This document shows, piece after piece, positions 1 to 64,000 of a stretch of 64,000 bases of DNA. The first letter of the stretch is position 1; every line of letters starts with the position of its first letter. Below the pieces are notes generated by a model. It was given only the letters and a program-made list of their open reading frames with translations. It made no database searches and was not told the DNA's origin. The stretch is from Arcobacter sp. CECT 8983 (lineage in GTDB: Bacteria > Campylobacterota > Campylobacteria > Campylobacterales > Arcobacteraceae): assembly GCF_004118855.1 (NCBI RefSeq), contig NZ_PDKF01000004.1, forward strand, positions 521,604 through 585,603, read 5' to 3'. Made by a program: the position numbers and the translations under genes.

Positions 1-1
1 G

Positions 2-697
2 TTGAGATTAGTGAATAAGGTTGTTTTAACTTTTGATTTAGATTGGTGTACAGATGAGGTACTTGACTATCTTTTGGATAAATTAATAAAGAATAATATT
101 CCAGCGACATTTTTTGTAACACATGATACTAAGTTACTTAATAAAATAAAAAAGTATAATTTCTTTGAACTTGGAATACATCCAAACTTCAATGATGGTT
201 CTACTCACGGAAATAGTTATAAAGAAGTTATTGACCACTGTTTATCAATAGTTCCTAAAGCTACATCATGTAGACCTCATGGACTTAAAGTATCATCGAA
301 TAAGCTTATATATATGATGGAAAAAGGTATAAAAATAGATTGTTCTATTTTTATGCCAAATGTTAGTAACTTAGAAAATTTTTATTTTGAAATAAATAAT
401 CATAGAATTTTAAGAGTTCCTTATAATTGGGAAGATGACTACGAGTTTTATCAAAGAGATAAAAAATATCAATTTAGTGATATCCAAAACTTAGAAAATA
501 AAATCTTAGATTTTCATCCAATACATGTCTATCTAAACTCTGATTCTGAAAAGCAGTATAAAATGTACAAAGCAAATAAAGAATTTAGCAAAAATATGGG
601 TATTGGAACAGAAACAATGCTTGATGAAATTATAAAAGAATATTTAAAAGGGAGTATACAAATTATGAATTTAAAAGAATATGTGGGTTCCATATGA
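2..697 (+). CDS. Putative polysaccharide deacetylase, WbmS-like (5' end uncertain)
   Basis: Probably a metal-dependent deacetylase (NodB/CE4-like fold) acting on a sugar precursor or on the surface polysaccharide. The N-terminal strand carries the acidic FDLDW motif (about residues 11-15), followed by ATFFVTHD (34-41), LGIHPNF and CRPHG, the metal and active-site signatures expected of the WbmS-type branch. There is no signal peptide, so it would act in the cytoplasm. The frame opens with TTG at the second base of the window, so the true start may lie upstream; an in-frame GTG lies at 11. Its stop overlaps the next start by 4 bp (ATGA), and the next gene is a formyltransferase, a pairing I recall from Bordetella O-antigen loci (wbmS-wbmT). 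The family call is from motif memory; the exact substrate is unknown. Confidence 0.7.
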   Translation: MRLVNKVVLTFDLDWCTDEVLDYLLDKLIKNNIPATFFVTHDTKLLNKIKKYNFFELGIHPNFNDGSTHGNSYKEVIDHCLSIVPKATSCRPHGLKVSSNKLIYMMEKGIKIDCSIFMPNVSNLENFYFEINNHRILRVPYNWEDDYEFYQRDKKYQFSDIQNLENKILDFHPIHVYLNSDSEKQYKMYKANKEFSKNMGIGTETMLDEIIKEYLKGSIQIMNLKEYVGSI

Positions 698-1617
698 AAG
701 TTGCAATAATAGGTAGAACAGAGATTTTATATAAATCCATAGAGTTGCTTTTAAAAAATGGTTATGAGATACCACTTATAATTACATCTAAAGAAGCACC
801 AGAATACATTAAAATATCAAAAGATTTTGAAAAATTATCCAATGAGATAGGTGCAAAGTATATATATACAAATAAACTTGATGAATTTAAAGAGGAGATA
901 AAAAGAGCTGATTGTGAGATAGCTGTAAGTTTGAACTATTCTAGTATCATCTCGCAAGATGTTATTAATTTGTTTCCTTTAGGAGTTTTAAATGCTCATG
1001 GAGGAGATTTACCAAGATATAGAGGAAATGCTTGTCAAGCATGGGCAATAATTAATGGTGAAGAAAAAATAGGACTTTGTATCCACTCTATGATAGGTGG
1101 AGAAGTTGATAGTGGTAATATTATAGATAGAGAATACTTTGATATAGATATTAATACAAAAGTTACTCAGTGTTGGGAGTGGATGGTAAATCGAATTCCT
1201 GATATGTTTGTAAATTCTGTTCAGAAATTACAAAAAGACCCAAATTATATTTTGGAAGAACAGTCAAAAGACCCAAAAGAGGCTATAAGATGTTACCCAA
1301 GGATTCCTGAAGATGGAAAAATAGATTGGAGTAAATCAAACATAGAGATATTAAGACTTATTAATGCTTCAAATAAACCTTATGCTGGAGCATACAGTTT
1401 TTATGAAGATAATAAGTTAATCATTTGGGATGCAGAACTTTTTGAAGATGATGAAAATTATTTATCTGTAGTAGGACAAGTAGCAAGTATAGAAAAAGAT
1501 GGAAGTATTTTAGTTATATGTGGAAATGGTAAATTGAAGATAAATGAAATTGAATATGATGGTTTTATTGGTAATCCAAATGAAAAAATAAAAAGTATAA
1601 GAAAAAGGTTATTATGA
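694..1617 (+). CDS. Sugar N-formyltransferase (methionyl-tRNA formyltransferase fold)
   Basis: Transfers a formyl group from N10-formyltetrahydrofolate to an amine, here most likely an amino sugar of the surface polysaccharide. The formyltransferase catalytic triad is visible: N100 and H102 in NAHGGDLPRYRG and D139 in GGEVDSGNI. The C-terminal part (about 205-307) resembles the Fmt C-terminal barrel. Length (307 aa) matches Fmt and sugar formyltransferases. Its place between a deacetylase and polysaccharide membrane proteins argues against it being the housekeeping Fmt. It overlaps the preceding stop by 4 bp, and its own stop is embedded in the ATGA start of a 29-codon frame. A deacetylase followed by a formyltransferase suggests N-acetyl to N-formyl exchange; that coupling is inference. 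Confidence 0.85.
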   Translation: MKVAIIGRTEILYKSIELLLKNGYEIPLIITSKEAPEYIKISKDFEKLSNEIGAKYIYTNKLDEFKEEIKRADCEIAVSLNYSSIISQDVINLFPLGVLNAHGGDLPRYRGNACQAWAIINGEEKIGLCIHSMIGGEVDSGNIIDREYFDIDINTKVTQCWEWMVNRIPDMFVNSVQKLQKDPNYILEEQSKDPKEAIRCYPRIPEDGKIDWSKSNIEILRLINASNKPYAGAYSFYEDNKLIIWDAELFEDDENYLSVVGQVASIEKDGSILVICGNGKLKINEIEYDGFIGNPNEKIKSIRKRLL

Positions 1618-1703
1618 TAAAACTTGAGAAAAATTTAAATATGTTTAAAGAAATTTTATTTAGTAAGAATAATAAAAATTCTGAAATAGTAAATCCATAT
1701 TAA
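1614..1703 (+). CDS. 29-codon ORF coupled to the formyltransferase stop; possible gene remnant
   Basis: A short frame begins with an ATG that overlaps the stop codon of the formyltransferase (ATGATAA) and ends at TAA 1701-1703, 13 bases before the next gene. Starting MIKLEKNLN and ending NPY, it is charged and hydrophilic with no recognisable motif. The ATGA overlap is the same coupling used by most genes of this locus, so ribosomes would very likely translate it. It may be a leader or small protein, or the N-terminal stub left after deletion of a larger gene. I cannot tell which. Confidence 0.35.
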   Translation: MIKLEKNLNMFKEILFSKNNKNSEIVNPY

Positions 1704-1716
1704 AAAAGGAATTTAG

Positions 1717-3252
1717 ATGTTTGAAATATTAATACTTATATTATTAACAATTATCTTAAGAATAATACCTAAATTTATAAAAAATAGAATTAATGGGGAT
1801 ACCTGGTATCATTTTGCAATGGCTGAATCTATTAGAAATAATAATTTCTCTATTCCAAAAAGAATAAAAGGATATTTACTACCTAATTTGTATGACTATC
1901 CTTATTTTTATCATTATTTATTATCTTTTCTTTCTTTAAAACAAAGAATAAAATATGAAAGAATTTATAGTGCAGTTTTAGATGCACTATTTGTAATATT
2001 AGCATATTTTAGCTTTATTTATTTATATGCTAAAATAGGTATTGATTCAAGTTTAGCCTTTTTTAGTGCTCTGCTACTTTCTATTTCTCCTACTTTATTA
2101 AAAGTTTCTATGGGACCAAGAGCATTTGATGCTACTCCAAGAGTTTTGGGAGAGCTTTTAGTTTTTGGATTTTTTATAGCAATGTTCTTTTTTTATCAAG
2201 AACAAAGTTACTTGGCATATGGTATTGGCGTATTCTTTGCTGCTTTATCTTTAATTACTAGTAAATTTAGTGCACAAGTAATATTTATTTTTTCTCTAAT
2301 TATTGGAAGTATTCTGAATTCATTAGTGATAGTTTTAGCACCAATTGCAGTATTTTTAATAGCTATTATAATTTCAAAAGAAAGATATATGACTATTTTA
2401 ATAGGACAATATCAGCATCTTAAAAGATTTGCTAAAATTACTAAAAATGAAGTAGAATTTATTTCATCTATTAATAGGTTTGAACAATATAAATTATTTT
2501 TTAAGTATCTTGTATCCTTTCAAATTAAAAAAGCATATTTAGTTTTTCATAGTAAATTAAGTTATTTAAACTTTATAATTAAAGATATAGAGGTTTTTTT
2601 AGTTTTAATACTAATGATATCTTTCAATATTGATACTTCAAATAATTCTCTTAGTTTTATATATGCTTGGTTTGCAGCTGGTTTTATGTCATTTATATTA
2701 ACAGGGAGTCATGCTTTTAAATTTATTGGTGAAGCTGATAGATATTTAGAATATGCTATTTTCCCTACATTTGTCTTTCTCACGATATATTTACAAAATA
2801 ATATATTATGGCTTTTTTTACCATTTACATTATTGTATATATATAATGTTTTTATTTATAGTTTTACTTCAAAATATAAATTAGAAGATTTATTCAAAGC
2901 TACTGAATTTATTAAAAACAATTATAGAAGAGAAGAATATAGATTATTAGGCTTAGTAGAAACAAATAGTTTTTATTATGGTGAAATTTTAACTGGGCTT
3001 AAGTGTATGGCAGCATCTGAATTCTCTACAGAAAATTGTGGAGAAGAACTTTGGAAGAAATACTATCAACCTATAATGCCAATTAGAACCAATGATTTTG
3101 AATGGATGTATCAAGAATTTGGTGTAAATATTATCCTTGCATATCAACCATATATTGATGAAATCAAAAAAACATATAATCATGAGTACAAATTTGATGG
3201 ATATAAAGAAGTTTATAATAAAAATGATTTTGTAGTTTATGAGAAGATATGA
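1717..3252 (+). CDS. Polytopic membrane protein, GT-C-like (STT3/PMT superfamily style)
   Basis: A 511-residue integral membrane protein with roughly ten hydrophobic segments in the first 390 residues and a soluble C-terminal part (about 395-511). The first loop after TM1 holds NGDTWYHFAMAE (about residues 26-37), which resembles the acidic D-x-W/Y-Y-H loop of GT-C enzymes that use polyprenyl-linked sugars (STT3, PglB, ArnT). This would fit a lipid-linked sugar transferase acting on the periplasmic side. The second acidic motif and the WWDYG signature of true oligosaccharyltransferases are not seen, so I do not call it PglB. A good Shine-Dalgarno (AAAAAAGGA, 1702-1710) precedes the ATG. Its end overlaps the flippase start by 4 bp. 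Function is a family-level inference. Confidence 0.6.
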   Translation: MFEILILILLTIILRIIPKFIKNRINGDTWYHFAMAESIRNNNFSIPKRIKGYLLPNLYDYPYFYHYLLSFLSLKQRIKYERIYSAVLDALFVILAYFSFIYLYAKIGIDSSLAFFSALLLSISPTLLKVSMGPRAFDATPRVLGELLVFGFFIAMFFFYQEQSYLAYGIGVFFAALSLITSKFSAQVIFIFSLIIGSILNSLVIVLAPIAVFLIAIIISKERYMTILIGQYQHLKRFAKITKNEVEFISSINRFEQYKLFFKYLVSFQIKKAYLVFHSKLSYLNFIIKDIEVFLVLILMISFNIDTSNNSLSFIYAWFAAGFMSFILTGSHAFKFIGEADRYLEYAIFPTFVFLTIYLQNNILWLFLPFTLLYIYNVFIYSFTSKYKLEDLFKATEFIKNNYRREEYRLLGLVETNSFYYGEILTGLKCMAASEFSTENCGEELWKKYYQPIMPIRTNDFEWMYQEFGVNIILAYQPYIDEIKKTYNHEYKFDGYKEVYNKNDFVVYEKI

Positions 3253-4562
3253 TAAAGAGTGTTTTAAAAGATAGCTTTGTATATGGAGTATTAAATGCCT
3301 TCAATAGGTTTTTTATGTTCCTTATATTTTTTCTTTTTGTTAAGTATTTTACAAAAGAAAACATAGCTATTTTAGATATGCTTATTGTATTTGCTTCGAT
3401 GGTAGGAGTATTTATATCTATGCAATTAGAGTCATCTTTTGCCAGGTTTTATTTCAATGAAAAAGAAGAAAATAAGCATTTTGATCATCTGAAAACTATA
3501 GCTTATATGATGGGATTGTTTGGGCTGTTTTATTTAGTACCTGCATATTTTGTATTTGATATATTTTTTGGTGAGTATTCTATGGACTCTTTTACATATC
3601 TTTTCTTTATGATATTTACTATTGGTTTTTTAATTAATATAACCAATCTTATAAATCTTCATTTTAGATACAGTTATGAAAAAAAGAATTTTATTATATC
3701 TAGTTTATTATTTCCGATATCATACTTGCTTATTATTGGGATTTATATACTATTAAATGATAGTTTGAGTATAGTTTTGGTTTTTGTAGCTCAAATAATA
3801 GGATATCTTGTAGCTTTATCTTTTCAGTTTAAAACAGTAGGTAATGAATTTTTAAAAGCTACTTTTCAAAGACAAAACTTAAAAGATATTATGAAGTATG
3901 CTCTGCCAATGTTTCCAATGTTTTTTTTGCTATTTGCAAATGACAAAGCTATAATATATATTTTAAAAGAGTTTATTTCTTTAGAGTTGTTAGCAGATTT
4001 TTCTGTTGCTACTAAGTACTTAGCTTTTTTATCACTTTTTTTCTTTGCGCTTCGTATGGCACTAGATCCAAAGATAAATCACTTTGTAAGTTTTCCAAGT
4101 GATAAGGGGAAAATCGAGTATATTAAATATATAAATATATATATAGTATTTACTATAGTTTTATTCTTTATTTTTATGGTAGTAGTTCCATTTGTACAAG
4201 AATATTTTTTTGTTGATTATACAAATGCTTACAAGTGGGCAACAATATTAGCACTAAGTTTGATTCTATTAAATATGGGTTCATACCTGACCCCAGGATT
4301 TGCTATAAAAAAAAGGATGGACTTAAAACTTATTATAGTTTTATTTCAAGTTCTATTTAACTTTGTAGGATTTTATTTAGTACTTAAAAGCGGTTATGAT
4401 GTGGTTTTAGCATTAAACTATTTGGTTTTAGTAAATTATATATTTATGTTAGTACAACATTATTATTCAAATAGATTGTATAAAGTTTCAAATGAGTATT
4501 TAAAAGCTACAGGTGTATTCTTAGTTTTATTTATTGTAGTTAATAAGGATTTGATGTTATGA
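3249..4562 (+). CDS. Wzx-like oligosaccharide flippase (MOP superfamily)
   Basis: A 437-residue protein with about twelve hydrophobic helices, consistent with the polysaccharide-specific transporter branch of the MOP superfamily. Such proteins translocate undecaprenyl-linked repeat units across the inner membrane. The N-terminus (DSFVYGVLNAFNRFFMF) matches the usual opening of these flippases, and a further helix group begins near residue 210 with KYALPMFPMFFLLFANDKA, another typical landmark. It overlaps the preceding and following genes by 4 bp each, so it is part of the polysaccharide operon. No other flippase candidate is seen in the window, so this is the expected exporter for the repeat unit. 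The symbol wzx is not assigned because sequence conservation in this family is low. Confidence 0.8.
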   Translation: MIKSVLKDSFVYGVLNAFNRFFMFLIFFLFVKYFTKENIAILDMLIVFASMVGVFISMQLESSFARFYFNEKEENKHFDHLKTIAYMMGLFGLFYLVPAYFVFDIFFGEYSMDSFTYLFFMIFTIGFLINITNLINLHFRYSYEKKNFIISSLLFPISYLLIIGIYILLNDSLSIVLVFVAQIIGYLVALSFQFKTVGNEFLKATFQRQNLKDIMKYALPMFPMFFLLFANDKAIIYILKEFISLELLADFSVATKYLAFLSLFFFALRMALDPKINHFVSFPSDKGKIEYIKYINIYIVFTIVLFFIFMVVVPFVQEYFFVDYTNAYKWATILALSLILLNMGSYLTPGFAIKKRMDLKLIIVLFQVLFNFVGFYLVLKSGYDVVLALNYLVLVNYIFMLVQHYYSNRLYKVSNEYLKATGVFLVLFIVVNKDLML

Positions 4563-5539
4563 AAAATTTAAGTTTTTTGGGTGATGTATATTTAGATAAA
4601 GAGTATGGAATAGATTTTGAGCTTGATGATTATATATTCAATTTAGAATATCCAGTATCAAGTAGAGGAATACCAGCTAAAGATAAGATAAATTTAATTC
4701 AGCCAAAGTCTTATATTAAAGAAACTTTTGGTAAATATCCAATAGCCGTAAATCTTGCAAACAATCATATTATGGATTATGGTGAAGAAGCATTCGAAGA
4801 TACTATAGAGTTTCTAGATAAGCATGGCATAAAGTATTTTGGAGCAGGAAATAAAGCTAACAATTTTAATAATCCTTGCTCTTTAGAATTTGGAGAAAAA
4901 ACAATAGCACTATTTGGTTATAGCTGTGAAACTACAAGTGCAGTGTTTGGAAATGAGTCTAATAATGGAAGTGCAATTTTAGATTTAGAACTTATAAAGA
5001 ATGACTTAGATAATTGTGATGCAGATTTTAAAATAGTACAACTTCACTGGGGTATGGAAGAAATACCATATCCAACATATAAAGATACTCAAAAAGCTCA
5101 TCAAATCATAGATTTTGGTGCAGATATGATAATAGGACATCATGCACATATTATTCAACCTGTTGAAGAATATAAAGGTAAAAAAATATTTTACGGGATA
5201 GGAAATTGTATCTTTCCAGATTTTAAGATTAAATCACATTTTGATGGTGAGAAGTTTACAAGAACGAGTAAGAAAAAACAGTTGAAGCACAATAAGCAAT
5301 CTATTAAAATTGATTTAAAAGAAAATTTGGATATGCAATTTAATATTATTGAGTTAATTTCAGATAGGCTTATGAGTAAAAACAATTATAATTTTAAATA
5401 TGATGTACCTGAAAGTGAAAATCAGTTTAATAGTCAACTAATCAAAACACAAAGAATAATAATGCTTAGAAATGTATTCTATAATCCACGTTTTCCAACA
5501 TTGAGACATTTAAAAAAACTATTAGGAGTTAGTATATGA
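4559..5539 (+). CDS. CapA-family protein (metallophosphoesterase-like fold)
   Basis: Belongs to the CapA/PGA_cap family, which has a calcineurin-like metallophosphoesterase fold. Visible landmarks are SFLGDVYLD (residues 5-13), FNLEYPV, VNLANNHIMDYG with the NH metal-binding signature, a strand with FGYS, LHWGMEE, and IIGHHAHIIQP near residue 200. These occur in the order usual for CapA. Length (326 aa) is normal for the shorter cytoplasmic members, and there is no signal peptide. CapA is known from poly-gamma-glutamate capsule loci, where it works with an amide ligase. Here it is directly coupled (4-bp overlap) to an ATP-grasp ligase, so the two may attach or handle an amino-acid substituent on the polysaccharide. 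That role is inference. Confidence 0.8.
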   Translation: MKNLSFLGDVYLDKEYGIDFELDDYIFNLEYPVSSRGIPAKDKINLIQPKSYIKETFGKYPIAVNLANNHIMDYGEEAFEDTIEFLDKHGIKYFGAGNKANNFNNPCSLEFGEKTIALFGYSCETTSAVFGNESNNGSAILDLELIKNDLDNCDADFKIVQLHWGMEEIPYPTYKDTQKAHQIIDFGADMIIGHHAHIIQPVEEYKGKKIFYGIGNCIFPDFKIKSHFDGEKFTRTSKKKQLKHNKQSIKIDLKENLDMQFNIIELISDRLMSKNNYNFKYDVPESENQFNSQLIKTQRIIMLRNVFYNPRFPTLRHLKKLLGVSI

Positions 5540-6570
5540 AAAAAATATATATTCTTTTAGATAACAATAAATACTTTTCTAATCATATTAGATTTTCTGA
5601 AATAAATTATAAAATAATTATAGACTATTTTAGAGATAAAAATATAGAAGTGGAGCCTATTCCAATTAATAAGGTAGCATTTAGTGAAGCTATTGGAAAT
5701 AGCATTATTTTTACAATAAGTTCAGAAAAACCTTATCATAAACAATATATTGATGATACAATAGAGATATTAAATATAAATAATAATAATGAGCTTATAC
5801 CTTCTAAAAATATTTTAAAATGTCATGAAAATAAAGGTTACCAAGAATATTATAAAAATATTGTTGGAATAGACTCTTTGAACGGCTACTATTTTAATGC
5901 AGACACTTATGATAATAATTTCTTGAAATCTAAGTATAAGTTTCCACTTGTTTTAAAGTCAATTGATGGTTCAGGAAGTAGAGGGGTTAATCTAGTACAT
6001 AATGAAAATGAACTTTTATCTAAAATTAATAGTTTTAAAGTTTCTACACATATTAGATTTTTAATTTATTTAAGAGAAAGTATTTATAAATTTTTAAAGT
6101 TAAAAAGATTCAATATAGAAAAATTAAAATATTACAAAGATCACCAAAATTTTGTTGTTCAAGAATTTGTACCAAATCTAAGTTATGATTATAAAGTATT
6201 AATATTTTTTGATAAATATTATGTTTTAAAAAGAAATATTAATAAAGGTGATTTTAGAGCAAGTGGTAGTGGAAATTTTGAGTATGTAGAGGTTGAAGAT
6301 TCTTTATTGACTTATTCAAAAGAAATTTTTAAAAAATTCAATGAACCTTTTATGTCTTTTGATATTTGTTTTGATGGCAAAAATTATTATCTAATTGAAT
6401 ACCAAGGAATTCATTTTGGAGAATATACTCAAAGGAATTCTTCTGGATATTATTATGAATCTGAAGGTGTTTGGCAGTTTAAAGAAGAAAAAAAATCAAT
6501 AGAATTTGATTTAGCTTATTCTTTATATAATCATATTCTAAAAAATAATTTAATAAAGGAACTAATCTAA
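5536..6570 (+). CDS. ATP-grasp family ligase-like protein
   Basis: A 344-residue protein with ATP-grasp features. The nucleotide-binding strand and flexible Gly-rich loop read FPLVLKSIDGSGSRGVNLV (about 136-154). A second ATP-binding strand reads VVQEFVPNLSYDYKVLIFF, and a metal-binding tail contains SFDICFDGKNYYLIEYQG (about 271-288), in which the D and E residues would ligand magnesium. ATP-grasp enzymes join a carboxylate to an amine or thiol through an acyl phosphate. The gene lies directly after capA-like DNA with a 4-bp overlap, and the MBOAT gene starts on the base after its stop. An amino acid or peptide ligation to a sugar acid or amino sugar of the surface polymer is plausible but unproven. 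The N-terminal pre-ATP domain is not recognisable. Confidence 0.7.
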   Translation: MKKIYILLDNNKYFSNHIRFSEINYKIIIDYFRDKNIEVEPIPINKVAFSEAIGNSIIFTISSEKPYHKQYIDDTIEILNINNNNELIPSKNILKCHENKGYQEYYKNIVGIDSLNGYYFNADTYDNNFLKSKYKFPLVLKSIDGSGSRGVNLVHNENELLSKINSFKVSTHIRFLIYLRESIYKFLKLKRFNIEKLKYYKDHQNFVVQEFVPNLSYDYKVLIFFDKYYVLKRNINKGDFRASGSGNFEYVEVEDSLLTYSKEIFKKFNEPFMSFDICFDGKNYYLIEYQGIHFGEYTQRNSSGYYYESEGVWQFKEEKKSIEFDLAYSLYNHILKNNLIKELI

Positions 6571-7965
6571 TTGCTATTTAATAGTTATGAGTTCATATTT
6601 GCCTTTTTGCCAATAGTATTTTTTGTATATTTTTATTTAAATAGTAAAAGATTAGTAGTAGGAGCAAAAGGTTTTTTAGTATTTGCTAGTTTGTTTTTTT
6701 ATTCTTGGTGGAATGTAGTATATCTACCAATAATATTAAGTAGTATGTTATTTAACTATGTAATAGGAAATAGCTTAAATAAAGAATATGGAAATAAAAG
6801 TTTTTCTAAAAAAAGTATTTTAATCTTTGGAATAGTAGTAAATTTATCTTTGCTAGGATATTTTAAATACGCAGATTTTCTTATAGAGAATGTAAATTTA
6901 ATAAGTGGTGTAAATATAGAACCATTAAACTTATTATTGCCATTAGCAATATCATTTTTCACATTTCAACAAATAGCATACCTAGTAGATAGCTATAGAA
7001 AAGAAACTAAAGAGTATGATTTTTTAAACTATGCACTGTTTGTAACATTTTTTCCTCAATTGATAGCAGGACCAATAGTACATCATAAAGAGATGATGCC
7101 ACAGTTTGCAAGTAAATGGAATCTGGTAAAAAGATATAAAAATATAGCATTGGGATTGTTTATATTTTCAATAGGACTATTTAAAAAAGTAGTAATAGCA
7201 GATACCTTTGCCATATGGGCAACAAATGGATTTGATATAGCACCAACATTGAATTTTTTTGAAGCCTGGGCAACATCTCTTTCTTATACTTTTCAGTTGT
7301 ACTTTGACTTTAGTGGATATACAGATATGGCAATAGGTATAGCATTACTGTTTAATATAAAACTTCCTATAAACTTTAATTCTCCATATAAAGCATTAGA
7401 TATACAAGATTTCTGGCGAAGATGGCATATAACATTATCAAGATTCTTAAGAGATTATGTATATATACCATTAGGTGGAAATAGAATATCTTCTTTTAGA
7501 ACCTACGTAAACTTATTAGCAACATTTATAATAGGAGGACTGTGGCATGGAGCAGGATGGACATTTATATTTTGGGGCTTTCTGCATGGGATGGCATTAG
7601 TAATAAATAGATTATGGCAAACCCTAAATATAAAACTTCCTAAAATAATAGCATGGTTTATAACATTTAACTTTGTAAATATAGCATGGGTATTTTTCAG
7701 GGCACGTGAGTGGGATGATGCTATTAAGGTTTTATCTGGGATGGTAAATTTTAGTGACTTTGAGTTAATTAATCCAATCTGGTTAGTAACTATTATTATC
7801 AGTGTTTTTGTAGTTTTATTTTTTAATAATTCAATGAACTATATAAATAATAGATTTCAATTTTCTAAAAAAATAGCTATTTTTACATCTTTTCTATTTT
7901 TTTGCTCTTTTGTCGCTATTAGATTATTAGGAGGTCAAAGTGAATTCTTGTACTTTAACTTCTAA
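6571..7965 (+). CDS. MBOAT-family membrane-bound O-acyltransferase (AlgI/DltB/PatA-like)
   Basis: A polytopic membrane acyltransferase that moves an acyl group, usually acetyl, across the inner membrane toward an extracytoplasmic sugar. Hallmarks are FFPQLIAGPIVHHKEM (about 155-170), SPYKALDIQDFWRRWHITLSRF with the FWRRWH signature near 286-291, YIPLGGNR, and GGLWHGAGWTFIFWGFLHG (about 320-338) containing the invariant histidine. Length (464 aa) is typical for AlgI. The start is a TTG immediately after the previous stop, with AAAGGA upstream at 6555-6560. The next gene encodes an SGNH-like partner and overlaps its 3' end by 26 bp, the usual two-component arrangement for polysaccharide O-acylation. 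Confidence 0.93.
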   Translation: MLFNSYEFIFAFLPIVFFVYFYLNSKRLVVGAKGFLVFASLFFYSWWNVVYLPIILSSMLFNYVIGNSLNKEYGNKSFSKKSILIFGIVVNLSLLGYFKYADFLIENVNLISGVNIEPLNLLLPLAISFFTFQQIAYLVDSYRKETKEYDFLNYALFVTFFPQLIAGPIVHHKEMMPQFASKWNLVKRYKNIALGLFIFSIGLFKKVVIADTFAIWATNGFDIAPTLNFFEAWATSLSYTFQLYFDFSGYTDMAIGIALLFNIKLPINFNSPYKALDIQDFWRRWHITLSRFLRDYVYIPLGGNRISSFRTYVNLLATFIIGGLWHGAGWTFIFWGFLHGMALVINRLWQTLNIKLPKIIAWFITFNFVNIAWVFFRAREWDDAIKVLSGMVNFSDFELINPIWLVTIIISVFVVLFFNNSMNYINNRFQFSKKIAIFTSFLFFCSFVAIRLLGGQSEFLYFNF

Positions 7966-8956
7966 AAAAATAAAAAGAAACATATTTATTAGTTTTTTCT
8001 TAGTCTTTTTGGGCTTTGTTGTATTGGATGTTGTATTAGATTTATATATATATTCAAGAACTAAAAAAGATAGATTTATAAATGAAAAAGCATCTAAAAT
8101 TAAACATTTTAATTTAAACTACAGTGAAAACCGAGATTATGTTTTTATAGGAAGTAGTCGAACTCTTTATCATATATCTACTGAAATATTTAAAGAAAAC
8201 AATTTAAATATTTATAACTTAGGAGTAAGTGGAAACTTTTTAATCGATTATCCCTCATATATATATGAGGCAATCAAACAAAAACCAAAAAATATAATAA
8301 TTAGTTTGTCAAAAAAAGATTTATTTATAGAAAAAGAAAATGTATTTAAAACAGTGTTATATGAAGATTTACTTTTTTATAAAAAATATGGAAGCAATGA
8401 TTTATTTATTTCTTCTTTATTTAGTTGGGTAAAAAGTTTACATAGTTTCTATAATTATTCTGAGGCTATTTTCCTTAAAATAAAATCATTTTATTCTTCT
8501 TTTAACTTAAAAAGTTCAAAAGTTCAAATTAAAAAATATACAAATGATATCAAAAGTGATTGTAGTATTTTTAAAAAAGTATTAGAAACAAAAAAGATTA
8601 TTCTTAACTGTACTAATGGAGATGAAATATTATTAGGTACAAATACTGATCATTTATTAGAAAAAGAAAAATATTCAAATATAAATAAAGATACAATTAA
8701 AATTCTTAATAGTTTTATATCTATTATTAAAGCAAATGATATTAATCCAATAGTGATTTTTGAACCAACACTTTCAAAAAGTGAGTTTGATGAAAATATA
8801 AGAATAGATTCTTTTTTGGAGGATGTTGAGATTATAGATTTAACTCAAATGCATATACAAACAGATATGTGGGCAGATGTGTCTCATTTTAACAATATTG
8901 GTAGAACTTATTATAGTAGAAAACTAGCTAAAAGGTTATTACGTGATCATAAATAA
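7940..8956 (+). CDS. SGNH-fold O-acylation partner (AlgJ/DltD-like), membrane-anchored
   Basis: Likely the periplasmic partner of the MBOAT protein, handing acyl groups to the polysaccharide. One N-terminal membrane segment (about 15-38) is followed by the block I motif VFIGSSRT (G71-S72-S73-R74, a nucleophile serine among these), a GVSG motif near 92-95, and the C-terminal Asp-His pair in WADVSHFNNIG (D313, H316). These are the spaced residues expected of an SGNH hydrolase-like fold. The GTG start is decided by a perfect AGGAGGT Shine-Dalgarno at 7929-7935 lying inside the upstream gene. The gene overlaps both neighbours. Central residues (160-270) are Lys-rich and not recognised. Confidence 0.75.
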   Translation: MNSCTLTSKKIKRNIFISFFLVFLGFVVLDVVLDLYIYSRTKKDRFINEKASKIKHFNLNYSENRDYVFIGSSRTLYHISTEIFKENNLNIYNLGVSGNFLIDYPSYIYEAIKQKPKNIIISLSKKDLFIEKENVFKTVLYEDLLFYKKYGSNDLFISSLFSWVKSLHSFYNYSEAIFLKIKSFYSSFNLKSSKVQIKKYTNDIKSDCSIFKKVLETKKIILNCTNGDEILLGTNTDHLLEKEKYSNINKDTIKILNSFISIIKANDINPIVIFEPTLSKSEFDENIRIDSFLEDVEIIDLTQMHIQTDMWADVSHFNNIGRTYYSRKLAKRLLRDHK

Positions 8957-10028
8957 ATATTGGTTTTCATTTCTTTTAATAAAAATAGCTTACATGTTTT
9001 TAGCTATTTATGTATATGGTAATATTACTACATTGGGAGATACTTATACTTATATATATGGACTAAAATTAGATTATGATAATTTTTGGTATTTCTCTAC
9101 TTCCATGATGAGCTTACTTGGGTTATTATCAACTTCAATTTTTGGAGAACCTTTAACTCATTTTCCTTTTTTGTTATTATCTTTTTATGGTATTTATTAT
9201 TCTGTGTCAAGATTAAAGTTATCAAATAAGGATTTATTTATTGTATTAGTCTTATTGTCTTTCCCTTCTTTTGGTATTTGGACATCAATTGTTTCAAAAG
9301 AATCAATAGGTGTTTTTTATATGGGTGTAATATTAGGGTATTTTATAGATTTGATGGAAAATAAGAATAGAAAAATAAAACTAATAGAATATTTTGCATT
9401 ATATTTACTTTTTGTTTTCAAAGTACAATATTTAAGTGCAATATTATCAATTTGGGTATATATAAAATTATCCAATTTTTTTAATTTAAAGGGCAATGGA
9501 AAATTAGCATTATTATTAATTCATATTATTATTGCTATATTCTTTTTATATTATTTTAGAGATTTAATTAATGAAATATCTTTTAAACTTCCTAATCATT
9601 TCAGTTTAGATGGAGGAAGTACAAGAGAAAATAATATATGGGTAAATGATTATGATGTATTTATAAACGCTCCTTATGGCATGTTTATAGGTTTTTGGGG
9701 TCCAACTTTCTCTGAAATATTGGAAAAACCAATACAATCTTTTGCATTTATAGAAAGTTTTATTATTTTTTCTTTTTTTTCTTATTTTTTATTTAAAGCT
9801 TTTATTTTAGTAGTGAATATTAAAAGAATAAATATATTTTATTTTAGTATATTACTTATGGCTGTTGTCTGGTTGCTTTTTGTACACTATCCTTTTGGAG
9901 TACTAAATCCTGGTAGTGCAATAAGATATAGAGAAAACTTCTATGGATTTTTAGTTGTGTTATTATTTTATATATATCAAAAAATTAAATTAAGGTATCA
10001 AGTTGAAAAAAGTAGTTTTTCTTATTAA
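8943..10028 (+). CDS. Polytopic membrane protein, candidate O-antigen polymerase (Wzy/EpsG-like)
   Basis: A 361-residue protein with about nine hydrophobic segments and one larger periplasmic loop. The segment FPSFGIWTSIVSKES near 113-127 resembles the conserved GIWSSxxxKE region of EpsG-type polymerases, and the C-terminal GSAIRYRENFYGF resembles the closing motif of that group. It is the best Wzy candidate in the locus, since a Wzx-type flippase is present and no other protein has this profile. The GTG start lies 14 bp inside the upstream gene, with no strong ribosome-binding site; the frame overlaps the next gene by 26 bp. Wzy proteins are poorly conserved, so the assignment rests on topology, short motifs and elimination. 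Confidence 0.55.
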   Translation: MIINKYWFSFLLIKIAYMFLAIYVYGNITTLGDTYTYIYGLKLDYDNFWYFSTSMMSLLGLLSTSIFGEPLTHFPFLLLSFYGIYYSVSRLKLSNKDLFIVLVLLSFPSFGIWTSIVSKESIGVFYMGVILGYFIDLMENKNRKIKLIEYFALYLLFVFKVQYLSAILSIWVYIKLSNFFNLKGNGKLALLLIHIIIAIFFLYYFRDLINEISFKLPNHFSLDGGSTRENNIWVNDYDVFINAPYGMFIGFWGPTFSEILEKPIQSFAFIESFIIFSFFSYFLFKAFILVVNIKRINIFYFSILLMAVVWLLFVHYPFGVLNPGSAIRYRENFYGFLVVLLFYIYQKIKLRYQVEKSSFSY

Positions 10029-11163
10029 TTCTCTTGCTTCGGGTGGAGCAGAAAAAGTTATGACTGTAATTATTTCAAAATTAATAAAAGATGGTTTTGA
10101 TGTAGAATTAATATGTTTAGAATCCAATATCTTTTATGAATTACCTAAAGGGGCAAAATTAACATTTTTAAATCATACTGCTAATAAAAGTGGATTAAGA
10201 AAGTTATTTGAACTACCATATTTAGCATTTAAATTAAAAAACTATATAGATAAGAATAATATTAATTTAATTCAAAGTCATGTTTATCGTGCAAATTATG
10301 TAAATCTTTTAGCAAAATTATTTGGCTCTAATCATATTGCTCAAATAGTTAATGTTGGAGCGATCTCTAGATATTTTGAAGAAGGACTAAGTGGAAAAGT
10401 TAACTTATTTTTAATTAAAAATTTATACAAAAGAGCAGATTTGATAATTTCTAAAGCAGAAGGTATGCAAAATGATATGCAAAAGTTATTTAATTTTAGA
10501 AATTCAAAAACAATTATAAATAATCCATATGATATTTCATTGATTAATAATTTAAAACATGAATCAATAGAAGAATTTAAATTCAATAAAGAAAAAAAAT
10601 ATTTAATTTCAATAGGAAGATTTGAAACTTTTAAAAGACAAGACTACATAATTAAAGCTTTATCTAAGTTAGATGATAATGTAGAATTAATTTTGATAGG
10701 TGATGGACCAAATAAAAAAAATTTAGAATTATTGGCTAAGAATTTAAATATTTATGAACGAGTTCATTTTTTAGGAAGAGTAAAAAATCCTTACAAATTT
10801 ATATTTAGGTCTGATATATTTATATTAAGTTCAGATGATGGTGAGGGATTTCCTAATGTTTTAGTAGAGTCTATGATTTGTGGTACTGTAGTAATATCTA
10901 GTGATTGTATAAGTGGACCTAGAGAGATCTTAGCTCCAAATACTAATATTAAGTATCAAGAAAAAGAAAAATTTGAAATAGCTGAGTATGGAATTTTATA
11001 TCCCAAAAGTAATATTCTAGAAATGGTTAAAGCTATTGATTTTTTATTTAATGATGAGAAATTAATGAAAACTTTTATTGAGAAAGCACAAAAAAGATCA
11101 AATGACTTTTCTGTTAATCAAATAGTTGAACAATATAAAAATGTTTTAAGGATTAGTAAATGA
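10003..11163 (+). CDS. Glycosyltransferase family 4
   Basis: A GT-B fold retaining glycosyltransferase that adds a nucleotide-activated sugar to the growing lipid-linked repeat unit in the cytoplasm. The N-terminal acceptor domain begins VVFLINSLASGGAEKVM, the usual Gly-rich opening. The donor domain has LISIGRFETFKRQDY (about 200-214), LILIGDGPNKKNL, and the E-x7-E signature in GEGFPNVLVESMICG near residue 285. Length (386 aa) is typical. The start is TTG at 10003, 26 bp inside the previous gene. It precedes an asnB-like gene by 22 bp. Donor and acceptor cannot be read from the sequence. Confidence 0.9.
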   Translation: MKKVVFLINSLASGGAEKVMTVIISKLIKDGFDVELICLESNIFYELPKGAKLTFLNHTANKSGLRKLFELPYLAFKLKNYIDKNNINLIQSHVYRANYVNLLAKLFGSNHIAQIVNVGAISRYFEEGLSGKVNLFLIKNLYKRADLIISKAEGMQNDMQKLFNFRNSKTIINNPYDISLINNLKHESIEEFKFNKEKKYLISIGRFETFKRQDYIIKALSKLDDNVELILIGDGPNKKNLELLAKNLNIYERVHFLGRVKNPYKFIFRSDIFILSSDDGEGFPNVLVESMICGTVVISSDCISGPREILAPNTNIKYQEKEKFEIAEYGILYPKSNILEMVKAIDFLFNDEKLMKTFIEKAQKRSNDFSVNQIVEQYKNVLRISK

Positions 11164-11185
11164 AGCAACAATTTGGTATTTTATA

Positions 11186-13084
11186 ATGTGTGGAATAGTA
11201 GGGTTTTTAGATAAAGAAGAAAATATTGATGTTATAAATGATATGCTTGAAATTCAATCATATCGTGGACCAGATGATAGTGGAACTTTTTTTGATGGAA
11301 AAAGTGGAGTTCATTTCGGACATAATCGACTTTCCATTCAAGATTTGACTTCACATGGACATCAGCCTTTTATAAGTGATTGTAAAAATTATGTGATTGT
11401 TTTCAATGGAGAAGTTTATAATTTTAAAACTATTAAAATTGAACTTAAAAATTTAGGATATAAATTTATCTCAAATAGTGATACAGAAGTTATGCTTTAT
11501 AGTTATAAGCAGTGGGGTATAAAATGTATTGATAAATTTATAGGAATGTTTGCTTTTTCTATTTTAGATAAACTTCAAAATAAGTTATTCTTAGTTCGAG
11601 ATAGAGCTGGTGTAAAACCACTTTATTACTATATACATGAAAATGAGTTTATTTTTTCATCTGAAATTAAATCATTTCATAAACATCCTAAATTTAAAAA
11701 AGAGCAGAACCTAGAAGTGTTACCCTATTTTTTTCAATTTGGATATATACCTGCTCCATATACTATATTTAAAAATTGTTTCAAGCTAGAAGCTGGGCAT
11801 TATCTAGAATTGAAAATTGATAATTTAGAATTTAAAATCACTAAGTATTGGTATGTAAATGATTTTTATTTAAAAGAAAAAATCAATAAAGAAGAAGATC
11901 AAATAATAGAAGATATAGAAAATATTCTTGATGATGCTATTAATCTTAGAATGGTATCAGATGTACCTGTAGGAGTGTTTTTAAGTGGTGGTTATGATAG
12001 TTCTTTAGTGGCTTCAATACTTGCAAAAAAACAAGGTAAAAAGATAAATACTTTTACTATAGGTTTTGATGATGAAAAATATAATGAAGCAAAACATGCT
12101 AAAACTATAGCTGAGTATCTTGCTACAAATCACACTGAATATTATATGAAAAATAGTGATATGTTAAATTTGGTAGAAAAACTGCCATTTTATTATGATG
12201 AACCATTTGGTGATAGTTCGGCACTACCTACTATGATAGTATCAAAAATGGCAAGACAAAGTGTAACAGTTGCATTAAGTGCTGATGGAGGAGATGAAGC
12301 TTTTTGTGGATATAGTAAATACTTTTTTTTAAATAAGTTTCAAAATATATTTTCAAATAGCTTTAAAAGAGAAGTTTTAAAAACTGGTTTAAATTTAATT
12401 AATTCAAATAGTATTGAATATATAAATGAAAAACTGCCTAAAAATCTAAAACAAACAAATATTAAAGATAAATATAATAAATTTAAAAGAGCTATAAATA
12501 GTGATAGTTTGGAAGAGATGTTTGAAAATGCAAGTAGTTATGTAAATAAGAAAGAAATAAAGAAGTTTTTATCTATAAGTAAAAATGAGAAATTATTTAA
12601 AAAATGGCAAAATATAGGAAATATTGAGTTTTTAAATCAGATGATGGCTATTGATTATAAACTTTTTATGAATGATGATGTTCTTACTAAAGTTGACCGT
12701 GCTACTATGAGTGTAAGTTTAGAAGGAAGAGAACCCTTACTTGACCATAGAATTATAGAGTATATGGCAAGAGTTCCTTTAAATATAAAATATAAAAATA
12801 ATCAAGGTAAATATCTACTTAGGCAAATTCTTTATAAGTATCTTCCAAAGAATTTGGTGGATAAACCAAAGTCTGGATTTACTATACCTTTAAATGATTG
12901 GCTAAGAGATGAACTTAGAACAATGGTTGATAAGTATATATGTATAAATAAATTAGATGATAAAATATTTGATATATCTGAAATCATGAAGATTAAAGAG
13001 CAATTTTATAATGGAAAAAATTTAGGTACTCAAATATGGCTCATTTTGATGTATCAAATGTGGAAGGAAAAATGGCTTGATTAA
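11186..13084 (+). CDS. asnB: Asparagine synthase-type glutamine amidotransferase (AsnB family)
   Basis: Glutamine-dependent amide synthesis: the N-terminal class II glutaminase begins MCGIVGF with Cys2 as nucleophile, and the C-terminal synthetase has the ATP pyrophosphatase loop FLSGGYDSSLVAS (about 266-278) plus ALSADGGDEAFCGY near 365. Both halves look intact and the length (632 aa) fits AsnB. Its position inside the polysaccharide operon, overlapping the next glycosyltransferase by 8 bp, suggests it amidates a hexuronic acid in the polymer, as WbpS or WbmN-type homologues are thought to do, rather than supplying free asparagine. The sequence cannot separate these roles, so asnB here names the family. 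The start has only a weak ribosome-binding site. Confidence 0.88.
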   Translation: MCGIVGFLDKEENIDVINDMLEIQSYRGPDDSGTFFDGKSGVHFGHNRLSIQDLTSHGHQPFISDCKNYVIVFNGEVYNFKTIKIELKNLGYKFISNSDTEVMLYSYKQWGIKCIDKFIGMFAFSILDKLQNKLFLVRDRAGVKPLYYYIHENEFIFSSEIKSFHKHPKFKKEQNLEVLPYFFQFGYIPAPYTIFKNCFKLEAGHYLELKIDNLEFKITKYWYVNDFYLKEKINKEEDQIIEDIENILDDAINLRMVSDVPVGVFLSGGYDSSLVASILAKKQGKKINTFTIGFDDEKYNEAKHAKTIAEYLATNHTEYYMKNSDMLNLVEKLPFYYDEPFGDSSALPTMIVSKMARQSVTVALSADGGDEAFCGYSKYFFLNKFQNIFSNSFKREVLKTGLNLINSNSIEYINEKLPKNLKQTNIKDKYNKFKRAINSDSLEEMFENASSYVNKKEIKKFLSISKNEKLFKKWQNIGNIEFLNQMMAIDYKLFMNDDVLTKVDRATMSVSLEGREPLLDHRIIEYMARVPLNIKYKNNQGKYLLRQILYKYLPKNLVDKPKSGFTIPLNDWLRDELRTMVDKYICINKLDDKIFDISEIMKIKEQFYNGKNLGTQIWLILMYQMWKEKWLD

Positions 13085-14192
13085 GAAAAAAATAGCAATA
13101 TCAGTAAATAACTCTTGGTATGCCTGGAATATGAGAGCAAATCTTGCTTTTTATTTTCAAAAACAAGGTTATGATATTACATTTATTTGTCCATATGATA
13201 AATATAGTGAAAATATAAAAGAATATTTTGAATATATAGATATAGATATAAATACAAAGGGTACAAATCCTATTGAGGATTTTAAATCTATATATAAATA
13301 CTATAAAATATATAAAAAATTAAAGCCTGATATTATCTTGCAATATACTATTAAGCCAAATATATATGGAACAATAGCTGCAAATATTTTAAAAATACCA
13401 ACAATAAATAATATTGCGGGACTTGGTACACTCTTTATTAATCAAAATATAGTGACAAAAGTAGCAAAATGGCTTTATAAATTTTCACAAAAAAAAGCTA
13501 CAAAAATATTTTTTCAAAATTATGATGATTTTAAAATGTTTGTAAATGAAAAACTAGTGCAAAAAGAAAAATGTGATGTTTTACCAGGAAGTGGTGTAGA
13601 TCTAGATAAGTTTCAACCAGTAGAAAAAAAGCATGATGGAAAATTTAGATTTTTACTTATATCTAGGATGCTTTGGGCAAAAGGTATAAAAGAGTTTATA
13701 GAAGCTGCAAGAATAATTCAACAAAAATATTCAAATGTGGAGTTTCAACTTTTAGGTCATCTTGATATGAAAAGTCCAACATCAATATCAAAAGAACAAA
13801 TGAATATATGGGTAAATGAAGGATATGTAAATTATTTAGGTAGTAGTGATGATGTGAGAATAGAAATAGCTAAAGCAGATTGTATTGTATTACCATCATT
13901 TTATAGAGAAGGCACACCTAGAATACTTTTAGAAGCTGCAAGTATGGGAATGCCTATTATTACAACTAATAATGTAGGATGTAGAGATGTAGTAGATGAT
14001 GGAATTAATGGTTTTTTATGTGAAGTTAAAGATGCTAAAGATTTAGCTGCTAAAATGGAAATAATGTTAAATTTAACAGATGAACAAAGAAATATTATGG
14101 GAAAAGCAGGAAGAAAAAAGATAGTAAATGAATTTGATGAAAATATAGTAATAAATAAATACTTAGAATCTATCGAAGGCATATTGAAGTGA
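13077..14192 (+). CDS. Glycosyltransferase family 4 (PglA/WbpT-like)
   Basis: A 371-residue GT-B glycosyltransferase. The N-terminus reads KIAISVNNSWYAWNMR, then YTIKPNIYGTIAANILKIP and NNIAGLGTLF (about 112-121), a pattern typical of transferases that act second on undecaprenyl-linked N-acetylated deoxysugars, including the PglA group. The donor domain has VLPGSGVDLDKFQP, LLISRMLWAKGIKEF, and the E-x7-E element in YREGTPRILLEAASMG near 275-290. It starts with TTG inside the end of asnB and overlaps the following epimerase gene by 4 bp. Given the WbpL-like initiating transferase downstream, this enzyme may add the second sugar; that order is inference. Confidence 0.87.
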   Translation: MIKKKIAISVNNSWYAWNMRANLAFYFQKQGYDITFICPYDKYSENIKEYFEYIDIDINTKGTNPIEDFKSIYKYYKIYKKLKPDIILQYTIKPNIYGTIAANILKIPTINNIAGLGTLFINQNIVTKVAKWLYKFSQKKATKIFFQNYDDFKMFVNEKLVQKEKCDVLPGSGVDLDKFQPVEKKHDGKFRFLLISRMLWAKGIKEFIEAARIIQQKYSNVEFQLLGHLDMKSPTSISKEQMNIWVNEGYVNYLGSSDDVRIEIAKADCIVLPSFYREGTPRILLEAASMGMPIITTNNVGCRDVVDDGINGFLCEVKDAKDLAAKMEIMLNLTDEQRNIMGKAGRKKIVNEFDENIVINKYLESIEGILK

Positions 14193-15049
14193 ATAAGTTA
14201 ATAATAACAGGCTCATCAGGTTTTATTGGAAGCTACTTTATAAATAATTATAAAAAAAAGTATGATATAAAAACTTTTAGTTTTAGAAATAGTGATATTA
14301 ATTCTTTGGATTATAATAATATAGATGTAGTTGTACATCTATCTGCTTTAGTTCACCAGATGGGTGGAGCTAGTTGTGAAGAATATGAAAAAATAAATGT
14401 TACACAAACATTTGAACTTGCAAATAAGGCAAAACAGTTTGGTGTAAAACATTTTATTTTTATGAGTACTGTAAAAGTATATGGTGAGGAGGCAGATGGT
14501 TCTTATACTGAAAACACTATTTGTCAACCAGAAGATCAATATGGAAAAAGTAAATTAAAAGCAGAAATAGAGTTAAAAAAACTAGAAAACAAGAACTTTA
14601 AAATAAGTATTATAAGAACTCCGATAGTTTATGGGTATGGCGTTAAAGCAAATATAAAATCACTTGTAAATTTAGTAAACAAAATTTCATTATTGCCTTT
14701 TGCAAAAATAGAAAATAAAAGAAGTATGGTATATATAGGAAATCTATGTCATTTAGTTGATGAGGTAATAAAACAACAAAAATCTGGAATTTTTCTAGCA
14801 AGTGATGATAAACCTCTTAGTACAACAAAACTTATTGAGTTAATAGCTAAAAGTTTAGATAAAAAACTTTATCTAATAAAAGTTCCTTTTTTTGAGAATT
14901 TATTAAAATCACTTAAACCATCATTTCATAAAAGACTTTATGGAAGTTTAGAGGTTGATAATAGTATTACAAAAGAAAAGCTTAATTTAAAAAATCCATA
15001 TACTGTAGATGAAGGTATAGCGCTTATGATAAAAGGAGAAGAAGTTTGA
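14189..15049 (+). CDS. NAD(P)-dependent nucleotide-sugar reductase/epimerase (WbpV/WbpK-like SDR)
   Basis: An extended short-chain dehydrogenase/reductase. The dinucleotide loop GSSGFIGS is at residues 8-15, VVHLSALVHQMGG follows, then STVKVYGE and the catalytic YGKSK pair (about 113-117). Length is 286 aa, shorter than GalE and close to WbpV/WbpK, which reduce the UDP-4-keto-6-deoxy-GlcNAc made by WbpM to UDP-QuiNAc or UDP-FucNAc. The next two genes are WbpL-like and WbpM-like, the order known from Pseudomonas aeruginosa O-antigen loci, which supports this reading. GTG start at 14189, 4-bp overlap upstream and 4-bp overlap downstream. Stereochemistry of the product is not decidable here. Confidence 0.82.
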   Translation: MNKLIITGSSGFIGSYFINNYKKKYDIKTFSFRNSDINSLDYNNIDVVVHLSALVHQMGGASCEEYEKINVTQTFELANKAKQFGVKHFIFMSTVKVYGEEADGSYTENTICQPEDQYGKSKLKAEIELKKLENKNFKISIIRTPIVYGYGVKANIKSLVNLVNKISLLPFAKIENKRSMVYIGNLCHLVDEVIKQQKSGIFLASDDKPLSTTKLIELIAKSLDKKLYLIKVPFFENLLKSLKPSFHKRLYGSLEVDNSITKEKLNLKNPYTVDEGIALMIKGEEV

Positions 15050-16008
15050 TTTATATAATTTTATTATTAATATCTTTTTTTCTTACATATTTTATAAAAA
15101 ATTATGCGATAAAAAAATCATTAGTTGCTCAAGTAAATGAAAGAAGTTCTCATACTATACCTACTCCTCATGGTGGGGGTATAGCTATAGCTATTACATG
15201 GTTTATTGGCTTATTTTATTTATACTTTACTTCTCAAATAGAAACAAATCTTTTTTATGCTCTGTTAGTAGGATTTATCATAAGTGTTGTTAGCTTTCTT
15301 GATGATTTATATGAGTTAAGCCCTAAGTTAAGACTCATAGTTCAAGCTTTGGTTGCTATTTTAGGTCTTTATTTTTTAGATGGTTTTGGAAGTTTGACTT
15401 TTGGACTATTTGATATTTCAAATTCTATTATTACAAATATTTTTGCATTCTTGCTTATAATTTGGTTTATAAATCTAACAAATTTTATTGATGGTATAAA
15501 TGGATATGTAGGTAGCGAGTTTGTATTTTTAAGTATGGCAGGTTTTTTAATTTTTTCTGATAATGTATTTATTGTTTTAGGAATATCTGTTTTAGGATTT
15601 TTATTTTGGAATTTTAATAAGGCTAAAATTTTTATGGGAGATGTGGGAAGTACTCTTTTAGGATATAATATAGCAATTTTTACTCTATATTATTCAAACT
15701 TTGAACCTACAAATTTTTGGTTATGGATTGTATTGTTTTCTCTTTTTTGGTTTGATGCAACAATTACTTTAATAAGAAGAAAATTAAATGGTGAAAGATT
15801 AAGTCAAGCCCATAAAAAACATGCATATCAAAGACTTACTCAAGCTGGCTGGAGCCATTATAAAGTTACAAACTATTCTATATGTGTTAATTTAATACTT
15901 TTTGTTTTAGTATATTACATTTCTAATATTTTCATATCTTTTTTATTATCTTTAATATTATTATATAGTATAATGAAATTTATTGATTCAAAAAAGGCCT
16001 TTAAATAA
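15046..16008 (+). CDS. wbpL: WbpL/WecA-type initiating glycosyl-1-phosphate transferase
   Basis: An integral membrane enzyme of the polyprenyl-phosphate N-acetylhexosamine-1-phosphate transferase family, which loads the first sugar phosphate on undecaprenyl phosphate. Landmarks in order: RSSHTIPTPHGGGIAI (about 35-50), FLDDLYELSP with the catalytic DD pair (about 85-94), NFIDGINGYVG (about 147-157), KIFMGDVGSTLLGY (about 194-207), and the terminal cytoplasmic loop HKKHAYQRL. About ten hydrophobic segments and 320 aa agree with WbpL. The TTG start is supported by AAAAGGAGAAG just upstream (15031-15041). It sits between a WbpV/K-like reductase and a WbpM-like dehydratase, so the first sugar is probably QuiNAc, FucNAc or a derivative. 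Confidence 0.9.
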   Translation: MIYIILLLISFFLTYFIKNYAIKKSLVAQVNERSSHTIPTPHGGGIAIAITWFIGLFYLYFTSQIETNLFYALLVGFIISVVSFLDDLYELSPKLRLIVQALVAILGLYFLDGFGSLTFGLFDISNSIITNIFAFLLIIWFINLTNFIDGINGYVGSEFVFLSMAGFLIFSDNVFIVLGISVLGFLFWNFNKAKIFMGDVGSTLLGYNIAIFTLYYSNFEPTNFWLWIVLFSLFWFDATITLIRRKLNGERLSQAHKKHAYQRLTQAGWSHYKVTNYSICVNLILFVLVYYISNIFISFLLSLILLYSIMKFIDSKKAFK

Positions 16009-17735
16009 TGTTCCACATTGATAAACGAATTCTAAATTTTTTAGTTATTATTACTCTTACTATCTTTTCTTTTGCTTGGACTTTTTTCATATTTCATAAG
16101 TCATTTGATTGGTTTGTTGTTTTAACTGTTATTGTTTTAAGAATGGTTTCATCACTTATTCTTTTTAAAGACTTTTCTCTTTCTTGGAGTAAAGCAACAC
16201 AAAAGACATTTATTTTAAAAAGTATAGTTTATATAACTCCTTTCTTTTTATATGCACCATATTTTCATGGAGAAGTTAGATTTGCACTTCTTGCTTCAGA
16301 GCTTTTTCTTTTTGTTTTTTCTGTAAACTTTTTAATGTACTCATACTATTTTGTAGTAAATAGAAGTAAAGTTCAAAAGACAAAAAGAGTAGTTATCTAC
16401 GGTGCTGGAAAAGCTGGTATGAAGCTTGAAGAAGAGTTTAGACCTAGTAAATATAAAGTAAGATATTTTATTGATGATGACAAAATTATTCAAGGTAGAA
16501 GTATTGATGCAATAAGAATCTTATCAAAAGAAAAGTTCAAAGAAAAAGGTAAAAAGTACGACCTTCTTGTAATTGCTATGCCAAGTGCAACTCAAGAGCA
16601 AATCAACTCTGTTTATAAAGAGTTAAAAGAGTATTTTACAGAGATACAAATTCTTCCTTCTTTAGAAGAAATTCTAAGAGACAAAGACTTTTCAACACAG
16701 TTAAAAGACATCTCTGTTGAGGATTTACTAGCAAGGCACCCAAAAGATTTAGATAAACAAAGAATTGAAAACTTTATTAAAGACAAAGTTGTTCTTATTA
16801 CAGGTGCTGGTGGAAGTATTGGTAGTGAGATTAGCAGGCAGTGCAAAAAATTTGGAGCTAAGCAACTTATTTTAGTTGATCATAGTGAGTTTAATCTTTA
16901 CAGCATAACTGATGAGTTAAACTCTGAAATGGTAGTTCCAGTTATGCAAACAGTTAGAAACTTTGGCTTTATAGAAGAAACTTTTAAAAAGTATAAGCCA
17001 GAAATTGTTATTCATGCGGCAGCTTATAAGCATGTCCCACTTGTAGAAGGAAATATACTAGAAGGTATTTCAAATAATATTATGGGAACTAAAAACTGTA
17101 TTGATCTTGCTATTAAGTACAAAGCTGAGAAATTTGTCCTTATTTCTACAGATAAAGCTGTACGACCTACAAATGTTATGGGAACTACAAAGCGTATTTG
17201 TGAATTGTATGCACAGAATATAAATACAGAAGAAAACACTGAAATAGTAGCTGTAAGATTTGGAAATGTTTTAGGAAGTAGTGGAAGTGTCATTCCTAAG
17301 TTTAAATCACAAATTGAAAAAGGTGGTCCTATTACTGTAACACATCCTGATATTACAAGATATTTTATGCTTATTCCAGAAGCTTGTGAGCTTGTACTTC
17401 AAGCAGCTAGTATAGGAAAAGGTGGAGAGATATTTATTCTTGATATGGGTGAACCAATTAAGATTGTAGATTTAGCTAAAAATATGATTGAATTAAGTGG
17501 AAGAAAAGAGATTCAAATAGAGTATTGCGGTTTAAGACCTGGTGAAAAGCTTTATGAAGAGCTTTTAATCAATGATAGCGATATGAAAACACAATATGAA
17601 TCAATCACAGTAGCAAGCCCTACAAAATATGATATTAAGAAACTAAATCAAGATATAGCAGAGCTTTTAGTTTGTGAAGATAAAATAGCCAAACTAAAAG
17701 AGATAGTACCAGAGTTTGACCATAAATTAAACTGA
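16008..17735 (+). CDS. wbpM: UDP-GlcNAc C4,6-dehydratase, WbpM/PglF-like
   Basis: Converts UDP-GlcNAc to UDP-4-keto-6-deoxy-GlcNAc, precursor of QuiNAc, FucNAc or bacillosamine. Four N-terminal membrane segments (within residues 8-116) are followed by a first nucleotide-binding domain (VVIYGAGKAGMKL, 128-140) and a second catalytic SDR domain opening VLITGAGGSIGSE (262-274). The active site has S380-T381-D382, then NVMGTTKR with Met at 391 and Lys at 395. Met replacing the usual SDR Tyr is, as I recall, the mark of large WbpM/PglF homologues (SMK triad). Length 575 aa fits. TAATG overlap (1 bp) with wbpL. It ends the tightly overlapping part of the locus; a 62-bp gap follows. PglF cannot be excluded, but no pglC, pglD or pglE lies nearby. 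Confidence 0.9.
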   Translation: MFHIDKRILNFLVIITLTIFSFAWTFFIFHKSFDWFVVLTVIVLRMVSSLILFKDFSLSWSKATQKTFILKSIVYITPFFLYAPYFHGEVRFALLASELFLFVFSVNFLMYSYYFVVNRSKVQKTKRVVIYGAGKAGMKLEEEFRPSKYKVRYFIDDDKIIQGRSIDAIRILSKEKFKEKGKKYDLLVIAMPSATQEQINSVYKELKEYFTEIQILPSLEEILRDKDFSTQLKDISVEDLLARHPKDLDKQRIENFIKDKVVLITGAGGSIGSEISRQCKKFGAKQLILVDHSEFNLYSITDELNSEMVVPVMQTVRNFGFIEETFKKYKPEIVIHAAAYKHVPLVEGNILEGISNNIMGTKNCIDLAIKYKAEKFVLISTDKAVRPTNVMGTTKRICELYAQNINTEENTEIVAVRFGNVLGSSGSVIPKFKSQIEKGGPITVTHPDITRYFMLIPEACELVLQAASIGKGGEIFILDMGEPIKIVDLAKNMIELSGRKEIQIEYCGLRPGEKLYEELLINDSDMKTQYESITVASPTKYDIKKLNQDIAELLVCEDKIAKLKEIVPEFDHKLN

Positions 17736-17797
17736 TTTAGAATCTAATTAAAATTTTGCTAAAATAGTATCTTTTAAATTAAAGAGAGAATACTATT

Positions 17798-18811
17798 ATG
17801 AAATATACAAATATAAATTTTAATAACAAAACAATACTTATCACAGGAGCAGCAGGTTTTATTGGTTCAAGCTTGTGCTTCTACTTTCAAGAAAACTATC
17901 CAGATGCAGAAATCATTGCCTTAGATTGCTTTAGAAGTGGAGAGACTTTTTCAAATGGAAACTTAAAAAGCTTTGGACACTTTAAAAACCTTTTAGGATT
18001 TAATGGACAAGTAATAAGTGGTGATATAAATGACAAAAAATTACTAAAAGAGCTTGAAATAAACTTCAACTTTGATTATATATTCCATCAAGCAGCAATC
18101 TCTGACACTACAGTTTCTGAACAAGACTTAATGGTCCAAACAAATGTAAATGCATATGAAGACTTATTAAAAATTGCAATTGCTCACGGTGCAAATATGA
18201 TTTATGCAAGTTCAGCTGCAACATATGGTGATAGCGATAGATTTGAAGTAGGGTTTGAACAACCAAACAATGCATATGGATTCTCAAAAGTTATGATGGA
18301 TAACATCTCATACAAATACATCAAAAAAGGTGTAGATATCTCAATTGTAGGACTAAAGTATTTTAATGTATATGGTCCAAGAGAATTCTTTAAAAATAAA
18401 ACTGCTTCTATGGTAGTTCAATTTGGACACCAAATTTTAAATGGACAAATACCAAAACTATTTGAAGGTAGTGATAAAATCTTAAGAGACTTTATTTATA
18501 TTGAAGATGTAGTGCAAGCAAATATAAAAGCTTGTGCAGCAAAACAAAGTGGTGTTTATAATGTAGGTACTGGATGTGCAAGAAGTTTTGAAGATATTGT
18601 AAATATTTTACAAAAAGAGTTAGAAATTGACAATGGCAAAGAGTATATTCCAAATCCATTTGTAGGTTCTTATCAGTTCTTCACTGAAGCAAATATTGAA
18701 TTTACAAAAGAAAATCTAGACTATGAGCCGAGTTTTTCTATGGAAGAGGGAATTAAAGCATACCTTCCAGAAATAAAAAGACTGTTTGAAACAGAAGTAA
18801 AAAAAGGTTAA
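17798..18811 (+). CDS. hldD: ADP-L-glycero-D-manno-heptose 6-epimerase
   Basis: Epimerises ADP-D,D-heptose to ADP-L,D-heptose for the LPS inner core. NAD(P) loop GAAGFIGSS at residues 17-25, HQAAISDTTVSEQD (about 97-110) with the family-typical stretch, SSAATYGD, and the catalytic Y160-x3-K164 in NNAYGFSKV. FNVYGPREFFKN and RDFIYIEDV are also typical of HldD. Length 337 aa is close to the E. coli enzyme. ATG with AGAGAG upstream. The 62-bp gap before it contains TAAAAT-type sequence that could promote transcription. It heads the hldD-hldE-gmhA group with gaps of 3 and 1 bp, so the ADP-heptose pathway is nearly complete here; only the GmhB phosphatase is not seen. Confidence 0.95.
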   Translation: MKYTNINFNNKTILITGAAGFIGSSLCFYFQENYPDAEIIALDCFRSGETFSNGNLKSFGHFKNLLGFNGQVISGDINDKKLLKELEINFNFDYIFHQAAISDTTVSEQDLMVQTNVNAYEDLLKIAIAHGANMIYASSAATYGDSDRFEVGFEQPNNAYGFSKVMMDNISYKYIKKGVDISIVGLKYFNVYGPREFFKNKTASMVVQFGHQILNGQIPKLFEGSDKILRDFIYIEDVVQANIKACAAKQSGVYNVGTGCARSFEDIVNILQKELEIDNGKEYIPNPFVGSYQFFTEANIEFTKENLDYEPSFSMEEGIKAYLPEIKRLFETEVKKG

Positions 18812-18814
18812 TCA

Positions 18815-20254
18815 TTGGAAAATATTCAAAAACTAGCTTCAAACTATCAGCCAAAAATATTAGTAATTGGTGACTTGATGATTGATGAGTATCTTTGGGG
18901 AACTTGTGATAGAATCTCTCCAGAAGCTCCTGTACAAGTAGTTGATATTAAAAAAGAGACAAAGGTTTTAGGTGGAGCAGGAAATGTTATAAGCAATCTT
19001 GTAGCACTTGGAAGTGAAGTTTCTGTTATGTCAGTTATTGGTAATGATGAAGCAGGTCATGAAGTAAAATCAATGCTTGACAAACAAGGAGTAAAATCTT
19101 TTTTAGTTGAGCAAAGTGGAAGAAAAACTTCAAGAAAAACAAGACTTATGGCTTCTCATTCTCAAGTAGTAAGATATGACAAAGAGAGTAAGAACTCTAT
19201 TTCAACAAGTAGTGTAAAAGCTATTTTTGATAAATTACAAGAAAAAATTACTAGCTATGATACGATTTTATTATCTGATTATAATAAAGGAGTGTTAACA
19301 CGTGAACTTCTAGAAAAAATTATTCCTTATGCAAATAAATATAATAAAAAAGTTTTAGTAGACCCAAAAGGAAGTGACTTCTCAAAGTATAATGGAGCAT
19401 ATCTTTTAACTCCAAATAAAAAAGAAGCACAATTAGCTTCTGGTATAGAAATTGAAAATGATGATACTTTAAAAAAAGCCCTTGAAAAACTAAAAACTGA
19501 TGCAAACCTTGGAGTTTCTCTTATAACTTTAAGTGAAAATGGAATTGCTATTTTAAAAGATGATGAGGTAATAGTAAAACCAACAGTTGCAAGGGAAGTT
19601 TATGATGTAACAGGTGCTGGAGATACTGTTCTTGCTTCATTAGGTTTTGCTCTAAGTTTAAATTGTGAAATTGAGACTTGTTTAGAGTTTGCAAACTTAG
19701 CTGCTGGAGTTGTAGTTAGTAAAATTGGAAGTGCAACTGCTACTTTAGATGAAATTGAAGAGTATCAAACAAGCTTAAATAAAAGTTCAATTGAACTTCA
19801 CATAAAATCAAAAGAAGATATAGCAAAGATATCTACAAGATTAAAAGCTCAAGGTAAAAAAGTAGTATTTACAAATGGTTGCTTTGATATTTTACACAGA
19901 GGTCATGTAAGTTATTTAAATGTAGCAAAATCTTTTGGTGATGTTTTAATTTTAGGACTTAACTCAGATGCTAGTGTGAAAAGACTTAAAGGTGAAAATA
20001 GACCAATAAATAATGAAGAAGATAGAGCATATATTTTATCTGCTTTAGAGTGTATTGATTATGTTGTTATCTTTGATGAAGATACTCCTTATGATCTTAT
20101 AAAAGTAGTAGAGCCTGATATTTTAGTTAAAGGCGCAGATTATGAAGGTAAAGAAGTAGTAGGAAGTGATATTGCAAAACAAACAAAACTTGTTGAATTT
20201 GTTGATGGAAAAAGTACTACAAAAACAATAGAAAAAATTCAAGGGGCAAATTAG
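18815..20254 (+). CDS. hldE: Bifunctional D-glycero-beta-D-manno-heptose-7-phosphate kinase / heptose-1-phosphate adenylyltransferase
   Basis: Two ADP-heptose pathway activities in one protein. The N-terminal PfkB/ribokinase-like domain (about 1-320) shows [27 protein letters not shown], and the ATP/anion-hole motif [11 protein letters not shown] near 265. The C-terminal nucleotidyltransferase domain (about 345-479) has [18 protein letters not shown] with the HRGH version of the HxGH catalytic motif, and [11 protein letters not shown]. Length 479 aa agrees with the fused E. coli form. TTG start, with AAAAAAGG upstream, 3 bp after the hldD stop; gmhA follows after 1 bp. Confidence 0.96.
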
Positions 20255-20255
20255 A

Positions 20256-20822
20256 ATGAAAACTGTTATTGAAAATGAATTTGAAGCTCATTTAGAAACT
20301 ATTTTAAAAGTTAAAGAAACTATGGTTGAACCATTACAAAAAGCTGCAGCCTTAATAGTTGAAACACTTAAAAATGGAAATAAAGTATTATTCTTTGGAA
20401 ATGGTGGAAGTGCAGCAGACGCACAACATATTGCAGCAGAATTATCTGGAAGATACAAAACAGAAAGACGTGGACTTCCTGGTATTGCTCTTACAACTGA
20501 TACTTCAGCTTTAACTGCTATTGGAAATGACTATGGTTATGATAGAGTTTTTGATAGACAAGTTGAAGCACTAGCTCAAAAAGGGGATTTACTTTTTGGT
20601 ATTTCTACTTCTGGAAACTCTAAAAATGTTATAAATGCCTTTAAAGTAGGGCAAGAAATTGGTTGCAAAATTGTTGGTATGTCAGGACGTGATGGGGGAG
20701 CTATGAACGATTATTGTGATGTAAATTTAATTGTTCCTTCAAATGATACTCCAAGAATCCAAGAGATGCATATTCTTTTTGGTCATACAATTTGCCAAAT
20801 AATAGATAATGAGTTATCATAA
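20256..20822 (+). CDS. gmhA: Phosphoheptose isomerase
   Basis: Isomerises sedoheptulose-7-phosphate to D-glycero-D-manno-heptose-7-phosphate, the first step to ADP-heptose. The SIS domain is clear: [22 protein letters not shown] (about 46-67, given here only as landmark), then [15 protein letters not shown] and [12 protein letters not shown] (about 115-126), with a C-terminal [17 protein letters not shown] helix carrying the Glu/His metal site. Length 188 aa is standard. ATG with AAGGGGC just upstream and 1 bp after hldE. Its 3' end overlaps the following glycosyltransferase-like gene by 14 bp. Confidence 0.96.
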
Positions 20823-21684
20823 AATGCTTACTATAAACTATAAGACAAGAAATTCTCTTATAAGTAAACTTCTTGAAAAAGAAAATATAAAAGAAGTAAA
20901 AAAGCCATCTTTCTTTTCAAAACTTTTTGGAAAGAAAGAGTTTGCAGATATCTATTTTCATAGTGGAAATTTGGATGAACAATCCTTAGAAAATATTAAA
21001 AAAGCAAAAAAAGTTTTTGTAAACTCTCAAACTGTGCACCATGAATTACTTAAAAAATTTCAAGAAAATCTTGATAAGGTAGAAGTTTTATATCCAAGTG
21101 TAAATGTTGAGTATAAAAAACCAAAAGAAGTTAAATTAGCTTTTTGTGAAAAACAAAATATTGACCCTAAAAAGAAGATTGTTTTTTTTACAGCTAAGAA
21201 TTTCAAAACTTCAGGTGTAAAAGAGTTTATTTCTATTGTTTTACAATTAAGTAGTGAAAATTACATAGCAGTAATAGAAGGTGATAAAAAGCAAATCACA
21301 AACTTAAGATTTCAATTATCAAAAATAAATGTAGAAGATAAGATTCTTTTATTAGAAGATTATGCAAATAAAGATGACCTTTTCTTAGCAAGTGATATTT
21401 TTATCTTACCTACATATAGTAAGAACTTTGCTTCAAACATCTTAAAAGCAATGTATTGTAAGTGTGCTGTTTTTGTAACTGCGTCAAATCCTGCAAAAGA
21501 GTTAGTTGATATTTTCTCTATGATGGAAAGTCCAGATGATAGAAGTATGCAGTTTAAAGTAGAAGCTTTACTTCAAAATAAAAATGATTTAAAACTAATA
21601 AAAAAACAAAATAGAAAAATAGCCAAAGAGTACTCTTTAGCTAATGCTTTAATAAAAGTTGAAAAAAGTATTTCTACTTTATAA
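20809..21684 (+). CDS. GT4-like glycosyltransferase, probable LPS core or surface glycan enzyme
   Basis: A 291-residue protein with a GT-B type C-terminal half: [19 protein letters not shown] (about 123-141), then a strand-helix region and [24 protein letters not shown], which corresponds to the donor-binding segment of GT4 enzymes. The usual E-x7-E is degenerate: the first Glu region reads [10 protein letters not shown]. The N-terminal acceptor domain is short, which may mean an atypical or weakened enzyme. The start at 20809 lies inside gmhA; an alternative ATG at 20824 just after the gmhA stop is equally plausible, since neither has a good ribosome-binding site. It abuts the convergent ligase gene with no spacer. 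Function within the core pathway is inferred from position. Confidence 0.65.
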
Positions 21685-22488
21685 TCAATCCTTTCTAACT
21701 CTTAAAAATGAAGCAAACTTCGGTTTGCCATTTTTAGTAAAACCATAATATTTAAAACTAACTATTGTTCCTACTTTAAAAGATTTTTCTCTTTGTACTT
21801 TTGTAAAACCAGTTCCTAGATTAAATGTTGTTCCATTTTCTAATTTTACTTTTAAACTTTTAAGCACTCCTGTTTTTTTAGACATGTTTATACCTATAAC
21901 TTCTCCTTCCATATCTGAAAAGTTTTTTACTTTTAGTATATTTGAACTTCTTCCACAAAAATAGTTCAAAGTAGGATTTTTTACTATTACACCTTCACCT
22001 TTTTTATTTGTAACTTCTTCCATAAATTTTTTTAAATGAGTTTTATCTTTTATTTTAATTTGTTTGATTACTTTTATATGTTGCAGTTTCTCTTTTTCTA
22101 TATATTTTTGTACCAACTGTAATCTTGAAAGGAAATCTCCTTTTTGATGTGGTACTTCAAATATATTATATGTTATTTCCTTCCATTTCTTTGATGGTTT
22201 TTTATCCATTACGATACTTTGGATATTTTCAAAATCATCTCTTTTTGTCCACAACTCTCCATCAAGTTCAAAATCAGGTAAGTTTTTTATAAACCATTTA
22301 GGAGCATGGATTTTATTTCCTTTTCTTGTTAAAAGCTCTTTTGTGTTCCAGTAAGCTCTTATTCCATCAAGTTTTTCACTCATTACCCAATTTTTTATGT
22401 TATCATGTTGTTCATATTTTTTTGCCTTTTGTAAATCAAGGCCAAAAATAAAACTATTTAATATTAGTATTAAAAATAATTTGTTCAT
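21685..22488 (-). CDS. ATP-dependent DNA ligase with signal peptide (Lig E type)
   Basis: A minimal ATP-dependent DNA ligase predicted to be exported. A hydrophobic signal peptide occupies residues 1-16 (NKLFLILILNSFIFG). The nucleotidyltransferase motif I is SEKLDGIRAYW with K39 as the adenylated lysine. FELDGELW (motif III-like), EGVIVKNP (motif IV) and LKVKNF (motif V) follow, and the C-terminal part is an OB fold. Length 267 aa matches the Lig E group, which lacks extra DNA-binding domains and is found in several Gram-negative species. It has been suggested to act on extracellular or incoming DNA. It is a single gene, convergent and abutting the upstream locus, and divergent from rpmB. 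Confidence 0.88.
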   Translation of the reverse strand: MNKLFLILILNSFIFGLDLQKAKKYEQHDNIKNWVMSEKLDGIRAYWNTKELLTRKGNKIHAPKWFIKNLPDFELDGELWTKRDDFENIQSIVMDKKPSKKWKEITYNIFEVPHQKGDFLSRLQLVQKYIEKEKLQHIKVIKQIKIKDKTHLKKFMEEVTNKKGEGVIVKNPTLNYFCGRSSNILKVKNFSDMEGEVIGINMSKKTGVLKSLKVKLENGTTFNLGTGFTKVQREKSFKVGTIVSFKYYGFTKNGKPKFASFLRVRKD

Positions 22489-22585
22489 GCTAAACCTTTA
22501 AATAATAAAAAATATTATAATTATATGCCTTTAAAAAAAATTAAAGATTAAAGTATTGTTTAAACCAAACTTAAGAACAAAAGGG

Positions 22586-22591
22586 TATAAT
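22586..22591 (+). promoter_or_regulatory. -10 box upstream of rpmB
   Basis: TATAAT preceded by GGG at 22583-22585, 39 bp before the rpmB ATG. No clear -35 box, as is usual for sigma70 promoters of Campylobacterota. A purine-rich ribosome-binding site (AAGGAAAG) lies at 22620-22627. Confidence 0.6.
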
Positions 22592-22630
22592 ACGCGAATA
22601 TTTTTCACTAAAAAAAATTAAGGAAAGAAA

Positions 22631-22819
22631 ATGTCAAGAAGATGCGCTGTATCAGGAAAAGGACCTATGGTTGGAAACAACGTGAGTCACGCAAATAACA
22701 AAACAAAAAGAAGATTTTTACCGAACTTAAGAACTGTAAGAGTTACTTTAGAAGATGGTACAACTAGAAAAATCAAAATTTCAGCTAAAGAGTTAAGAAC
22801 TCTTAAAAAGAACTCATAG
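22631..22819 (+). CDS. rpmB: 50S ribosomal protein L28
   Basis: Small basic ribosomal protein of the large subunit. It starts [22 protein letters not shown] and ends in a Lys/Arg-rich tail; [16 protein letters not shown] is the L28 core signature. Length of 62 aa is standard for Campylobacterota. Of the zinc-type Cys residues found in some L28 forms only one, in RRCAVSG, remains, so this is the zinc-free type. ATG with AAGGAAAGAAA upstream. A K+ channel gene follows after 22 bp. Confidence 0.97.
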
Positions 22820-22841
22820 AAAGCACATGTAAAGTGCTTTC
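22819..22841 (+). promoter_or_regulatory. Stem-loop abutting the start of the channel gene
   Basis: GAAAGCAC (22819-22826) pairs perfectly with GTGCTTTC (22834-22841) around a 7-base loop. The stem starts at the last base of the rpmB stop and ends on the base before the channel ATG. It has no T-run, so it is unlikely to be a simple terminator. It may hold down translation of the downstream gene or stabilise the rpmB mRNA end. Confidence 0.45.
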
Positions 22842-23969
22842 ATGAGCATTTTTAAACGAATAAAAAAAGCTCTTGGCTGGGAGATACGTTCAGCTAAACC
22901 AGAATATGACTTAAATCCAGTCATATATTCTCAACTTAAACCTTTTAGACTACCTCTTATTTTAGTACAAATGATTTTGATGATTGGTACATTTGGTTAT
23001 GTGTACATTGAAGATTATTCAATTATGCATGCTATTTTTCAATCAGCTTATACTTTTACAACTACTGGATTTGGTTCCTTAAATGAAGAAAACTTTAGTA
23101 ATGCAGGAATTGTTTTTACTGTAACACTTATGTTAGCAGGATTTGCTGTACTTACTTTTTCAGTGGGTATTTTAATTAGCACGATATCAAACGGTACTCT
23201 TTTTAAGTTAATAAAGGAAAGAAATATGCTTTACAAAATTGCAAGGCTAAGAAGACATTTTGTGATTTTTTATCACAATGAATATACTGCTCAGTTAGCA
23301 AGACAGTTTAATGAAAACCATATCCCATTTGTTGTTGTTGACCCAAGTGATGAAATTGAAGATATCGCAAAAGAGTGCAACTATCCATACTTTGTAAAAG
23401 AAGAACCATACAAAGAAGATGCATTTTTAAAATCACACTTAAGTTCAGCAAAGGGAGTTATTTCATTATCAAAGAATATTTCAAACAATATTACTTTGAT
23501 TGCTTCTGTTAGATTATATGAAAAAGAGTTAGGACGAAGTCCTTTCTTAATCATTTCAAATGCAGAAACACAAAATGAAAAGATTAGACTTATGAAACTT
23601 GGTGCTGATAAAGTTGTTGCAACTCCTTCACTTATGGCAAAAAGAGTTTCTGCTATGGCAATTAGACCAGAGATGGAAAATGTACTTGAAGAGTTTTTAT
23701 ATAAAAGAGATACTCCTATTGATATGGAAGAAGCTTTTGTAAATGAAAACTCTTGGGCAATAAATAGAGAGATTAAAGATTTAAGATTAAGGGATAAAAT
23801 CAAAGTATCTGTTATTGGAATTACAGAGAAAAAAGGTAGATTTATCCAAATGCCAAAGGGGTCTACTATAATTACATCAGAATCAAAATTACTTTTAGTA
23901 GGGAATCAAAAAGCAATCTCAAAAGCAAAAAGAATTATCTCTTTAGAAGAAAAACCAGACGACTTATAA
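22842..23969 (+). CDS. Potassium channel protein with TrkA-N/TrkA-C (RCK) domains
   Basis: A two-TM K+ channel fused to a cytoplasmic regulator. Two membrane helices flank a pore helix with the filter TTTGFG at residues 73-78 (family norm T-V-G-Y/F-G). A Rossmann-like RCK domain follows: HFVIFYHNEYTAQLARQF near 139-156, then VVVDPSDE with the acidic residue after strand 2. The nucleotide loop GxGxxG is degenerate (FYHNEY), so classical NAD binding may be weakened. A TrkA-C-like domain covers about 300-370. Likely role is K+ or monovalent cation flux in the inner membrane. It follows rpmB closely without a visible Shine-Dalgarno and is 16 bp before argJ. Confidence 0.85.
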   Translation: MSIFKRIKKALGWEIRSAKPEYDLNPVIYSQLKPFRLPLILVQMILMIGTFGYVYIEDYSIMHAIFQSAYTFTTTGFGSLNEENFSNAGIVFTVTLMLAGFAVLTFSVGILISTISNGTLFKLIKERNMLYKIARLRRHFVIFYHNEYTAQLARQFNENHIPFVVVDPSDEIEDIAKECNYPYFVKEEPYKEDAFLKSHLSSAKGVISLSKNISNNITLIASVRLYEKELGRSPFLIISNAETQNEKIRLMKLGADKVVATPSLMAKRVSAMAIRPEMENVLEEFLYKRDTPIDMEEAFVNENSWAINREIKDLRLRDKIKVSVIGITEKKGRFIQMPKGSTIITSESKLLLVGNQKAISKAKRIISLEEKPDDL

Positions 23970-23985
23970 AATAAAAGGATGATTA

Positions 23986-25167
23986 ATGTTTACAATCTTA
24001 CCAATAAAAGGTTATATAGACCAAATTGATGGTTTTTACTGTGATGGTATTCATGCAGGATTAAAACCAAATGGAAATAAAGACTTAGGTTTTATTTATT
24101 CTGATACTCTTTGTGATGTGGAAGCAGTTTTTACTAAAAATAAATTTCAAGCAGCTCCACTTAAGCATTATCAAATGTATGAAAAAGGTTTTCAGTCAAA
24201 TTTTGTACTTATCAATTCTAAAAATGCAAATGCAATGACAGGACAAAAAGGAATTGATGATATAAATGAAATTTTTTCTTCTATAAATCACAAAATTGTA
24301 AATCCAATTATGAGTTCAACTGGGGTTATAGGAAATCCTCTTCCAAAAGAGAAAATTATTGTAGGAGCTAACTCTTTTGATTTAAGTTCAAAAAGTGGGC
24401 AAAATCTTTCAGAAGCTATTATGACAACAGATGCTTATCCTAAAACTTGCATGTATGAAGTAAAAATTGATGAAGAAAAGTCATTTAAAATAGGTGCAGT
24501 AGCAAAGGGTGCAGGAATGATAAATCCAAATCTTGCAACAATGCTTTGTTTTATTTGTACTGATGCAGCCATTCCAAAAGAAGATATGAAAGAACTTTTA
24601 GAAGAAGCTTCTCATACTACTTTTAATGCAATATCAGTTGATGGTGATACTTCTACAAATGATACAGTTCTTTTAATGTCTAATAAAAAATCTTTATCTT
24701 ATGACAAAGAAGCATTTAAAGAGGTTTTAAAACTTGTAATGCATGATCTAGCAATGTTAATGGTTGCAGATGGGGAAGGTGCTAAAAAAGCAGTTGCTTT
24801 TGAAGTAGTAGGAGCAAAAAATGATGAAGAAGCTGAAACTGCTGCAAAAGCATTATCAAACTCACTTTTAGTAAAAACTGCACTTTTTGGAGAAGATCCA
24901 AACTTTGGAAGAATTGCATCAACTATTGGTGCAAGTCAAATTGAGTGTGATGAAACTAAATTAACTATTTCATATAATGACGTAAAAGTTTATGAAAATG
25001 GTGTTATTTTATTTGATGAAGTATGTGAAGCAAAAGCAGCAGAAGTACTTAAAAACTGTGAATTTAAGATTTTATGTGATATTGGATTAGGTGAAGGTAA
25101 GTTTACTGCATATGGGTGTGATTTAGGTTACAAATATGTTGAAATTAATGCTGATTATAGAAGTTAA
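23986..25167 (+). CDS. argJ: Bifunctional glutamate N-acetyltransferase / ornithine acetyltransferase
   Basis: Arginine biosynthesis: transfers acetyl from N-acetylornithine to glutamate, and also makes N-acetylglutamate from acetyl-CoA in bifunctional members. The autocleavage site is clear in KGAGMINPNLATML with T185 as the new N-terminal nucleophile of the beta chain. NSKNANAMTG (about 78-86), SSTGVIG (oxyanion-hole region, 110-116) and LFGEDPNFGRI are further ArgJ signatures. Length 393 aa is standard, and the C-terminus ends in YVEINADYRS, close to the conserved ArgJ tail. ATG with AAAAGGATG upstream. Not visibly linked to other arg genes. Confidence 0.95.
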   Translation: MFTILPIKGYIDQIDGFYCDGIHAGLKPNGNKDLGFIYSDTLCDVEAVFTKNKFQAAPLKHYQMYEKGFQSNFVLINSKNANAMTGQKGIDDINEIFSSINHKIVNPIMSSTGVIGNPLPKEKIIVGANSFDLSSKSGQNLSEAIMTTDAYPKTCMYEVKIDEEKSFKIGAVAKGAGMINPNLATMLCFICTDAAIPKEDMKELLEEASHTTFNAISVDGDTSTNDTVLLMSNKKSLSYDKEAFKEVLKLVMHDLAMLMVADGEGAKKAVAFEVVGAKNDEEAETAAKALSNSLLVKTALFGEDPNFGRIASTIGASQIECDETKLTISYNDVKVYENGVILFDEVCEAKAAEVLKNCEFKILCDIGLGEGKFTAYGCDLGYKYVEINADYRS

Positions 25168-25195
25168 ATTTAAATATAATTAAGTGCTATACTGT

Positions 25196-25201
25196 TATAA
25201 T
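25196..25201 (+). promoter_or_regulatory. -10 box upstream of the YdcH-like gene
   Basis: TATAAT 31 bp before the ATG at 25232, in the 64-bp gap after argJ. No -35 match. Start is set by AAGGA at 25221-25225. Confidence 0.45.
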
Positions 25202-25231
25202 AATTTAATACATTAATATTAAGGATTGAAA

Positions 25232-25453
25232 ATGTTCCATGAATTTAGAGAAGAAATAACTGAATTAAAACAAAGTGATGCACACTTTATTAAAGTGTTT
25301 GAAAAACACAATGAATTAGATGAAGAAATTCAAGAAATGGAAAAAAACCTTGCTGATCAATTTGAAATTGAAAAAAAGAAAAAAGAAAAATTAAAACTAA
25401 AAGATGAAATTTATAATATTATTGTAAATTACAAAAAAGAGAACAATCTATAA
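25232..25453 (+). CDS. YdcH-like (DUF465) small coiled-coil protein
   Basis: A 73-residue protein starting MFHEFREEI, with an almost continuous charged helix (LKQSDAHFIKVFEKHNELD then Lys/Glu-rich heptads) typical of the DUF465/YdcH family. HFIKVFEKHNELDEEI contains the conserved family pattern H-F-x-K-L-F-E-E-H-x-x-L-D. The cellular role of this family is not known to me. I chose the ATG at 25232 rather than the TTG at 25226 because AAGGA at 25221-25225 is correctly spaced for the ATG. Flanked by its own promoter and a strong terminator, so it is probably a single-gene transcript. Confidence 0.85.
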   Translation: MFHEFREEITELKQSDAHFIKVFEKHNELDEEIQEMEKNLADQFEIEKKKKEKLKLKDEIYNIIVNYKKENNL

Positions 25454-25471
25454 TTTTATAGATTATTTTAT

Positions 25472-25510
25472 AAAAAGGATGGAAGTTTTTTACTTTCATC
25501 CTTTTTTTTT
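25472..25510 (+). terminator. Rho-independent terminator after the YdcH-like gene
   Basis: AAAAAGGATGGAAG pairs with CTTTCATCCTTTTT around a short T-rich loop, with one bulged base, and ends in a run of nine T (25502-25510). Confidence 0.85.
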
Positions 25511-25538
25511 GCTTAAAAATACCGAGAACTAAGCCTTC

Positions 25539-25557
25539 TTTAGATAAAATATCTAAA
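25539..25557. promoter_or_regulatory. Inverted repeat just upstream of gyrA
   Basis: TTTAGATA (25539-25546) and TATCTAAA (25550-25557) are perfect 8-bp arms around AAA, 23 bp before the gyrA ATG. The site overlaps the likely promoter or 5' leader, so it may be an operator; no regulator is identified. Confidence 0.35.
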
Positions 25558-25580
25558 TTTTAGAACAAAGGCATTTATTA

Positions 25581-28160
25581 ATGGAAAACCTTTTTGAAAA
25601 TCAAGACATAATCGATATTAAGATAGAAGATAGTATCAAAGCTTCATATTTAGATTACTCTATGAGTGTTATTATTGGTAGAGCACTACCTGATGCAAAG
25701 GATGGACTAAAACCAGTTCACAGAAGAATACTTTATGCAATGCATGATTTAAATATGAGTTCAAGAAGCCCGTATAAAAAATCTGCAAGGATTGTAGGGG
25801 ATGTAATTGGTAAGTACCACCCACATGGTGATAGCTCTGTTTATGATGCATTAGTAAGAATGGCACAAGATTTTTCAATGAGAGCACCATTAGTTGATGG
25901 GCAAGGAAACTTCGGTTCAATTGACGGCGATAATGCTGCTGCTATGAGGTATACAGAAGCTAGGATGACTAAAGTTTCTGAAGATATCTTAAAAGATATT
26001 GATAAAGATACAGTTAACTTTGTACCTAACTATGATGATACAATGAGAGAACCAGATGTATTACCAACAAGGGTTCCAACTCTTTTATTAAATGGTTCAG
26101 AAGGTATTGCTGTTGGTATGGCGACTAAGATTCCACCTCATAACTTAAATGAGTTATTACAAGGTGTTCTTCATATGATTGATAATCCAGAAACTACAGC
26201 TGATGAGTTAATGGAGTTTATCCAAGGTCCAGATTTCCCAACTGGTGGTACAATCTTTGGAAGAAGAGGTATTATTGACGCGTATAATACTGGACGTGGA
26301 AGAGTTAAAATTAGAGCAAAACACCACATTGAAACAAAAGGTAAAAAAGAAGTAATCGTTTTAGATGAACTTCCATACCAAGTAAATAAATCAAGACTTA
26401 TTGAACAAATTGCAACACTTGCAAAAGATAAGCATATTGAAGGTATTTCAGAAGTAAGAGATGAGTCAGATAGAGAAGGTATTAGAGTTGTAATTGAACT
26501 TAAAAAAGATGCAATGAGTGAAATTGTATTAAATAACCTTTACAAATCAACTCCAATGGAAACTACCTTTGGTATTATTCTTTTAGCTGTTCATAACAAA
26601 GAGCCAAAAGTATTTAATTTACCAGAGTTGTTAAATGTATTCTTATCTCATAGAAAAACTGTAATTATTAGAAGAACAATTTTTGATTTAGAAAAAGCAA
26701 AAGCTAGAGCTCATATTTTAGAAGGTCTAAAAATTGCTTTAGATAATATTGATGAAGTTGTTAAAATTATTAGAGCTAGTGCAAATGATGCTGATGCAAA
26801 AGATAGTTTACAAAATAGATTTGGATTAAGTCCAATTCAATCACAAGCAATCTTAGATATGAGACTTGGAAGATTAACTGGTCTTCAAAGAGATAAGTTA
26901 GAAGCTGAGTATCAAGAGTTATTAGCACTTATTGCAGAACTAGAAGCTATTTTAAAATCTGAAGATAAATTAAATGAAATCATTAGAGAAGAATTATTAG
27001 AAATCAAAGAAAAATACTCTGAAGAAAGAAGAACAGAGATTGAAGACTCATATGATGAAATTGATATTGAAGATTTAATTCCAAATGAGCCAATGGTAGT
27101 TACTATTACTCATAATGGATATGTAAAAAGAGTTCCAATTAAGTCTTATGAAAAACAAAGAAGAGGTGGCAAAGGTAAAGTAGCTGTTACTACTCACGAA
27201 GATGACTTTATTGAGAAGTTCTTTGTTTCAAATACACATGATACTTTAATGTTTATTACAAATATGGGACAATTATACTGGTTAAAAGTATATAGAATTC
27301 CAGAAGGAAGTAGATCTGCTAAAGGTAAAGCAGTAGTTAACTTAATCAACTTAAGAGCTGATGAAAAAATTATGGCTATTTTACCAACATCAGATTTCGA
27401 TGAGTCTAAATCTTTAGCGTTCTTTACTAGAAATGGTATTATTAAAAGAACATCATTAAAAGACTTTAGTAATATTAGATCAAATGGTGTAAGAGCTATT
27501 GTTCTTGATGATGCAGATGAAGTTGTAACAGCTAAGATTACAACTGTTGAAACTCAAAACCTAATGATTTTTACAAGTTTAGGTCAATGTATTAGATTTG
27601 ATATTGAAAAAACAAGAGAGCAAGGAAGAACTACAAGAGGTGTTAGAGGTATTAAGTTTAAACATGACACTGACTTTGTAGTTGATGCTGAGATTATTGA
27701 AGATGATCAATATGAGTTATTAACAGTATCTGAAAAAGGTATTGGAAAAAGAACAACAGTAGATGAATACAGACTTACAAATAGAGCTGGTTCAGGTGTT
27801 ATCTCTATGAAACTTCACCAAAAAACTGGAAATGTTGTTGGTGCAGTACTTGTTGATGAAACACAAGATTTAATGGCATTAACTTCTATTGGAAAAATGA
27901 TTAGAGTTGATATGCAAACAATTAGAAAAGCTGGAAGAAATACTTCAGGTGTAATTATTGTAAATGTAGATGCAAAAGATAAAGTTGTTTCTATTGCAAA
28001 ATGTCCAAAAGAACAAGATGAAGAATTAGATATTGAAAGTGCCGCTACAATGGATGGTATCGATTTAAATGAGTTTAATCTAGTAGATAAAAATGAAGAA
28101 ATAAGTGAAGACCAAAACGATGGTTTAAATATTGACAATGACGAAAAAGGAAATGAATAA
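25581..28160 (+). CDS. gyrA: DNA gyrase subunit A
   Basis: Breakage-reunion subunit of gyrase, which introduces negative supercoils. The catalytic tyrosine is Y124 in [10 protein letters not shown]. The quinolone-determining region reads [16 protein letters not shown] (79-94), where S85 and D89 correspond to E. coli S83 and D87 and are both unsubstituted. The C-terminal DNA-wrapping domain (about 500-815) carries the GyrA box QRRGGKGK, which marks gyrase rather than topoisomerase IV. An acidic tail rich in Asp, Glu and Asn ends the protein. Length 859 aa. It overlaps asd by one base (TAATG), so the two are probably co-transcribed. Confidence 0.98.
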
Positions 28161-29197
28161 TGAGAAAATTTAATGTAGCAGTCGTTGGTGCTACTGGTGC
28201 CGTTGGGGAAGAATTATTTAGAGTTTTAAAAGAGTATAATTTCCCTATCAATAAATTAGTTCCTCTAGCAAGTGCTAGAAGTGCTGGAGAAAAAATCGAA
28301 TATGCGGGAAAAGAGTACACAGTTTTAGAATTAACTGATACTGTTTTTGAAGAGCAAGAAGTAGAGATTGCATTCTTTAGTGCTGGTGGAAGTGTATCTG
28401 AAAAATTTGCAAAATTTGCAGTTGATGCAGGTGCAGTTGTTATTGATAATACAAGCCACTTTAGAATGGATCCAAATGTTCCATTAGTAGTTCCAGAAGT
28501 AAATCCAGAAGATATTGCAAAATGGAGAGAAACAGGAATTATTGCAAACCCAAATTGTTCAACTATCCAAATGGTTATGTCATTAAAACCATTAGATGAA
28601 TTATATGGAATTAAAAGAGTTGATGTATCAACTTATCAAGCAGTATCTGGTGCTGGTAAAACTGGTATGGAAGAACTTGTTAAACAAATGCAAGATTTCT
28701 TTGCTTTTAAATTAGATGAATCAAAAAAAGAAGCATTTGCTCACCAAATTGCTCTTAATGTAATACCACAAATTGATGTAGCTCAATCAAATGGTTTTAC
28801 AAAAGAAGAGATGAAGATGATTAATGAAACTCAAAAGATTTTACATAAAGATGTTGCAGTTGCTGCAACTTGTGTAAGAGTTCCAGTATTAAGATCTCAC
28901 TCTGAGTCTATTACAGTTACATTTGCTGATGATGTAGATGTAGATGTAAATGAAGTAAGAGAATCATTAGAAAGATTTGAAAATGTTGAAGTTATTGATG
29001 ATTTAGAAAACAATGCATATCCAATGCCAATTATTTCAACTGATACAGATACTACTTATGTAGGTAGAATTAGAAAAGATGTTTACTCTCCTAATGTGGT
29101 ACATTATTTTAATGTAGCTGACCAAGTAAGAGTAGGGGCAGCAACTAATGCTGTTAGAATTGCTATTAAATGGGTTGAAATGGAGAGCAATATTTAA
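28160..29197 (+). CDS. asd: Aspartate-semialdehyde dehydrogenase
   Basis: Reduces aspartyl-4-phosphate to aspartate semialdehyde for lysine, threonine, methionine and diaminopimelate synthesis. NADP loop VVGATGAVGEE (8-18), catalytic C133 in NPNCSTIQ, SGAGKTGMEE near 167, and RVPVLRSHSE with the substrate-binding Arg and general-base His. Length 345 aa is standard. ATG overlaps the gyrA stop by one base and its own stop overlaps the next ATG by one base (TTTAATG). Confidence 0.97.
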   Translation: MRKFNVAVVGATGAVGEELFRVLKEYNFPINKLVPLASARSAGEKIEYAGKEYTVLELTDTVFEEQEVEIAFFSAGGSVSEKFAKFAVDAGAVVIDNTSHFRMDPNVPLVVPEVNPEDIAKWRETGIIANPNCSTIQMVMSLKPLDELYGIKRVDVSTYQAVSGAGKTGMEELVKQMQDFFAFKLDESKKEAFAHQIALNVIPQIDVAQSNGFTKEEMKMINETQKILHKDVAVAATCVRVPVLRSHSESITVTFADDVDVDVNEVRESLERFENVEVIDDLENNAYPMPIISTDTDTTYVGRIRKDVYSPNVVHYFNVADQVRVGAATNAVRIAIKWVEMESNI

Positions 29198-29712
29198 TGA
29201 TAGAGAAACTATTCGAAAATTCACTGTGGGGAAGTAGATTTATTGTACTTCTTGCAGTGATTTTTGGATTAATCGGAGCTATAATACTTTTTATAGTTGC
29301 AAGTGTAGATATATATGAAGTTGCAAAGTATGTATATATAACATTTTCAACCGGTGCACATCCTGAAAATTTCCATGAAGATATAGTAGCAAATATTATA
29401 GGAGCAGTTGATTTATACTTAATTGCTGTTGTAATGCTGATTTTTTCTTTTGGATTATATGAACTTTTTATCTCAAAAATAGATGCAGCAGAGAAAGCTC
29501 ATGAAGATGCAAGTACTATTTTAGCAATACATTCATTGGATCAATTAAAAGATAAAATAGCTAAAGTAATAGTTATGGTTTTAGTTGTGAACTTTTTTCA
29601 AAGAGTAATTCATACTGACTTTAAGACTCCACTTGAAATGATGTATTTTGCACTATCTATTACTGCTTTAGCAGTAGGACTTTACTTTATCGGTAAGGTA
29701 CAAAAACACTAA
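29197..29712 (+). CDS. YqhA-family (UPF0114) inner-membrane protein
   Basis: A 171-residue protein with four predicted membrane helices (about 14-38, 65-90, 115-135, 145-165). The opening ENSLWGSRFIVLLAVIFGLI and the IGAVDLYLIAVVMLIFSFGLYELF block are the usual landmarks of the UPF0114/YqhA family. The biochemical role of the family is unknown to me. Translationally coupled to asd by a one-base overlap and followed by hemE after 18 bp, so it probably lies in a gyrA-asd-yqhA-hemE transcript. Confidence 0.85.
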   Translation: MIEKLFENSLWGSRFIVLLAVIFGLIGAIILFIVASVDIYEVAKYVYITFSTGAHPENFHEDIVANIIGAVDLYLIAVVMLIFSFGLYELFISKIDAAEKAHEDASTILAIHSLDQLKDKIAKVIVMVLVVNFFQRVIHTDFKTPLEMMYFALSITALAVGLYFIGKVQKH

Positions 29713-29730
29713 TTAACAAGGTAATTTATT

Positions 29731-30768
29731 ATGTCAAAAATTTTTGTAGACGCATGTTTAAGAAAAGAAACTCCTTATACTCCTGTATGGATGATGAGAC
29801 AAGCAGGAAGATATCTTCCTGAATATATGGAAGTTAGAGCTCAAGCAGGAAGCTTCTTAAAACTTTGCCATGACCCAAAAAAAGCTTGTGAAGTAACAAT
29901 TCAACCACTTGATATAGTTGGAGTTGATGCAGCTATTTTATTTAGTGATATTCTTGTTATTCCAGATGAAATGGGAATGGATTTAGAATTTATTAAAGGT
30001 TTTGGTCCAAAATTTAATGATCCATTACAAACAGAAGAAGATTTAGATAGATTAATTGGTGGGGAAGAAGCTGCTGATAAATTAACTTATGTTTATGAAA
30101 CAATTAAGTTATTAAAAAAAGAGTTACCAGAAGATAAAGCTTTAATTGGATTTACAGGCGCACCTTGGACTTTAGCAACTTATATGATTGAAGGACAAGG
30201 AACTAAAACATACAATATTTGTAAAAAAATGATGTATTCAAATCCTGAGTTTTTACATAAAATCTTAAGAAAAGTAACTGATGTAGTTAAACACTATATG
30301 ATTAAACAAATTGAAGCTGGTGCTGATGTTGTTCAAATCTTTGATTCATGGGCTGCTGCAATTGAACCAGGAAAATATGATGAGTTTTCTTGGAAATATA
30401 TGGTTGAGATTGCAGAGTATATTAAAGAAAAATATCCAGAGATTCCAGTTATTATGTTCCCTAAAGGTGTAGCTGCATTTATCGAAAGAGGTGGAGTTTA
30501 TGGAAACTTTGATGTATTTGGTGTAGACTGGGGAACACCAATGGCTCTAGCAAAAGAAAAACTTGGTGACAAGTATGTATTACAAGGAAATATGGAACCT
30601 TGTAGATTATATTCAAAAGAAGCAACAACACAATGTGTAGAAGCTATTCAAAATGTAATGCAAGGTGAAGGTCATATCTTCAATCTAGGACATGGTATTT
30701 TACCTGATGTTCCTGTTGAAAATGCAAAACACTTTGTAAGTGAGTGTCAAAGGGTTTCAAAAAAGTAA
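29731..30768 (+). CDS. hemE: Uroporphyrinogen decarboxylase
   Basis: Decarboxylates the four acetate side chains of uroporphyrinogen III to coproporphyrinogen III in haem synthesis. [16 protein letters not shown] (19-34) is the diagnostic N-terminal motif with the substrate-binding Arg residues; [17 protein letters not shown] contains the catalytic Asp; [16 protein letters not shown] and the C-terminal [17 protein letters not shown] are also family signatures. Length 345 aa is typical. ATG with AAGGTAA upstream. Directly followed, with no gap, by a radical SAM gene. Confidence 0.97.
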
Positions 30769-31686
30769 ATGTCTTATTCTAATAATATTATCTTTGGTCC
30801 TATTCCTTCAAGGAGATTTGGAATCTCTTTAGGAATAGACCTATCTCCTTCAAAAAAACAATGCAACTTTGACTGTCTATACTGTGAGCTTGAAAAAGCT
30901 AAAACAGTTGATACAATGACAACTTATCCAAGTGTTGAAGAAGTAATAGCAGAAGTAAAAGCCTCTTTTGAAAAACATCCTAAAATTGATGTTATAACTA
31001 TAACTGCAAATGGTGAACCAACTTTATATCCAGATTTAGAAAGGTTGGTTGATGAACTTAATAAAATAAAAAAAGATGCAAAAACTCTTATTCTTTCAAA
31101 TGGAAGTACAATCTATGATGAGAAGATTTACAAGGCACTTCTTAAAATTGATACTGTAAAGTTATCACTAGATTGTGTAAGTGAAAAGTGCTTTAAAAAA
31201 CTTGATCGAATTCATAGTGGAATTGATATACAAAAGATAATTGACTATATGATTAGATTTAGTCAAGAAACTAAAAATATACTTGTATTAGAGGTTTTAT
31301 TTGTAAAAACACTAAATGACAAAGATGAAGAGATAAAAGCTCTTTATGAGGCTATTAAGAAAATTAAACCACATAGAGTAGACATTGGTACTATTGATAG
31401 ACCACCTGCATATAATGTAAAACCTGTGTCTTTTGAAACCTTAGAAAAAATAGCAGAAACCTTTGAAGGTATGAATGTAAATATAGCATATAAAAATAGA
31501 CCAAAACTGCAATCAAGTTTTTCAGAAGAAGAAATAAAAAATATGCTAAAAAGAAGACCTCTTACACAAGAAGATATTAATAATATGTTTGATGAGGATT
31601 CAAAAAAATTATTAGAAAAATTAGTTTTAGAACAAGTAGTATCTCTTGTAGATAGCTCAGGTTTAAATTTTTATAAAAATTTGTAA
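30769..31686 (+). CDS. Radical SAM protein (COG0731-like)
   Basis: The N-terminus contains GPIPSRRFGISLGIDLSP, then the radical SAM cluster motif C32-x3-C36-x2-C39 in QCNFDCLYCE. ITANGEPTLYPDLERL is the GGEP-like SAM-binding strand. After about residue 240 a small helical domain follows. The first SRRxGxSLG segment is the hallmark of the COG0731 group of uncharacterised radical SAM enzymes, some of which are near Wyosine-like TYW1 by sequence. The substrate is unknown. The start ATG follows the hemE stop immediately; translation is probably coupled. Last gene before the tRNA genes. Confidence 0.85.
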   Translation: MSYSNNIIFGPIPSRRFGISLGIDLSPSKKQCNFDCLYCELEKAKTVDTMTTYPSVEEVIAEVKASFEKHPKIDVITITANGEPTLYPDLERLVDELNKIKKDAKTLILSNGSTIYDEKIYKALLKIDTVKLSLDCVSEKCFKKLDRIHSGIDIQKIIDYMIRFSQETKNILVLEVLFVKTLNDKDEEIKALYEAIKKIKPHRVDIGTIDRPPAYNVKPVSFETLEKIAETFEGMNVNIAYKNRPKLQSSFSEEEIKNMLKRRPLTQEDINNMFDEDSKKLLEKLVLEQVVSLVDSSGLNFYKNL

Positions 31687-31702
31687 ATTTTCAAGAAAAC
31701 CC

Positions 31703-31731
31703 TTGACAAAATTTACAAATTTTACTATACT
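31703..31731 (+). promoter_or_regulatory. Strong sigma70 promoter for the tRNA-Asn pair
   Basis: Perfect -35 box TTGACA (31703-31708), 17-bp spacer, and -10 box TATACT (31726-31731), 28 bp upstream of the first tRNA. It is the only consensus -35 box I noticed in the window, fitting a stable-RNA promoter. Confidence 0.85.
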
Positions 31732-31759
31732 TCCACTCCATTTAAAGAGGAAGTCAAAT

Positions 31760-31834
31760 TCCGGCATAGCTCAGTGGTAGAGTAGATGACTGTTAATCAT
31801 TTGGTCCCTGGTTCGAATCCAGGTGCCGGAGCCA
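31760..31834 (+). tRNA. tRNA-Asn (anticodon GTT), copy 1
   Basis: A complete 75-nt cloverleaf with encoded CCA. Acceptor TCCGGCA (31760-31766) pairs with TGCCGGA (31824-31830); anticodon stem GATGA/TCATT surrounds the loop CTGTTAA with GTT at 31792-31794; T arm CCTGG-TTCGAAT-CCAGG. Discriminator base is G. Confidence 0.97.
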
Positions 31835-31870
31835 CTTAACACTTCACTTTAGATGATAAAAAACTTACAT

Positions 31871-31945
31871 TCCGGCATAGCTCAGTGGTAGAGTAGATGA
31901 CTGTTAATCATTTGGTCCCTGGTTCGAATCCAGGTGCCGGAGCCA
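31871..31945 (+). tRNA. tRNA-Asn (anticodon GTT), copy 2, integration site
   Basis: Identical over all 75 nt to copy 1, from which it is separated by 36 bp; no separate promoter is visible, so the two are probably one transcript. Its 3' end forms the left attachment site of the integrated element, and the gene stays intact. Confidence 0.97.
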
Positions 31946-31948
31946 CTT
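31929..31948 (+). repeat. attL: 20-bp direct repeat, left copy
   Basis: TCCAGGTGCCGGAGCCACTT covers the 3' T-arm strand, acceptor strand and CCA of tRNA-Asn copy 2 and three bases beyond. The same 20 bases recur at 41789-41808. The equivalent site in copy 1 (31818-31838) matches the right copy over 21 bases. Confidence 0.9.
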
Positions 31949-31997
31949 TTTATTGTAACCCCTACAAATAGAATATTCCAACCTTAACTTTTTCATT

Positions 31998-32119
31998 GAT
32001 TGCCAGTTTGACTGCCAACGATTGACAAATTTTTTATATACTTTTAATTTCTTATAAAAATAATTTTTTCTTACTTTACAAATTAAAATAATAAGTGATT
32101 GCCAAATCGACTGCCAAAC
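31998..32119. repeat. Pair of imperfect direct repeats, candidate integrase arm-type sites
   Basis: GATTGCCAGTTTGACTGCCAA (31998-32018 region) and GATTGCCAAATCGACTGCCAA (32097-32117 region) share the pattern GATTGCCA-N4-GACTGCCAA, 99 bp apart between attL and the integrase stop. A half-copy, GATTGCCAAAAATTG, is at 41674 beside the right end. Sites in this position are usual for integrase arm binding. Confidence 0.5.
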
Positions 32120-33213
32120 TAGATAATAGAGTTTAAAAAAACACCTCTTTTAATATGCGGTTTCTTCATGTATCTAGCATATTTTGATAAGGTTGTTGTA
32201 GAGTCAATATGACCCATCATATTAGCTACCCAAAGGATATCTTCATTCTCTATCATCATTGTTGCAAAAGAGTGTCTTGTATGATATATAGGTCTATACT
32301 TGAAATCACATTTTGCAAGAAGTTTTTTCCAATATGTATTTCTTAACCTTTTAATATCATAATAATGATTACCCTCTTTATTTAAAAAAACAAACTCACT
32401 TATATCTGCTGTTCTTTCATATTGTTCTTTTAAAAATGGGATTAGTGTATCAATCATATCAATAGTCCTAATACTATTAATAGTTTTTGGAAGTCTTATT
32501 AGACCCATCTTAATACTTCTTCTAATAGTGATTTCTTTTTTCTCAAAATCTATATCTTCCCATTTTAAACCTATTAATTCTCCACTTCTAGCACCAGTCA
32601 AAAATGCAGTTGCAAGAAAGTTTTTAAATTGTCCTTCTGCATTAGATAGAAGAATTTTAATTTCTTCAATTTTGAAAGGTTGAATTTCAGGAGGAGCAAC
32701 TCTAGGAGCTCTTACTCTAAGTAGAGGATTTTTATCTATAATTTCATCATCTATCGCATCATTAAAAAGTCTAGACATTACTTTTCTAACTGTTTTAACT
32801 CTACTAGGACTAAGTTTTTTAATTGTTATTAAATCACTTTGCCATTTTTTTAAGTCAGATGGTTTTATCTCATATATTCTTTTGTGTCCGAAAACACTTT
32901 TTATATGATTTTTATAGATACTTTTATAATCAGCAGTTGTATCTTCATTTCTGTATGATTTATGCATTTCTATTGATGTATGAATAAATTCATCAACTGT
33001 TAACATTTTACTTTGAAAGAACTCACTTGAATTTTCTTCAAGTGCTAAAAGCATTTTAGGAATAATATGATTTTCTGCTTTTCTAATATTTTCTTTTGTA
33101 GCAGGCAAACCAAGTGATTTTCTTTGTCTTCTTCCTTCATCATCGACAAAGTCTACTCCTAAATATTTACTTCCATTTTTTGTTTTTGTTATTCTTAATT
33201 TTACTTTTGACAT
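32119..33213 (-). CDS. Tyrosine recombinase (phage-type integrase)
   Basis: Site-specific recombinase that integrates and excises the element at tRNA-Asn. The N-terminal arm-binding region (about 1-60) is followed by a SAM-like core-binding domain (about 70-165) and the catalytic domain. Catalytic residues visible: R209 in TGARSGE, H311 and R313 in HTRHSF, H335 in MMGHID, and nucleophile Y345 in LSKYARY. Length 364 aa is typical. Its start has AAAAGGA upstream. It reads toward the tRNA gene, and its stop lies 171 bp from attL. All key residues are present, so it should be active. Confidence 0.95.
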   Translation of the reverse strand: MSKVKLRITKTKNGSKYLGVDFVDDEGRRQRKSLGLPATKENIRKAENHIIPKMLLALEENSSEFFQSKMLTVDEFIHTSIEMHKSYRNEDTTADYKSIYKNHIKSVFGHKRIYEIKPSDLKKWQSDLITIKKLSPSRVKTVRKVMSRLFNDAIDDEIIDKNPLLRVRAPRVAPPEIQPFKIEEIKILLSNAEGQFKNFLATAFLTGARSGELIGLKWEDIDFEKKEITIRRSIKMGLIRLPKTINSIRTIDMIDTLIPFLKEQYERTADISEFVFLNKEGNHYYDIKRLRNTYWKKLLAKCDFKYRPIYHTRHSFATMMIENEDILWVANMMGHIDSTTTLSKYARYMKKPHIKRGVFLNSII

Positions 33214-33293
33214 TGATTATCCTTTTTCAGATAACCATTATCATCATAAATACAAATGTAATTATAATCCATAATAGTTAAATAATCAAAATA

Positions 33294-33617
33294 TTATTTT
33301 CTAATAGAAGATATAATCTCCTCAATAGTTTCATCTATATTTAGATTTGTAGTAGTCTTTGGACTTTCTCCTTCAATCCATTTATCAAGTTCATATCTAT
33401 TAAAGATAAGCTTTTTTATCTTTTTATGAAAATGTACACCTTGAACAAACTCCCCAGAGCTAATTAGTTTTCTAATATTCTCTTCTGAGTAGCTAATATA
33501 CTTAGCTGTTTCACTTACAGATAGCCACTTCTTTTCATTAGATACTTTTTCTTCAAGAGTATTGATTTTTTCTAATATAGTGTTTATTTTTTCAAGATTT
33601 TCAAACGAGATGTTCAT
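33294..33617 (-). CDS. Helix-turn-helix DNA-binding protein, excisionase-like
   Basis: A 107-residue protein. An N-terminal coiled region (FENLEKINTILEKINTLEEK) precedes a winged HTH of the MerR/excisionase type: WLSVSETAKYISYSEENIRKLI (about 33-54), then a wing with FHKKIKKLIFNRYELDKWI. Such small proteins next to an integrase often act as recombination directionality factors or repressors. I place the start at the ATG at 33617 because AAGGAGGTGC lies directly upstream; a longer frame opening at 33641 lacks such a site. It overlaps the 3' end of the upstream broken frame by 17 bp. Confidence 0.75.
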   Translation of the reverse strand: MNISFENLEKINTILEKINTLEEKVSNEKKWLSVSETAKYISYSEENIRKLISSGEFVQGVHFHKKIKKLIFNRYELDKWIEGESPKTTTNLNIDETIEEIISSIRK

Positions 33618-34097
33618 AATGCACCTCCTTAGTTGAAACATTAGGAACTAAATCTCTTTTAAGAGCTTCTTTTAATGTAACTTCATAAATATCTTTATTC
33701 CTTTTTGATTCATGTTGGGTTTCTTGAACCTTTTCTAAATATCTAAGTAAATCATAATCACTTAGTGTTGATACAGATATAGTCTTAATTGGTTCAATTA
33801 TTGTCTTATCTTCTAATTGTCTAAGATGTTGTTTTGAGTTATCAGGATTAATTACTTCTATATCTATATATCTTTTCTTTAGTTCTTTCTTTGATGTTGT
33901 TTTATTTAATGAATCTTTTGCTTTTGTAAATAAGCTAGATAAGTATTCACTATCTATTAGTAGATTATTTATAAATGCTTTTCTAAGTAAAGCTATATAT
34001 TCAAACTCAAATCTGTTTTCATCATAAGTAGATACTTTTCTTTTTACTCTTTTTAAACATATACTTGATTGTAAGAAAGATACTATATTAAACTCAT
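33601..34097 (-). pseudogene. Open frame of about 165 codons without a start codon; probable frameshifted gene
   Basis: On the minus strand a frame is open from the stop at 34150-34152 to TGA at 33601-33603 yet contains no ATG or TTG, and its only GTG is near the end. A very strong AAGGAGG (34103-34109) is correctly placed for an ATG at 34097, but that ATG reads only four codons (M-S-L-I) before TAG. The open frame is shifted by one base, as if one base had been lost just after the ATG: inserting one G would give M-E-F-N-I-V-S-F and a 165-residue product. The encoded sequence is Lys-rich and hydrophilic, with NPDNSKQHLRQLEDK and DIYEVTLKEALKRD, and looks protein-like. It could be a real mutation, a sequencing error or recoding. 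Function unknown. Confidence 0.65.
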
Positions 34098-34954
34098 CTT
34101 TTACCTCCTTGCCATAAGCTATGAGTTTTTGCTTTATACTTATTATGTTTTAAAGTATCCTCTGTAATAGATGTTGTATCTATTAGTCTTATATCTTCCA
34201 TAGCTTGATTAAATAGATTCTTTGCATTATGTAGTAAGTCTTCTACTGTTAATATCTCATAGGCTCTTAAATGAGTTCTATTCATTTGAAACTCTATATT
34301 AAATAATGGCTCATCTAAACTAAGGTCATTATTTAAAAAGTACTCATTCATAAGCTCATACTTCTTTGACTTCTTAAGCTCCAAACCTTTATTATAAATT
34401 CTTAGTTTAAATGGCTCTTTTCCTACATAGATAGTTTGTGTACTGTTTGCATCTCCTATCTCATTTATAGTTGAATACTTTCTCTTTCTTGTACTAAACA
34501 TATCTTTTGAAATAAAAGATAAGTCATACTGTATAAAACAGTTTATATCTGCTCTTGTAACTGGTATATAATCACTTATATACCCTTTTAGCATATCTTT
34601 TAGTAAAGTAATCAATGAACTAATACCAAGAGTATAAATACCATTTCCTTGAAGCTGTACTCTTATATCATTTAAACCTCTGTTTTTATACTTGTCTTTA
34701 AATCCAATTCTAAAAAACTCATTTAAATCTTTAAACCAATAAAAGCCTTCCTTCTTTCCTAAATAGTTTAAATGTATATCTTCTATAGTAATAGATATAT
34801 CATTGTTCTCATATTCAATCTCTCTTTTCTCAAACTTTCCTTTTATATCTTCTATTTGGTCTAAAATATCTAAAAATAAATCATCATAGTTTTCATTAGA
34901 TTCAAAGAAGAAATATAAAGTATCAATGCCATAAAGTTTTTTTATTTCACTCAT
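34094..34954 (-). CDS. Replication initiation protein-like (rolling-circle Rep, phage RstA-like)
   Basis: A 286-residue protein resembling the Rep_trans/phage replication initiation factor group. KLYGIDTLYFFFES opens it, then LRIYNKGLELKKSKK and NIEFQMNRTHLR, with a conserved acidic segment VTRADINCFIQYD (about 144-156) like the T-R-x-D-x-x-x-D signature of these Reps. Such proteins nick the double-strand origin and start rolling-circle replication of filamentous phages and small plasmids. I use the ATG at 34954 because AAGGAG lies 9 bases upstream; the frame also opens at 34981. It overlaps the small ATG-TAG frame of the next, broken, gene. The catalytic Tyr cannot be assigned with certainty. 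Confidence 0.7.
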   Translation of the reverse strand: MSEIKKLYGIDTLYFFFESNENYDDLFLDILDQIEDIKGKFEKREIEYENNDISITIEDIHLNYLGKKEGFYWFKDLNEFFRIGFKDKYKNRGLNDIRVQLQGNGIYTLGISSLITLLKDMLKGYISDYIPVTRADINCFIQYDLSFISKDMFSTRKRKYSTINEIGDANSTQTIYVGKEPFKLRIYNKGLELKKSKKYELMNEYFLNNDLSLDEPLFNIEFQMNRTHLRAYEILTVEDLLHNAKNLFNQAMEDIRLIDTTSITEDTLKHNKYKAKTHSLWQGGKR

Positions 34955-34979
34955 GTTTTTTTTCTCCTTGTGTTTAAGC

Positions 34980-35003
34980 AAGGGGTATTACTAATAACCC
35001 CTT
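34980..35003. promoter_or_regulatory. Stem-loop upstream of the Rep gene, candidate origin hairpin
   Basis: AAGGGGT (34980-34986) pairs with ACCCCTT (34997-35003) around a 10-base AT loop. A T-run follows only on the plus strand, opposite to the genes, so it is not a terminator for this operon. It sits in the 130-bp gap between the small ORF and rep, where a rolling-circle origin could lie. Confidence 0.3.
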
Positions 35004-35084
35004 ACTTTTTTTGTTGCGACACCTTTAAAAAAATTTAATAAACCTCCGTTTATCAAGATTTTTTATAAAGAGTGTCCCCATAGA

Positions 35085-35342
35085 TTAAAGACCATAGAAA
35101 CTATATTTTGAAGAAATGATTCCTACATCAACTTCAACCTCTTTGTTCTCTTTTCCTTTGTATAACTCAATCTTTGAATCAGGAATAGAGATTGTATGAA
35201 GCTCTTTTACTTTTGTTCCATTTGCTCTTACAACTTCTACAAGTATCTGGAGCTTCGCCTTTATATCTACTTCTAATCCATCCTCTTTTTTATACTTGCT
35301 TTTACCAATTGTATTAATTAGTAATCCTTTTAGTTTTAACAT
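35085..35342 (-). CDS. Small beta-rich protein upstream of Rep, candidate ssDNA-binding protein
   Basis: An 85-residue protein starting MLKLKGLLINTIGKSK. Alternating hydrophobic residues (AKLQILVEVVRANG, ELHTISIPDSKIELY, EVEVDVGIISSKYSF) suggest five or six beta strands and a basic N-terminus, consistent with an OB-like fold. In filamentous phages and their satellites a gene of this size beside rep encodes the single-stranded DNA-binding protein (gpV-like) or RstB. That function is inferred from size and neighbourhood; I do not recognise the sequence itself. Start has AAAGGATAAAC upstream. First gene of the minus-strand group after the regulatory region near 35.37 kb. Confidence 0.55.
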   Translation of the reverse strand: MLKLKGLLINTIGKSKYKKEDGLEVDIKAKLQILVEVVRANGTKVKELHTISIPDSKIELYKGKENKEVEVDVGIISSKYSFYGL

Positions 35343-35345
35343 TGT

Positions 35346-35388
35346 TTATCCTTTGTGTGTTGTTTGGATAACGCGTTATCTTTTGTGT
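35346..35388. promoter_or_regulatory. Palindrome flanked by direct repeats, candidate operator or origin
   Basis: A perfect 14-bp palindrome GATAACGCGTTATC (35367-35380) lies just upstream of the 85-aa gene. Two direct repeats TTATC(C/T)TTTGTGT begin at 35346 and 35376, 30 bp apart. The set looks like a repressor-binding or Rep-binding region controlling the replication genes. Confidence 0.5.
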
Positions 35389-35440
35389 AATTACAGAAAG
35401 AAGTTTAATTGGATTTATTTTTTTTTAGAAGTTAATTTGC

Positions 35441-35455
35441 CTAGTCAATGACTAG
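35441..35455. repeat. Inverted repeat after the 323-aa gene
   Basis: CTAGTC (35441-35446) and GACTAG (35450-35455) around AAT; AAATT-type flanks (AATTT before, AAATT after) extend the pairing. It lies 5 bases beyond the stop of the minus-strand 323-aa gene, and may be a weak terminator or a recombination or operator site. Confidence 0.35.
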
Positions 35456-35460
35456 TGAAA

Positions 35461-36432
35461 TTAAATATTTTCAAAGATAGGGTGTTTTTTATAGTTTGAT
35501 TTTGTTCTGTATTCAAGTATTTCTAAACCATTGAAAAAGTCCCTTGTTTGTACTTGTTTTTCAATATGTTTTTTTGAAAGGTTTGAATTAAACATATAAT
35601 CAAAGAATGAATTTAAAAGATTATTTATACACTTAGCTAATGTAGTATATGGAATATGTTTGTTCAAATTTAAAGTTATATCAGCTAAAACTCCTTTTTT
35701 ATAAAGGATAAAAGAGCTAATCTGACAACTTCTAAAAATCTGTGTATCTTCAAGTTTTGAAGCAGAGTTTAGAAAGTTTCTTTGATTGTATAAAGTATCA
35801 ATCTTTTCTTTGTTCTTTTCTAAAAATGTATCTTTGTCTATGTAGTTTAATACATAATACATTGCACTTATTTCTAAAGGATTACTGTTAAATTCATTAT
35901 AGATATTTAATGCAGTTTGAGAAGATGGAGTATTATTTATTAGTTGATAATCTTTTAGTGTTTTTATTTTAGGAGTTATTGCTTCAATAACTTTTGGATG
36001 TTTGGTTTTTGCTATACCTCTTTGTATTGCACAATCAATTTGTTCTAACTCACTTAAATTATTTAAAGCTTCAAGATGTGAAAAGATTTTTTCAAGAAGA
36101 ATGGTTAACCTGTAGAATACTCTTTTATCATTCATGATACATGACTTATCATATTTAATTAACTCTTTAAATACTTCAATTTGTTCATCTTGAAAGTCAT
36201 ATTCATACATTGATAAAGTATTTTCTAAAATAGAGTTTTCTTCTTTTTTAGAATCAATATATTCAAGAGTTTTTGTAATGTTATATATATCTAGGATAAG
36301 TTCTTTAACTTCCTCATAGTTAACATCATCTTTAAACTCTTTTAGGCTTTCATCTATAAACGTCGATATAGAGTTAAAAGTATCCTCTAATTTCAATAAA
36401 GAGTTTATCTTTTTGTTAAAAAGTTTATTCAT
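35461..36432 (-). CDS. Unknown alpha-helical protein, divergent from the cargo cassette
   Basis: I do not recognise this 323-residue protein. It is almost all helix with repeated Leu/Ile/Glu/Lys heptad-like stretches (for example STFIDESLKEFKDDVNYEEV and EQIEVFKELIKYDK), no membrane segment and no nucleotide-binding motif. Three Cys residues are scattered at about 98, 148 and 237. It begins MNKLFNKKINSLLKLED, with only a weak purine-rich site (AAAGAAAAAG) upstream. It shares a 100-bp divergent region with the plus-strand cassette, so it could be its regulator, its immunity partner or an element maintenance gene. No evidence selects between these. Confidence 0.6.
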   Translation of the reverse strand: MNKLFNKKINSLLKLEDTFNSISTFIDESLKEFKDDVNYEEVKELILDIYNITKTLEYIDSKKEENSILENTLSMYEYDFQDEQIEVFKELIKYDKSCIMNDKRVFYRLTILLEKIFSHLEALNNLSELEQIDCAIQRGIAKTKHPKVIEAITPKIKTLKDYQLINNTPSSQTALNIYNEFNSNPLEISAMYYVLNYIDKDTFLEKNKEKIDTLYNQRNFLNSASKLEDTQIFRSCQISSFILYKKGVLADITLNLNKHIPYTTLAKCINNLLNSFFDYMFNSNLSKKHIEKQVQTRDFFNGLEILEYRTKSNYKKHPIFENI

Positions 36433-36508
36433 ATCTTTTTCTTTAGATAACTATTTTAATTATAGAATAAATTACCATAATTTTTATTATATATAAATAA
36501 TAAATTAG

Positions 36509-36514
36509 TATAAT
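36509..36514 (+). promoter_or_regulatory. -10 box for the cargo cassette
   Basis: TATAAT, 18 bp before the ATG at 36533, in the divergent region with the 323-aa gene. GGAGAAG at 36524-36530 is the ribosome-binding site, so the leader would be very short. The strand opposite is AT-rich without a clear -10. Confidence 0.55.
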
Positions 36515-36532
36515 ATTTATTATGGAGAAGAC

Positions 36533-39424
36533 ATGAATATTTGTAATAAAAGAGGCTGTAATAGAGAAGTTTATAATGAATATAAGCAATGTATATTTCA
36601 TTGTGATAAAAGTAGTTTTGAATCAATTGATATAAATTTATTTTGGGACGAAATTAGAAATACTTATGTATCCTATTCAGGTTTTAATCATCAAATAATT
36701 ACTAATGAAGTTCAAGTTAGTAATGTTGTTTTCCCAATATTTCAAGATAGAAACTATTCACGAGGTTTAAATTTTTACAAATCAAGAGACTTTCATCGCT
36801 ATCAACATAATAAAGATATATACTTTACTAAATGTATCTTTAGTGATGATTTTGATTTTAGTAATTTTAATATAAATGCTAAACTCATTTTTAAAGATTG
36901 CACATTTTATGGTGATATAAAAGCAAATTTAATAAAAAATCTAGAATTAATTAATTGTGAGTTTAAATCTGAACTTAATGCATATAGTTTTAAATGTGAT
37001 GACATTTTGATAGAAAATACAAAGTTTATCAAAGAAGTACATATAAATATTAATAATAATTTAGAAATAAATAAAAATGTAATATTTAGGAATAATTTTT
37101 TTGTTCAGGGAAATAGTTTTATTAATGTCGATATTTCAAATACACAGTTTGATAAACATTTTGAAATAAGAAATACTGAGCTAATTAACATTAGTGACTC
37201 TTTATTTAAATCAAGTGTTAAATTTACTAATGAAAATAAAGAAATAAAAATATCTAACCTTATATTTCCTAAAGATGTAAGCTTTGAAAAATCAAACAAT
37301 GTGGAAATTAAAAAAGTTAAGTTTAATGCAAAGATTGACTTTATTAATGAATCTATTAATAATATTTTATTTGATGAAAGTGAATTAAACTCTTTATCTT
37401 TAAATTGTTCAAATAAAGTTATCTTTACAAATACTAAAGTTAATGATTTTATTAATTTAGATGAAGTTTATGATTCTTTTGAAATTTATAATTGTAAAGT
37501 AAAAAATAAAATCATTACAAGTCATATTAAAAATGCAAAAGTCAATAACTTATTTTTAGATGGTTCTTATACTCAAAGTCAACCCTGTAATGATTTTTAT
37601 ATAAATAATTCTGAAATCAAAAGTCTTAAAATAGGTACAACTAACAAAATTGATATATTAAATTGTTCTATTAATGATGAAGTTAATTATTTTGGAGATA
37701 GTTGTAATACACTTACAATAAAACAACTTTCTTGTAAAAGAGTTTCAATAAATAAAGTTGATAATTTGATATTAGAAGAAGTGAAAAAATATCCAGAAAT
37801 AATATTAAAAAATGACACATATTCAGATGTTAATATAAAAAAATCTAGATTACAAAAATTAGAGTCTTTAGGTATTGTAAATAAATTACATATATTGAAT
37901 GATACTATAGTTAAAAAACTTGAACTTATTAAAGAATGTGAACAAGTAGTTTTAAATAAGGTAAAGATTAAAGAAGATTGTATTTTCCCAACTATAAAAC
38001 TTTTAGAAATGGATAATAAGAGTGTTTTTTTTAAATCAGTGCTTTTTAACGAACTAGGTAATGTAAGCATTAAAGAAACTAAATTTAATGAAGAAGTTAA
38101 ATTTGAAAAAAAAGTAAATGTCTTAAGTATTATTGATAATTCATTATTTAAAGGCAGTTTATTATTTAGTGGTATTGATAGTTTAAGTATTATAAAAAGT
38201 GAAATATATGAGAGTGTTATTTTTAGTGAACAAATTTATAAATCAATAAGTATAGTTGATTCAGAAATTAATTCAAATATTGATTTTAAGTATTCAAAAG
38301 TAGAAAATCTAAAAATTGAGTCAACAGATACAAAAAATATTAAAACTATAATTGATGGAGTGATTGATTTTACACATTGTTATTTAGAGAATATAGAATT
38401 TAGTAATACAATTTTTAATAGAGATATTTTATTTAATTTTCTGAACAATAGATTGGTTTTTAATAAGCTAAAGAATGTATATTTTAACAATAAAATAATT
38501 ATAAATAAAGTTACAATAAAAGATTTATTTAAAGACTCAATTAATTTAAAAATAAATAGCTTAGATATTAGTAATTCAAATTTATCTAAGCAAATTACAA
38601 ACAAAGAATCAACAGATAAGACAATTGTCATTAAAGAGATTGAAATAGATAATTTTAAATTAAAAGAAGTAGTAATTGAAAACGACTTAAATCTAGAAAA
38701 TTTAAAAATTAGCAAATTAGAGCTTCATAATTCAAATTTTGAAAAAATATTTAGAATTAAACACTCTTTTATTAAAGAAATAGAAAGTAAAGATAATATC
38801 TTTGAAGATTTACAAATAATTGATAATAAATATAATCGTTACAAAAATGAAAAAAGAGATATAAGTTTATTTAACACTACAATAAAAAGCGGAGTATTTG
38901 ATAAGTTAAAATTTAATGATTTTATTATGAATGATGCACATGTCAGTGAAGCAAAAATTGGTTATGTAGAATTTGATAATGCAAGTAGGGAGACTAATAG
39001 GTTTTTCAAAAACTATTATGATTCTATAAGTGATTATATTACTGCAAATAAATATTATCAAAAAGAAATGATTGAGCAAATGAAAGATTGTAAAAATTGG
39101 AACTCTTCAGAATGGTGGATTTTATTATTTAATAAAGGTATATCTAATTTTGGTCAAAGTTGGTTATTACCTTTATTTTGGATATTTATCGCTACTTTAA
39201 TTTTATATAGAATTGCTAACTTTGATTTGTTGTCCTTAGATGGTTTTAGACAAAATCATATTTTATGGATGTTCAATGATATCTTAAAGTTTTCAAATCC
39301 GTTTACTAAAAAAGTCTCAGTTGATTATGGGCAATTTTATTGGGCATGGATGTTTCATAAATTACTTATGACTATTTTTATTTATCACTTTATTGTAGCA
39401 GTAAAAAGAAAAACTAGAAGGTAG
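36533..39424 (+). CDS. Large beta-helix protein with N-terminal zinc knuckle and C-terminal membrane module
   Basis: A 963-residue protein in three parts. Residues 1-24 carry a Cys/His knuckle, C4-x4-C9-x10-C20-x2-H23, of a type seen at the start of some pentapeptide-repeat proteins. Residues about 85-840 are a long run of short strands with the recurring pattern hydrophobic-x-hydrophobic-x-x-(N/C/S/T)-x-F, for example LIFKDCTFYGD, LELINCEFKSE and ILIENTKFIKE, suggesting a right-handed quadrilateral or parallel beta-helix. The end (about 865-963) has two membrane segments, with WLLPLFWIFIATLILY and KLLMTIFIYHFIVAVKRKTRR, the latter a tail common on membrane-anchored pentapeptide proteins. First gene of a three-gene cassette; the next starts 4 bp after its stop. 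Function unknown; a membrane-acting effector or sensor is inference. Confidence 0.75.
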   Translation: MNICNKRGCNREVYNEYKQCIFHCDKSSFESIDINLFWDEIRNTYVSYSGFNHQIITNEVQVSNVVFPIFQDRNYSRGLNFYKSRDFHRYQHNKDIYFTKCIFSDDFDFSNFNINAKLIFKDCTFYGDIKANLIKNLELINCEFKSELNAYSFKCDDILIENTKFIKEVHININNNLEINKNVIFRNNFFVQGNSFINVDISNTQFDKHFEIRNTELINISDSLFKSSVKFTNENKEIKISNLIFPKDVSFEKSNNVEIKKVKFNAKIDFINESINNILFDESELNSLSLNCSNKVIFTNTKVNDFINLDEVYDSFEIYNCKVKNKIITSHIKNAKVNNLFLDGSYTQSQPCNDFYINNSEIKSLKIGTTNKIDILNCSINDEVNYFGDSCNTLTIKQLSCKRVSINKVDNLILEEVKKYPEIILKNDTYSDVNIKKSRLQKLESLGIVNKLHILNDTIVKKLELIKECEQVVLNKVKIKEDCIFPTIKLLEMDNKSVFFKSVLFNELGNVSIKETKFNEEVKFEKKVNVLSIIDNSLFKGSLLFSGIDSLSIIKSEIYESVIFSEQIYKSISIVDSEINSNIDFKYSKVENLKIESTDTKNIKTIIDGVIDFTHCYLENIEFSNTIFNRDILFNFLNNRLVFNKLKNVYFNNKIIINKVTIKDLFKDSINLKINSLDISNSNLSKQITNKESTDKTIVIKEIEIDNFKLKEVVIENDLNLENLKISKLELHNSNFEKIFRIKHSFIKEIESKDNIFEDLQIIDNKYNRYKNEKRDISLFNTTIKSGVFDKLKFNDFIMNDAHVSEAKIGYVEFDNASRETNRFFKNYYDSISDYITANKYYQKEMIEQMKDCKNWNSSEWWILLFNKGISNFGQSWLLPLFWIFIATLILYRIANFDLLSLDGFRQNHILWMFNDILKFSNPFTKKVSVDYGQFYWAWMFHKLLMTIFIYHFIVAVKRKTRR

Positions 39425-39428
39425 ATAA

Positions 39429-41054
39429 ATGAAGTTTAGAAAATTTTTATTAAAATTAAGTCTATTTATACTTAAAGATATACAAATAAAAAAAAGTAAG
39501 CAATTTACTGTAAATGAATCTTATGATATATTAAAGGATTCCTCTTCTAATATTAAAAATCATATATTATTTTATATTCCTATTTTATTATTTTTTTTTA
39601 ATATAGTTCTTTCTATCTCAAATAAACAGATTTTTATAAATAGTTCTAATTTTAAACTCCCTTTTTTTAATTTAGAAATTAATATAACTATATTAATAAT
39701 CACACTTCCTTTCTTATTATTTTATTTGCAGTACATACTTTTATTTAATATAAAAGCACATTATAAAAAAGTAAAGTATTTTATGAAGTTCTATAGTGTA
39801 AAATCAGATGGTATTTTGATGCCATTACCTTTTATTAACAATCTAACAAGCAGTAATATAAATATAATTAGATTATTACTACTAGAAATATTTATATTAA
39901 TTATTCCTTTTAGCATTCTTTTCACTTTAACCAATATTTCTATGAAGTTTAATAATGAAATAATGACATTTATTGTCCTATCATGGTTCTTTTTATTAAC
40001 AATTATCTCTTCTCATTATAGTTCTGTAATTATTATGATAATAAATGATTATAAAAAAACTCATTATTATAGGAATAATTTTATAGTAAGATTTATATCA
40101 ATTATATGTATCTTTGTATTTTTTATATATGTAAAGGATGATTTTAATAAAATATTTATAATCAATCAAAACCTATCTCAAGAATCAAATAATATAATTG
40201 TTTCAAAAAATGCTAAAGCTTCTGAACTTAAGGTTTTAAATGCAGTAGGAGAAAATTTAAATGATAGAAGTTTTAAAAATTTAGAATTTTATGGAACTTC
40301 ATTAATAAACTATAAGTTTAGAAACGTGGAAATTGAGAAATCAGTATTTAAAAATGTTGACTTTACAAATTCTAAATTTAATCATATTATTTTTTTTAAC
40401 AGTACTTTTGATAATAGTAGTTTTAAAGGAACCAAATTTACTCAAGATATTATTGAAAGGTCTTCTGAATATAATAATAAAGGAATTTGGAATAAATTTT
40501 CTAGTCCACAAGAAATTTTTGATTTAAAGTTTAAACAGGTTAAGTTTAATAACAATAGTATTTTGGATGGAGCATTTTTTAATCATATTGAAATTGAAGA
40601 TAGAGTCATCTTTGATGATTCCAGTTTAAAAGCAGTTCATTTTCATCCTTATTTTTATTTAAATGAAAAAGGTGAAAAAGCAAAAGTTTACTTTGATAAT
40701 TCTGATATACGAGGAGCTAACTTTTTTATCTCTAAAGATAACTTATCTAATTTGAATTTTAATAATAGTAGATTGAATGGAAGTTTTTTCAACTATATAA
40801 CTCGTGATATATTTTTAAAAAAGAATTTAGAAGTAAAAAATATTAGAGGTATTCTCTTTAGGAATGAATTGGAAGATAAAGTAAAAGTTGACTCTTTTAT
40901 TAAGGAAAGAAAAAAAATTATTTGTGAAAATTATTTTATTTACAGAAGTTTAATTAACTTCAATATAAATGAAGCAGAAGTTTTTAATTCAAATTATAAA
41001 ACAAGTATTATGAAAAAAGTTTTAGATACTTGCCCTAGATTTTTATATTATTAA
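39429..41054 (+). CDS. Five-TM protein with C-terminal pentapeptide repeats
   Basis: A 541-residue protein. The first 240 residues hold about five membrane helices (46-64, 86-107, 145-170, 178-205, 219-235). The remaining soluble part contains two blocks of pentapeptide repeats, about 281-337 (NVDFTNSKFNHIIFFNSTF) and 370-455 (FDNSDIRGANFF, LNFNNSRLNGSFF), with the central Phe/Leu and preceding Asn/Asp expected of A(D/N)LxX repeats. It thus repeats the membrane-plus-beta-helix theme of its upstream neighbour in the opposite order. It starts 4 bp after that gene and precedes an HNH nuclease gene by 30 bp. Very AT-rich, with Asn/Ile/Phe bias. No enzymatic motif is seen; function unknown. Confidence 0.75.
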   Translation: MKFRKFLLKLSLFILKDIQIKKSKQFTVNESYDILKDSSSNIKNHILFYIPILLFFFNIVLSISNKQIFINSSNFKLPFFNLEINITILIITLPFLLFYLQYILLFNIKAHYKKVKYFMKFYSVKSDGILMPLPFINNLTSSNINIIRLLLLEIFILIIPFSILFTLTNISMKFNNEIMTFIVLSWFFLLTIISSHYSSVIIMIINDYKKTHYYRNNFIVRFISIICIFVFFIYVKDDFNKIFIINQNLSQESNNIIVSKNAKASELKVLNAVGENLNDRSFKNLEFYGTSLINYKFRNVEIEKSVFKNVDFTNSKFNHIIFFNSTFDNSSFKGTKFTQDIIERSSEYNNKGIWNKFSSPQEIFDLKFKQVKFNNNSILDGAFFNHIEIEDRVIFDDSSLKAVHFHPYFYLNEKGEKAKVYFDNSDIRGANFFISKDNLSNLNFNNSRLNGSFFNYITRDIFLKKNLEVKNIRGILFRNELEDKVKVDSFIKERKKIICENYFIYRSLINFNINEAEVFNSNYKTSIMKKVLDTCPRFLYY

Positions 41055-41084
41055 TTTATCTTAAGTTCATATTGTGGAGTAAAA

Positions 41085-41639
41085 ATGCTTAAATCAAAAA
41101 ATGAAGAGTTATTTATAGAATTATATAGTTTTGAACAATTAACATACAGTAATATTGAAAAAAGAATGAATATTAGTCGTAAAGAAGTGCAAGAACTTCA
41201 TAATCAATTACAGGAACAAATTTCAAGTATTCAAAAGATTAGAAATAGATTTAATTCTAAAAAAAATCTAGCAAATTTTGGTTTTAAAGACTTTAGAAGT
41301 TTTTATACTTGGTATAAAAAACAACCAAATACTTGTTGTTATTGTGGTGTTAATCAAGAGGATGCAGTTAATAGTAAAGTTTATAAAAACCTTAAAAGAA
41401 AGACAAGAGCTATATCGTTAGAAATTGAAAGAGTAGTTACTTTCCCTGAGTTTAAAAACATATATTCACCATCAAATTGTAGACTTGCTTGTCATATTTG
41501 TAATAATGCAAAAAGTGATTTCTTAACTCCTAGTGAATTTAAATTTATTGCGATAGGAATAAACAAATTTTGGAGTAGTAAGATAAAAAAGGAAGTTATT
41601 TTCCCTGCTGAGGTATATAATACTTTTAATTCAGAATAA
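41085..41639 (+). CDS. HNH-family nuclease
   Basis: A 184-residue protein. An N-terminal helical segment (about 10-55) may hold an HTH (YSNIEKRMNISRKEVQELHN). The HNH/zinc module spans about 80-160: C84-x2-C87 in NTCCYCG, SLEIERVVTF, then NCRLACHICNNAKSDFLTP with C136-x2-C139 and the NNAKSD end motif. The usual D/E-H pair at the first HNH position reads E115-R116, a variant I associate with a subgroup having the ACxxCNNAKTD motif; activity is likely but not certain. Start has GTGGAG upstream. Last gene of the cassette and the last in the element, 150 bp from attR. Likely a DNA endonuclease working as effector. Confidence 0.8.
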   Translation: MLKSKNEELFIELYSFEQLTYSNIEKRMNISRKEVQELHNQLQEQISSIQKIRNRFNSKKNLANFGFKDFRSFYTWYKKQPNTCCYCGVNQEDAVNSKVYKNLKRKTRAISLEIERVVTFPEFKNIYSPSNCRLACHICNNAKSDFLTPSEFKFIAIGINKFWSSKIKKEVIFPAEVYNTFNSE

Positions 41640-41788
41640 AGATTTTAAAATAATTTTTTTATTTAAAAAAATTGATTGCCAAAAATTGTTTTTAAATACT
41701 ATTATATACTAAATAGTACAAAATATAAAATATATAGAAAGTCTGTATTTACGATGATATAGGCTATCTATTGGTTTTATTTGGTATT

Positions 41789-41808
41789 TCCAGGTGCCGG
41801 AGCCACTT
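41789..41808 (+). repeat. attR: 20-bp direct repeat, right copy (tRNA-Asn fragment)
   Basis: The same 20 bases as attL, with no tRNA cloverleaf upstream, so this is a leftover 3' fragment. The 343-base interval 41640-41982 without a gene holds an AT-rich tail of the cassette, a half arm-type site (GATTGCCAAA at 41674), this attR, and the promoter of the following host gene. Confidence 0.9.
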
Positions 41809-41949
41809 ACATTTTTGAAAATAAATCATTTAACTAAATATTTTTTTAATTAATTCATTAAAAGTTTTATTCTGTCATGTGCAAACATATGTTCTCTCAT
41901 AAAAGAAAAATTCTATCCTATCATTTCTATACATTAGAATGAGATTTGA

Positions 41950-41955
41950 TATAAT
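41950..41955 (+). promoter_or_regulatory. -10 box upstream of the 244-aa membrane protein
   Basis: TATAAT 28 bp before the ATG at 41983; GTGAGGT at 41971-41977 is the ribosome-binding site. No clear -35. Confidence 0.5.
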
Positions 41956-41982
41956 TGTATATTATAAATTGTGAGGTAATAA

Positions 41983-42717
41983 ATGTTATTTAAAGTTTCA
42001 GATGATTTTATTAATATCGTAGAGTCATATTTATTGTTTGGTAGGAAAAGACATTTAAGAGAAACATGGAGAATTTTGTTGTATCCTTTAATTATGATAT
42101 TAAAAGGAGTGAAACTCTTTTATAAAGAGCTAAGCTTATTAAATATTACAACAACTATAATTATGGTATCTTTTATTAACTCTTACTTTTTAGAATTTAT
42201 CGAGACAAGTTCTAATTCAACTAAAGAAGAAATTTATTTTATTATTATAAGTTTTTTTATTGGATATTTTACATTTAATTCTATTTTCTCAACTCCTGGT
42301 TCATTATATAATTTTGGCATAAATTCTACAGATATTAATTCAGTGATGAAAGAGTTAATTAAAATAAATCCAAGTACTAAGTTTTTAAATAAATTAAGAG
42401 ATAATATTAAACTTTCGTATCAAAGGTACATAAGTAGATTTATATTTTTAAGAACGATTTTTGCATTATTATGGGCATTTAATACTTATTTATTTACTTA
42501 TAAAAAAGGTGAGCTAGATAATATTTTTGTTCAAGACTTTAATTTTAAATTTTATATTTTAATTATAATATTATTTTGTCTTTTAGAACTTTACAAAAAA
42601 AGTGGAGACTTTGTATATAAGTGTATTTTTTATTCATTAAATGAATATGAGATTAGAATAGATAAAGAAATTTATTATAATAAAAAATATGAACGACCTT
42701 ATGACTTGCCAGTTTAA
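41983..42717 (+). CDS. Unknown four-TM membrane protein
   Basis: A 244-residue protein I do not recognise. An N-terminal amphipathic part (1-50, with RKRHLRETWRI) precedes hydrophobic segments at about 53-72, 84-106, 148-168 and 184-203. The central loop includes GINSTDINSVMKELIKINPST. It has no conserved enzymatic motif. It lies outside the element, just right of attR, with its own promoter and a stem-loop after its stop. It may be a host gene typical of the species, or a remnant of earlier insertions at this tRNA site. Confidence 0.6.
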   Translation: MLFKVSDDFINIVESYLLFGRKRHLRETWRILLYPLIMILKGVKLFYKELSLLNITTTIIMVSFINSYFLEFIETSSNSTKEEIYFIIISFFIGYFTFNSIFSTPGSLYNFGINSTDINSVMKELIKINPSTKFLNKLRDNIKLSYQRYISRFIFLRTIFALLWAFNTYLFTYKKGELDNIFVQDFNFKFYILIIILFCLLELYKKSGDFVYKCIFYSLNEYEIRIDKEIYYNKKYERPYDLPV

Positions 42718-42783
42718 TAATTACATAGTAATAAAATATTAATAGTGAAATACAAAAAATATGCTTGAGATAATTAATAAAGC

Positions 42784-42802
42784 AGTCATAGTATCTATGA
42801 CT
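42784..42802. terminator. Stem-loop, possible terminator
   Basis: AGTCATAG (42784-42791) and CTATGACT (42795-42802) are perfect 8-bp arms around TAT, between a plus-strand gene and a convergent minus-strand gene. T-runs on either side are poor, so terminator function is uncertain. Confidence 0.4.
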
Positions 42803-42836
42803 ACTTTGAAGATGTTTATTAAGAGTTAATTTATTG

Positions 42837-43268
42837 TTATTCGTATGTTTTAGCTAATAATGCTTTCATTAGCTTAGCTTCAAATCTTAAGTCATAACTT
42901 TGATTTTGAAGCCAATCACTTATAACTTCTTTTTTGTGTTCCATTTCTTCTTTTCTATAGAATTCATTTTCTGCTTTTTTATCCCATTTACCTTCTTCAT
43001 CTAAGAAAGTTCTTGCACTAAATTGACCTTCCATAACAATTGTCGTAGGAATTTGTTCTCCATTTTCACCATAAGTGAAACCTTCTAATTTAGCATAATC
43101 ATCAGGAGAAGGAATATAAGCTTCTCTACTTACTTCTCTAAGCTTATTCTCAAACCCTTGTGTTACTAAATCTTGGTCAAGATTATTAAAATCAAATGAT
43201 TTTGAATGTTCAGTATTAGTATTAAAAAAACCAATGTTAAATTTATCTACAATTTCATTAACTCCCAT
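42837..43268 (-). CDS. Conserved-looking hypothetical protein
   Basis: A 143-residue soluble, acidic protein that I do not recognise. It has no Cys, no signal peptide and no membrane helix. The middle contains PSPDDYAKLEGFTYGENGEQIP and a C-terminal helical region rich in Glu/Lys (FYRKEEMEHKKEVISDWLQNQ). The start ATG at 43268 has AAAGGAGC just upstream, so expression is likely. It is a single gene, convergent with the membrane protein gene to the left. No functional clue from neighbours. Confidence 0.6.
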   Translation of the reverse strand: MGVNEIVDKFNIGFFNTNTEHSKSFDFNNLDQDLVTQGFENKLREVSREAYIPSPDDYAKLEGFTYGENGEQIPTTIVMEGQFSARTFLDEEGKWDKKAENEFYRKEEMEHKKEVISDWLQNQSYDLRFEAKLMKALLAKTYE

Positions 43269-43372
43269 AATTGCTCCTTTATTAGGTTATCATTTAGAAT
43301 TGTAACTTTTATTAAATATTATAACCTATTTTTCTTAAAATAATTATATTATAAATTAATTAATAAGAAATT

Positions 43373-45061
43373 TTACGAAGAACAAGTTATGTGTGATACC
43401 CCAGCTACTCCAAAAAAGTTCGATGGTTTCTTATTATAATATCTATTTTCTATTTCGATTTCTTGCTTAGAATATGGGTTTGTCATTATTTCTTGTAGTT
43501 TCTTTATAAGCTGATAATTTCCATTTTCTGCCTCTTTATATGCATCAACTAAAATCCACTCCCTTAGCGTATATTTTGGGTTTGTAAGTTTCATTTCTTG
43601 TGATAATTTTTCTTTATCTTCTTTAGAATTAATGTTTAATTCTAAATTCCATTTTTCTAACCATTTATTCCATTTTGATTTGATATTTTCATTTTCAATA
43701 TTTGTATAAAAACTTTTTTCAAGCTCTTTTATATCTTTTGGTATATTTGATAATTCTCTGAAAAATATTGTGTAATCAATCTTTGTTTCAATCATAAGAT
43801 TAATAAGTTCTTCAAAAAGTTCAGAATCAAATCTTTTAATACCTAGTTTCCTTGCCCACATCTTTTCCATTTTTGATTGCATTATATATATAAAATCTTT
43901 TTCTATATTTTCAAGCTCTTTAATAGATTCTTGCTTAGAAATAACCAAGGGTTTTAAAGCAGAACAAAATGATTTAAAATTTTTCTGTGCTGCTTGGGGT
44001 TGATTGAAAAATGAAAAGTGTATACCTCCCCCAGTCCATGGTTGATAATTTGGGTCAAACATATCAATAAAGCCAAAAGGACCATAATCAAGGGTAAATC
44101 CACCTGTTGCACAATTATCACTATTAAAATTCCCTTGGCAATAGCCTACCCGTATCCAGTTAGCTACCAAAGAAGTAAGTCTATCTTGAAACTGTTTAGC
44201 TAGTAAGAGTACTTTTTTTTCTAAATCTAAGGTTACATCTATAGTCTTACTATATTCTCTATCAATTAGGTGTAAAACTATTTGTTCTAACTCTTTTAAA
44301 GCATTTTTATGTTCATGTTTTCTAGCTCTTCTTCCAAAAAGTTCAAGTTGTCCAACTCTTATAAAAGAAGGTGCAACTCTTGTAGTAATAGCAACATCTT
44401 CTTCTATCATAACTTCAGGATCTCTTGAATAAGAGTGTTCTTTAAACCATGGTCTTTGAACTTGTTCTTTTTTTGAAGTAAATAGTGTCAAAGACCTAGA
44501 TGTTGGGATTCCAAGTTTGTGCATATGTTCTTGGGCTAAAAATTCCCTGACACTTGATCTTAAAACTGCTCGTCCATCAGCTCCTCTACAGTATGGTGTT
44601 CTTCCTGCACCTTTTAGTTGAAATTCCCATCTTTTATTATTTAAAATTCCTTCAAAAATAGAGATTGCTCGTCCATCACCATATCCATTTCCTGTTTGAA
44701 AAGGGCATTGTGCATAATATTCATTTCCATAAATAGATAGGGCATATCCTGTTGCCCAACCTTTGTTTCTCATGGGACTTGGTACATTTGATAAATCAGC
44801 TGAAAACATTTTGACAAAGTTTTCTTCTTTTAATAGACTTTCATCTATTCCTAACTCTTCAAAAAAGTTTTTACTATGTGAAATATAAATTGGGTCTTTG
44901 ATAGGTGTAGGTGCAACATTTACATAATGTCCAGAAAAAACTTCTCTTGGGTTTTTATTATTTCCATTTAGTTTTTCATCTGGGTCATTAGTAAGATTTT
45001 CTACAAAAGAGTAGTCACTTGTATTTGCTAGTTTTTCAAAGCTATTAATATTTTTATTCAT
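43373..45061 (-). CDS. selO: SelO-family protein AMPylator (YdiU)
   Basis: A pseudokinase-fold enzyme that transfers AMP from ATP to protein hydroxyl groups; known members respond to oxidative stress. Recognisable blocks are [40 protein letters not shown] split over about 135-165, the inverted ATP-binding loop, and [16 protein letters not shown] with [16 protein letters not shown] near 315-345, the metal and catalytic Asn/Asp region. The C-terminus ends ITCSS; Cys occupies the position that is selenocysteine in some eukaryotic members, and the stop is TAA. Length 562 aa is longer than E. coli YdiU (478). Single gene with ATG at 45061. Confidence 0.93.
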
Positions 45062-45164
45062 GTTTTTAATCCAATAATTTGTTTATATAAGATTTTTAAC
45101 ATAATTATTTAAAAGACATAGAAAAAATACTAGTTAGAAATTTTTATTAAGTGAAAAGTAAACC

Positions 45165-47633
45165 TTATTCACCAAAAAGTACATTCTCCTTTTGATGAAT
45201 AATTCTTGAGGTAAAAAAGCTCACAACTAAAATAGTTATTATTGGTATTAATAAAAAGTAAAGTACCAGTATATCTGCTCTAAAATCCCAAATAGATTGA
45301 AAAAGTAAATCACTTATTATATATGAACCAATGCTTCCTAAAACTATTCCTAAGATACTTGCAAAAATTGAGATAAGTCCAAACTCCAATAAAAATGAGT
45401 TTTTAATTGTCTTATTTTTTACTCCAATCATTTTAAGTCTAAGTATATTGTTTTTTTGTAAATTCATTTGATACTGAATAATAATAAAACTCATAAGTAA
45501 ACCAATTGCAACAGAGTATAAAGACATTTTCTCTGTAATTGATGTAACATCTTTTACAACAGTAGAAAAAGATTCAAAAAGATTTTTTACATCTATTACT
45601 GTAAGACTAGGAAACTTATCTGTTAGATTTAGAAGCATTTTTGTTGCATCATATTTCCCTGTAGAAATAGTTGCAAGCATAGTTTTAGGTGCATCATTTA
45701 TAGCTGCATCTTGAAGTAGTAAAAAAAAGTTTGGAGTAAATTCAGTCCACTTTACTGTTCTTATGTTTACTACTTTTGCACTTAATTCTAATCCTAAAAC
45801 ATCAAAAACAATTGTATCTCCTAAACTTATATCTCTTCTATTTGCATATCTTTGCTCAACACTTAACTCAATAGGTTTTGAGAAATCACTTGAATTATAT
45901 TTACCACTAAACTCTCTTCCTTCTACAATCTGCTCACTAGGCTTTAGTTTATTTCTATATGATAGATTTATAGCAGAGTTTCTTGCATTTTCACCTTTTT
46001 GTGATTGTTCTTTTGCATTTATTTTTATTATTCTAGCTCGAATCATAGGTGCTATATTTTCTAATTTTGCACCCATTTTTTCTACTTGTTTATTTATATC
46101 TTCTAGTTGTTCTTCTTTTGCATCAACAACAAAAAATCTAGGTCTTTCTTCTACACTTTTTGATAAAACATTTGATAAAGAACTTCCAACTTGAGGAATA
46201 AGGCTAAAAAATGCAGTACATAAAAGTATTGCAGTAAATAGTGTAAGTGAAGTTCTTTTCTGTCTTGTGATATTTTTTAAAGCTAACGATAAAGCTAAGT
46301 TATCAAGGTGTCCAGAGAAATCAAACCTTTTTAATAAAAATGAACCAATAGCAAAAAGTAGGGCTATTATTACAAGTACACCAAGGGCAAAGAAAAATCC
46401 TATATTTTTTGAAGGTGTAACAAAGTGAGAAAGCAAAAGTAAAAAACTTACAAAGGGAATAAAACTTAAAATTATTCTTGAGAGTTTTCTTTTTTGTCTT
46501 TGAACTAATGGCAAAATTAGAGGAAGCCCAATAGATAAACTCAATACAAAAAGAACTACAGCAGATTTTACAAAGAACATATAATCTAAAGAAAAATCAA
46601 AACTAAAATCAATGTATTTTTGAATAAATGGTCCTATAAATTGTGAAGATAAACTTATCAGAGTAAATACTAAAACCGTAGCAATACTTATAAGTACAAA
46701 AAGATGAAGTAAATAAGTTAAAATAAGATTGTTTTTACTAACTCCAATATCACTTAATATTGTAATGTCTTCTTGATGTTTTCTTAAAAAACCTGAATAT
46801 AAATATATAAGTCCTACAAGACCTAAGAAAAAGGAGATTAAAGATACTAGAGATAAGAAGTTTGTCAAGAAGTTCAATACTGCAATCAATCTATCTCTTC
46901 CATCATTTGGAGATAAAATCCTAAGTGTTCTATCTATTTGTGATTCTATTTCTTCTTCTAAATTTTCAAGTTTATCATTACTTAATTTTTGCTCAAAAAG
47001 ATAGTTCAGTTTATATCTTGCAGTTGAACCAAACTTTAAAAGTTCACTTCTTTTTAAACCTTCAGAACTTAAATATAGTTTTGGCATAAAACCACTAAAG
47101 CTTATATTTTTTAAACTATCTTCTTTGATGACTTTTGCGATAGTATAATTTTTACTTCCTATTTTTACAGTGTCATTTGCTTTTAGTTCAAGTAAGTCTA
47201 AAACCTCTTGATATACCCAAACCTCATTCTTCTTTGGTAAGTTTTCACCCTTTGGATAAGTTGAGTTATCATTAAAAGTTAAACCACCATAATATGGAAA
47301 ACCCTTATTTATTTGAACAAGTTCCATAAGTCTTGCTCTATTTTTTGAAGCAACCATACTTACTGTTGAAATTCCTTCATCATAGCTTTTGATTTGTGGA
47401 AGTTTGTTTTTTATTTGCTCTTTTTGTTTATCACTTATTGGAAATCTTGAAGATACTACTAAATCAGCTCCAAGCAAATTTTTTGCTTTTTCATCAAGTG
47501 AGCTATCAATACTTGTTTTAAAAAATTGTAAATAAGACAGCGATGCAATAGCAAGACAAAAGTTTAGTATAAATATAAGACTAAAAGATTTAGACCTTTT
47601 TAACGCCTTTGAAACAAGTTCAAGTATTAACAT
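45165..47633 (-). CDS. ybbP: ABC transporter permease, YbbP-like (FtsX domains)
   Basis: An 822-residue permease with the MacB/FtsX-type layout duplicated. An N-terminal helix (about 16-36) and a periplasmic domain (40-245) come first, then three helices with NFLSLVSLISFFLGLVGLIYLYSG (about 245-275), a further set near 300-440, a second periplasmic domain (490-690) starting LSLALKNITRQKRTSL, and three final helices. It probably works with the adjacent ATPase on lipids, lipoproteins or envelope substrates in a mechanotransmission manner; the true substrate of this system is not known to me. It overlaps the ATPase gene by 7 bp. The order TesA-ATPase-permease matches the E. coli tesA-ybbA-ybbP group. 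Confidence 0.88.
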   Translation of the reverse strand: MLILELVSKALKRSKSFSLIFILNFCLAIASLSYLQFFKTSIDSSLDEKAKNLLGADLVVSSRFPISDKQKEQIKNKLPQIKSYDEGISTVSMVASKNRARLMELVQINKGFPYYGGLTFNDNSTYPKGENLPKKNEVWVYQEVLDLLELKANDTVKIGSKNYTIAKVIKEDSLKNISFSGFMPKLYLSSEGLKRSELLKFGSTARYKLNYLFEQKLSNDKLENLEEEIESQIDRTLRILSPNDGRDRLIAVLNFLTNFLSLVSLISFFLGLVGLIYLYSGFLRKHQEDITILSDIGVSKNNLILTYLLHLFVLISIATVLVFTLISLSSQFIGPFIQKYIDFSFDFSLDYMFFVKSAVVLFVLSLSIGLPLILPLVQRQKRKLSRIILSFIPFVSFLLLLSHFVTPSKNIGFFFALGVLVIIALLFAIGSFLLKRFDFSGHLDNLALSLALKNITRQKRTSLTLFTAILLCTAFFSLIPQVGSSLSNVLSKSVEERPRFFVVDAKEEQLEDINKQVEKMGAKLENIAPMIRARIIKINAKEQSQKGENARNSAINLSYRNKLKPSEQIVEGREFSGKYNSSDFSKPIELSVEQRYANRRDISLGDTIVFDVLGLELSAKVVNIRTVKWTEFTPNFFLLLQDAAINDAPKTMLATISTGKYDATKMLLNLTDKFPSLTVIDVKNLFESFSTVVKDVTSITEKMSLYSVAIGLLMSFIIIQYQMNLQKNNILRLKMIGVKNKTIKNSFLLEFGLISIFASILGIVLGSIGSYIISDLLFQSIWDFRADILVLYFLLIPIITILVVSFFTSRIIHQKENVLFGE

Positions 47634-48289
47634 TTTTCAAGTTTTCCAGCTATTAAAGAATAAGTTTCTTCACATCTTGCAGCTATATCTTTTGAGTGAG
47701 TTACTAAAATCAAAGTGGTATTGTTTTTTTTGATTAGTTCAAAAAGCTTATCCATTACTGCAATTCCTGTTTCTTCATCTAAGTTTCCACTTGGTTCATC
47801 TGCTAAAATTATCTTTGGATTGTGTATCAAAGCCCTTGCAATTGCTACTCTTTGTTTTTCTCCTCCACTAAGTTCAGAAGGAAGGTGTTCTATTCTATGC
47901 CCTAAGCCAACACTTTCTAATAACTCATAAGCTTTTTCTTTTGCATTTTTTATACCACAAACCTTTGCAGGAAGCATTACATTTTCTAAGGCATTTAAAT
48001 ATGATACTAGATGAAAGTTTTGAAAAACAAAACCTATATTTGTTGCTCTAAAGTCATTTATTTTTTCTTCATTCATATCTTTGTATGAAATATTATCAAG
48101 AACAATATCCCCATCATTTGGTTTTATAATACCTGAAATTAAAGAAAGTAAAGTTGACTTACCACTTCCTGATTTTCCCATGATAGCAACTCTTTGTGCT
48201 TTTTTTACATGAAAGTTCAAATCCTCATATATCTTGACTTCTTGTGCACCTTGAGTATATGATTTTTTAAGTGCTTTGATTTGTAGCAT
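47627..48289 (-). CDS. ybbA: ABC transporter ATP-binding protein, YbbA-like (LolD family)
   Basis: A 220-residue ATPase of the MacB/LolD type. Walker A GKSGSGKST (about 38-46), Q-loop FVFQNFHLVSYL, signature LSGGEKQRVAIARAL (about 140-154), Walker B IILADEPSGNLD, and the H-loop VTHSKD are all intact. SFLSALENV-type text is replaced by LNALENVMLP, as usual for this family. It couples ATP hydrolysis to the FtsX-type permease encoded by the next gene (7-bp overlap). The upstream tesA-like gene overlaps by 1 bp, so the three are one operon. Confidence 0.93.
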   Translation of the reverse strand: MLQIKALKKSYTQGAQEVKIYEDLNFHVKKAQRVAIMGKSGSGKSTLLSLISGIIKPNDGDIVLDNISYKDMNEEKINDFRATNIGFVFQNFHLVSYLNALENVMLPAKVCGIKNAKEKAYELLESVGLGHRIEHLPSELSGGEKQRVAIARALIHNPKIILADEPSGNLDEETGIAVMDKLFELIKKNNTTLILVTHSKDIAARCEETYSLIAGKLEKC

Positions 48290-48897
48290 TATAACTGTTC
48301 CTTTAGAAATTTGAATACTTCTTTTGCTATGATTTTATGTCCTTGAGCATTTGGATGAATTCCATCTGCTTGGTTTAGTTTTTGAACTCCTGCTACATCT
48401 TTTAGTAAAAATGGCATAAACTTAAGATTATATTTCTTTTTTAATTTTAAATACATATCTTGAAACTCTTTTGAGTAAGCAGGTCCATAGTTTGGCGGTA
48501 TAAGCATACCTGCTAATAAAACTTTTGCATTTGCTTTTAAAGTATAATTTATTATCTCTTCAAGATTTTGTTGGCTTTGCGTAAGGTTTAAGCCTCTAAG
48601 CCCATCATTTGCACCAAGTGCAATAAAAACAATATCAGGTTTTCTTTTTAAATACCATTTTAATCTAGATAAAGCATCATTTGTAGTAGAACCACTTACT
48701 CCACCATTTATGGCTTTGATATTTTTATTTAGTTTTTCTTTTGCTAACTTTTCTATTAAGCTTGGGTAAGCCTTGTCTTTTGATACTCCTAAACCTTCAG
48801 TTAAAGAGTCACCTAAAAATAAAATTGTTTTAGTACTTGTATTTGCAAATACAACTTGTAGTGTAAGTATAAATAGGATAATAAGTGTCTTTTTCAT
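48289..48897 (-). CDS. tesA: Periplasmic SGNH esterase, TesA-like (arylesterase/lysophospholipase L1)
   Basis: A 202-residue exported serine esterase. The signal peptide is KKTLIILFILTLQVVFA with a likely cut after residue 18. SGNH blocks are all present: FLGDSLTEGLG with nucleophile S31, GGVSGST with the Gly, ALGANDGLRG with the Asn, and DGIHPNAQGH with the Asp-His pair. I choose the ATG at 48897 because the signal peptide begins there; a TTG extension to 48912 is possible but has no better ribosome site. It opens the tesA-ybbA-ybbP-like operon, divergent from djlA. Confidence 0.92.
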   Translation of the reverse strand: MKKTLIILFILTLQVVFANTSTKTILFLGDSLTEGLGVSKDKAYPSLIEKLAKEKLNKNIKAINGGVSGSTTNDALSRLKWYLKRKPDIVFIALGANDGLRGLNLTQSQQNLEEIINYTLKANAKVLLAGMLIPPNYGPAYSKEFQDMYLKLKKKYNLKFMPFLLKDVAGVQKLNQADGIHPNAQGHKIIAKEVFKFLKEQL

Positions 48898-48995
48898 GCT
48901 CAATACTATCAAAAGAATATGGGCAAGTCAATTAAGTTTAAGTAGATATAATTTCTCTTCAGTTAACTATTATATATAAAGGTGTGGATTAAATT

Positions 48996-49802
48996 ATGAA
49001 ATTAAAAAAATGGATTTTTATAGCAGTATTACTTGTGATATTGTATTACACTTTTATAGTAAATACATTTCTAACTTTATCAATTATTTTTGGATTGATT
49101 GTTGCAATTAGATTATATAAACTTTATTCAAAAAAGAAATTAAATAAATTAGTAGCTTCTAAAGAATTTTTTAGAGAGAGTTATTTAGGACATTTTATTG
49201 CTCTAGTTGCAAAAGTTGCCAAAGCAGATGGAAGAGTAGATGAACTAGAAGCACAACTTGTGGGAATGATGTTTGATGATATTTCAAAAGTTTTTGATGA
49301 GCAAGACAAAGCTAGAAGTATTATGAAAGAGATTTTTAATGAAGAGAAAAAAAGAATTGATGATACAAGACAAATTGCAAATTCATTAAATAAACTTCTT
49401 GGAAAAAGTATTTTAAAAAGAAGACAGTTTATAAGTTTCTTGATTCAGTTAGCTTATATTGATAGTGGTATTAGTAATGATGAAGATAAAATATTAAGAA
49501 TAATTGCAAAAGAGTTACAAATTTCTGATGAGGTATATAATTCTATTGTTAGTGCATTAGAACAAAAAATGCAAAACAATAAAGACTCAATGACTCCTTC
49601 AAAAGCTTATGAGGTTTTAGGGGTAAAAGAAAGTGATGATATGAATACTATAAAAAAAGCATATAGAAAACTTATAAGAGAATATCACCCTGATATTATA
49701 AGTTCACAAGAAAAAGATGAAGCTTATATGGAAGAAGCTACTTCAAAAACACAAGAAATAAATCAAGCTTATCAAGTTATAAAAGATATAAAGAAAGGAT
49801 AG
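48996..49802 (+). CDS. djlA: Membrane-anchored DnaJ-like co-chaperone, DjlA-type
   Basis: Stimulates DnaK at the inner membrane. One or two N-terminal hydrophobic helices (about 5-40) are followed by a TerB-like domain (60-190) with LVAKVAKADGRVDELEAQ and AYIDSGISNDE, whose acidic loops resemble metal sites. The J domain is at the C-terminus (about 203-268): AYEVLGVKESDDMNTIKKAY then REYHPDII with the essential HPD tripeptide. Length 268 aa is like E. coli DjlA. Followed after 8 bp by the rraA-like gene. Confidence 0.92.
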   Translation: MKLKKWIFIAVLLVILYYTFIVNTFLTLSIIFGLIVAIRLYKLYSKKKLNKLVASKEFFRESYLGHFIALVAKVAKADGRVDELEAQLVGMMFDDISKVFDEQDKARSIMKEIFNEEKKRIDDTRQIANSLNKLLGKSILKRRQFISFLIQLAYIDSGISNDEDKILRIIAKELQISDEVYNSIVSALEQKMQNNKDSMTPSKAYEVLGVKESDDMNTIKKAYRKLIREYHPDIISSQEKDEAYMEEATSKTQEINQAYQVIKDIKKG

Positions 49803-49810
49803 AAGTTAAA

Positions 49811-50413
49811 ATGGATTATGAAAAGTTTTCAGAGTTTAGTCCTTGTGATTATGCAGGTCCTTTAAAAAGAGAGAGTTTTATGGATGCTGGGATGAAACAA
49901 CTTTGGCAAGATATACCAAGAATTTCAGGACCTGCATTTACAGTTAATATGGTTCCTGGAGATAACTTAGCACTTCATAAAGCTATTTATGAAGCACCAA
50001 AGGGATCAATTATAGTAGCTCAAACTAATTCTATGGATTATGCAGTTTCTGGTGGAAATGTATGTGCAATTGCTCAGGGTTTAGGCATAAAAGGTTTTGT
50101 AATTGATGGTGTAGTAAGAGATATAGGTGAAGTAAAAGAGATTAAGTTTCCTATTTTTGGTAGGGGTGTTCATCCTATGCCTGGAACTAAAAAAGCAATA
50201 CTCCCATTAAATACTCCAATTGTAGCTGGAGGTATTTGTGTAAATCCTGGTGATATTATAGTTGCAGATGAAGAGGGAATTGCTGTTATTTCTAAAGAAA
50301 AAGCCCAAGAAGTTTATAATCAAACAAAAACAAATGTAGAAGCTGAAAAAGAGATGGGCTTTGAAAAATGGGCACAAAACCATAGAAAAAAAATAGACTC
50401 TTTTTATAGTTAA
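49811..50413 (+). CDS. RraA-family protein (HMG/CHA aldolase-like)
   Basis: A 200-residue protein of the RraA/class II aldolase-like family. Members include regulators of RNase E activity and 4-hydroxy-4-methyl-2-oxoglutarate aldolases. Landmarks are ISGPAFTVNMVPGDNLALH (about 38-56), SGGNVCAIAQGLGIKGFVIDG (80-100), and VRDIGEVKE, whose Arg-Asp pair binds substrate and metal in the aldolases. VNPGDIIVADEEGIAVI is a further signature. The GG-N and RD residues suggest enzymatic competence more than a pure regulator role. ATG 8 bp after djlA. The final codons lie inside a strong bidirectional terminator. Confidence 0.85.
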   Translation: MDYEKFSEFSPCDYAGPLKRESFMDAGMKQLWQDIPRISGPAFTVNMVPGDNLALHKAIYEAPKGSIIVAQTNSMDYAVSGGNVCAIAQGLGIKGFVIDGVVRDIGEVKEIKFPIFGRGVHPMPGTKKAILPLNTPIVAGGICVNPGDIIVADEEGIAVISKEKAQEVYNQTKTNVEAEKEMGFEKWAQNHRKKIDSFYS

Positions 50414-50427
50414 AAGAGTCTATTTTT
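50389..50427. terminator. Bidirectional terminator between rraA-like and ADP-ribosylglycohydrolase genes
   Basis: AAAAATAGACTCTTTT (50389-50404) pairs with AAAAGAGTCTATTTTT (50412-50427) without mismatch around a 7-base loop. Both strands end in T-runs, so it serves both convergent genes. Confidence 0.9.
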
Positions 50428-50431
50428 ATAA

Positions 50432-51514
50432 TTATTTATTTTCAATTACTTGTTTAGCAAGTTTATCTGCTAGTTCTAATAACTCTTCTTTTTCATTTAA
50501 CCCATCAATAAATCTTTGAGGAATATTTTTTATACCTACTTGGGCTCCAACTAAAGCTGCTGTTAGTATCGACCTAGCTTGATTTTGTCCTCCTCCATTT
50601 AAAGCATGCAATACAGCTGATTCAAAGTCATCATTAAATCTACTTGCTAAGTAATAACAAGCAGGAAGCATATGATAAATAGCACAAGGCATACCATAAA
50701 CTAAAGATACTTTCCAAGCAGGTTCTATTTGTATTTGAGGATCTTTTGCTGCTTTTGCCATAAATGATGGTGAAAGTAGGGCATCAGGTGAAGCAAATAG
50801 TCCAATATTTGAAGGATCTTTACTTCCAGGTTTTGGTGGTTGGAAATTATCTGAAGTTACTGCATGAAAAGGAAGTTCTTTGTTTTTTACTTGTTTCATT
50901 AGTTTATTTGATATATCTTCATCTAATGTTTCACCTTGAATTAGTTGGGCTAAAACTGCACCATATGCAACTGTCATAGAACCAACTATATCATCTACTT
51001 GTGTTATAAAAGTATTGTGAGAAATTGATTTTGCTAATTGTTGAGGATTAAAAGCATATCTTACTGCAAGGGCTAAAGTTCTTTCTATTGCTTCAGTTGT
51101 GTCAGCTTGGCTTCCTACTTCATCCCAAGAAAGTTTTTGTTCTACTCTTTGTCTATAAACTTCTCTAATTGATTGAGAAGTATATCCTCCTGGTCCATGA
51201 ATTGGAATACCATCAATTTTTGTGAAAAGTTCTTCATCTATTTTTTTGCAAAAATCTTCTTGATTGTAACCATTATTATCTAAAATAGAATTAATCATTA
51301 ATTTTAGTATAAAACCAGATTGAGATAAATCTCCTGCTTTTTGGTTTTCGTGGTATCTACCTTTTTTAGGAGTTGTATAGTCTGTTATCCATTTTCCATA
51401 ATCTTTGTATTGTTCTTCTAAATCATAATACCAATGGCAACCAAGGGCTAATGCATCACCAATAAATGCTCCTATAATAGCACCTTTTACTCTTTCTTCT
51501 GTAGTTATTGGCAT
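50432..51514 (-). CDS. ADP-ribosylglycohydrolase-family protein
   Basis: A 360-residue protein of the ADP-ribosylglycohydrolase (DraG/ARH) fold, enzymes that remove ADP-ribose from proteins or other substrates using two metal ions. The N-terminal GAIIGAFIGDALALGCHW (about 11-28) is the family signature. GDLSQSG at the next position replaces the usual G-x-x-TDDT metal motif, so metal binding or the reaction may differ. VDDIVGSMTVAYGAVLAQL and LHALNGGGQNQARS (about 301-314), where the ARH norm is GGDxDT, are further landmarks with altered acidic residues. These changes suggest an atypical or redirected enzyme. Single gene; ATG with AAAAAGGAG upstream. Confidence 0.8.
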   Translation of the reverse strand: MPITTEERVKGAIIGAFIGDALALGCHWYYDLEEQYKDYGKWITDYTTPKKGRYHENQKAGDLSQSGFILKLMINSILDNNGYNQEDFCKKIDEELFTKIDGIPIHGPGGYTSQSIREVYRQRVEQKLSWDEVGSQADTTEAIERTLALAVRYAFNPQQLAKSISHNTFITQVDDIVGSMTVAYGAVLAQLIQGETLDEDISNKLMKQVKNKELPFHAVTSDNFQPPKPGSKDPSNIGLFASPDALLSPSFMAKAAKDPQIQIEPAWKVSLVYGMPCAIYHMLPACYYLASRFNDDFESAVLHALNGGGQNQARSILTAALVGAQVGIKNIPQRFIDGLNEKEELLELADKLAKQVIENK

Positions 51515-51587
51515 ATCTACTCCTTTTTTATAGTTAAGAGTAGATTATAAGACTAATTAGTATTAATGTCAATGGATAGAATAAGGT

Positions 51588-51621
51588 TAATATCAAGCTT
51601 TGGGAAGTTAGCTTGATATTA
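51588..51621. terminator. Hairpin downstream of glnS
   Basis: TAATATCAAGCT (51588-51599) pairs perfectly with AGCTTGATATTA (51610-51621). It lies just beyond the glnS stop on the minus strand and has no strong T-run, so it is a probable but weak terminator. Confidence 0.6.
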
Positions 51622-51627
51622 AGTAGT

Positions 51628-53895
51628 TTAATTATTTAGGCGTTTTGCTACAAGTTCATTTACAACTTTAGGATTTGCTTTTCCACCTGTTGCTTTTAAT
51701 ACCTGTCCCACAAAGAAACCTGATAGTTTTGTATTTCCATTTTTAAACTTTTCTAAGTTTTCTGGATTTTTTGCAATAACATCATCAATGATAGGTAAAA
51801 TAACAGCTTCATCACTAATTTGAATTAAACCTTTATCTTCAACAATTTTAGTAGGGCTTTGTCCTGATTGGCTCATCTCTTCAAATACTTGTTTTGCTAT
51901 CTTTGTTGAAATAGTTTCATCATCAACCATTTTAATAAGTTCTGCGATATCTGAAGCATTAAACTTAAGTTCTAAAGCAGATTTCTCTTTTAATTGTTTT
52001 GCAACATCATTTGCAACAATATTAGCTAAAGCTACTGGACTATTTAAATGTTTTAGAGTCTTTTCATAAAATGAAGAAAGTTTTTCATCTCTACATAAAA
52101 TATTTGATACTTCTGTATTTAGTTTTAACTCTTTAGTATACTTTTCAAAAAGTTCTTCTTGCTCTTTTGTTAAAGGAGCTGCTTCCCCATCTATTTGAAC
52201 TTTTTTTGGCTCTTGTTTTTTTACTTCTTTAGGTTTGTCTTCTTCTTTTTTACTCTTTTTAGCCCAAGAGTCTTTTAAAGAAACAATCTTATTAAATACA
52301 GGAGCTTGATCTGTATAATCAACTGGTTCTTTATAGAAATATCCTTGTCTTTCAAATTGGAATCTTTCATGTGATTTATCTTCAATTACTGCTGGTTCTA
52401 CAAGGGCATTTTTGATAATAGAAAGTGAATCAGGATTTAAGTCTTCTAATCCTTCAGGTGCTTCATTTTTAAATAGTCTATCATAAAGCCTTACTTCTAT
52501 ATTTTTAGCTTTATTTGCACTTACCCATTGAATAGCACTTTTTACTTTTATACCACTTGTGTCACTTCCACTTTTTGAGTCTTTATAATATTTAGCTTTG
52601 ATTTCAATGATTTTTCCACTTGCATCTTTAATAACTTCTTCACAAGAAATGATATAACCATGTCTTAACCTTACAGGTTGCTCTGGTGTAAGTCTATAAT
52701 ATCCCTTTGGTGGATTTTCATTAAAGTCTTCTCTTTCTATAAAAAGTTCTTTTGTAAATGGTACTTTTCTAAAACCTTCTTTTGGAACATCATGGGGATA
52801 ATATGAAGCTTCAATCTCTTCACCTTCACCTTCATAATTTTCTATAGTTACTTTAAGTGGGTCTAATACACACATAACTCTTGGAACTTTTTGGTTTAAA
52901 TCATTTCTAATACAGTATTCTAGTTGTGCAACATCAACCATAGAGTTTGCTTTTGCAATACCAATTTGGTCACAGAAGTTTAAAATAGATTCAGGTGTAT
53001 ATCCTCTTCTTTTATATCCTGCAATTGTAGGCATTCTTGGGTCATCCCAACCACTCACATAGTTTCCTTCAACTAGCTCAAGAAGTTTTCTTTTACTCAT
53101 AACAGTATAGTTAATTCCAAGTCTTGCAAACTCATGTTGATATGGTCTTGGTGGTTGTAATTCTAAAGTATCTAAAACCCAATCATAGATATCTCTATTA
53201 TTTTCAAACTCTAAAGTACAAATAGAGTGTGTAACCCCTTCAATATAATCAGATAAACAATGAGCAAAATCATACATTGGGTAAATACACCATTTATCAC
53301 CAGCTCTAAAGTGGTGAGCATGTCTAATTCTATATAAAAGAGGGTCTCTCATCTTCATATTAGCTGCGCTCATATCAATCTTTGCTCTTAATACATGTTC
53401 CCCATCTTTAAACTCACCATTTTTCATCTTTTCAAAAAGCTCAAGGTTTTCTTCTACAGTTCTGTTTGCATATTGACTTCTTTTACCAGCTTGTGTAACA
53501 GTACCTCTTAGCTCTCTCATTTCTTCTTCACTTATGCTATCAACATATGCTTTTTCTTTTTTTATAAGTTCTACAGCATAGTCATATAGTTTTTGGAAAT
53601 AATCAGATGTAAAATAAACTTCTTCACCCCAGTCAAAACCTAGCCATTTAACAGCATCTTTTAAGGCTTCAACATATTTTGTATCTTCTTTTGTTGGGTT
53701 TGTATCATCCATTCTAAGGTTACAGTGACCATTATAATCACGTGCAATACCAAAGTTTATACAGATAGATTTAGCGTGTCCAATATGAGGAAAACCATTT
53801 GGTTCAGGAGGGAATCTTGTAACTACATTATTGTATTTATTTGATTTTAGGTCTTCTTCTACAATTGCACGTAAAAAATCTTTGCTTTCATTCAT
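51628..53895 (-). CDS. glnS: Glutaminyl-tRNA synthetase fused to a YqeY-like domain
   Basis: Charges tRNA-Gln with glutamine. Class I signature PEPNGFPHIGHAKS with HIGH at 37-40, GlnRS-type DDTNP, and the KMSKS variant VMSKRK near 268. The anticodon-binding beta-barrel domains follow to about residue 545. A Lys/Glu-rich linker (about 548-575) leads to a C-terminal YqeY/GatB-tail domain (about 580-755) of the kind that helps tRNA binding. It ends with GxxxG-like GGKANPKVVNELV, typical of YqeY. Length of 755 aa agrees with fused forms such as the Deinococcus type. Single gene, divergent from the peroxiredoxin gene. Confidence 0.95.
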   Translation of the reverse strand: MNESKDFLRAIVEEDLKSNKYNNVVTRFPPEPNGFPHIGHAKSICINFGIARDYNGHCNLRMDDTNPTKEDTKYVEALKDAVKWLGFDWGEEVYFTSDYFQKLYDYAVELIKKEKAYVDSISEEEMRELRGTVTQAGKRSQYANRTVEENLELFEKMKNGEFKDGEHVLRAKIDMSAANMKMRDPLLYRIRHAHHFRAGDKWCIYPMYDFAHCLSDYIEGVTHSICTLEFENNRDIYDWVLDTLELQPPRPYQHEFARLGINYTVMSKRKLLELVEGNYVSGWDDPRMPTIAGYKRRGYTPESILNFCDQIGIAKANSMVDVAQLEYCIRNDLNQKVPRVMCVLDPLKVTIENYEGEGEEIEASYYPHDVPKEGFRKVPFTKELFIEREDFNENPPKGYYRLTPEQPVRLRHGYIISCEEVIKDASGKIIEIKAKYYKDSKSGSDTSGIKVKSAIQWVSANKAKNIEVRLYDRLFKNEAPEGLEDLNPDSLSIIKNALVEPAVIEDKSHERFQFERQGYFYKEPVDYTDQAPVFNKIVSLKDSWAKKSKKEEDKPKEVKKQEPKKVQIDGEAAPLTKEQEELFEKYTKELKLNTEVSNILCRDEKLSSFYEKTLKHLNSPVALANIVANDVAKQLKEKSALELKFNASDIAELIKMVDDETISTKIAKQVFEEMSQSGQSPTKIVEDKGLIQISDEAVILPIIDDVIAKNPENLEKFKNGNTKLSGFFVGQVLKATGGKANPKVVNELVAKRLNN

Positions 53896-54060
53896 TATTA
53901 TTAAACCTTTGATTTTGTAACTTTTAAGGGAGATATTTTATCTAATTAGTGCTTACAATTTTGTATTCATTATAAAGAGAAAAGAAATAGTCAAAAAAGA
54001 TAAAGGATAATTTTTTTCCAAAGAAAAGTATTATTAAGTAAAGTTTAATAAAACTTCTAT

Positions 54061-54066
54061 TATACT
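54061..54066 (+). promoter_or_regulatory. -10 box upstream of the peroxiredoxin gene
   Basis: TATACT, 39 bp before the ATG at 54105, in the 209-bp divergent region with glnS. AAAGGA at 54095-54100 region is the ribosome-binding site. No obvious PerR or Fur box. Confidence 0.4.
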
Positions 54067-54104
54067 TCTATTTATAAAAGAAAAAAATTATTAAAGGAAA
54101 TAAA

Positions 54105-54701
54105 ATGTTAGTAACAAAAAAAGCTCCAGATTTTACATCAAAGGCAGTATTAGCTGATGGACAAATTGTAGAGGATTTTAATTTATATGAAAATATTGGT
54201 GAGAAAGGTGCAGTATTATTTTTCTGGCCTTTAGATTTTACGTTTGTTTGTCCATCTGAAATTATTGCTTTTTCAAAAAGAGTTAAAGATTTCAAAGAAA
54301 GAGGTATTCAAGTGATTGGTTGTTCTATTGATTCAGAATTTGCACACTTTGCTTGGAGAGAAACACCAGTTGAACAAGGTGGTATTGGAAGAGTTGAGTT
54401 CCCAATGGTTGCAGACTTAAGCAAACAAATTGCAAAAGATTATGATGTATTATTTAATGAAGAAGTTGCATTAAGAGGTTCATTCTTAATTGACAAAGAT
54501 GGAACAGTAAGACATGCAGTTATCAATGACTTACCATTAGGAAGAAATATTGATGAAATGATAAGAATGGTTGATACTATGATTTTTACAAATGAAAATG
54601 GTGAGGTTTGTCCTGCTGGATGGAACAAAGGTGATGAAGGTATGAAAGATACAACAGAAGGTGTAGCTGAATACTTAAGTAAAAACTCTGACAAGTTATA
54701 A
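54105..54701 (+). CDS. ahpC: 2-Cys peroxiredoxin (AhpC/TSA family)
   Basis: Reduces hydrogen peroxide and organic peroxides. Peroxidatic C49 lies in DFTFVCPSEI and the resolving C169 in GEVCPAGW, so it is a typical 2-Cys enzyme. WRETPVEQGGIGRVEFPMVADL contains the peroxidatic-site Arg region. The GGIG and C-terminal helix suggest a sensitive type that can be overoxidised, though the YF motif is not seen (the tail is AEYLSKNSDKL). Length 198 aa is standard for Campylobacterota AhpC. Followed by trxA, which probably reduces it, after 58 bp with an intervening hairpin. Confidence 0.95.
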   Translation: MLVTKKAPDFTSKAVLADGQIVEDFNLYENIGEKGAVLFFWPLDFTFVCPSEIIAFSKRVKDFKERGIQVIGCSIDSEFAHFAWRETPVEQGGIGRVEFPMVADLSKQIAKDYDVLFNEEVALRGSFLIDKDGTVRHAVINDLPLGRNIDEMIRMVDTMIFTNENGEVCPAGWNKGDEGMKDTTEGVAEYLSKNSDKL

Positions 54702-54718
54702 AATAATTTAAAGAATAA

Positions 54719-54746
54719 TAAGTCCTCTTTTAAAGGGGACTTTTCA
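54719..54746 (+). terminator. Hairpin between ahpC and trxA
   Basis: AAGTCCTCTTT pairs with AAAGGGGACTT (one G-T pair) and is followed by TTTT. It may terminate ahpC partially and let some transcription reach trxA. Confidence 0.7.
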
Positions 54747-54759
54747 AAAGGATAATATT

Positions 54760-55077
54760 ATGTCAAAATATATTGAAATAAATGAAAGTACTATGGAAGA
54801 TACAGTTAAAGAAGGTGTTTCTTTAGTAGATTTTTGGGCACCTTGGTGCGGACCTTGTAGAATGATTGCTCCAGCAATTGAACAGCTAGCAATAGATTAC
54901 GAAGGTAAAGCAAAAATTTGTAAAGTAAATACAGAAGAAGAACAAAATCTAACTGTAAAATATGGAATTAGATCTATTCCTACTATTCTTTTCTTTAAAG
55001 ATGGTGAAATTGTAGATCAACTAATTGGTGCAACTACTAAAGCTGCATTAGAAGAAAAACTAAACAAATATATCTAA
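54760..55077 (+). CDS. trxA: Thioredoxin
   Basis: Cytoplasmic disulfide reductase. Active site WCGPC with C30 and C33 in FWAPWCGPCRM; the cis-Pro lies in IRSIPTILFF (about 68-77). Length of 105 aa and the whole thioredoxin fold are standard. AAAAGGATAAT precedes the ATG. The adjacent peroxiredoxin is a likely substrate. Ends before a strong terminator. Confidence 0.97.
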   Translation: MSKYIEINESTMEDTVKEGVSLVDFWAPWCGPCRMIAPAIEQLAIDYEGKAKICKVNTEEEQNLTVKYGIRSIPTILFFKDGEIVDQLIGATTKAALEEKLNKYI

Positions 55078-55084
55078 ATAAAAT

Positions 55085-55109
55085 AAAAGGCAAGTTCTCT
55101 TGCCTTTTT
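55085..55109 (+). terminator. Rho-independent terminator after trxA
   Basis: AAAAGGCAAG pairs with CTTGCCTTTT around TTCT and ends in a T-run (55105-55109). Confidence 0.9.
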
Positions 55110-55164
55110 CTCTATATATTAAATACACAAAAAAACTATATAATTCTTTTTTATTGGAGAAATT

Positions 55165-55659
55165 ATGAAAGAAAAGATAAAAAAGTATTTAAAAGAGATT
55201 ATTGTTTTTGTTGTTGTATTAACTATTGCTGCAAATGTTTTTAGCTATTATCGCTCACTTGATTTAAATAAAGAAAAATTAGATTTAAAAACTATTACAT
55301 TATTAGATGGCAGTTTATATACTCTTCCTAATAATAAACCAGTACTTCTTCACTTTTGGGCTACTTGGTGTCCAACTTGTAAATTTGAAGCTTCAAATAT
55401 AGAAAAAATATCAAAAGATTATGAAGTGATTACGGTTGCAGTTCAATCAGGAACAAAAGAAGATATTCAAAATTATTTAAATGAACATAATCTAAGTTTT
55501 AAAGTTATCAATGATGAAGATAGCTTTTATTCAAAAAAATTCAATATTAAAGCCTTTCCTTCTACTTTTATATATGACAGTGAAAAAAGTTTAATGTTTA
55601 GTGAAGTGGGTTACACTTCAACTCTTGGATTATATGCAAGAATGTCCTTAGCAAAATAA
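55165..55659 (+). CDS. Membrane-anchored thioredoxin-like protein (TlpA/ScsD type)
   Basis: A 164-residue periplasmic thiol-disulfide protein tethered by one N-terminal helix (about 11-27). The thioredoxin domain has the active site WCPTC with C69 and C72 in HFWATWCPTCK, and a cis-Pro in KAFPSTFIYD. The CPTC dipeptide differs from the CGPC of the cytosolic thioredoxin and is common in ScsD and TlpA homologues that serve cytochrome c or disulfide metabolism. GTKEDIQNYLNEH resembles the insertion of this group. ATG with TTGGAGAA upstream. No DsbD partner is seen nearby. It follows trxA after a terminator, so it has its own transcript. Confidence 0.87.
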   Translation: MKEKIKKYLKEIIVFVVVLTIAANVFSYYRSLDLNKEKLDLKTITLLDGSLYTLPNNKPVLLHFWATWCPTCKFEASNIEKISKDYEVITVAVQSGTKEDIQNYLNEHNLSFKVINDEDSFYSKKFNIKAFPSTFIYDSEKSLMFSEVGYTSTLGLYARMSLAK

Positions 55660-55664
55660 GTTAC

Positions 55665-55701
55665 ATAATTATTACTAATCATAATTATTAGTAATAATTA
55701 T
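55665..55701. promoter_or_regulatory. Long AT-only inverted repeat upstream of the chemoreceptor gene
   Basis: ATAATTATTACTAAT (55665-55679) and ATTAGTAATAATTAT (55687-55701) are perfect 15-bp arms around CATAATT. There is no T-run. It may be an operator of the Fur/PerR kind, or a terminator of the thioredoxin-like gene. Confidence 0.45.
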
Positions 55702-55762
55702 AACAAAAAAGTAAAATTATAATTACTTATATAATTTAAAATTAGAATAAACATATTTATCC

Positions 55763-55768
55763 TATAAT
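55763..55768 (+). promoter_or_regulatory. -10 box upstream of the chemoreceptor gene
   Basis: TATAAT, 24 bp before the ATG at 55793; AAGGAGAAGG upstream of the ATG is the ribosome-binding site. Confidence 0.45.
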
Positions 55769-55792
55769 TCCAGCCAATTAAGGAGAAGGATA

Positions 55793-58345
55793 ATGTTTAA
55801 AAATATGAGTATTCAAAAGAAATTTTCTTTTGTAACTGTTCTTATAATATTTGTTGCATTAGTAATTAGTTTTTTGGTTTTTAATTACTATAAAAATATT
55901 ACAAAAAAAGAAGTTTATCAAAGTACATTAGATGAGTTAATTACTCACGTCACTGAGAATGTACAAGTGAAAAAAGATGTTGGGATTTCAAATGCTTTAT
56001 CAATAGCAAATGATGGAAGAATAAAACAAGCACTAAGAGAAAACAACAGAGAGTTAGCAATTCTTAGTTTAAAGTCAATCTCAAAAGAGATGAAGGACCA
56101 TACCCCTTTTAAAAACATCAAAGTTCATGTGCATACAAAAGATAACAAATCTTTTTTAAGAGCATGGAAACCAGAAAAATATGGTGATGATTTAAGCTCA
56201 TTTAGACATAGTGTTGTAAAAGTAAATAGTTCAAATGAACCAGTTAATACAATGGAACTAGGAAAAGCTGGACTTAGTTTAAGAACAGTGGTTCCTATAA
56301 AAGATGACAATGGAGAACATTTAGGTTCTTTAGAGTTTATTCAAGGTTTAAACTCTGTTGCTAAGAAGTTTGATAAAGACAAAGATGCTTTTTTACTTCT
56401 TATGGATTTAAATGTAAAAAAAGTTGAACTTTTTAATGATACAAACAAATTTAAAAACTATCTTATTTCTCAAAAATTTGTAAATAAAGATTTCTTAGCT
56501 GATGCAAGAACAATTGATTTAGAGTCTTTAAAAGCAAATGGTTTTTATAAAAGTGATAAATACTTTTATACAAGTAGTGAGGTAAAAGATTTTAGAGGTG
56601 AAACTTTAGGAATCTACTTAGTAGCAAGACCTTTAGCAATAGTTGAAAGTGCTATTATTAATGCAGAGAAGTTTATTAATACAGCAGTTATGATTTTAGT
56701 AATCTTTGGTTTAGTTGTTTTAGTCGCTATTTTATTTAATCTAAAAAATACAGTTATAAAACCATTGGGTATTTTATCTGATGCAATTGTTGATCTAACA
56801 AAAAGCAATGACCCAAGCGAAAAAATAAAACTAAATAGAAATGATGAATTAGGGATTTTAGCTAATAATTTTAATAAATATCTTTCAAATATAGAAGAGG
56901 GCTTAAAGCAAGATGCAAAAGTTATTGATGAAGCAATTGATATTGTAGCAAAAGCAAAAGATGGTTTCTATACATATAAAATCGATTCAAGTGCTTCAAA
57001 TAAACAAGTAGAACTATTAAAAGAGAATATTAATCAAATGTTAGAAATAACAAGGGATAATATTGTTATGGTAATCAATGCATTAATTGAGTTTGGTAAT
57101 GCACGTTATGATTATAAAATTTCTAGTGATAAAAGTGGGAATATCGGTTCTTTAGTAAAAGGGGCAAACGCTTTAGGTGATTCTATTTCAGAAGTTTTAT
57201 CTATGATTGATAAAACAGGTAGAAGTTTATCAGTAAACTCAAATGAACTTGCAGCAACTTCAGAACAACTTTCTGCTTCAGCAACACAACAAGCAGCCAG
57301 CTTAGAAGAGACAGCTGCTGCAGTTGAAGAGATTACTTCTACTATTGTTTCAACAGGACAAAGAGCAAAAGAGATGTCAGATATTGCAGAAGATTTAAAA
57401 ACTACAAGTGCAGAAGATGATAAGTTAGCTCATAGGACTGGAAAGTCTATGGAAGAGATTAATACTGCAACTAATGATATTGTTGAAGCAATTACAGTAA
57501 TTGATCAAATTGCTTTCCAAACAAATATTCTATCACTAAATGCAGCAGTTGAAGCAGCAACTGCTGGTGAAGCTGGAAAAGGTTTTGCAGTTGTTGCAGG
57601 TGAAGTTAGAAACTTAGCAAATAGATCTGCTGAAGCAGCAAAAGAGATTAAAGATTTAGTAATTTATGCTCAAGAAAAAACAAAAGAGGGTAAAGAAACA
57701 GCTGATAAAATGGTTGAAAGCTTCAAGTATCTAAATGAAAAAGTTTCACAAGTTACAACAAATGTAAATGAAGTAAGTTCTGCAACTAATGAACAAACAA
57801 GAGCAATGGAACAGATCAATTCTGTAATTACTCAATTAGATAAAGCTACACAAGAAAATGCAAATGCATCTGAAATAGTATCTCAAAAAGCTATGACTTT
57901 AAGTGAAATAGCTTCTAACTTAATGGCAGTTATAAATAGAACTCAATTTGATACTTCAAAGTCAAATCAAGTATGTGACGTAGATTTAGTATTTGATACA
58001 ACAAAACTAAAACTTGATCATATCTCATTTAAAGAAACAAACTTTAAAGAGCTTGGAAATGGCAAAACTGCAAAAGTTAAAACTCATACTGAATGTGCTT
58101 TAGGTAAGTGGATAGAGGAACATTCAAATGAGTCATATACTAACAACAAAGATTGGGATGAGTTCCTTATAGCTCACGAGAAAGTTCATAGCAATGTTCA
58201 AAAGTATATTGATATTGATGCAAAAGATAAAACAGATAAACAATTATTCTCTGTAGCAAGAGATATTGAAGATAATACGACTAAGGTATTTAATTATATT
58301 GATAAAATTAAAGAGCATAATTGTACAGATTTAAAAAACTCATAA
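55793..58345 (+). CDS. Methyl-accepting chemotaxis protein with Cache-like sensor and C-terminal CZB domain
   Basis: An 850-residue transmembrane chemoreceptor. TM1 (about 12-32), a periplasmic Cache-type sensor (33-290) with FLRAWKPEKYGDDLSSFRHSV and LGSLEF blocks, TM2 (295-317), then a HAMP region (318-372). A linker precedes the signalling coiled coil (about 480-720) whose tip reads DQIAFQTNILSLNAAVEAA, the conserved CheA/CheW contact. The end (about 735-840) is a CZB zinc-binding domain: FKETNFKELG, H-x-ECALGKWI and AHEKVHSN hold the His and Cys ligands. Zinc- or hypochlorous-acid-linked signalling is known for some CZB receptors. Monocistronic, with no che genes beside it. Confidence 0.93.
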   Translation: MFKNMSIQKKFSFVTVLIIFVALVISFLVFNYYKNITKKEVYQSTLDELITHVTENVQVKKDVGISNALSIANDGRIKQALRENNRELAILSLKSISKEMKDHTPFKNIKVHVHTKDNKSFLRAWKPEKYGDDLSSFRHSVVKVNSSNEPVNTMELGKAGLSLRTVVPIKDDNGEHLGSLEFIQGLNSVAKKFDKDKDAFLLLMDLNVKKVELFNDTNKFKNYLISQKFVNKDFLADARTIDLESLKANGFYKSDKYFYTSSEVKDFRGETLGIYLVARPLAIVESAIINAEKFINTAVMILVIFGLVVLVAILFNLKNTVIKPLGILSDAIVDLTKSNDPSEKIKLNRNDELGILANNFNKYLSNIEEGLKQDAKVIDEAIDIVAKAKDGFYTYKIDSSASNKQVELLKENINQMLEITRDNIVMVINALIEFGNARYDYKISSDKSGNIGSLVKGANALGDSISEVLSMIDKTGRSLSVNSNELAATSEQLSASATQQAASLEETAAAVEEITSTIVSTGQRAKEMSDIAEDLKTTSAEDDKLAHRTGKSMEEINTATNDIVEAITVIDQIAFQTNILSLNAAVEAATAGEAGKGFAVVAGEVRNLANRSAEAAKEIKDLVIYAQEKTKEGKETADKMVESFKYLNEKVSQVTTNVNEVSSATNEQTRAMEQINSVITQLDKATQENANASEIVSQKAMTLSEIASNLMAVINRTQFDTSKSNQVCDVDLVFDTTKLKLDHISFKETNFKELGNGKTAKVKTHTECALGKWIEEHSNESYTNNKDWDEFLIAHEKVHSNVQKYIDIDAKDKTDKQLFSVARDIEDNTTKVFNYIDKIKEHNCTDLKNS

Positions 58346-58347
58346 AA

Positions 58348-58375
58348 AAGTAAAAGGAATTATTTCCTTTTACTT
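58348..58375 (-). terminator. Terminator between the chemoreceptor and methyltransferase genes
   Basis: AAGTAAAAGGAA (58348-58359) pairs perfectly with TTCCTTTTACTT (58364-58375) around TTAT. A run of T follows on the minus strand, so it chiefly serves the methyltransferase; plus-strand use is possible. Confidence 0.8.
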
Positions 58376-58392
58376 CTATTTTGAAAATAACT

Positions 58393-58968
58393 CTATTTTT
58401 TTCTTATAACTATTGATTGTTTTCTCATTTTATATAATTCAAAACTTTCATTAAAAAATTCATCATACTCTAAAATTTCTACTTCTTTTTTATCAAAAAA
58501 AGTTTTTAATTCTCCTTCTTTTAATAAAAAGTCAGGATTTGAAGGTGGCTTTTCATTCTCTTCATGGAACATATAAGTTTCTATAAATAGTACACCATCT
58601 TTTTTTAAAGCCTTAGTTAATTTAGGAATAATATTTCTATCTAAAAAGTTTGTCATTATAATTAAATCATATTTGTTTTCATCAAAAGAGTGTGTATCTA
58701 AATCAACAAGTTTTGTTTTTACATTTGGGTTATTTTTTTTATTTAAAGTATCAAGGGCCACTTCTGAAATATCAATTGCTGTTACTTTAAAATCATTGTT
58801 CGCAAGAAAAATTGAGTTTCTTCCTGAACCACAAGCAACATCAAGGGCATCTAAGCCTTTTGTATGTTTTATAACATCTGCTAATTTATAGCTTTGGGGT
58901 CTATCGTCTAAAAGTTCCGGTGTATTTTTATATTTTTTATTCCATTTTTCTTTATCTTTAATTGCCAT
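58393..58968 (-). CDS. Class I SAM-dependent methyltransferase (TehB-like)
   Basis: A 191-residue methyltransferase. Motif I is ALDVACGSGRNSIFLA (about 35-50), motif II follows in VTAIDISEVAL, and motif post-I has the acidic D. DLIIMTNFLDRNIIPKLTKALKKDGVLFIETYM covers motifs IV to V. The N-terminus DKEKWNKKY-type is usual in TehB-like enzymes that methylate small molecules such as tellurite or organic acids. The substrate is not readable. Start ATG at 58968; convergent with the chemoreceptor gene and divergent from the histidine kinase gene. Confidence 0.88.
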   Translation of the reverse strand: MAIKDKEKWNKKYKNTPELLDDRPQSYKLADVIKHTKGLDALDVACGSGRNSIFLANNDFKVTAIDISEVALDTLNKKNNPNVKTKLVDLDTHSFDENKYDLIIMTNFLDRNIIPKLTKALKKDGVLFIETYMFHEENEKPPSNPDFLLKEGELKTFFDKKEVEILEYDEFFNESFELYKMRKQSIVIRKK

Positions 58969-59114
58969 ATTTTTTCTTTTATTTTTTGTTATTATACAAG
59001 CTTTTAGTTAAAACACATAATATAATAAATATAAATTAGATTGTAAAAAGGGGATAGTTAAAACAATTTATTTGTTATAATAAGTATGTATTGATAATAT
59101 TATAAGGTTGTATT

Positions 59115-61943
59115 ATGATTGAGTCTGAATTATATTTATCACATTCAGAAGAAAAATTCAAACTACTATTTGAGTTTTCTCCTATTGCAATGGCAATGAT
59201 AGAACAAGAAACTGGTAAGTTTCTAGAAGTAAATCAAACCTTATTAGATTATACTGGATATTCAAAAGATGAACTTTTATCCTTATCTTTTTGGGATATT
59301 ACTCCTTCTAAATATAGTAAGCAAGAAAAACAACAATTTAAAGACTTAGATAAATATAAACGATTTGGACCCAATGAAAAAGAGTATATAAAAAAAGATG
59401 GAACAAGGTTTCCTATTAGAATTAGTGGTTTTAGTTTAAAACAAGCAGATGGCAAAAAAGTAGTTTGGGGCTTAATCGAAGATATTACAGAAACTAAACA
59501 TTATGAACTTATTTATAAAGATAATAAAGAGTTATTAGAGTATATAGCTATAGAAAGTTCTCTTGATAAATTATTAGAAAAAATTGTATTACTTGCAGAA
59601 AAAAGATGTTATCCATCAAAGTGTTCAATTCTTTTATTAGATAAATCAAAAGGAAGATTAGTTACAGGAGCTGCTCCTTCTTTACCAGAATTTTATAATA
59701 ATGCAGTTAATGGTACAAAAATAGGGAAAAAAGTTGGTTCTTGTGGTGCAGCAGCATTTTCAAAAAAAAGAGTTATTGTAGAAAATATTAATGAACATGA
59801 AAATTGGCAAGGTTTTTTAGAATTTACCAAAAAAGCAAACCTACACTCTTGTTGGTCAGAGCCAATTATCTCTTCTAATAATGAAATCTTAGGTACATTT
59901 GCAATTTATAATGATAAACCAAGTTCTCCAAATAAGTATGATTTAAAATATATTGAAACATATGCAAATATTGCATCAAAAGCAATTGAAAAACATGAAT
60001 ATACTTTAGTTTTAGAAAACAGAGAAAAAGATCTAAAACTTTTATTTGACAATTCTCATTCTGGGATTGTATATGTTTCAAAAGAGGGAAAGATAATAGA
60101 TGCCAACCATAGGTTTGCAGAAATGATGGGATATGATTCAGCAAATGAATTTATAGGTTCATTTACCACTATATTTCATTTAAGTGAAAAAAAGAGAAAT
60201 GAATTTTATAAAAAATCCCATCCTCTTTTAATAGAGAATAGAACCTTTGATATAGAGTATAGATTAAAACGAAAAGATGGTGTACCTGTTTGGTGTAGGA
60301 TGTCAGGAAAGGCCTTAGATGAAAATAGACCAGCAGATTTATCAAAAGGTATCTTATGGACTATAAACGACATCTCTTTACGAAAAAATTATGAAGAACA
60401 GTTAAATCAAAAACAAATACTTTTAAAAAATATTTTACTTACAATTCCTGATATGGTTTGGTTGAAAGATCAAAATGGTATCTATTTAGCATGTAATTCA
60501 GAGTTTGAAAAATTCTTTGGAGACAAAGAAGGAAATATAGTTGGAAAAACTGATTATGATTATGTAGATAAAACACTTGCAGATTTTTTTAGAATGAATG
60601 ATAAAAAAGCAATGAAAACTGAAGGTGTGCATAAGAATGAAGAAAAAGTTACTTATGCTACAGATGGAAGAGAAGTATTATTACATACTTCCAAAAAAGC
60701 AATGAAAGATAAAGATGATAATATAATTGGAGTTTTAGGAATAGGGCATGATATAACGGAATTAAAAAGAAGAGAAGATGAATTAAGAGAGTTAAATAAG
60801 TTAGCTAATTCCTTGGCAGAATCTCAACAAGTATTATTATCTTTATTTGATAAAGGTGATTCAGTTTTATTAAAATGGAAAAATGATGAGGTGTGGACTG
60901 TTGAGTACGCTTCTTTGAGTATTAAGAAACTCTTAGGGTATTCTAAAAAAGAGTTTTTAAACAATGAAATAGATTATTTTGACTGTATTCATAAAGAAGA
61001 TTTACAAAGAGTTAAAAGTGAATATAAAAAATCATTAAGTAAAAGAAAAGACTATTTCAAACATGAACCTTATAGAATAGTCACAAAACAAAATGAGGAA
61101 AAATGGGTTTTAGATTATACGGCAACTCAAATTGATAATGAAAATAATGTTGTAAATTTTATTGGATATATTATTGATATAACTGAACAAGTACAAAGTC
61201 AAGAAATGATGTACCAACAATCAAAAATTGCATCACTAGGTGAAATGTTAGGTAATATTTCCCATCAATGGAGACAACCTTTATCAATTGTTTCAAGTTT
61301 AGCAACAGGAAGTAAGCTAAAAAAGGAGATGGGAATATTAGAAGATAATGAGTTAATGTTAAACTTAGATAATATAAATAAATATGCTCAATATCTTTCA
61401 TCAACAATCGATGATTTTAGAAATTTCTTTCTTTCTGACTCACAGACTAAGGGTGTAGTAAATTTAAAAGAGACGATTTTAAAGGTAGTTGGCTTAGCAA
61501 AAGACTCTTATAAAACAAAAGGTATAAATTTAATTTTAAACCTAGAAGATGATTCCTTATTTGAATGCAATGAAAACCTACTAATTCAAGCTTTAATTAA
61601 TATCTTAAATAATGCAAGTGATGCTTTGGGAAGTATAGATGATAATAGATCTAATAGATACGTTTTTGTAGATTTATTTAAGAAAAAAAATAAATGTATA
61701 ATTACTATAAAAGATAATGCAGGTGGAATAAAAAAAGAGTATATAAATAAAATCTTTGAACCATACTTTACAACAAAACATCAATCTCAAGGTACGGGAA
61801 TAGGTCTTTATATGACAAATCAAATAATAACAAAACATTTAAATGGTGAAATAGATGTTTCTAATATTGAATATTCATATTTAGATAAAAATTATATTGG
61901 AGCATGTTTTGTAATAAAACTATGCTTAAAAAATCTTAATTAA
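59115..61943 (+). CDS. Soluble multi-PAS/GAF sensor histidine kinase
   Basis: A 942-residue cytoplasmic kinase without membrane helices. Order: PAS1 (about 10-125, FSPIAMAMIEQETGKFLEVN), GAF (about 130-300, ending YANIASKAIEKH), PAS2 (about 305-430), PAS3 (430-560, DMVWLKDQNGIYLACN), PAS4 (590-695). The phosphoacceptor H717 lies in GNISHQWRQPLS, the variant HisKA seen in Campylobacterota kinases. The ATPase domain has N-box NLLIQALINILNNASDAL, G1 DNAGGIKKEY and G2 GTGIGLYM. No receiver domain is fused and none is adjacent, so its response regulator is elsewhere. PAS2-4 each carry the usual PAC tail. Confidence 0.93.
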   Translation: MIESELYLSHSEEKFKLLFEFSPIAMAMIEQETGKFLEVNQTLLDYTGYSKDELLSLSFWDITPSKYSKQEKQQFKDLDKYKRFGPNEKEYIKKDGTRFPIRISGFSLKQADGKKVVWGLIEDITETKHYELIYKDNKELLEYIAIESSLDKLLEKIVLLAEKRCYPSKCSILLLDKSKGRLVTGAAPSLPEFYNNAVNGTKIGKKVGSCGAAAFSKKRVIVENINEHENWQGFLEFTKKANLHSCWSEPIISSNNEILGTFAIYNDKPSSPNKYDLKYIETYANIASKAIEKHEYTLVLENREKDLKLLFDNSHSGIVYVSKEGKIIDANHRFAEMMGYDSANEFIGSFTTIFHLSEKKRNEFYKKSHPLLIENRTFDIEYRLKRKDGVPVWCRMSGKALDENRPADLSKGILWTINDISLRKNYEEQLNQKQILLKNILLTIPDMVWLKDQNGIYLACNSEFEKFFGDKEGNIVGKTDYDYVDKTLADFFRMNDKKAMKTEGVHKNEEKVTYATDGREVLLHTSKKAMKDKDDNIIGVLGIGHDITELKRREDELRELNKLANSLAESQQVLLSLFDKGDSVLLKWKNDEVWTVEYASLSIKKLLGYSKKEFLNNEIDYFDCIHKEDLQRVKSEYKKSLSKRKDYFKHEPYRIVTKQNEEKWVLDYTATQIDNENNVVNFIGYIIDITEQVQSQEMMYQQSKIASLGEMLGNISHQWRQPLSIVSSLATGSKLKKEMGILEDNELMLNLDNINKYAQYLSSTIDDFRNFFLSDSQTKGVVNLKETILKVVGLAKDSYKTKGINLILNLEDDSLFECNENLLIQALINILNNASDALGSIDDNRSNRYVFVDLFKKKNKCIITIKDNAGGIKKEYINKIFEPYFTTKHQSQGTGIGLYMTNQIITKHLNGEIDVSNIEYSYLDKNYIGACFVIKLCLKNLN

Positions 61944-62021
61944 AATTATTACTTGTTGCATTTAGTTATATTTAAGAGTGTAAGTTATAAAATGAATTAT
62001 ATACTGATAAAGGAGTTTATT

Positions 62022-62378
62022 ATGAAACTTCAAGGAATTACAATTGATTTTTATGATAAAAGAACATGTGGTCTTTTACCAGACCTTTGTGCCCAATGGG
62101 ATATTCGTTATGATGAGCTAGAAGACAATGATGAGCTTATATCATATTGGGAAAATAGTTTAGAAAATGTTTTATCTAAAACTGATAAAGTAGTTAGTGG
62201 AACTATAGATGGAAAATCTATTTTATATTCTGCTGATAAAGAAGCAATAAAAATAATACAAGATGAGTTTAAAGAGTTAGAATTATTAACTATTGATTAT
62301 GATGATATTACAAAATGTGATCACTGTTTAAAACATGATTATATTGCTGATGAAAATAAACTTGTAGAAGCTAATTAA
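62022..62378 (+). CDS. Small Cys-containing protein of unknown function
   Basis: A 118-residue protein that I do not recognise. Cys residues form two groups: TCGLLPDLCAQ (19 and 26 or so) and a C-terminal CDHC pair in KCDHCLKHDYIADE, which could bind a metal or form disulfides. The rest is acidic (ELEDNDELISYWENSLEN). I use the ATG at 62022 because AAAGGAG at 62009-62015 is well placed; longer frames opening at 61953 lack a good site. It lies just after the kinase gene and ends within a palindromic terminator facing the cyclase gene. Confidence 0.65.
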   Translation: MKLQGITIDFYDKRTCGLLPDLCAQWDIRYDELEDNDELISYWENSLENVLSKTDKVVSGTIDGKSILYSADKEAIKIIQDEFKELELLTIDYDDITKCDHCLKHDYIADENKLVEAN

Positions 62379-62393
62379 ATTTTAATTAGCTTC
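62367..62393. terminator. Bidirectional stem between the Cys protein and diguanylate cyclase genes
   Basis: GAAGCTAATTAAA (62367-62379) and TTTAATTAGCTTC (62381-62393) are perfect 13-bp arms around one T. It overlaps the Cys-protein stop. T-runs are short, so strength is uncertain. Confidence 0.55.
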
Positions 62394-62397
62394 AGTA

Positions 62398-64000
62398 TTA
62401 AAACAAGTCAACACTTGAAACTTGTTCTTCTTTAAATCTAACAACTCTATCTCTACCACTATTTTTAGCTTCATATAAAGCAATATCAGCATTTTTAATA
62501 ATATTTTCAAATGATGTTGAATCTTCAGGATACATTGAAAGACCTATACTAACAGTTTTCTTCAATTTATTACCTGCGTAAACATCTATTTCATTTTCTC
62601 TTACTTTGTCACCAATCTTTTTAGCAACACTCATTGCAGCTTCATCTGAGTTTACACCCATTAATAAAATCATAAACTCTTCACCACCATATCTGATGAT
62701 AATATCAGATTCTCTAACTGTTTCATTTAAAATTCGTGCAAGTTCTTTAAGTACTTTATCTCCAATATCATGACCATACTCATCATTAACAGCTTTAAAG
62801 TGATCCATATCAAGCATAAGTAATGCAACATTTGTTCCATCTCTTTTAATTTGTGGTAACATTTTTTTAGTATATTCTTCTAAGAATTTTCTATTATATA
62901 GTCCAGTTAATCCATCTGTAAATGCAGATTCTTGTAAAGCATTCATTAAAAGTTTAACTTCAATAGAAGGAACTGATTCTTTTAAATAACTTTTTATGAA
63001 TACAGTTTTTTCTTTTAATTCTTCAAGTTCTTCCTGTGTATCACAAACGCAGTTAATAATTAAATATAGATTTTGTGTAATATCTACATTAAAGCAGTAG
63101 TATAATTTGTCACTATCAAAAAGAGGACAAGTATTATGAAACTGTACTGACATAACATCACTTTTTGTTCTAGCTGCTCTACAAGCTTCTGGATTAGTTT
63201 TTAAAGTTTCTTCACAATATAATGATTTTCCACACTGTTTCATTGTAGTCATCTTATATTTTTTCATATCAATTTCCACAAAACTAAAGTTTTTCAATTT
63301 AAACTTGTTTTGTAGTACTTCTGCTAATCTATCATAAATCTCTTCTTTAGTGTTATCTAATTCAATCTGCTTTTTAAACTGATAAAGGTTTGATAAATTA
63401 TCAATAATCTCTTTTGAGTCTTTAAGTGGGTTTCTATTTTTGTTTGAAGCTTTAAATCCAACAAAGCCTTGAAGTTTTTTATCAATATCAACAGCGGTAT
63501 CTTTAAAAGATTGGATTAAATTATTATAATCTTCTGTAATGTTAATCATTTCAGCAGATAATCCAACAGGAGGAACTATCCCTTTAAATCTTCCATGTGT
63601 AGCTTGATTAATATTAATTTTGAACTTATCAAATAGTCTTAAATATGGACTAATTAATCTTCTACTAACTAAAATAAATAGAATAATTGTTGTTAAGATT
63701 AAAACAGTAATAACATATATAGATTCTATACCTATTTCTTTTATAGTACTAATATCTAGTACAATTGAAACTGCACCTAAAGTTGTACCTTGATCTACTT
63801 GATGACACTTTAAACAATCTATTCCTTTTTCTGCAACTGCATTATATGGAATAGTAACCCTAACAGTAGTACTTGTTATCTCTTCATCAATTTGATATTG
63901 CATTCTTCCTGTTGAAAGTGCTTTTTTATCAAAATCATCCCTTGGAGGATTTTTTAAGTGAGAAGAAGGAAACTGCTCATTAACAAATTTACTTCTTACA
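62398..64000 (-). CDS. Diguanylate cyclase with periplasmic CxxCH haem-type motif (N-terminus beyond window)
   Basis: The frame is open to the window edge, so the N-terminus is missing. The visible part starts in an extracytoplasmic sensor containing C-L-K-C-H at 63802-63816, a c-type haem attachment motif as in DUF3365/Tll0287-like sensors. One membrane helix follows (about 63650-63720), a HAMP-like segment, then a GAF-like region with Cys residues (MKQCGKSLYC, NPEACRAAR, NTCPLFDSDKLYYC) that could bind an Fe-S cluster or act as redox switch. The C-terminal GGDEF domain reads FTDGLTGLYNRKF, LLMLDMDHFKAVNDEYGHD and the signature GGEEF, so it should make cyclic di-GMP. An ATG at 63903 is internal to the open frame. 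Confidence 0.88.
   Translation of the reverse strand, partial: VRSKFVNEQFPSSHLKNPPRDDFDKKALSTGRMQYQIDEEITSTTVRVTIPYNAVAEKGIDCLKCHQVDQGTTLGAVSIVLDISTIKEIGIESIYVITVLILTTIILFILVSRRLISPYLRLFDKFKININQATHGRFKGIVPPVGLSAEMINITEDYNNLIQSFKDTAVDIDKKLQGFVGFKASNKNRNPLKDSKEIIDNLSNLYQFKKQIELDNTKEEIYDRLAEVLQNKFKLKNFSFVEIDMKKYKMTTMKQCGKSLYCEETLKTNPEACRAARTKSDVMSVQFHNTCPLFDSDKLYYCFNVDITQNLYLIINCVCDTQEELEELKEKTVFIKSYLKESVPSIEVKLLMNALQESAFTDGLTGLYNRKFLEEYTKKMLPQIKRDGTNVALLMLDMDHFKAVNDEYGHDIGDKVLKELARILNETVRESDIIIRYGGEEFMILLMGVNSDEAAMSVAKKIGDKVRENEIDVYAGNKLKKTVSIGLSMYPEDSTSFENIIKNADIALYEAKNSGRDRVVRFKEEQVSSVDLF

What the first reader, a model, noticed from the sequence alone, without database searches (positions are those of the whole stretch)
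62398..64000. Diguanylate cyclase with c-type haem motif and a Cys-rich cytoplasmic segment
CLKCH in the extracytoplasmic sensor, six or more Cys in the region before GGDEF and an intact GGEEF suggest that cyclic di-GMP synthesis is tuned by redox or gas signals.
Basis: partly seen in the sequence, partly recalled or inferred. Interest (0 to 1): 0.5.

Follow-up and report, generated by a model that had tools for sequence, protein, structure and literature searches.

The report
Haem-sensing cyclase with four-cysteine GAF domain
This bacterial membrane enzyme, predicted to make the signal molecule cyclic di-GMP, carries a haem-binding sensor outside the cell membrane and a second, four-cysteine sensor domain inside; related bacteria keep both sites, so it probably couples redox or nitric oxide conditions to lifestyle switching.

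Summary
The complete protein has 614 residues: TM1, periplasmic domain with CLKCH (143-147), TM2, HAMP-like linker, Cys-rich domain, GGDEF with GGEEF and an RESD I-site. The genome has two further full-length paralogues. All 120 aligned full-length relatives have CxxCH. The sensor profile matches the c-haem sensor GSU0935 (E 2e-5); its distal haem ligand Met60 aligns with our Met55 (Met in 65 of 66 sensors). So the sensor is a divergent sCache_heme domain, a family described in a 2026 preprint as NO-binding. The Cys-rich region is a GAF fold (model pLDDT 92.8) that Pfam does not recognise in this protein; only six residues are invariant in 62 diverse copies: four Cys (343, 354, 372, 383), Arg355 and Asp296. 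It also occurs before GGDEF without haem, in one Campylobacterota family and in CBS-PAS proteins of Aquificota, so it is an independent module. Best reading: a diguanylate cyclase with two inputs, c-haem redox/NO outside and a Cys4 metal (probably Fe-S) site inside. Cofactors and activity are untested.

The parts
62398..64000 (-). Diguanylate cyclase gene, 3' part (last base of codon 81 to codon 614 and stop); the start codon lies 242 bases beyond the window edge
   Evidence: Pfam GGDEF
63739..64000 (-). Periplasmic sCache_heme-type sensor domain, part inside the window (to about residue 168; predicted distal haem ligand Met55 lies outside the window)
   Evidence: AF2 model; profile match to 3b42/3b47; Pfam Mcp40H-20_sensor E 0.023 for the focal domain, below cut-off
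63802..63816 (-). CLKCH, residues 143-147, covalent c-haem attachment motif with proximal His147
   Evidence: 120 of 120 relatives; 66 of 66 sensors
63646..63738 (-). TM2, residues 169-199
   Evidence: hydropathy; helix 165-215
63460..63645 (-). HAMP-like helical linker, residues 200-261
   Evidence: AF2 helices; Pfam HAMP matches 2 of 49 members, best E 0.0017, (weak; not the focal protein)
62941..63429 (-). Cys4-GAF domain, residues 272-434
   Evidence: AF2 model of 275-434 pLDDT 92.8, pTM 0.86; GAF folds in Foldseek/VIA; Pfam GAF matches only distant members, not this one
63214..63216 (-). Invariant Cys343
63181..63183 (-). Invariant Cys354 (followed by invariant Arg355)
63127..63129 (-). 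Invariant Cys372
63094..63096 (-). Invariant Cys383, in strand 380-387 of the model
62446..62925 (-). GGDEF catalytic domain, residues 440-599
62704..62715 (-). RESD, residues 510-513, RxxD product-inhibition site pattern
62674..62688 (-). GGEEF, residues 519-523, active-site motif

Best explanation
It is a membrane diguanylate cyclase with two cofactor inputs on opposite sides of the inner membrane. Outside, a divergent sCache_heme domain holds a c-type haem on Cys143/Cys146, with His147 as proximal and Met55 as distal ligand (inferred by alignment to GSU0935 His144/Met60). Oxidation of the haem, or NO/CO binding, displaces Met55; the shift passes through the long helices, TM2 and a HAMP-like linker. 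Inside, a GAF domain with four invariant Cys binds a metal, most likely an Fe-S cluster, and sits directly on the helix that runs into GGDEF. The cyclase is thus gated by haem state in the periplasm and by Cys4-site state in the cytoplasm. Shown: sequence, architecture, invariance, fold class, occurrence of each sensor without the other. Inferred: haem and metal loading, the signal (redox and/or NO), the direction of regulation, and cyclase activity.
For: CxxCH in 120 of 120 relatives. Sensor profile: 3b42 (GSU0935) E 2e-5, 3b47 (GSU0582) E 0.013; in the printed 3b42 alignment CxxCH is aligned and the family Met falls on chain residue 26, which is Met60 if CxxCH is Cys140/Cys143/His144 (numbering from PMC8396549 passages; arithmetic mine). 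Met55 column: Met in 65 of 66 sensors. AF2: strand 125-134, short helix 143-147, strand 154-163, the beta3-insert-beta4 layout given for sCache_heme in PMC12889525. The genome has a CcsBA-like cytochrome c assembly protein (PF01578 4.3e-39, PF05140 2.9e-26). Cys4: 163 of 164 domain rows by column, the one miss an alignment shift as I read it; in 62 diverse rows the only invariant residues are one Asp, four Cys and one Arg. GAF fold: VIA Z 13.6 to the Lcd1 GAF (rmsd 3.0, 148 aligned); Pfam GAF E 6.5e-7 on the same domain of the distant member L205. Cys4-GAF without haem: five complete proteins L162-L166 and CBS-PAS proteins. Sensor without Cys4-GAF: HD, MCP and GGDEF-EAL proteins.
Against: No haem, metal or activity was measured. 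The focal sensor alone scores below the Pfam cut-off (E 0.023); membership rests on the family profile. Metal identity is open: no CxxC pair is required, the first and last spacings vary (5-11 and 10-20), and Zn or plain thiol chemistry would give the same invariance. In one sensor of 66 the distal Met is Ile, and it is a relative of the focal clade (L083). The relatives were gathered with profiles that contain CxxCH and the Cys, so some invariance is by selection; the genome-contig scan used two peptide patterns without Cys.
Confidence: 0.55

Rival explanations
1. The haem domain is the only sensor; the Cys4 site binds structural Zn (or is a fixed metal knot) that stabilises the GAF so that it relays the signal from the HAMP-like helices to GGDEF.
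For: Four invariant Cys with irregular spacing fit structural Zn as well; Zn-binding regulatory domains exist in cyclases (DgcZ CZB domain, recalled).
Against: The Cys4-GAF persists in proteins that lack the haem sensor, where it may be the sensor; two cyclase-like relatives in the same genome (C24) lack the Cys4 pattern, with two scattered Cys each, though their match to ours starts only inside the GAF.
Confidence: 0.25
2. The four Cys form a thiol-disulfide switch without metal, in the manner of the redox-active GAF enzyme free-methionine-R-sulfoxide reductase (fRMsr).
For: fRMsr structures are among the closest folds (3mmh Z 13.5; 1vhm, Z 13.6, is the E. coli one as I recall); by eye, E. 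coli MsrC C-x9-C-x23-C runs in the same order as C343-x10-C354-x17-C372.
Against: Profile comparison with MsrC finds nothing (probability 0.2); MsrC has three Cys, here four are kept; other GAF structures reach the same Z.
Confidence: 0.15
3. The haem does not sense gas or redox but only anchors the fold or takes part in electron transfer, and the GAF binds an ordinary small ligand.
For: [quoted passage not shown] the nearest Foldseek match, the Lcd1 GAF, is a cAMP complex.
Against: This sensor is fused to signalling outputs, the architecture whose one tested member binds NO tightly; Met at the GSU0935 distal-ligand position, where the ligand switches with redox state; four invariant Cys in the GAF.
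Confidence: 0.05

Closest known systems
sCache_heme / DUF3365 / Tll0287-like and Mcp40H-20 sensor domains (Geobacter GSU0582, GSU0935)
   Same: Periplasmic single domain between two TMs, CxxCH in an insert between the third and fourth strands, proximal His, distal Met at the GSU0935 Met60 position
   Different: Too divergent for Pfam to call in the focal protein; output is GGDEF through a Cys4-GAF. GGDEF fusions in general are named in PMC12889525
GAF-GGDEF cyclases, e.g. Leptospira Lcd1 (PDB 5w10) and Pseudomonas DcsBis (4zmu)
   Same: Lcd1: closest GAF fold by Foldseek. DcsBis: second hit of the whole model over 344 columns. GAF placed before GGDEF (recalled)
   Different: No TM haem sensor and no such Cys set that I know of (recalled, not tested)
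Fe-S or iron sensor domains of signalling proteins: NreB (PAS, [4Fe-4S]), AirS ([2Fe-2S], C-X7-C-X-C-X17-C), NorR (GAF, mononuclear iron)
   Same: Cytoplasmic sensor with a Cys-bound or iron cofactor for O2, NO or redox (PMC4601167 passages)
   Different: Kinase or transcription-factor output; different ligand pattern; here the metal is only predicted
Free-methionine-R-sulfoxide reductase (fRMsr, MsrC)
   Same: GAF fold with Cys in the same region (by eye)
   Different: Three Cys, an enzyme; no sequence relation found

Membership tests
sCache_heme (Tll0287-like/DUF3365, Mcp40H-20) | CxxCH haem c motif | tested here: met
   CLKCH 143-147; 120 of 120 relatives, 66 of 66 sensors
sCache_heme (Tll0287-like/DUF3365, Mcp40H-20) | Single Cache fold with the motif in an insert between beta3 and beta4 | tested here: met
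   Order of strands and helices in the AF2 model against the description in PMC12889525; no structural search of this domain alone was run
sCache_heme (Tll0287-like/DUF3365, Mcp40H-20) | Sequence relation to known members | tested here: met
   Family profile hits 3b42 E 2e-5 and 3b47 E 0.013; Pfam PF21563 matches 15 of 66 (best 7.1e-11) and PF11845 18 of 66 (best 5.3e-5) at E up to 1, the focal one only PF21563 at 0.023, below cut-off
sCache_heme (Tll0287-like/DUF3365, Mcp40H-20) | Covalent haem bound, NO binding | not testable with these tools
   needs protein
Active diguanylate cyclase | GGDEF domain with GG(D/E)EF | tested here: met
   GGEEF, Pfam 4.2e-49
Active diguanylate cyclase | Cyclase activity | not testable with these tools
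   needs enzyme assay
GAF domain | GAF fold | tested here: met
   VIA Z 11.3-13.6 in the 50 rows shown, over 133-154 residues, most of them GAF or GAF-like; Foldseek best E 3.9e-5
GAF domain | Match to a Pfam GAF model | tested here: inconclusive
   Not in the focal protein (4 families at E up to 10) and not among the 25 families shown for 62 members; but PF01590 E 6.5e-7 on residues 528-646 of the distant member L205, where the Cys4 profile matches 503-654, and E 2e-4, just below cut-off, in L202
Fe-S sensor domain (like NreB/AirS in function) | Four Cys ligands | tested here: inconclusive
   Four Cys invariant, 163 of 164 rows by column; that they are ligands is not shown
Fe-S sensor domain (like NreB/AirS in function) | Bound cluster | not testable with these tools
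   needs spectroscopy
fRMsr (MsrC) | Sequence homology to MsrC | tested here: not met
   hhalign against the single E. coli sequence, probability 0.2

The most novel reading that the evidence does not exclude
The Cys4-GAF is a new family of Fe-S-binding GAF sensors dedicated to GGDEF domains, and in this protein it makes the cyclase a trans-membrane coincidence detector that compares periplasmic redox/NO (c-haem) with cytoplasmic redox/NO (Fe-S) before committing to cyclic di-GMP.
Probability: 0.35. Interest if true: 0.75.

Novelty: new variant of a known kind. Interest (0 to 1): 0.5.

Why it matters
How Campylobacterota and Aquificota, many of which live at redox boundaries (general knowledge), connect respiration to cyclic di-GMP is little known. 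The Cys4-GAF profile matches 131 of 397 genomes sampled from the window's phylum, and full-length members carry two conserved cofactor-type sites. That gives a concrete, testable link, and the Cys4-GAF would be a sensor type that Pfam does not yet recognise in these cyclases.

Tried and rejected
Seven cytoplasmic Cys as ligands: rejected, only four are conserved. Single-sequence searches: the focal protein alone shows only GGDEF above Pfam cut-off, and its PDB hits at E up to 1e-3 all lie on GGDEF; aligned relatives were needed. fRMsr homology: not found by profile. Full-model fold search: the 50 rows shown were nearly all GGDEF proteins, so the GAF was modelled alone. Plasmids: one distant match, 27.8% identity over residues 7-167, in NZ_AP026896.1, not followed. 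Phages: no match. Other phyla than those of the window and of Hydrogenobaculum could not be reached with profiles; absence elsewhere is not claimed. The genome-contig scan kept 80 of 179 confirmed loci. Papers: searches for diguanylate cyclase with c-type heme, iron-sulfur cluster/Arcobacter, 4Fe-4S, Fe-S/redox sensor, 2Fe-2S, Sulfurimonas/heme, and GGDEF with Campylobacterota listed no work on this protein family by title or abstract start; subscription journals are mostly not held.

Rows dropped before counts: of 124 unique proteins with both domains, 120 longer than 550 aa were aligned; 119 ended in a stop without X, 52 of these were picked at under 72% identity, and 49 went into the model alignment; the three left out (one each of L155, L139, L161) are the most divergent, and their Cys domains are in A5. 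Four proteins with the Cys domain alone were all cut by contig ends. A5 holds 62 of the 74 stretches listed; the other 12 were short pieces. The tree uses 82 of 161 stretches after removal of near copies and truncated rows. The 164 rows may hold near copies.

Full report
What is there. The finding lies on the minus strand. The frame that ends at 62398 runs out of the window; in the assembly it is a 614-aa gene, G000:C4:584001-585845. Hydropathy puts membrane helices at 4-29 and 169-199, so CLKCH (143-147) should be periplasmic and seven Cys (337, 343, 354, 372, 383, 398, 400) cytoplasmic. Pfam sees only GGDEF above its cut-off (E 4.2e-49); the active-site GGEEF and an RESD I-site are intact. 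The own genome holds two more full-length relatives with 36 and 38% identity, both with CxxCH and the conserved Cys.

Relatives. A profile of the Cys region from the three own-genome proteins matched 131 of 397 genomes of the window's phylum, in 41 of 68 genera, a few only weakly; a profile of the sensor matched 132 of 298, in 41 of 58 genera, but many of these are other proteins with weaker scores. The phylum is Campylobacterota by the named relatives, which include Arcobacter, Aliarcobacter, Poseidonibacter, Halarcobacter, Sulfurimonas and Sulfuricurvum, with one Hydrogenobaculum record. The nearest, a MAG labelled Campylobacteraceae HF-Din13 (L082), is 95% identical over the protein. In 120 aligned full-length members, chosen by matching both profiles, CxxCH is present in 120, and the four Cys columns hold Cys in 119, 120, 120 and 120. 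GGEEF or GGDEF was found by pattern in 117 of 120. The RxxD I-site was found by pattern in 89 of 119; 28 of the other 30, among them the own-genome paralogue L011, keep GGEEF but show no RxxD at the set spacing.

The sensor. A profile of 66 sensors finds GSU0935 (3b42, E 2e-5) first and GSU0582 (3b47, E 0.013) third among PDB sequences, with an isomerase-related chain between them at 0.0045. Both are c-haem chemoreceptor domains; PMC8396549 (passages) gives His144/Met60 ligation in one subunit of GSU0935, loss of Met in the oxidised state, and NO or CO replacing Met60 in the reduced form. In the printed alignment our conserved Met is opposite 3b42 chain residue 26; with CxxCH at chain 106-110 against Cys140-His144 this is Met60 (my arithmetic). 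It is Met in 65 of 66 sensors, Ile in one. The AlphaFold2 model of the whole protein (49 sequences, pLDDT 86.9, pTM 0.58) has strand 125-134, a helix at the CxxCH, strand 154-163, as described for sCache_heme in PMC12889525 (parts 1-3 of 6 and passages read). That preprint names Campylobacterota and GGDEF fusions in general and shows NO binding without a stable O2 complex by one member with TM helices and HAMP; in what I read no diguanylate cyclase was tested. In our loci the same sensor also sits on HD-domain (L168, L169), MCP (L172, L176) and GGDEF-EAL (L174, L175) proteins (sensor, outputs by Pfam). The genome encodes a CcsBA-like cytochrome c assembly protein, of the kind haem attachment needs.

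The Cys region. In 62 diverse copies (down to 18% identity with ours) only Asp296, Cys343, Cys354, Arg355, Cys372 and Cys383 are invariant. In all loci held at that time, 164 domain rows were aligned to the profile; all four columns are Cys in 163, and the other (L206) has a Cys a few places further on, as I read its sequence. Spacings are x5-11 (x10 in 125), x17-18 (x17 in 158) and x10-20. The domain model (pLDDT 92.8, pTM 0.86) is a GAF fold: best Foldseek hit the GAF of Lcd1 (E 3.9e-5), VIA Z 13.6 with rmsd 3.0 over 148 residues, and Z 11.3 or more in all 50 rows shown. Pfam does not see a GAF in the focal protein, nor was one among the 25 families shown for the 62 members; the best PDB sequence match is E 1.2. 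In the distant member L205 Pfam GAF matches the same domain at E 6.5e-7, so sequence and fold agree.

The two sensors are separate modules. Five complete proteins of family f5 (L162-L166) have Cys4-GAF-GGDEF behind a shorter N-terminal part without CxxCH; a sixth, L167, has no ATG before the GAF and its N-terminus was not seen. Nine f5 genomes matched; six were fetched. In the Hydrogenobaculum phylum (Aquificota, recalled) the profile matches 57 of 136 genomes: of the 20 best loci 18 carry the CxxCH sensor and the other two are cut by contig ends, while L202-L207 and L211, from weaker matches, have no CxxCH (L203 is cut at its start), and L208 has none either. L202, L204 and L205 are CBS-PAS-GGDEF proteins by Pfam, the other four by eye. 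In a tree of 82 GAF-GGDEF stretches each class is one group: Campylobacterota with haem 66 rows (support 93/87), without haem 5 (100/98), Aquificota with haem 5 (100/97), CBS-PAS 5 (100/100). The root is not known, so gain against loss of the haem is not settled.

Context. In close relatives L082, L083 and L115 the gene follows trmB-ftsE-ftsX-envC as here; in L046 and L047 envC is next to it; in L084-L087, L089 and L090 these genes were not seen in the flanks held. The gene names are mine from the translations; Pfam supports the ABC and M23 members, not FtsX. No terminator-like site was found between envC and the gene, but the scan expects 0.3 by chance.

How it most likely works. Oxidation or NO at the haem displaces Met55; the long helices carry this through TM2 and a HAMP-like linker (Pfam HAMP in only 2 of 49 members) to the GAF and the helix before GGDEF. 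The Cys4 site, most likely Fe-S in these microaerobic and anaerobic organisms (general knowledge), adds a cytoplasmic input. Which way each input pushes activity cannot be said. Zn and disulfide rivals are kept open; what speaks for a sensing role is that the module occurs without haem and that two cyclase-like relatives in the same genome do without the four Cys.

Verdict.

Noticed in passing
G000:C24 about 54073-55967 (L013:1282-2193 and 2202-3176): Two tandem small cyclase-like proteins with degenerate motifs (RIDSDEF, RLSGDEF) and no TM haem part; they end in (I/V)DLF like the focal protein and lack the four-Cys pattern. A similar one (DGEQF) follows the focal-type gene in L090. Possible cyclic di-GMP receptors or partners.
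   Followed up: partly
focal C-terminus, window 62401-62412: 11 of 119 relatives end in [VI]DLF, recalling a sliding-clamp-binding motif (recalled); function unknown.
   Followed up: partly
L009:5968-9922 and L082, L083, L115: The gene lies behind trmB-ftsE-ftsX-envC (cell-wall splitting at division) in several close relatives, a possible link of cyclic di-GMP to division.
   Followed up: partly
L171:2172-2624 and the neighbouring - strand gene: Divergent pair of family members, one with RLSGDEF instead of GGEEF but with haem motif and four Cys intact.
   Followed up: no
own-genome paralogue L011 and 27 others of 119: A subgroup keeps GGEEF but has no RxxD at the usual I-site spacing, so product inhibition may be lost.
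   Followed up: no
window 55793-58345: Chemoreceptor with dCache_3, MCP signal and a C-terminal CZB zinc-binding domain.
   Followed up: no
window 61953-62378: 141-aa ORF convergent with the focal gene, no Pfam match at E 0.01; kept in L082 at 93%.
   Followed up: no
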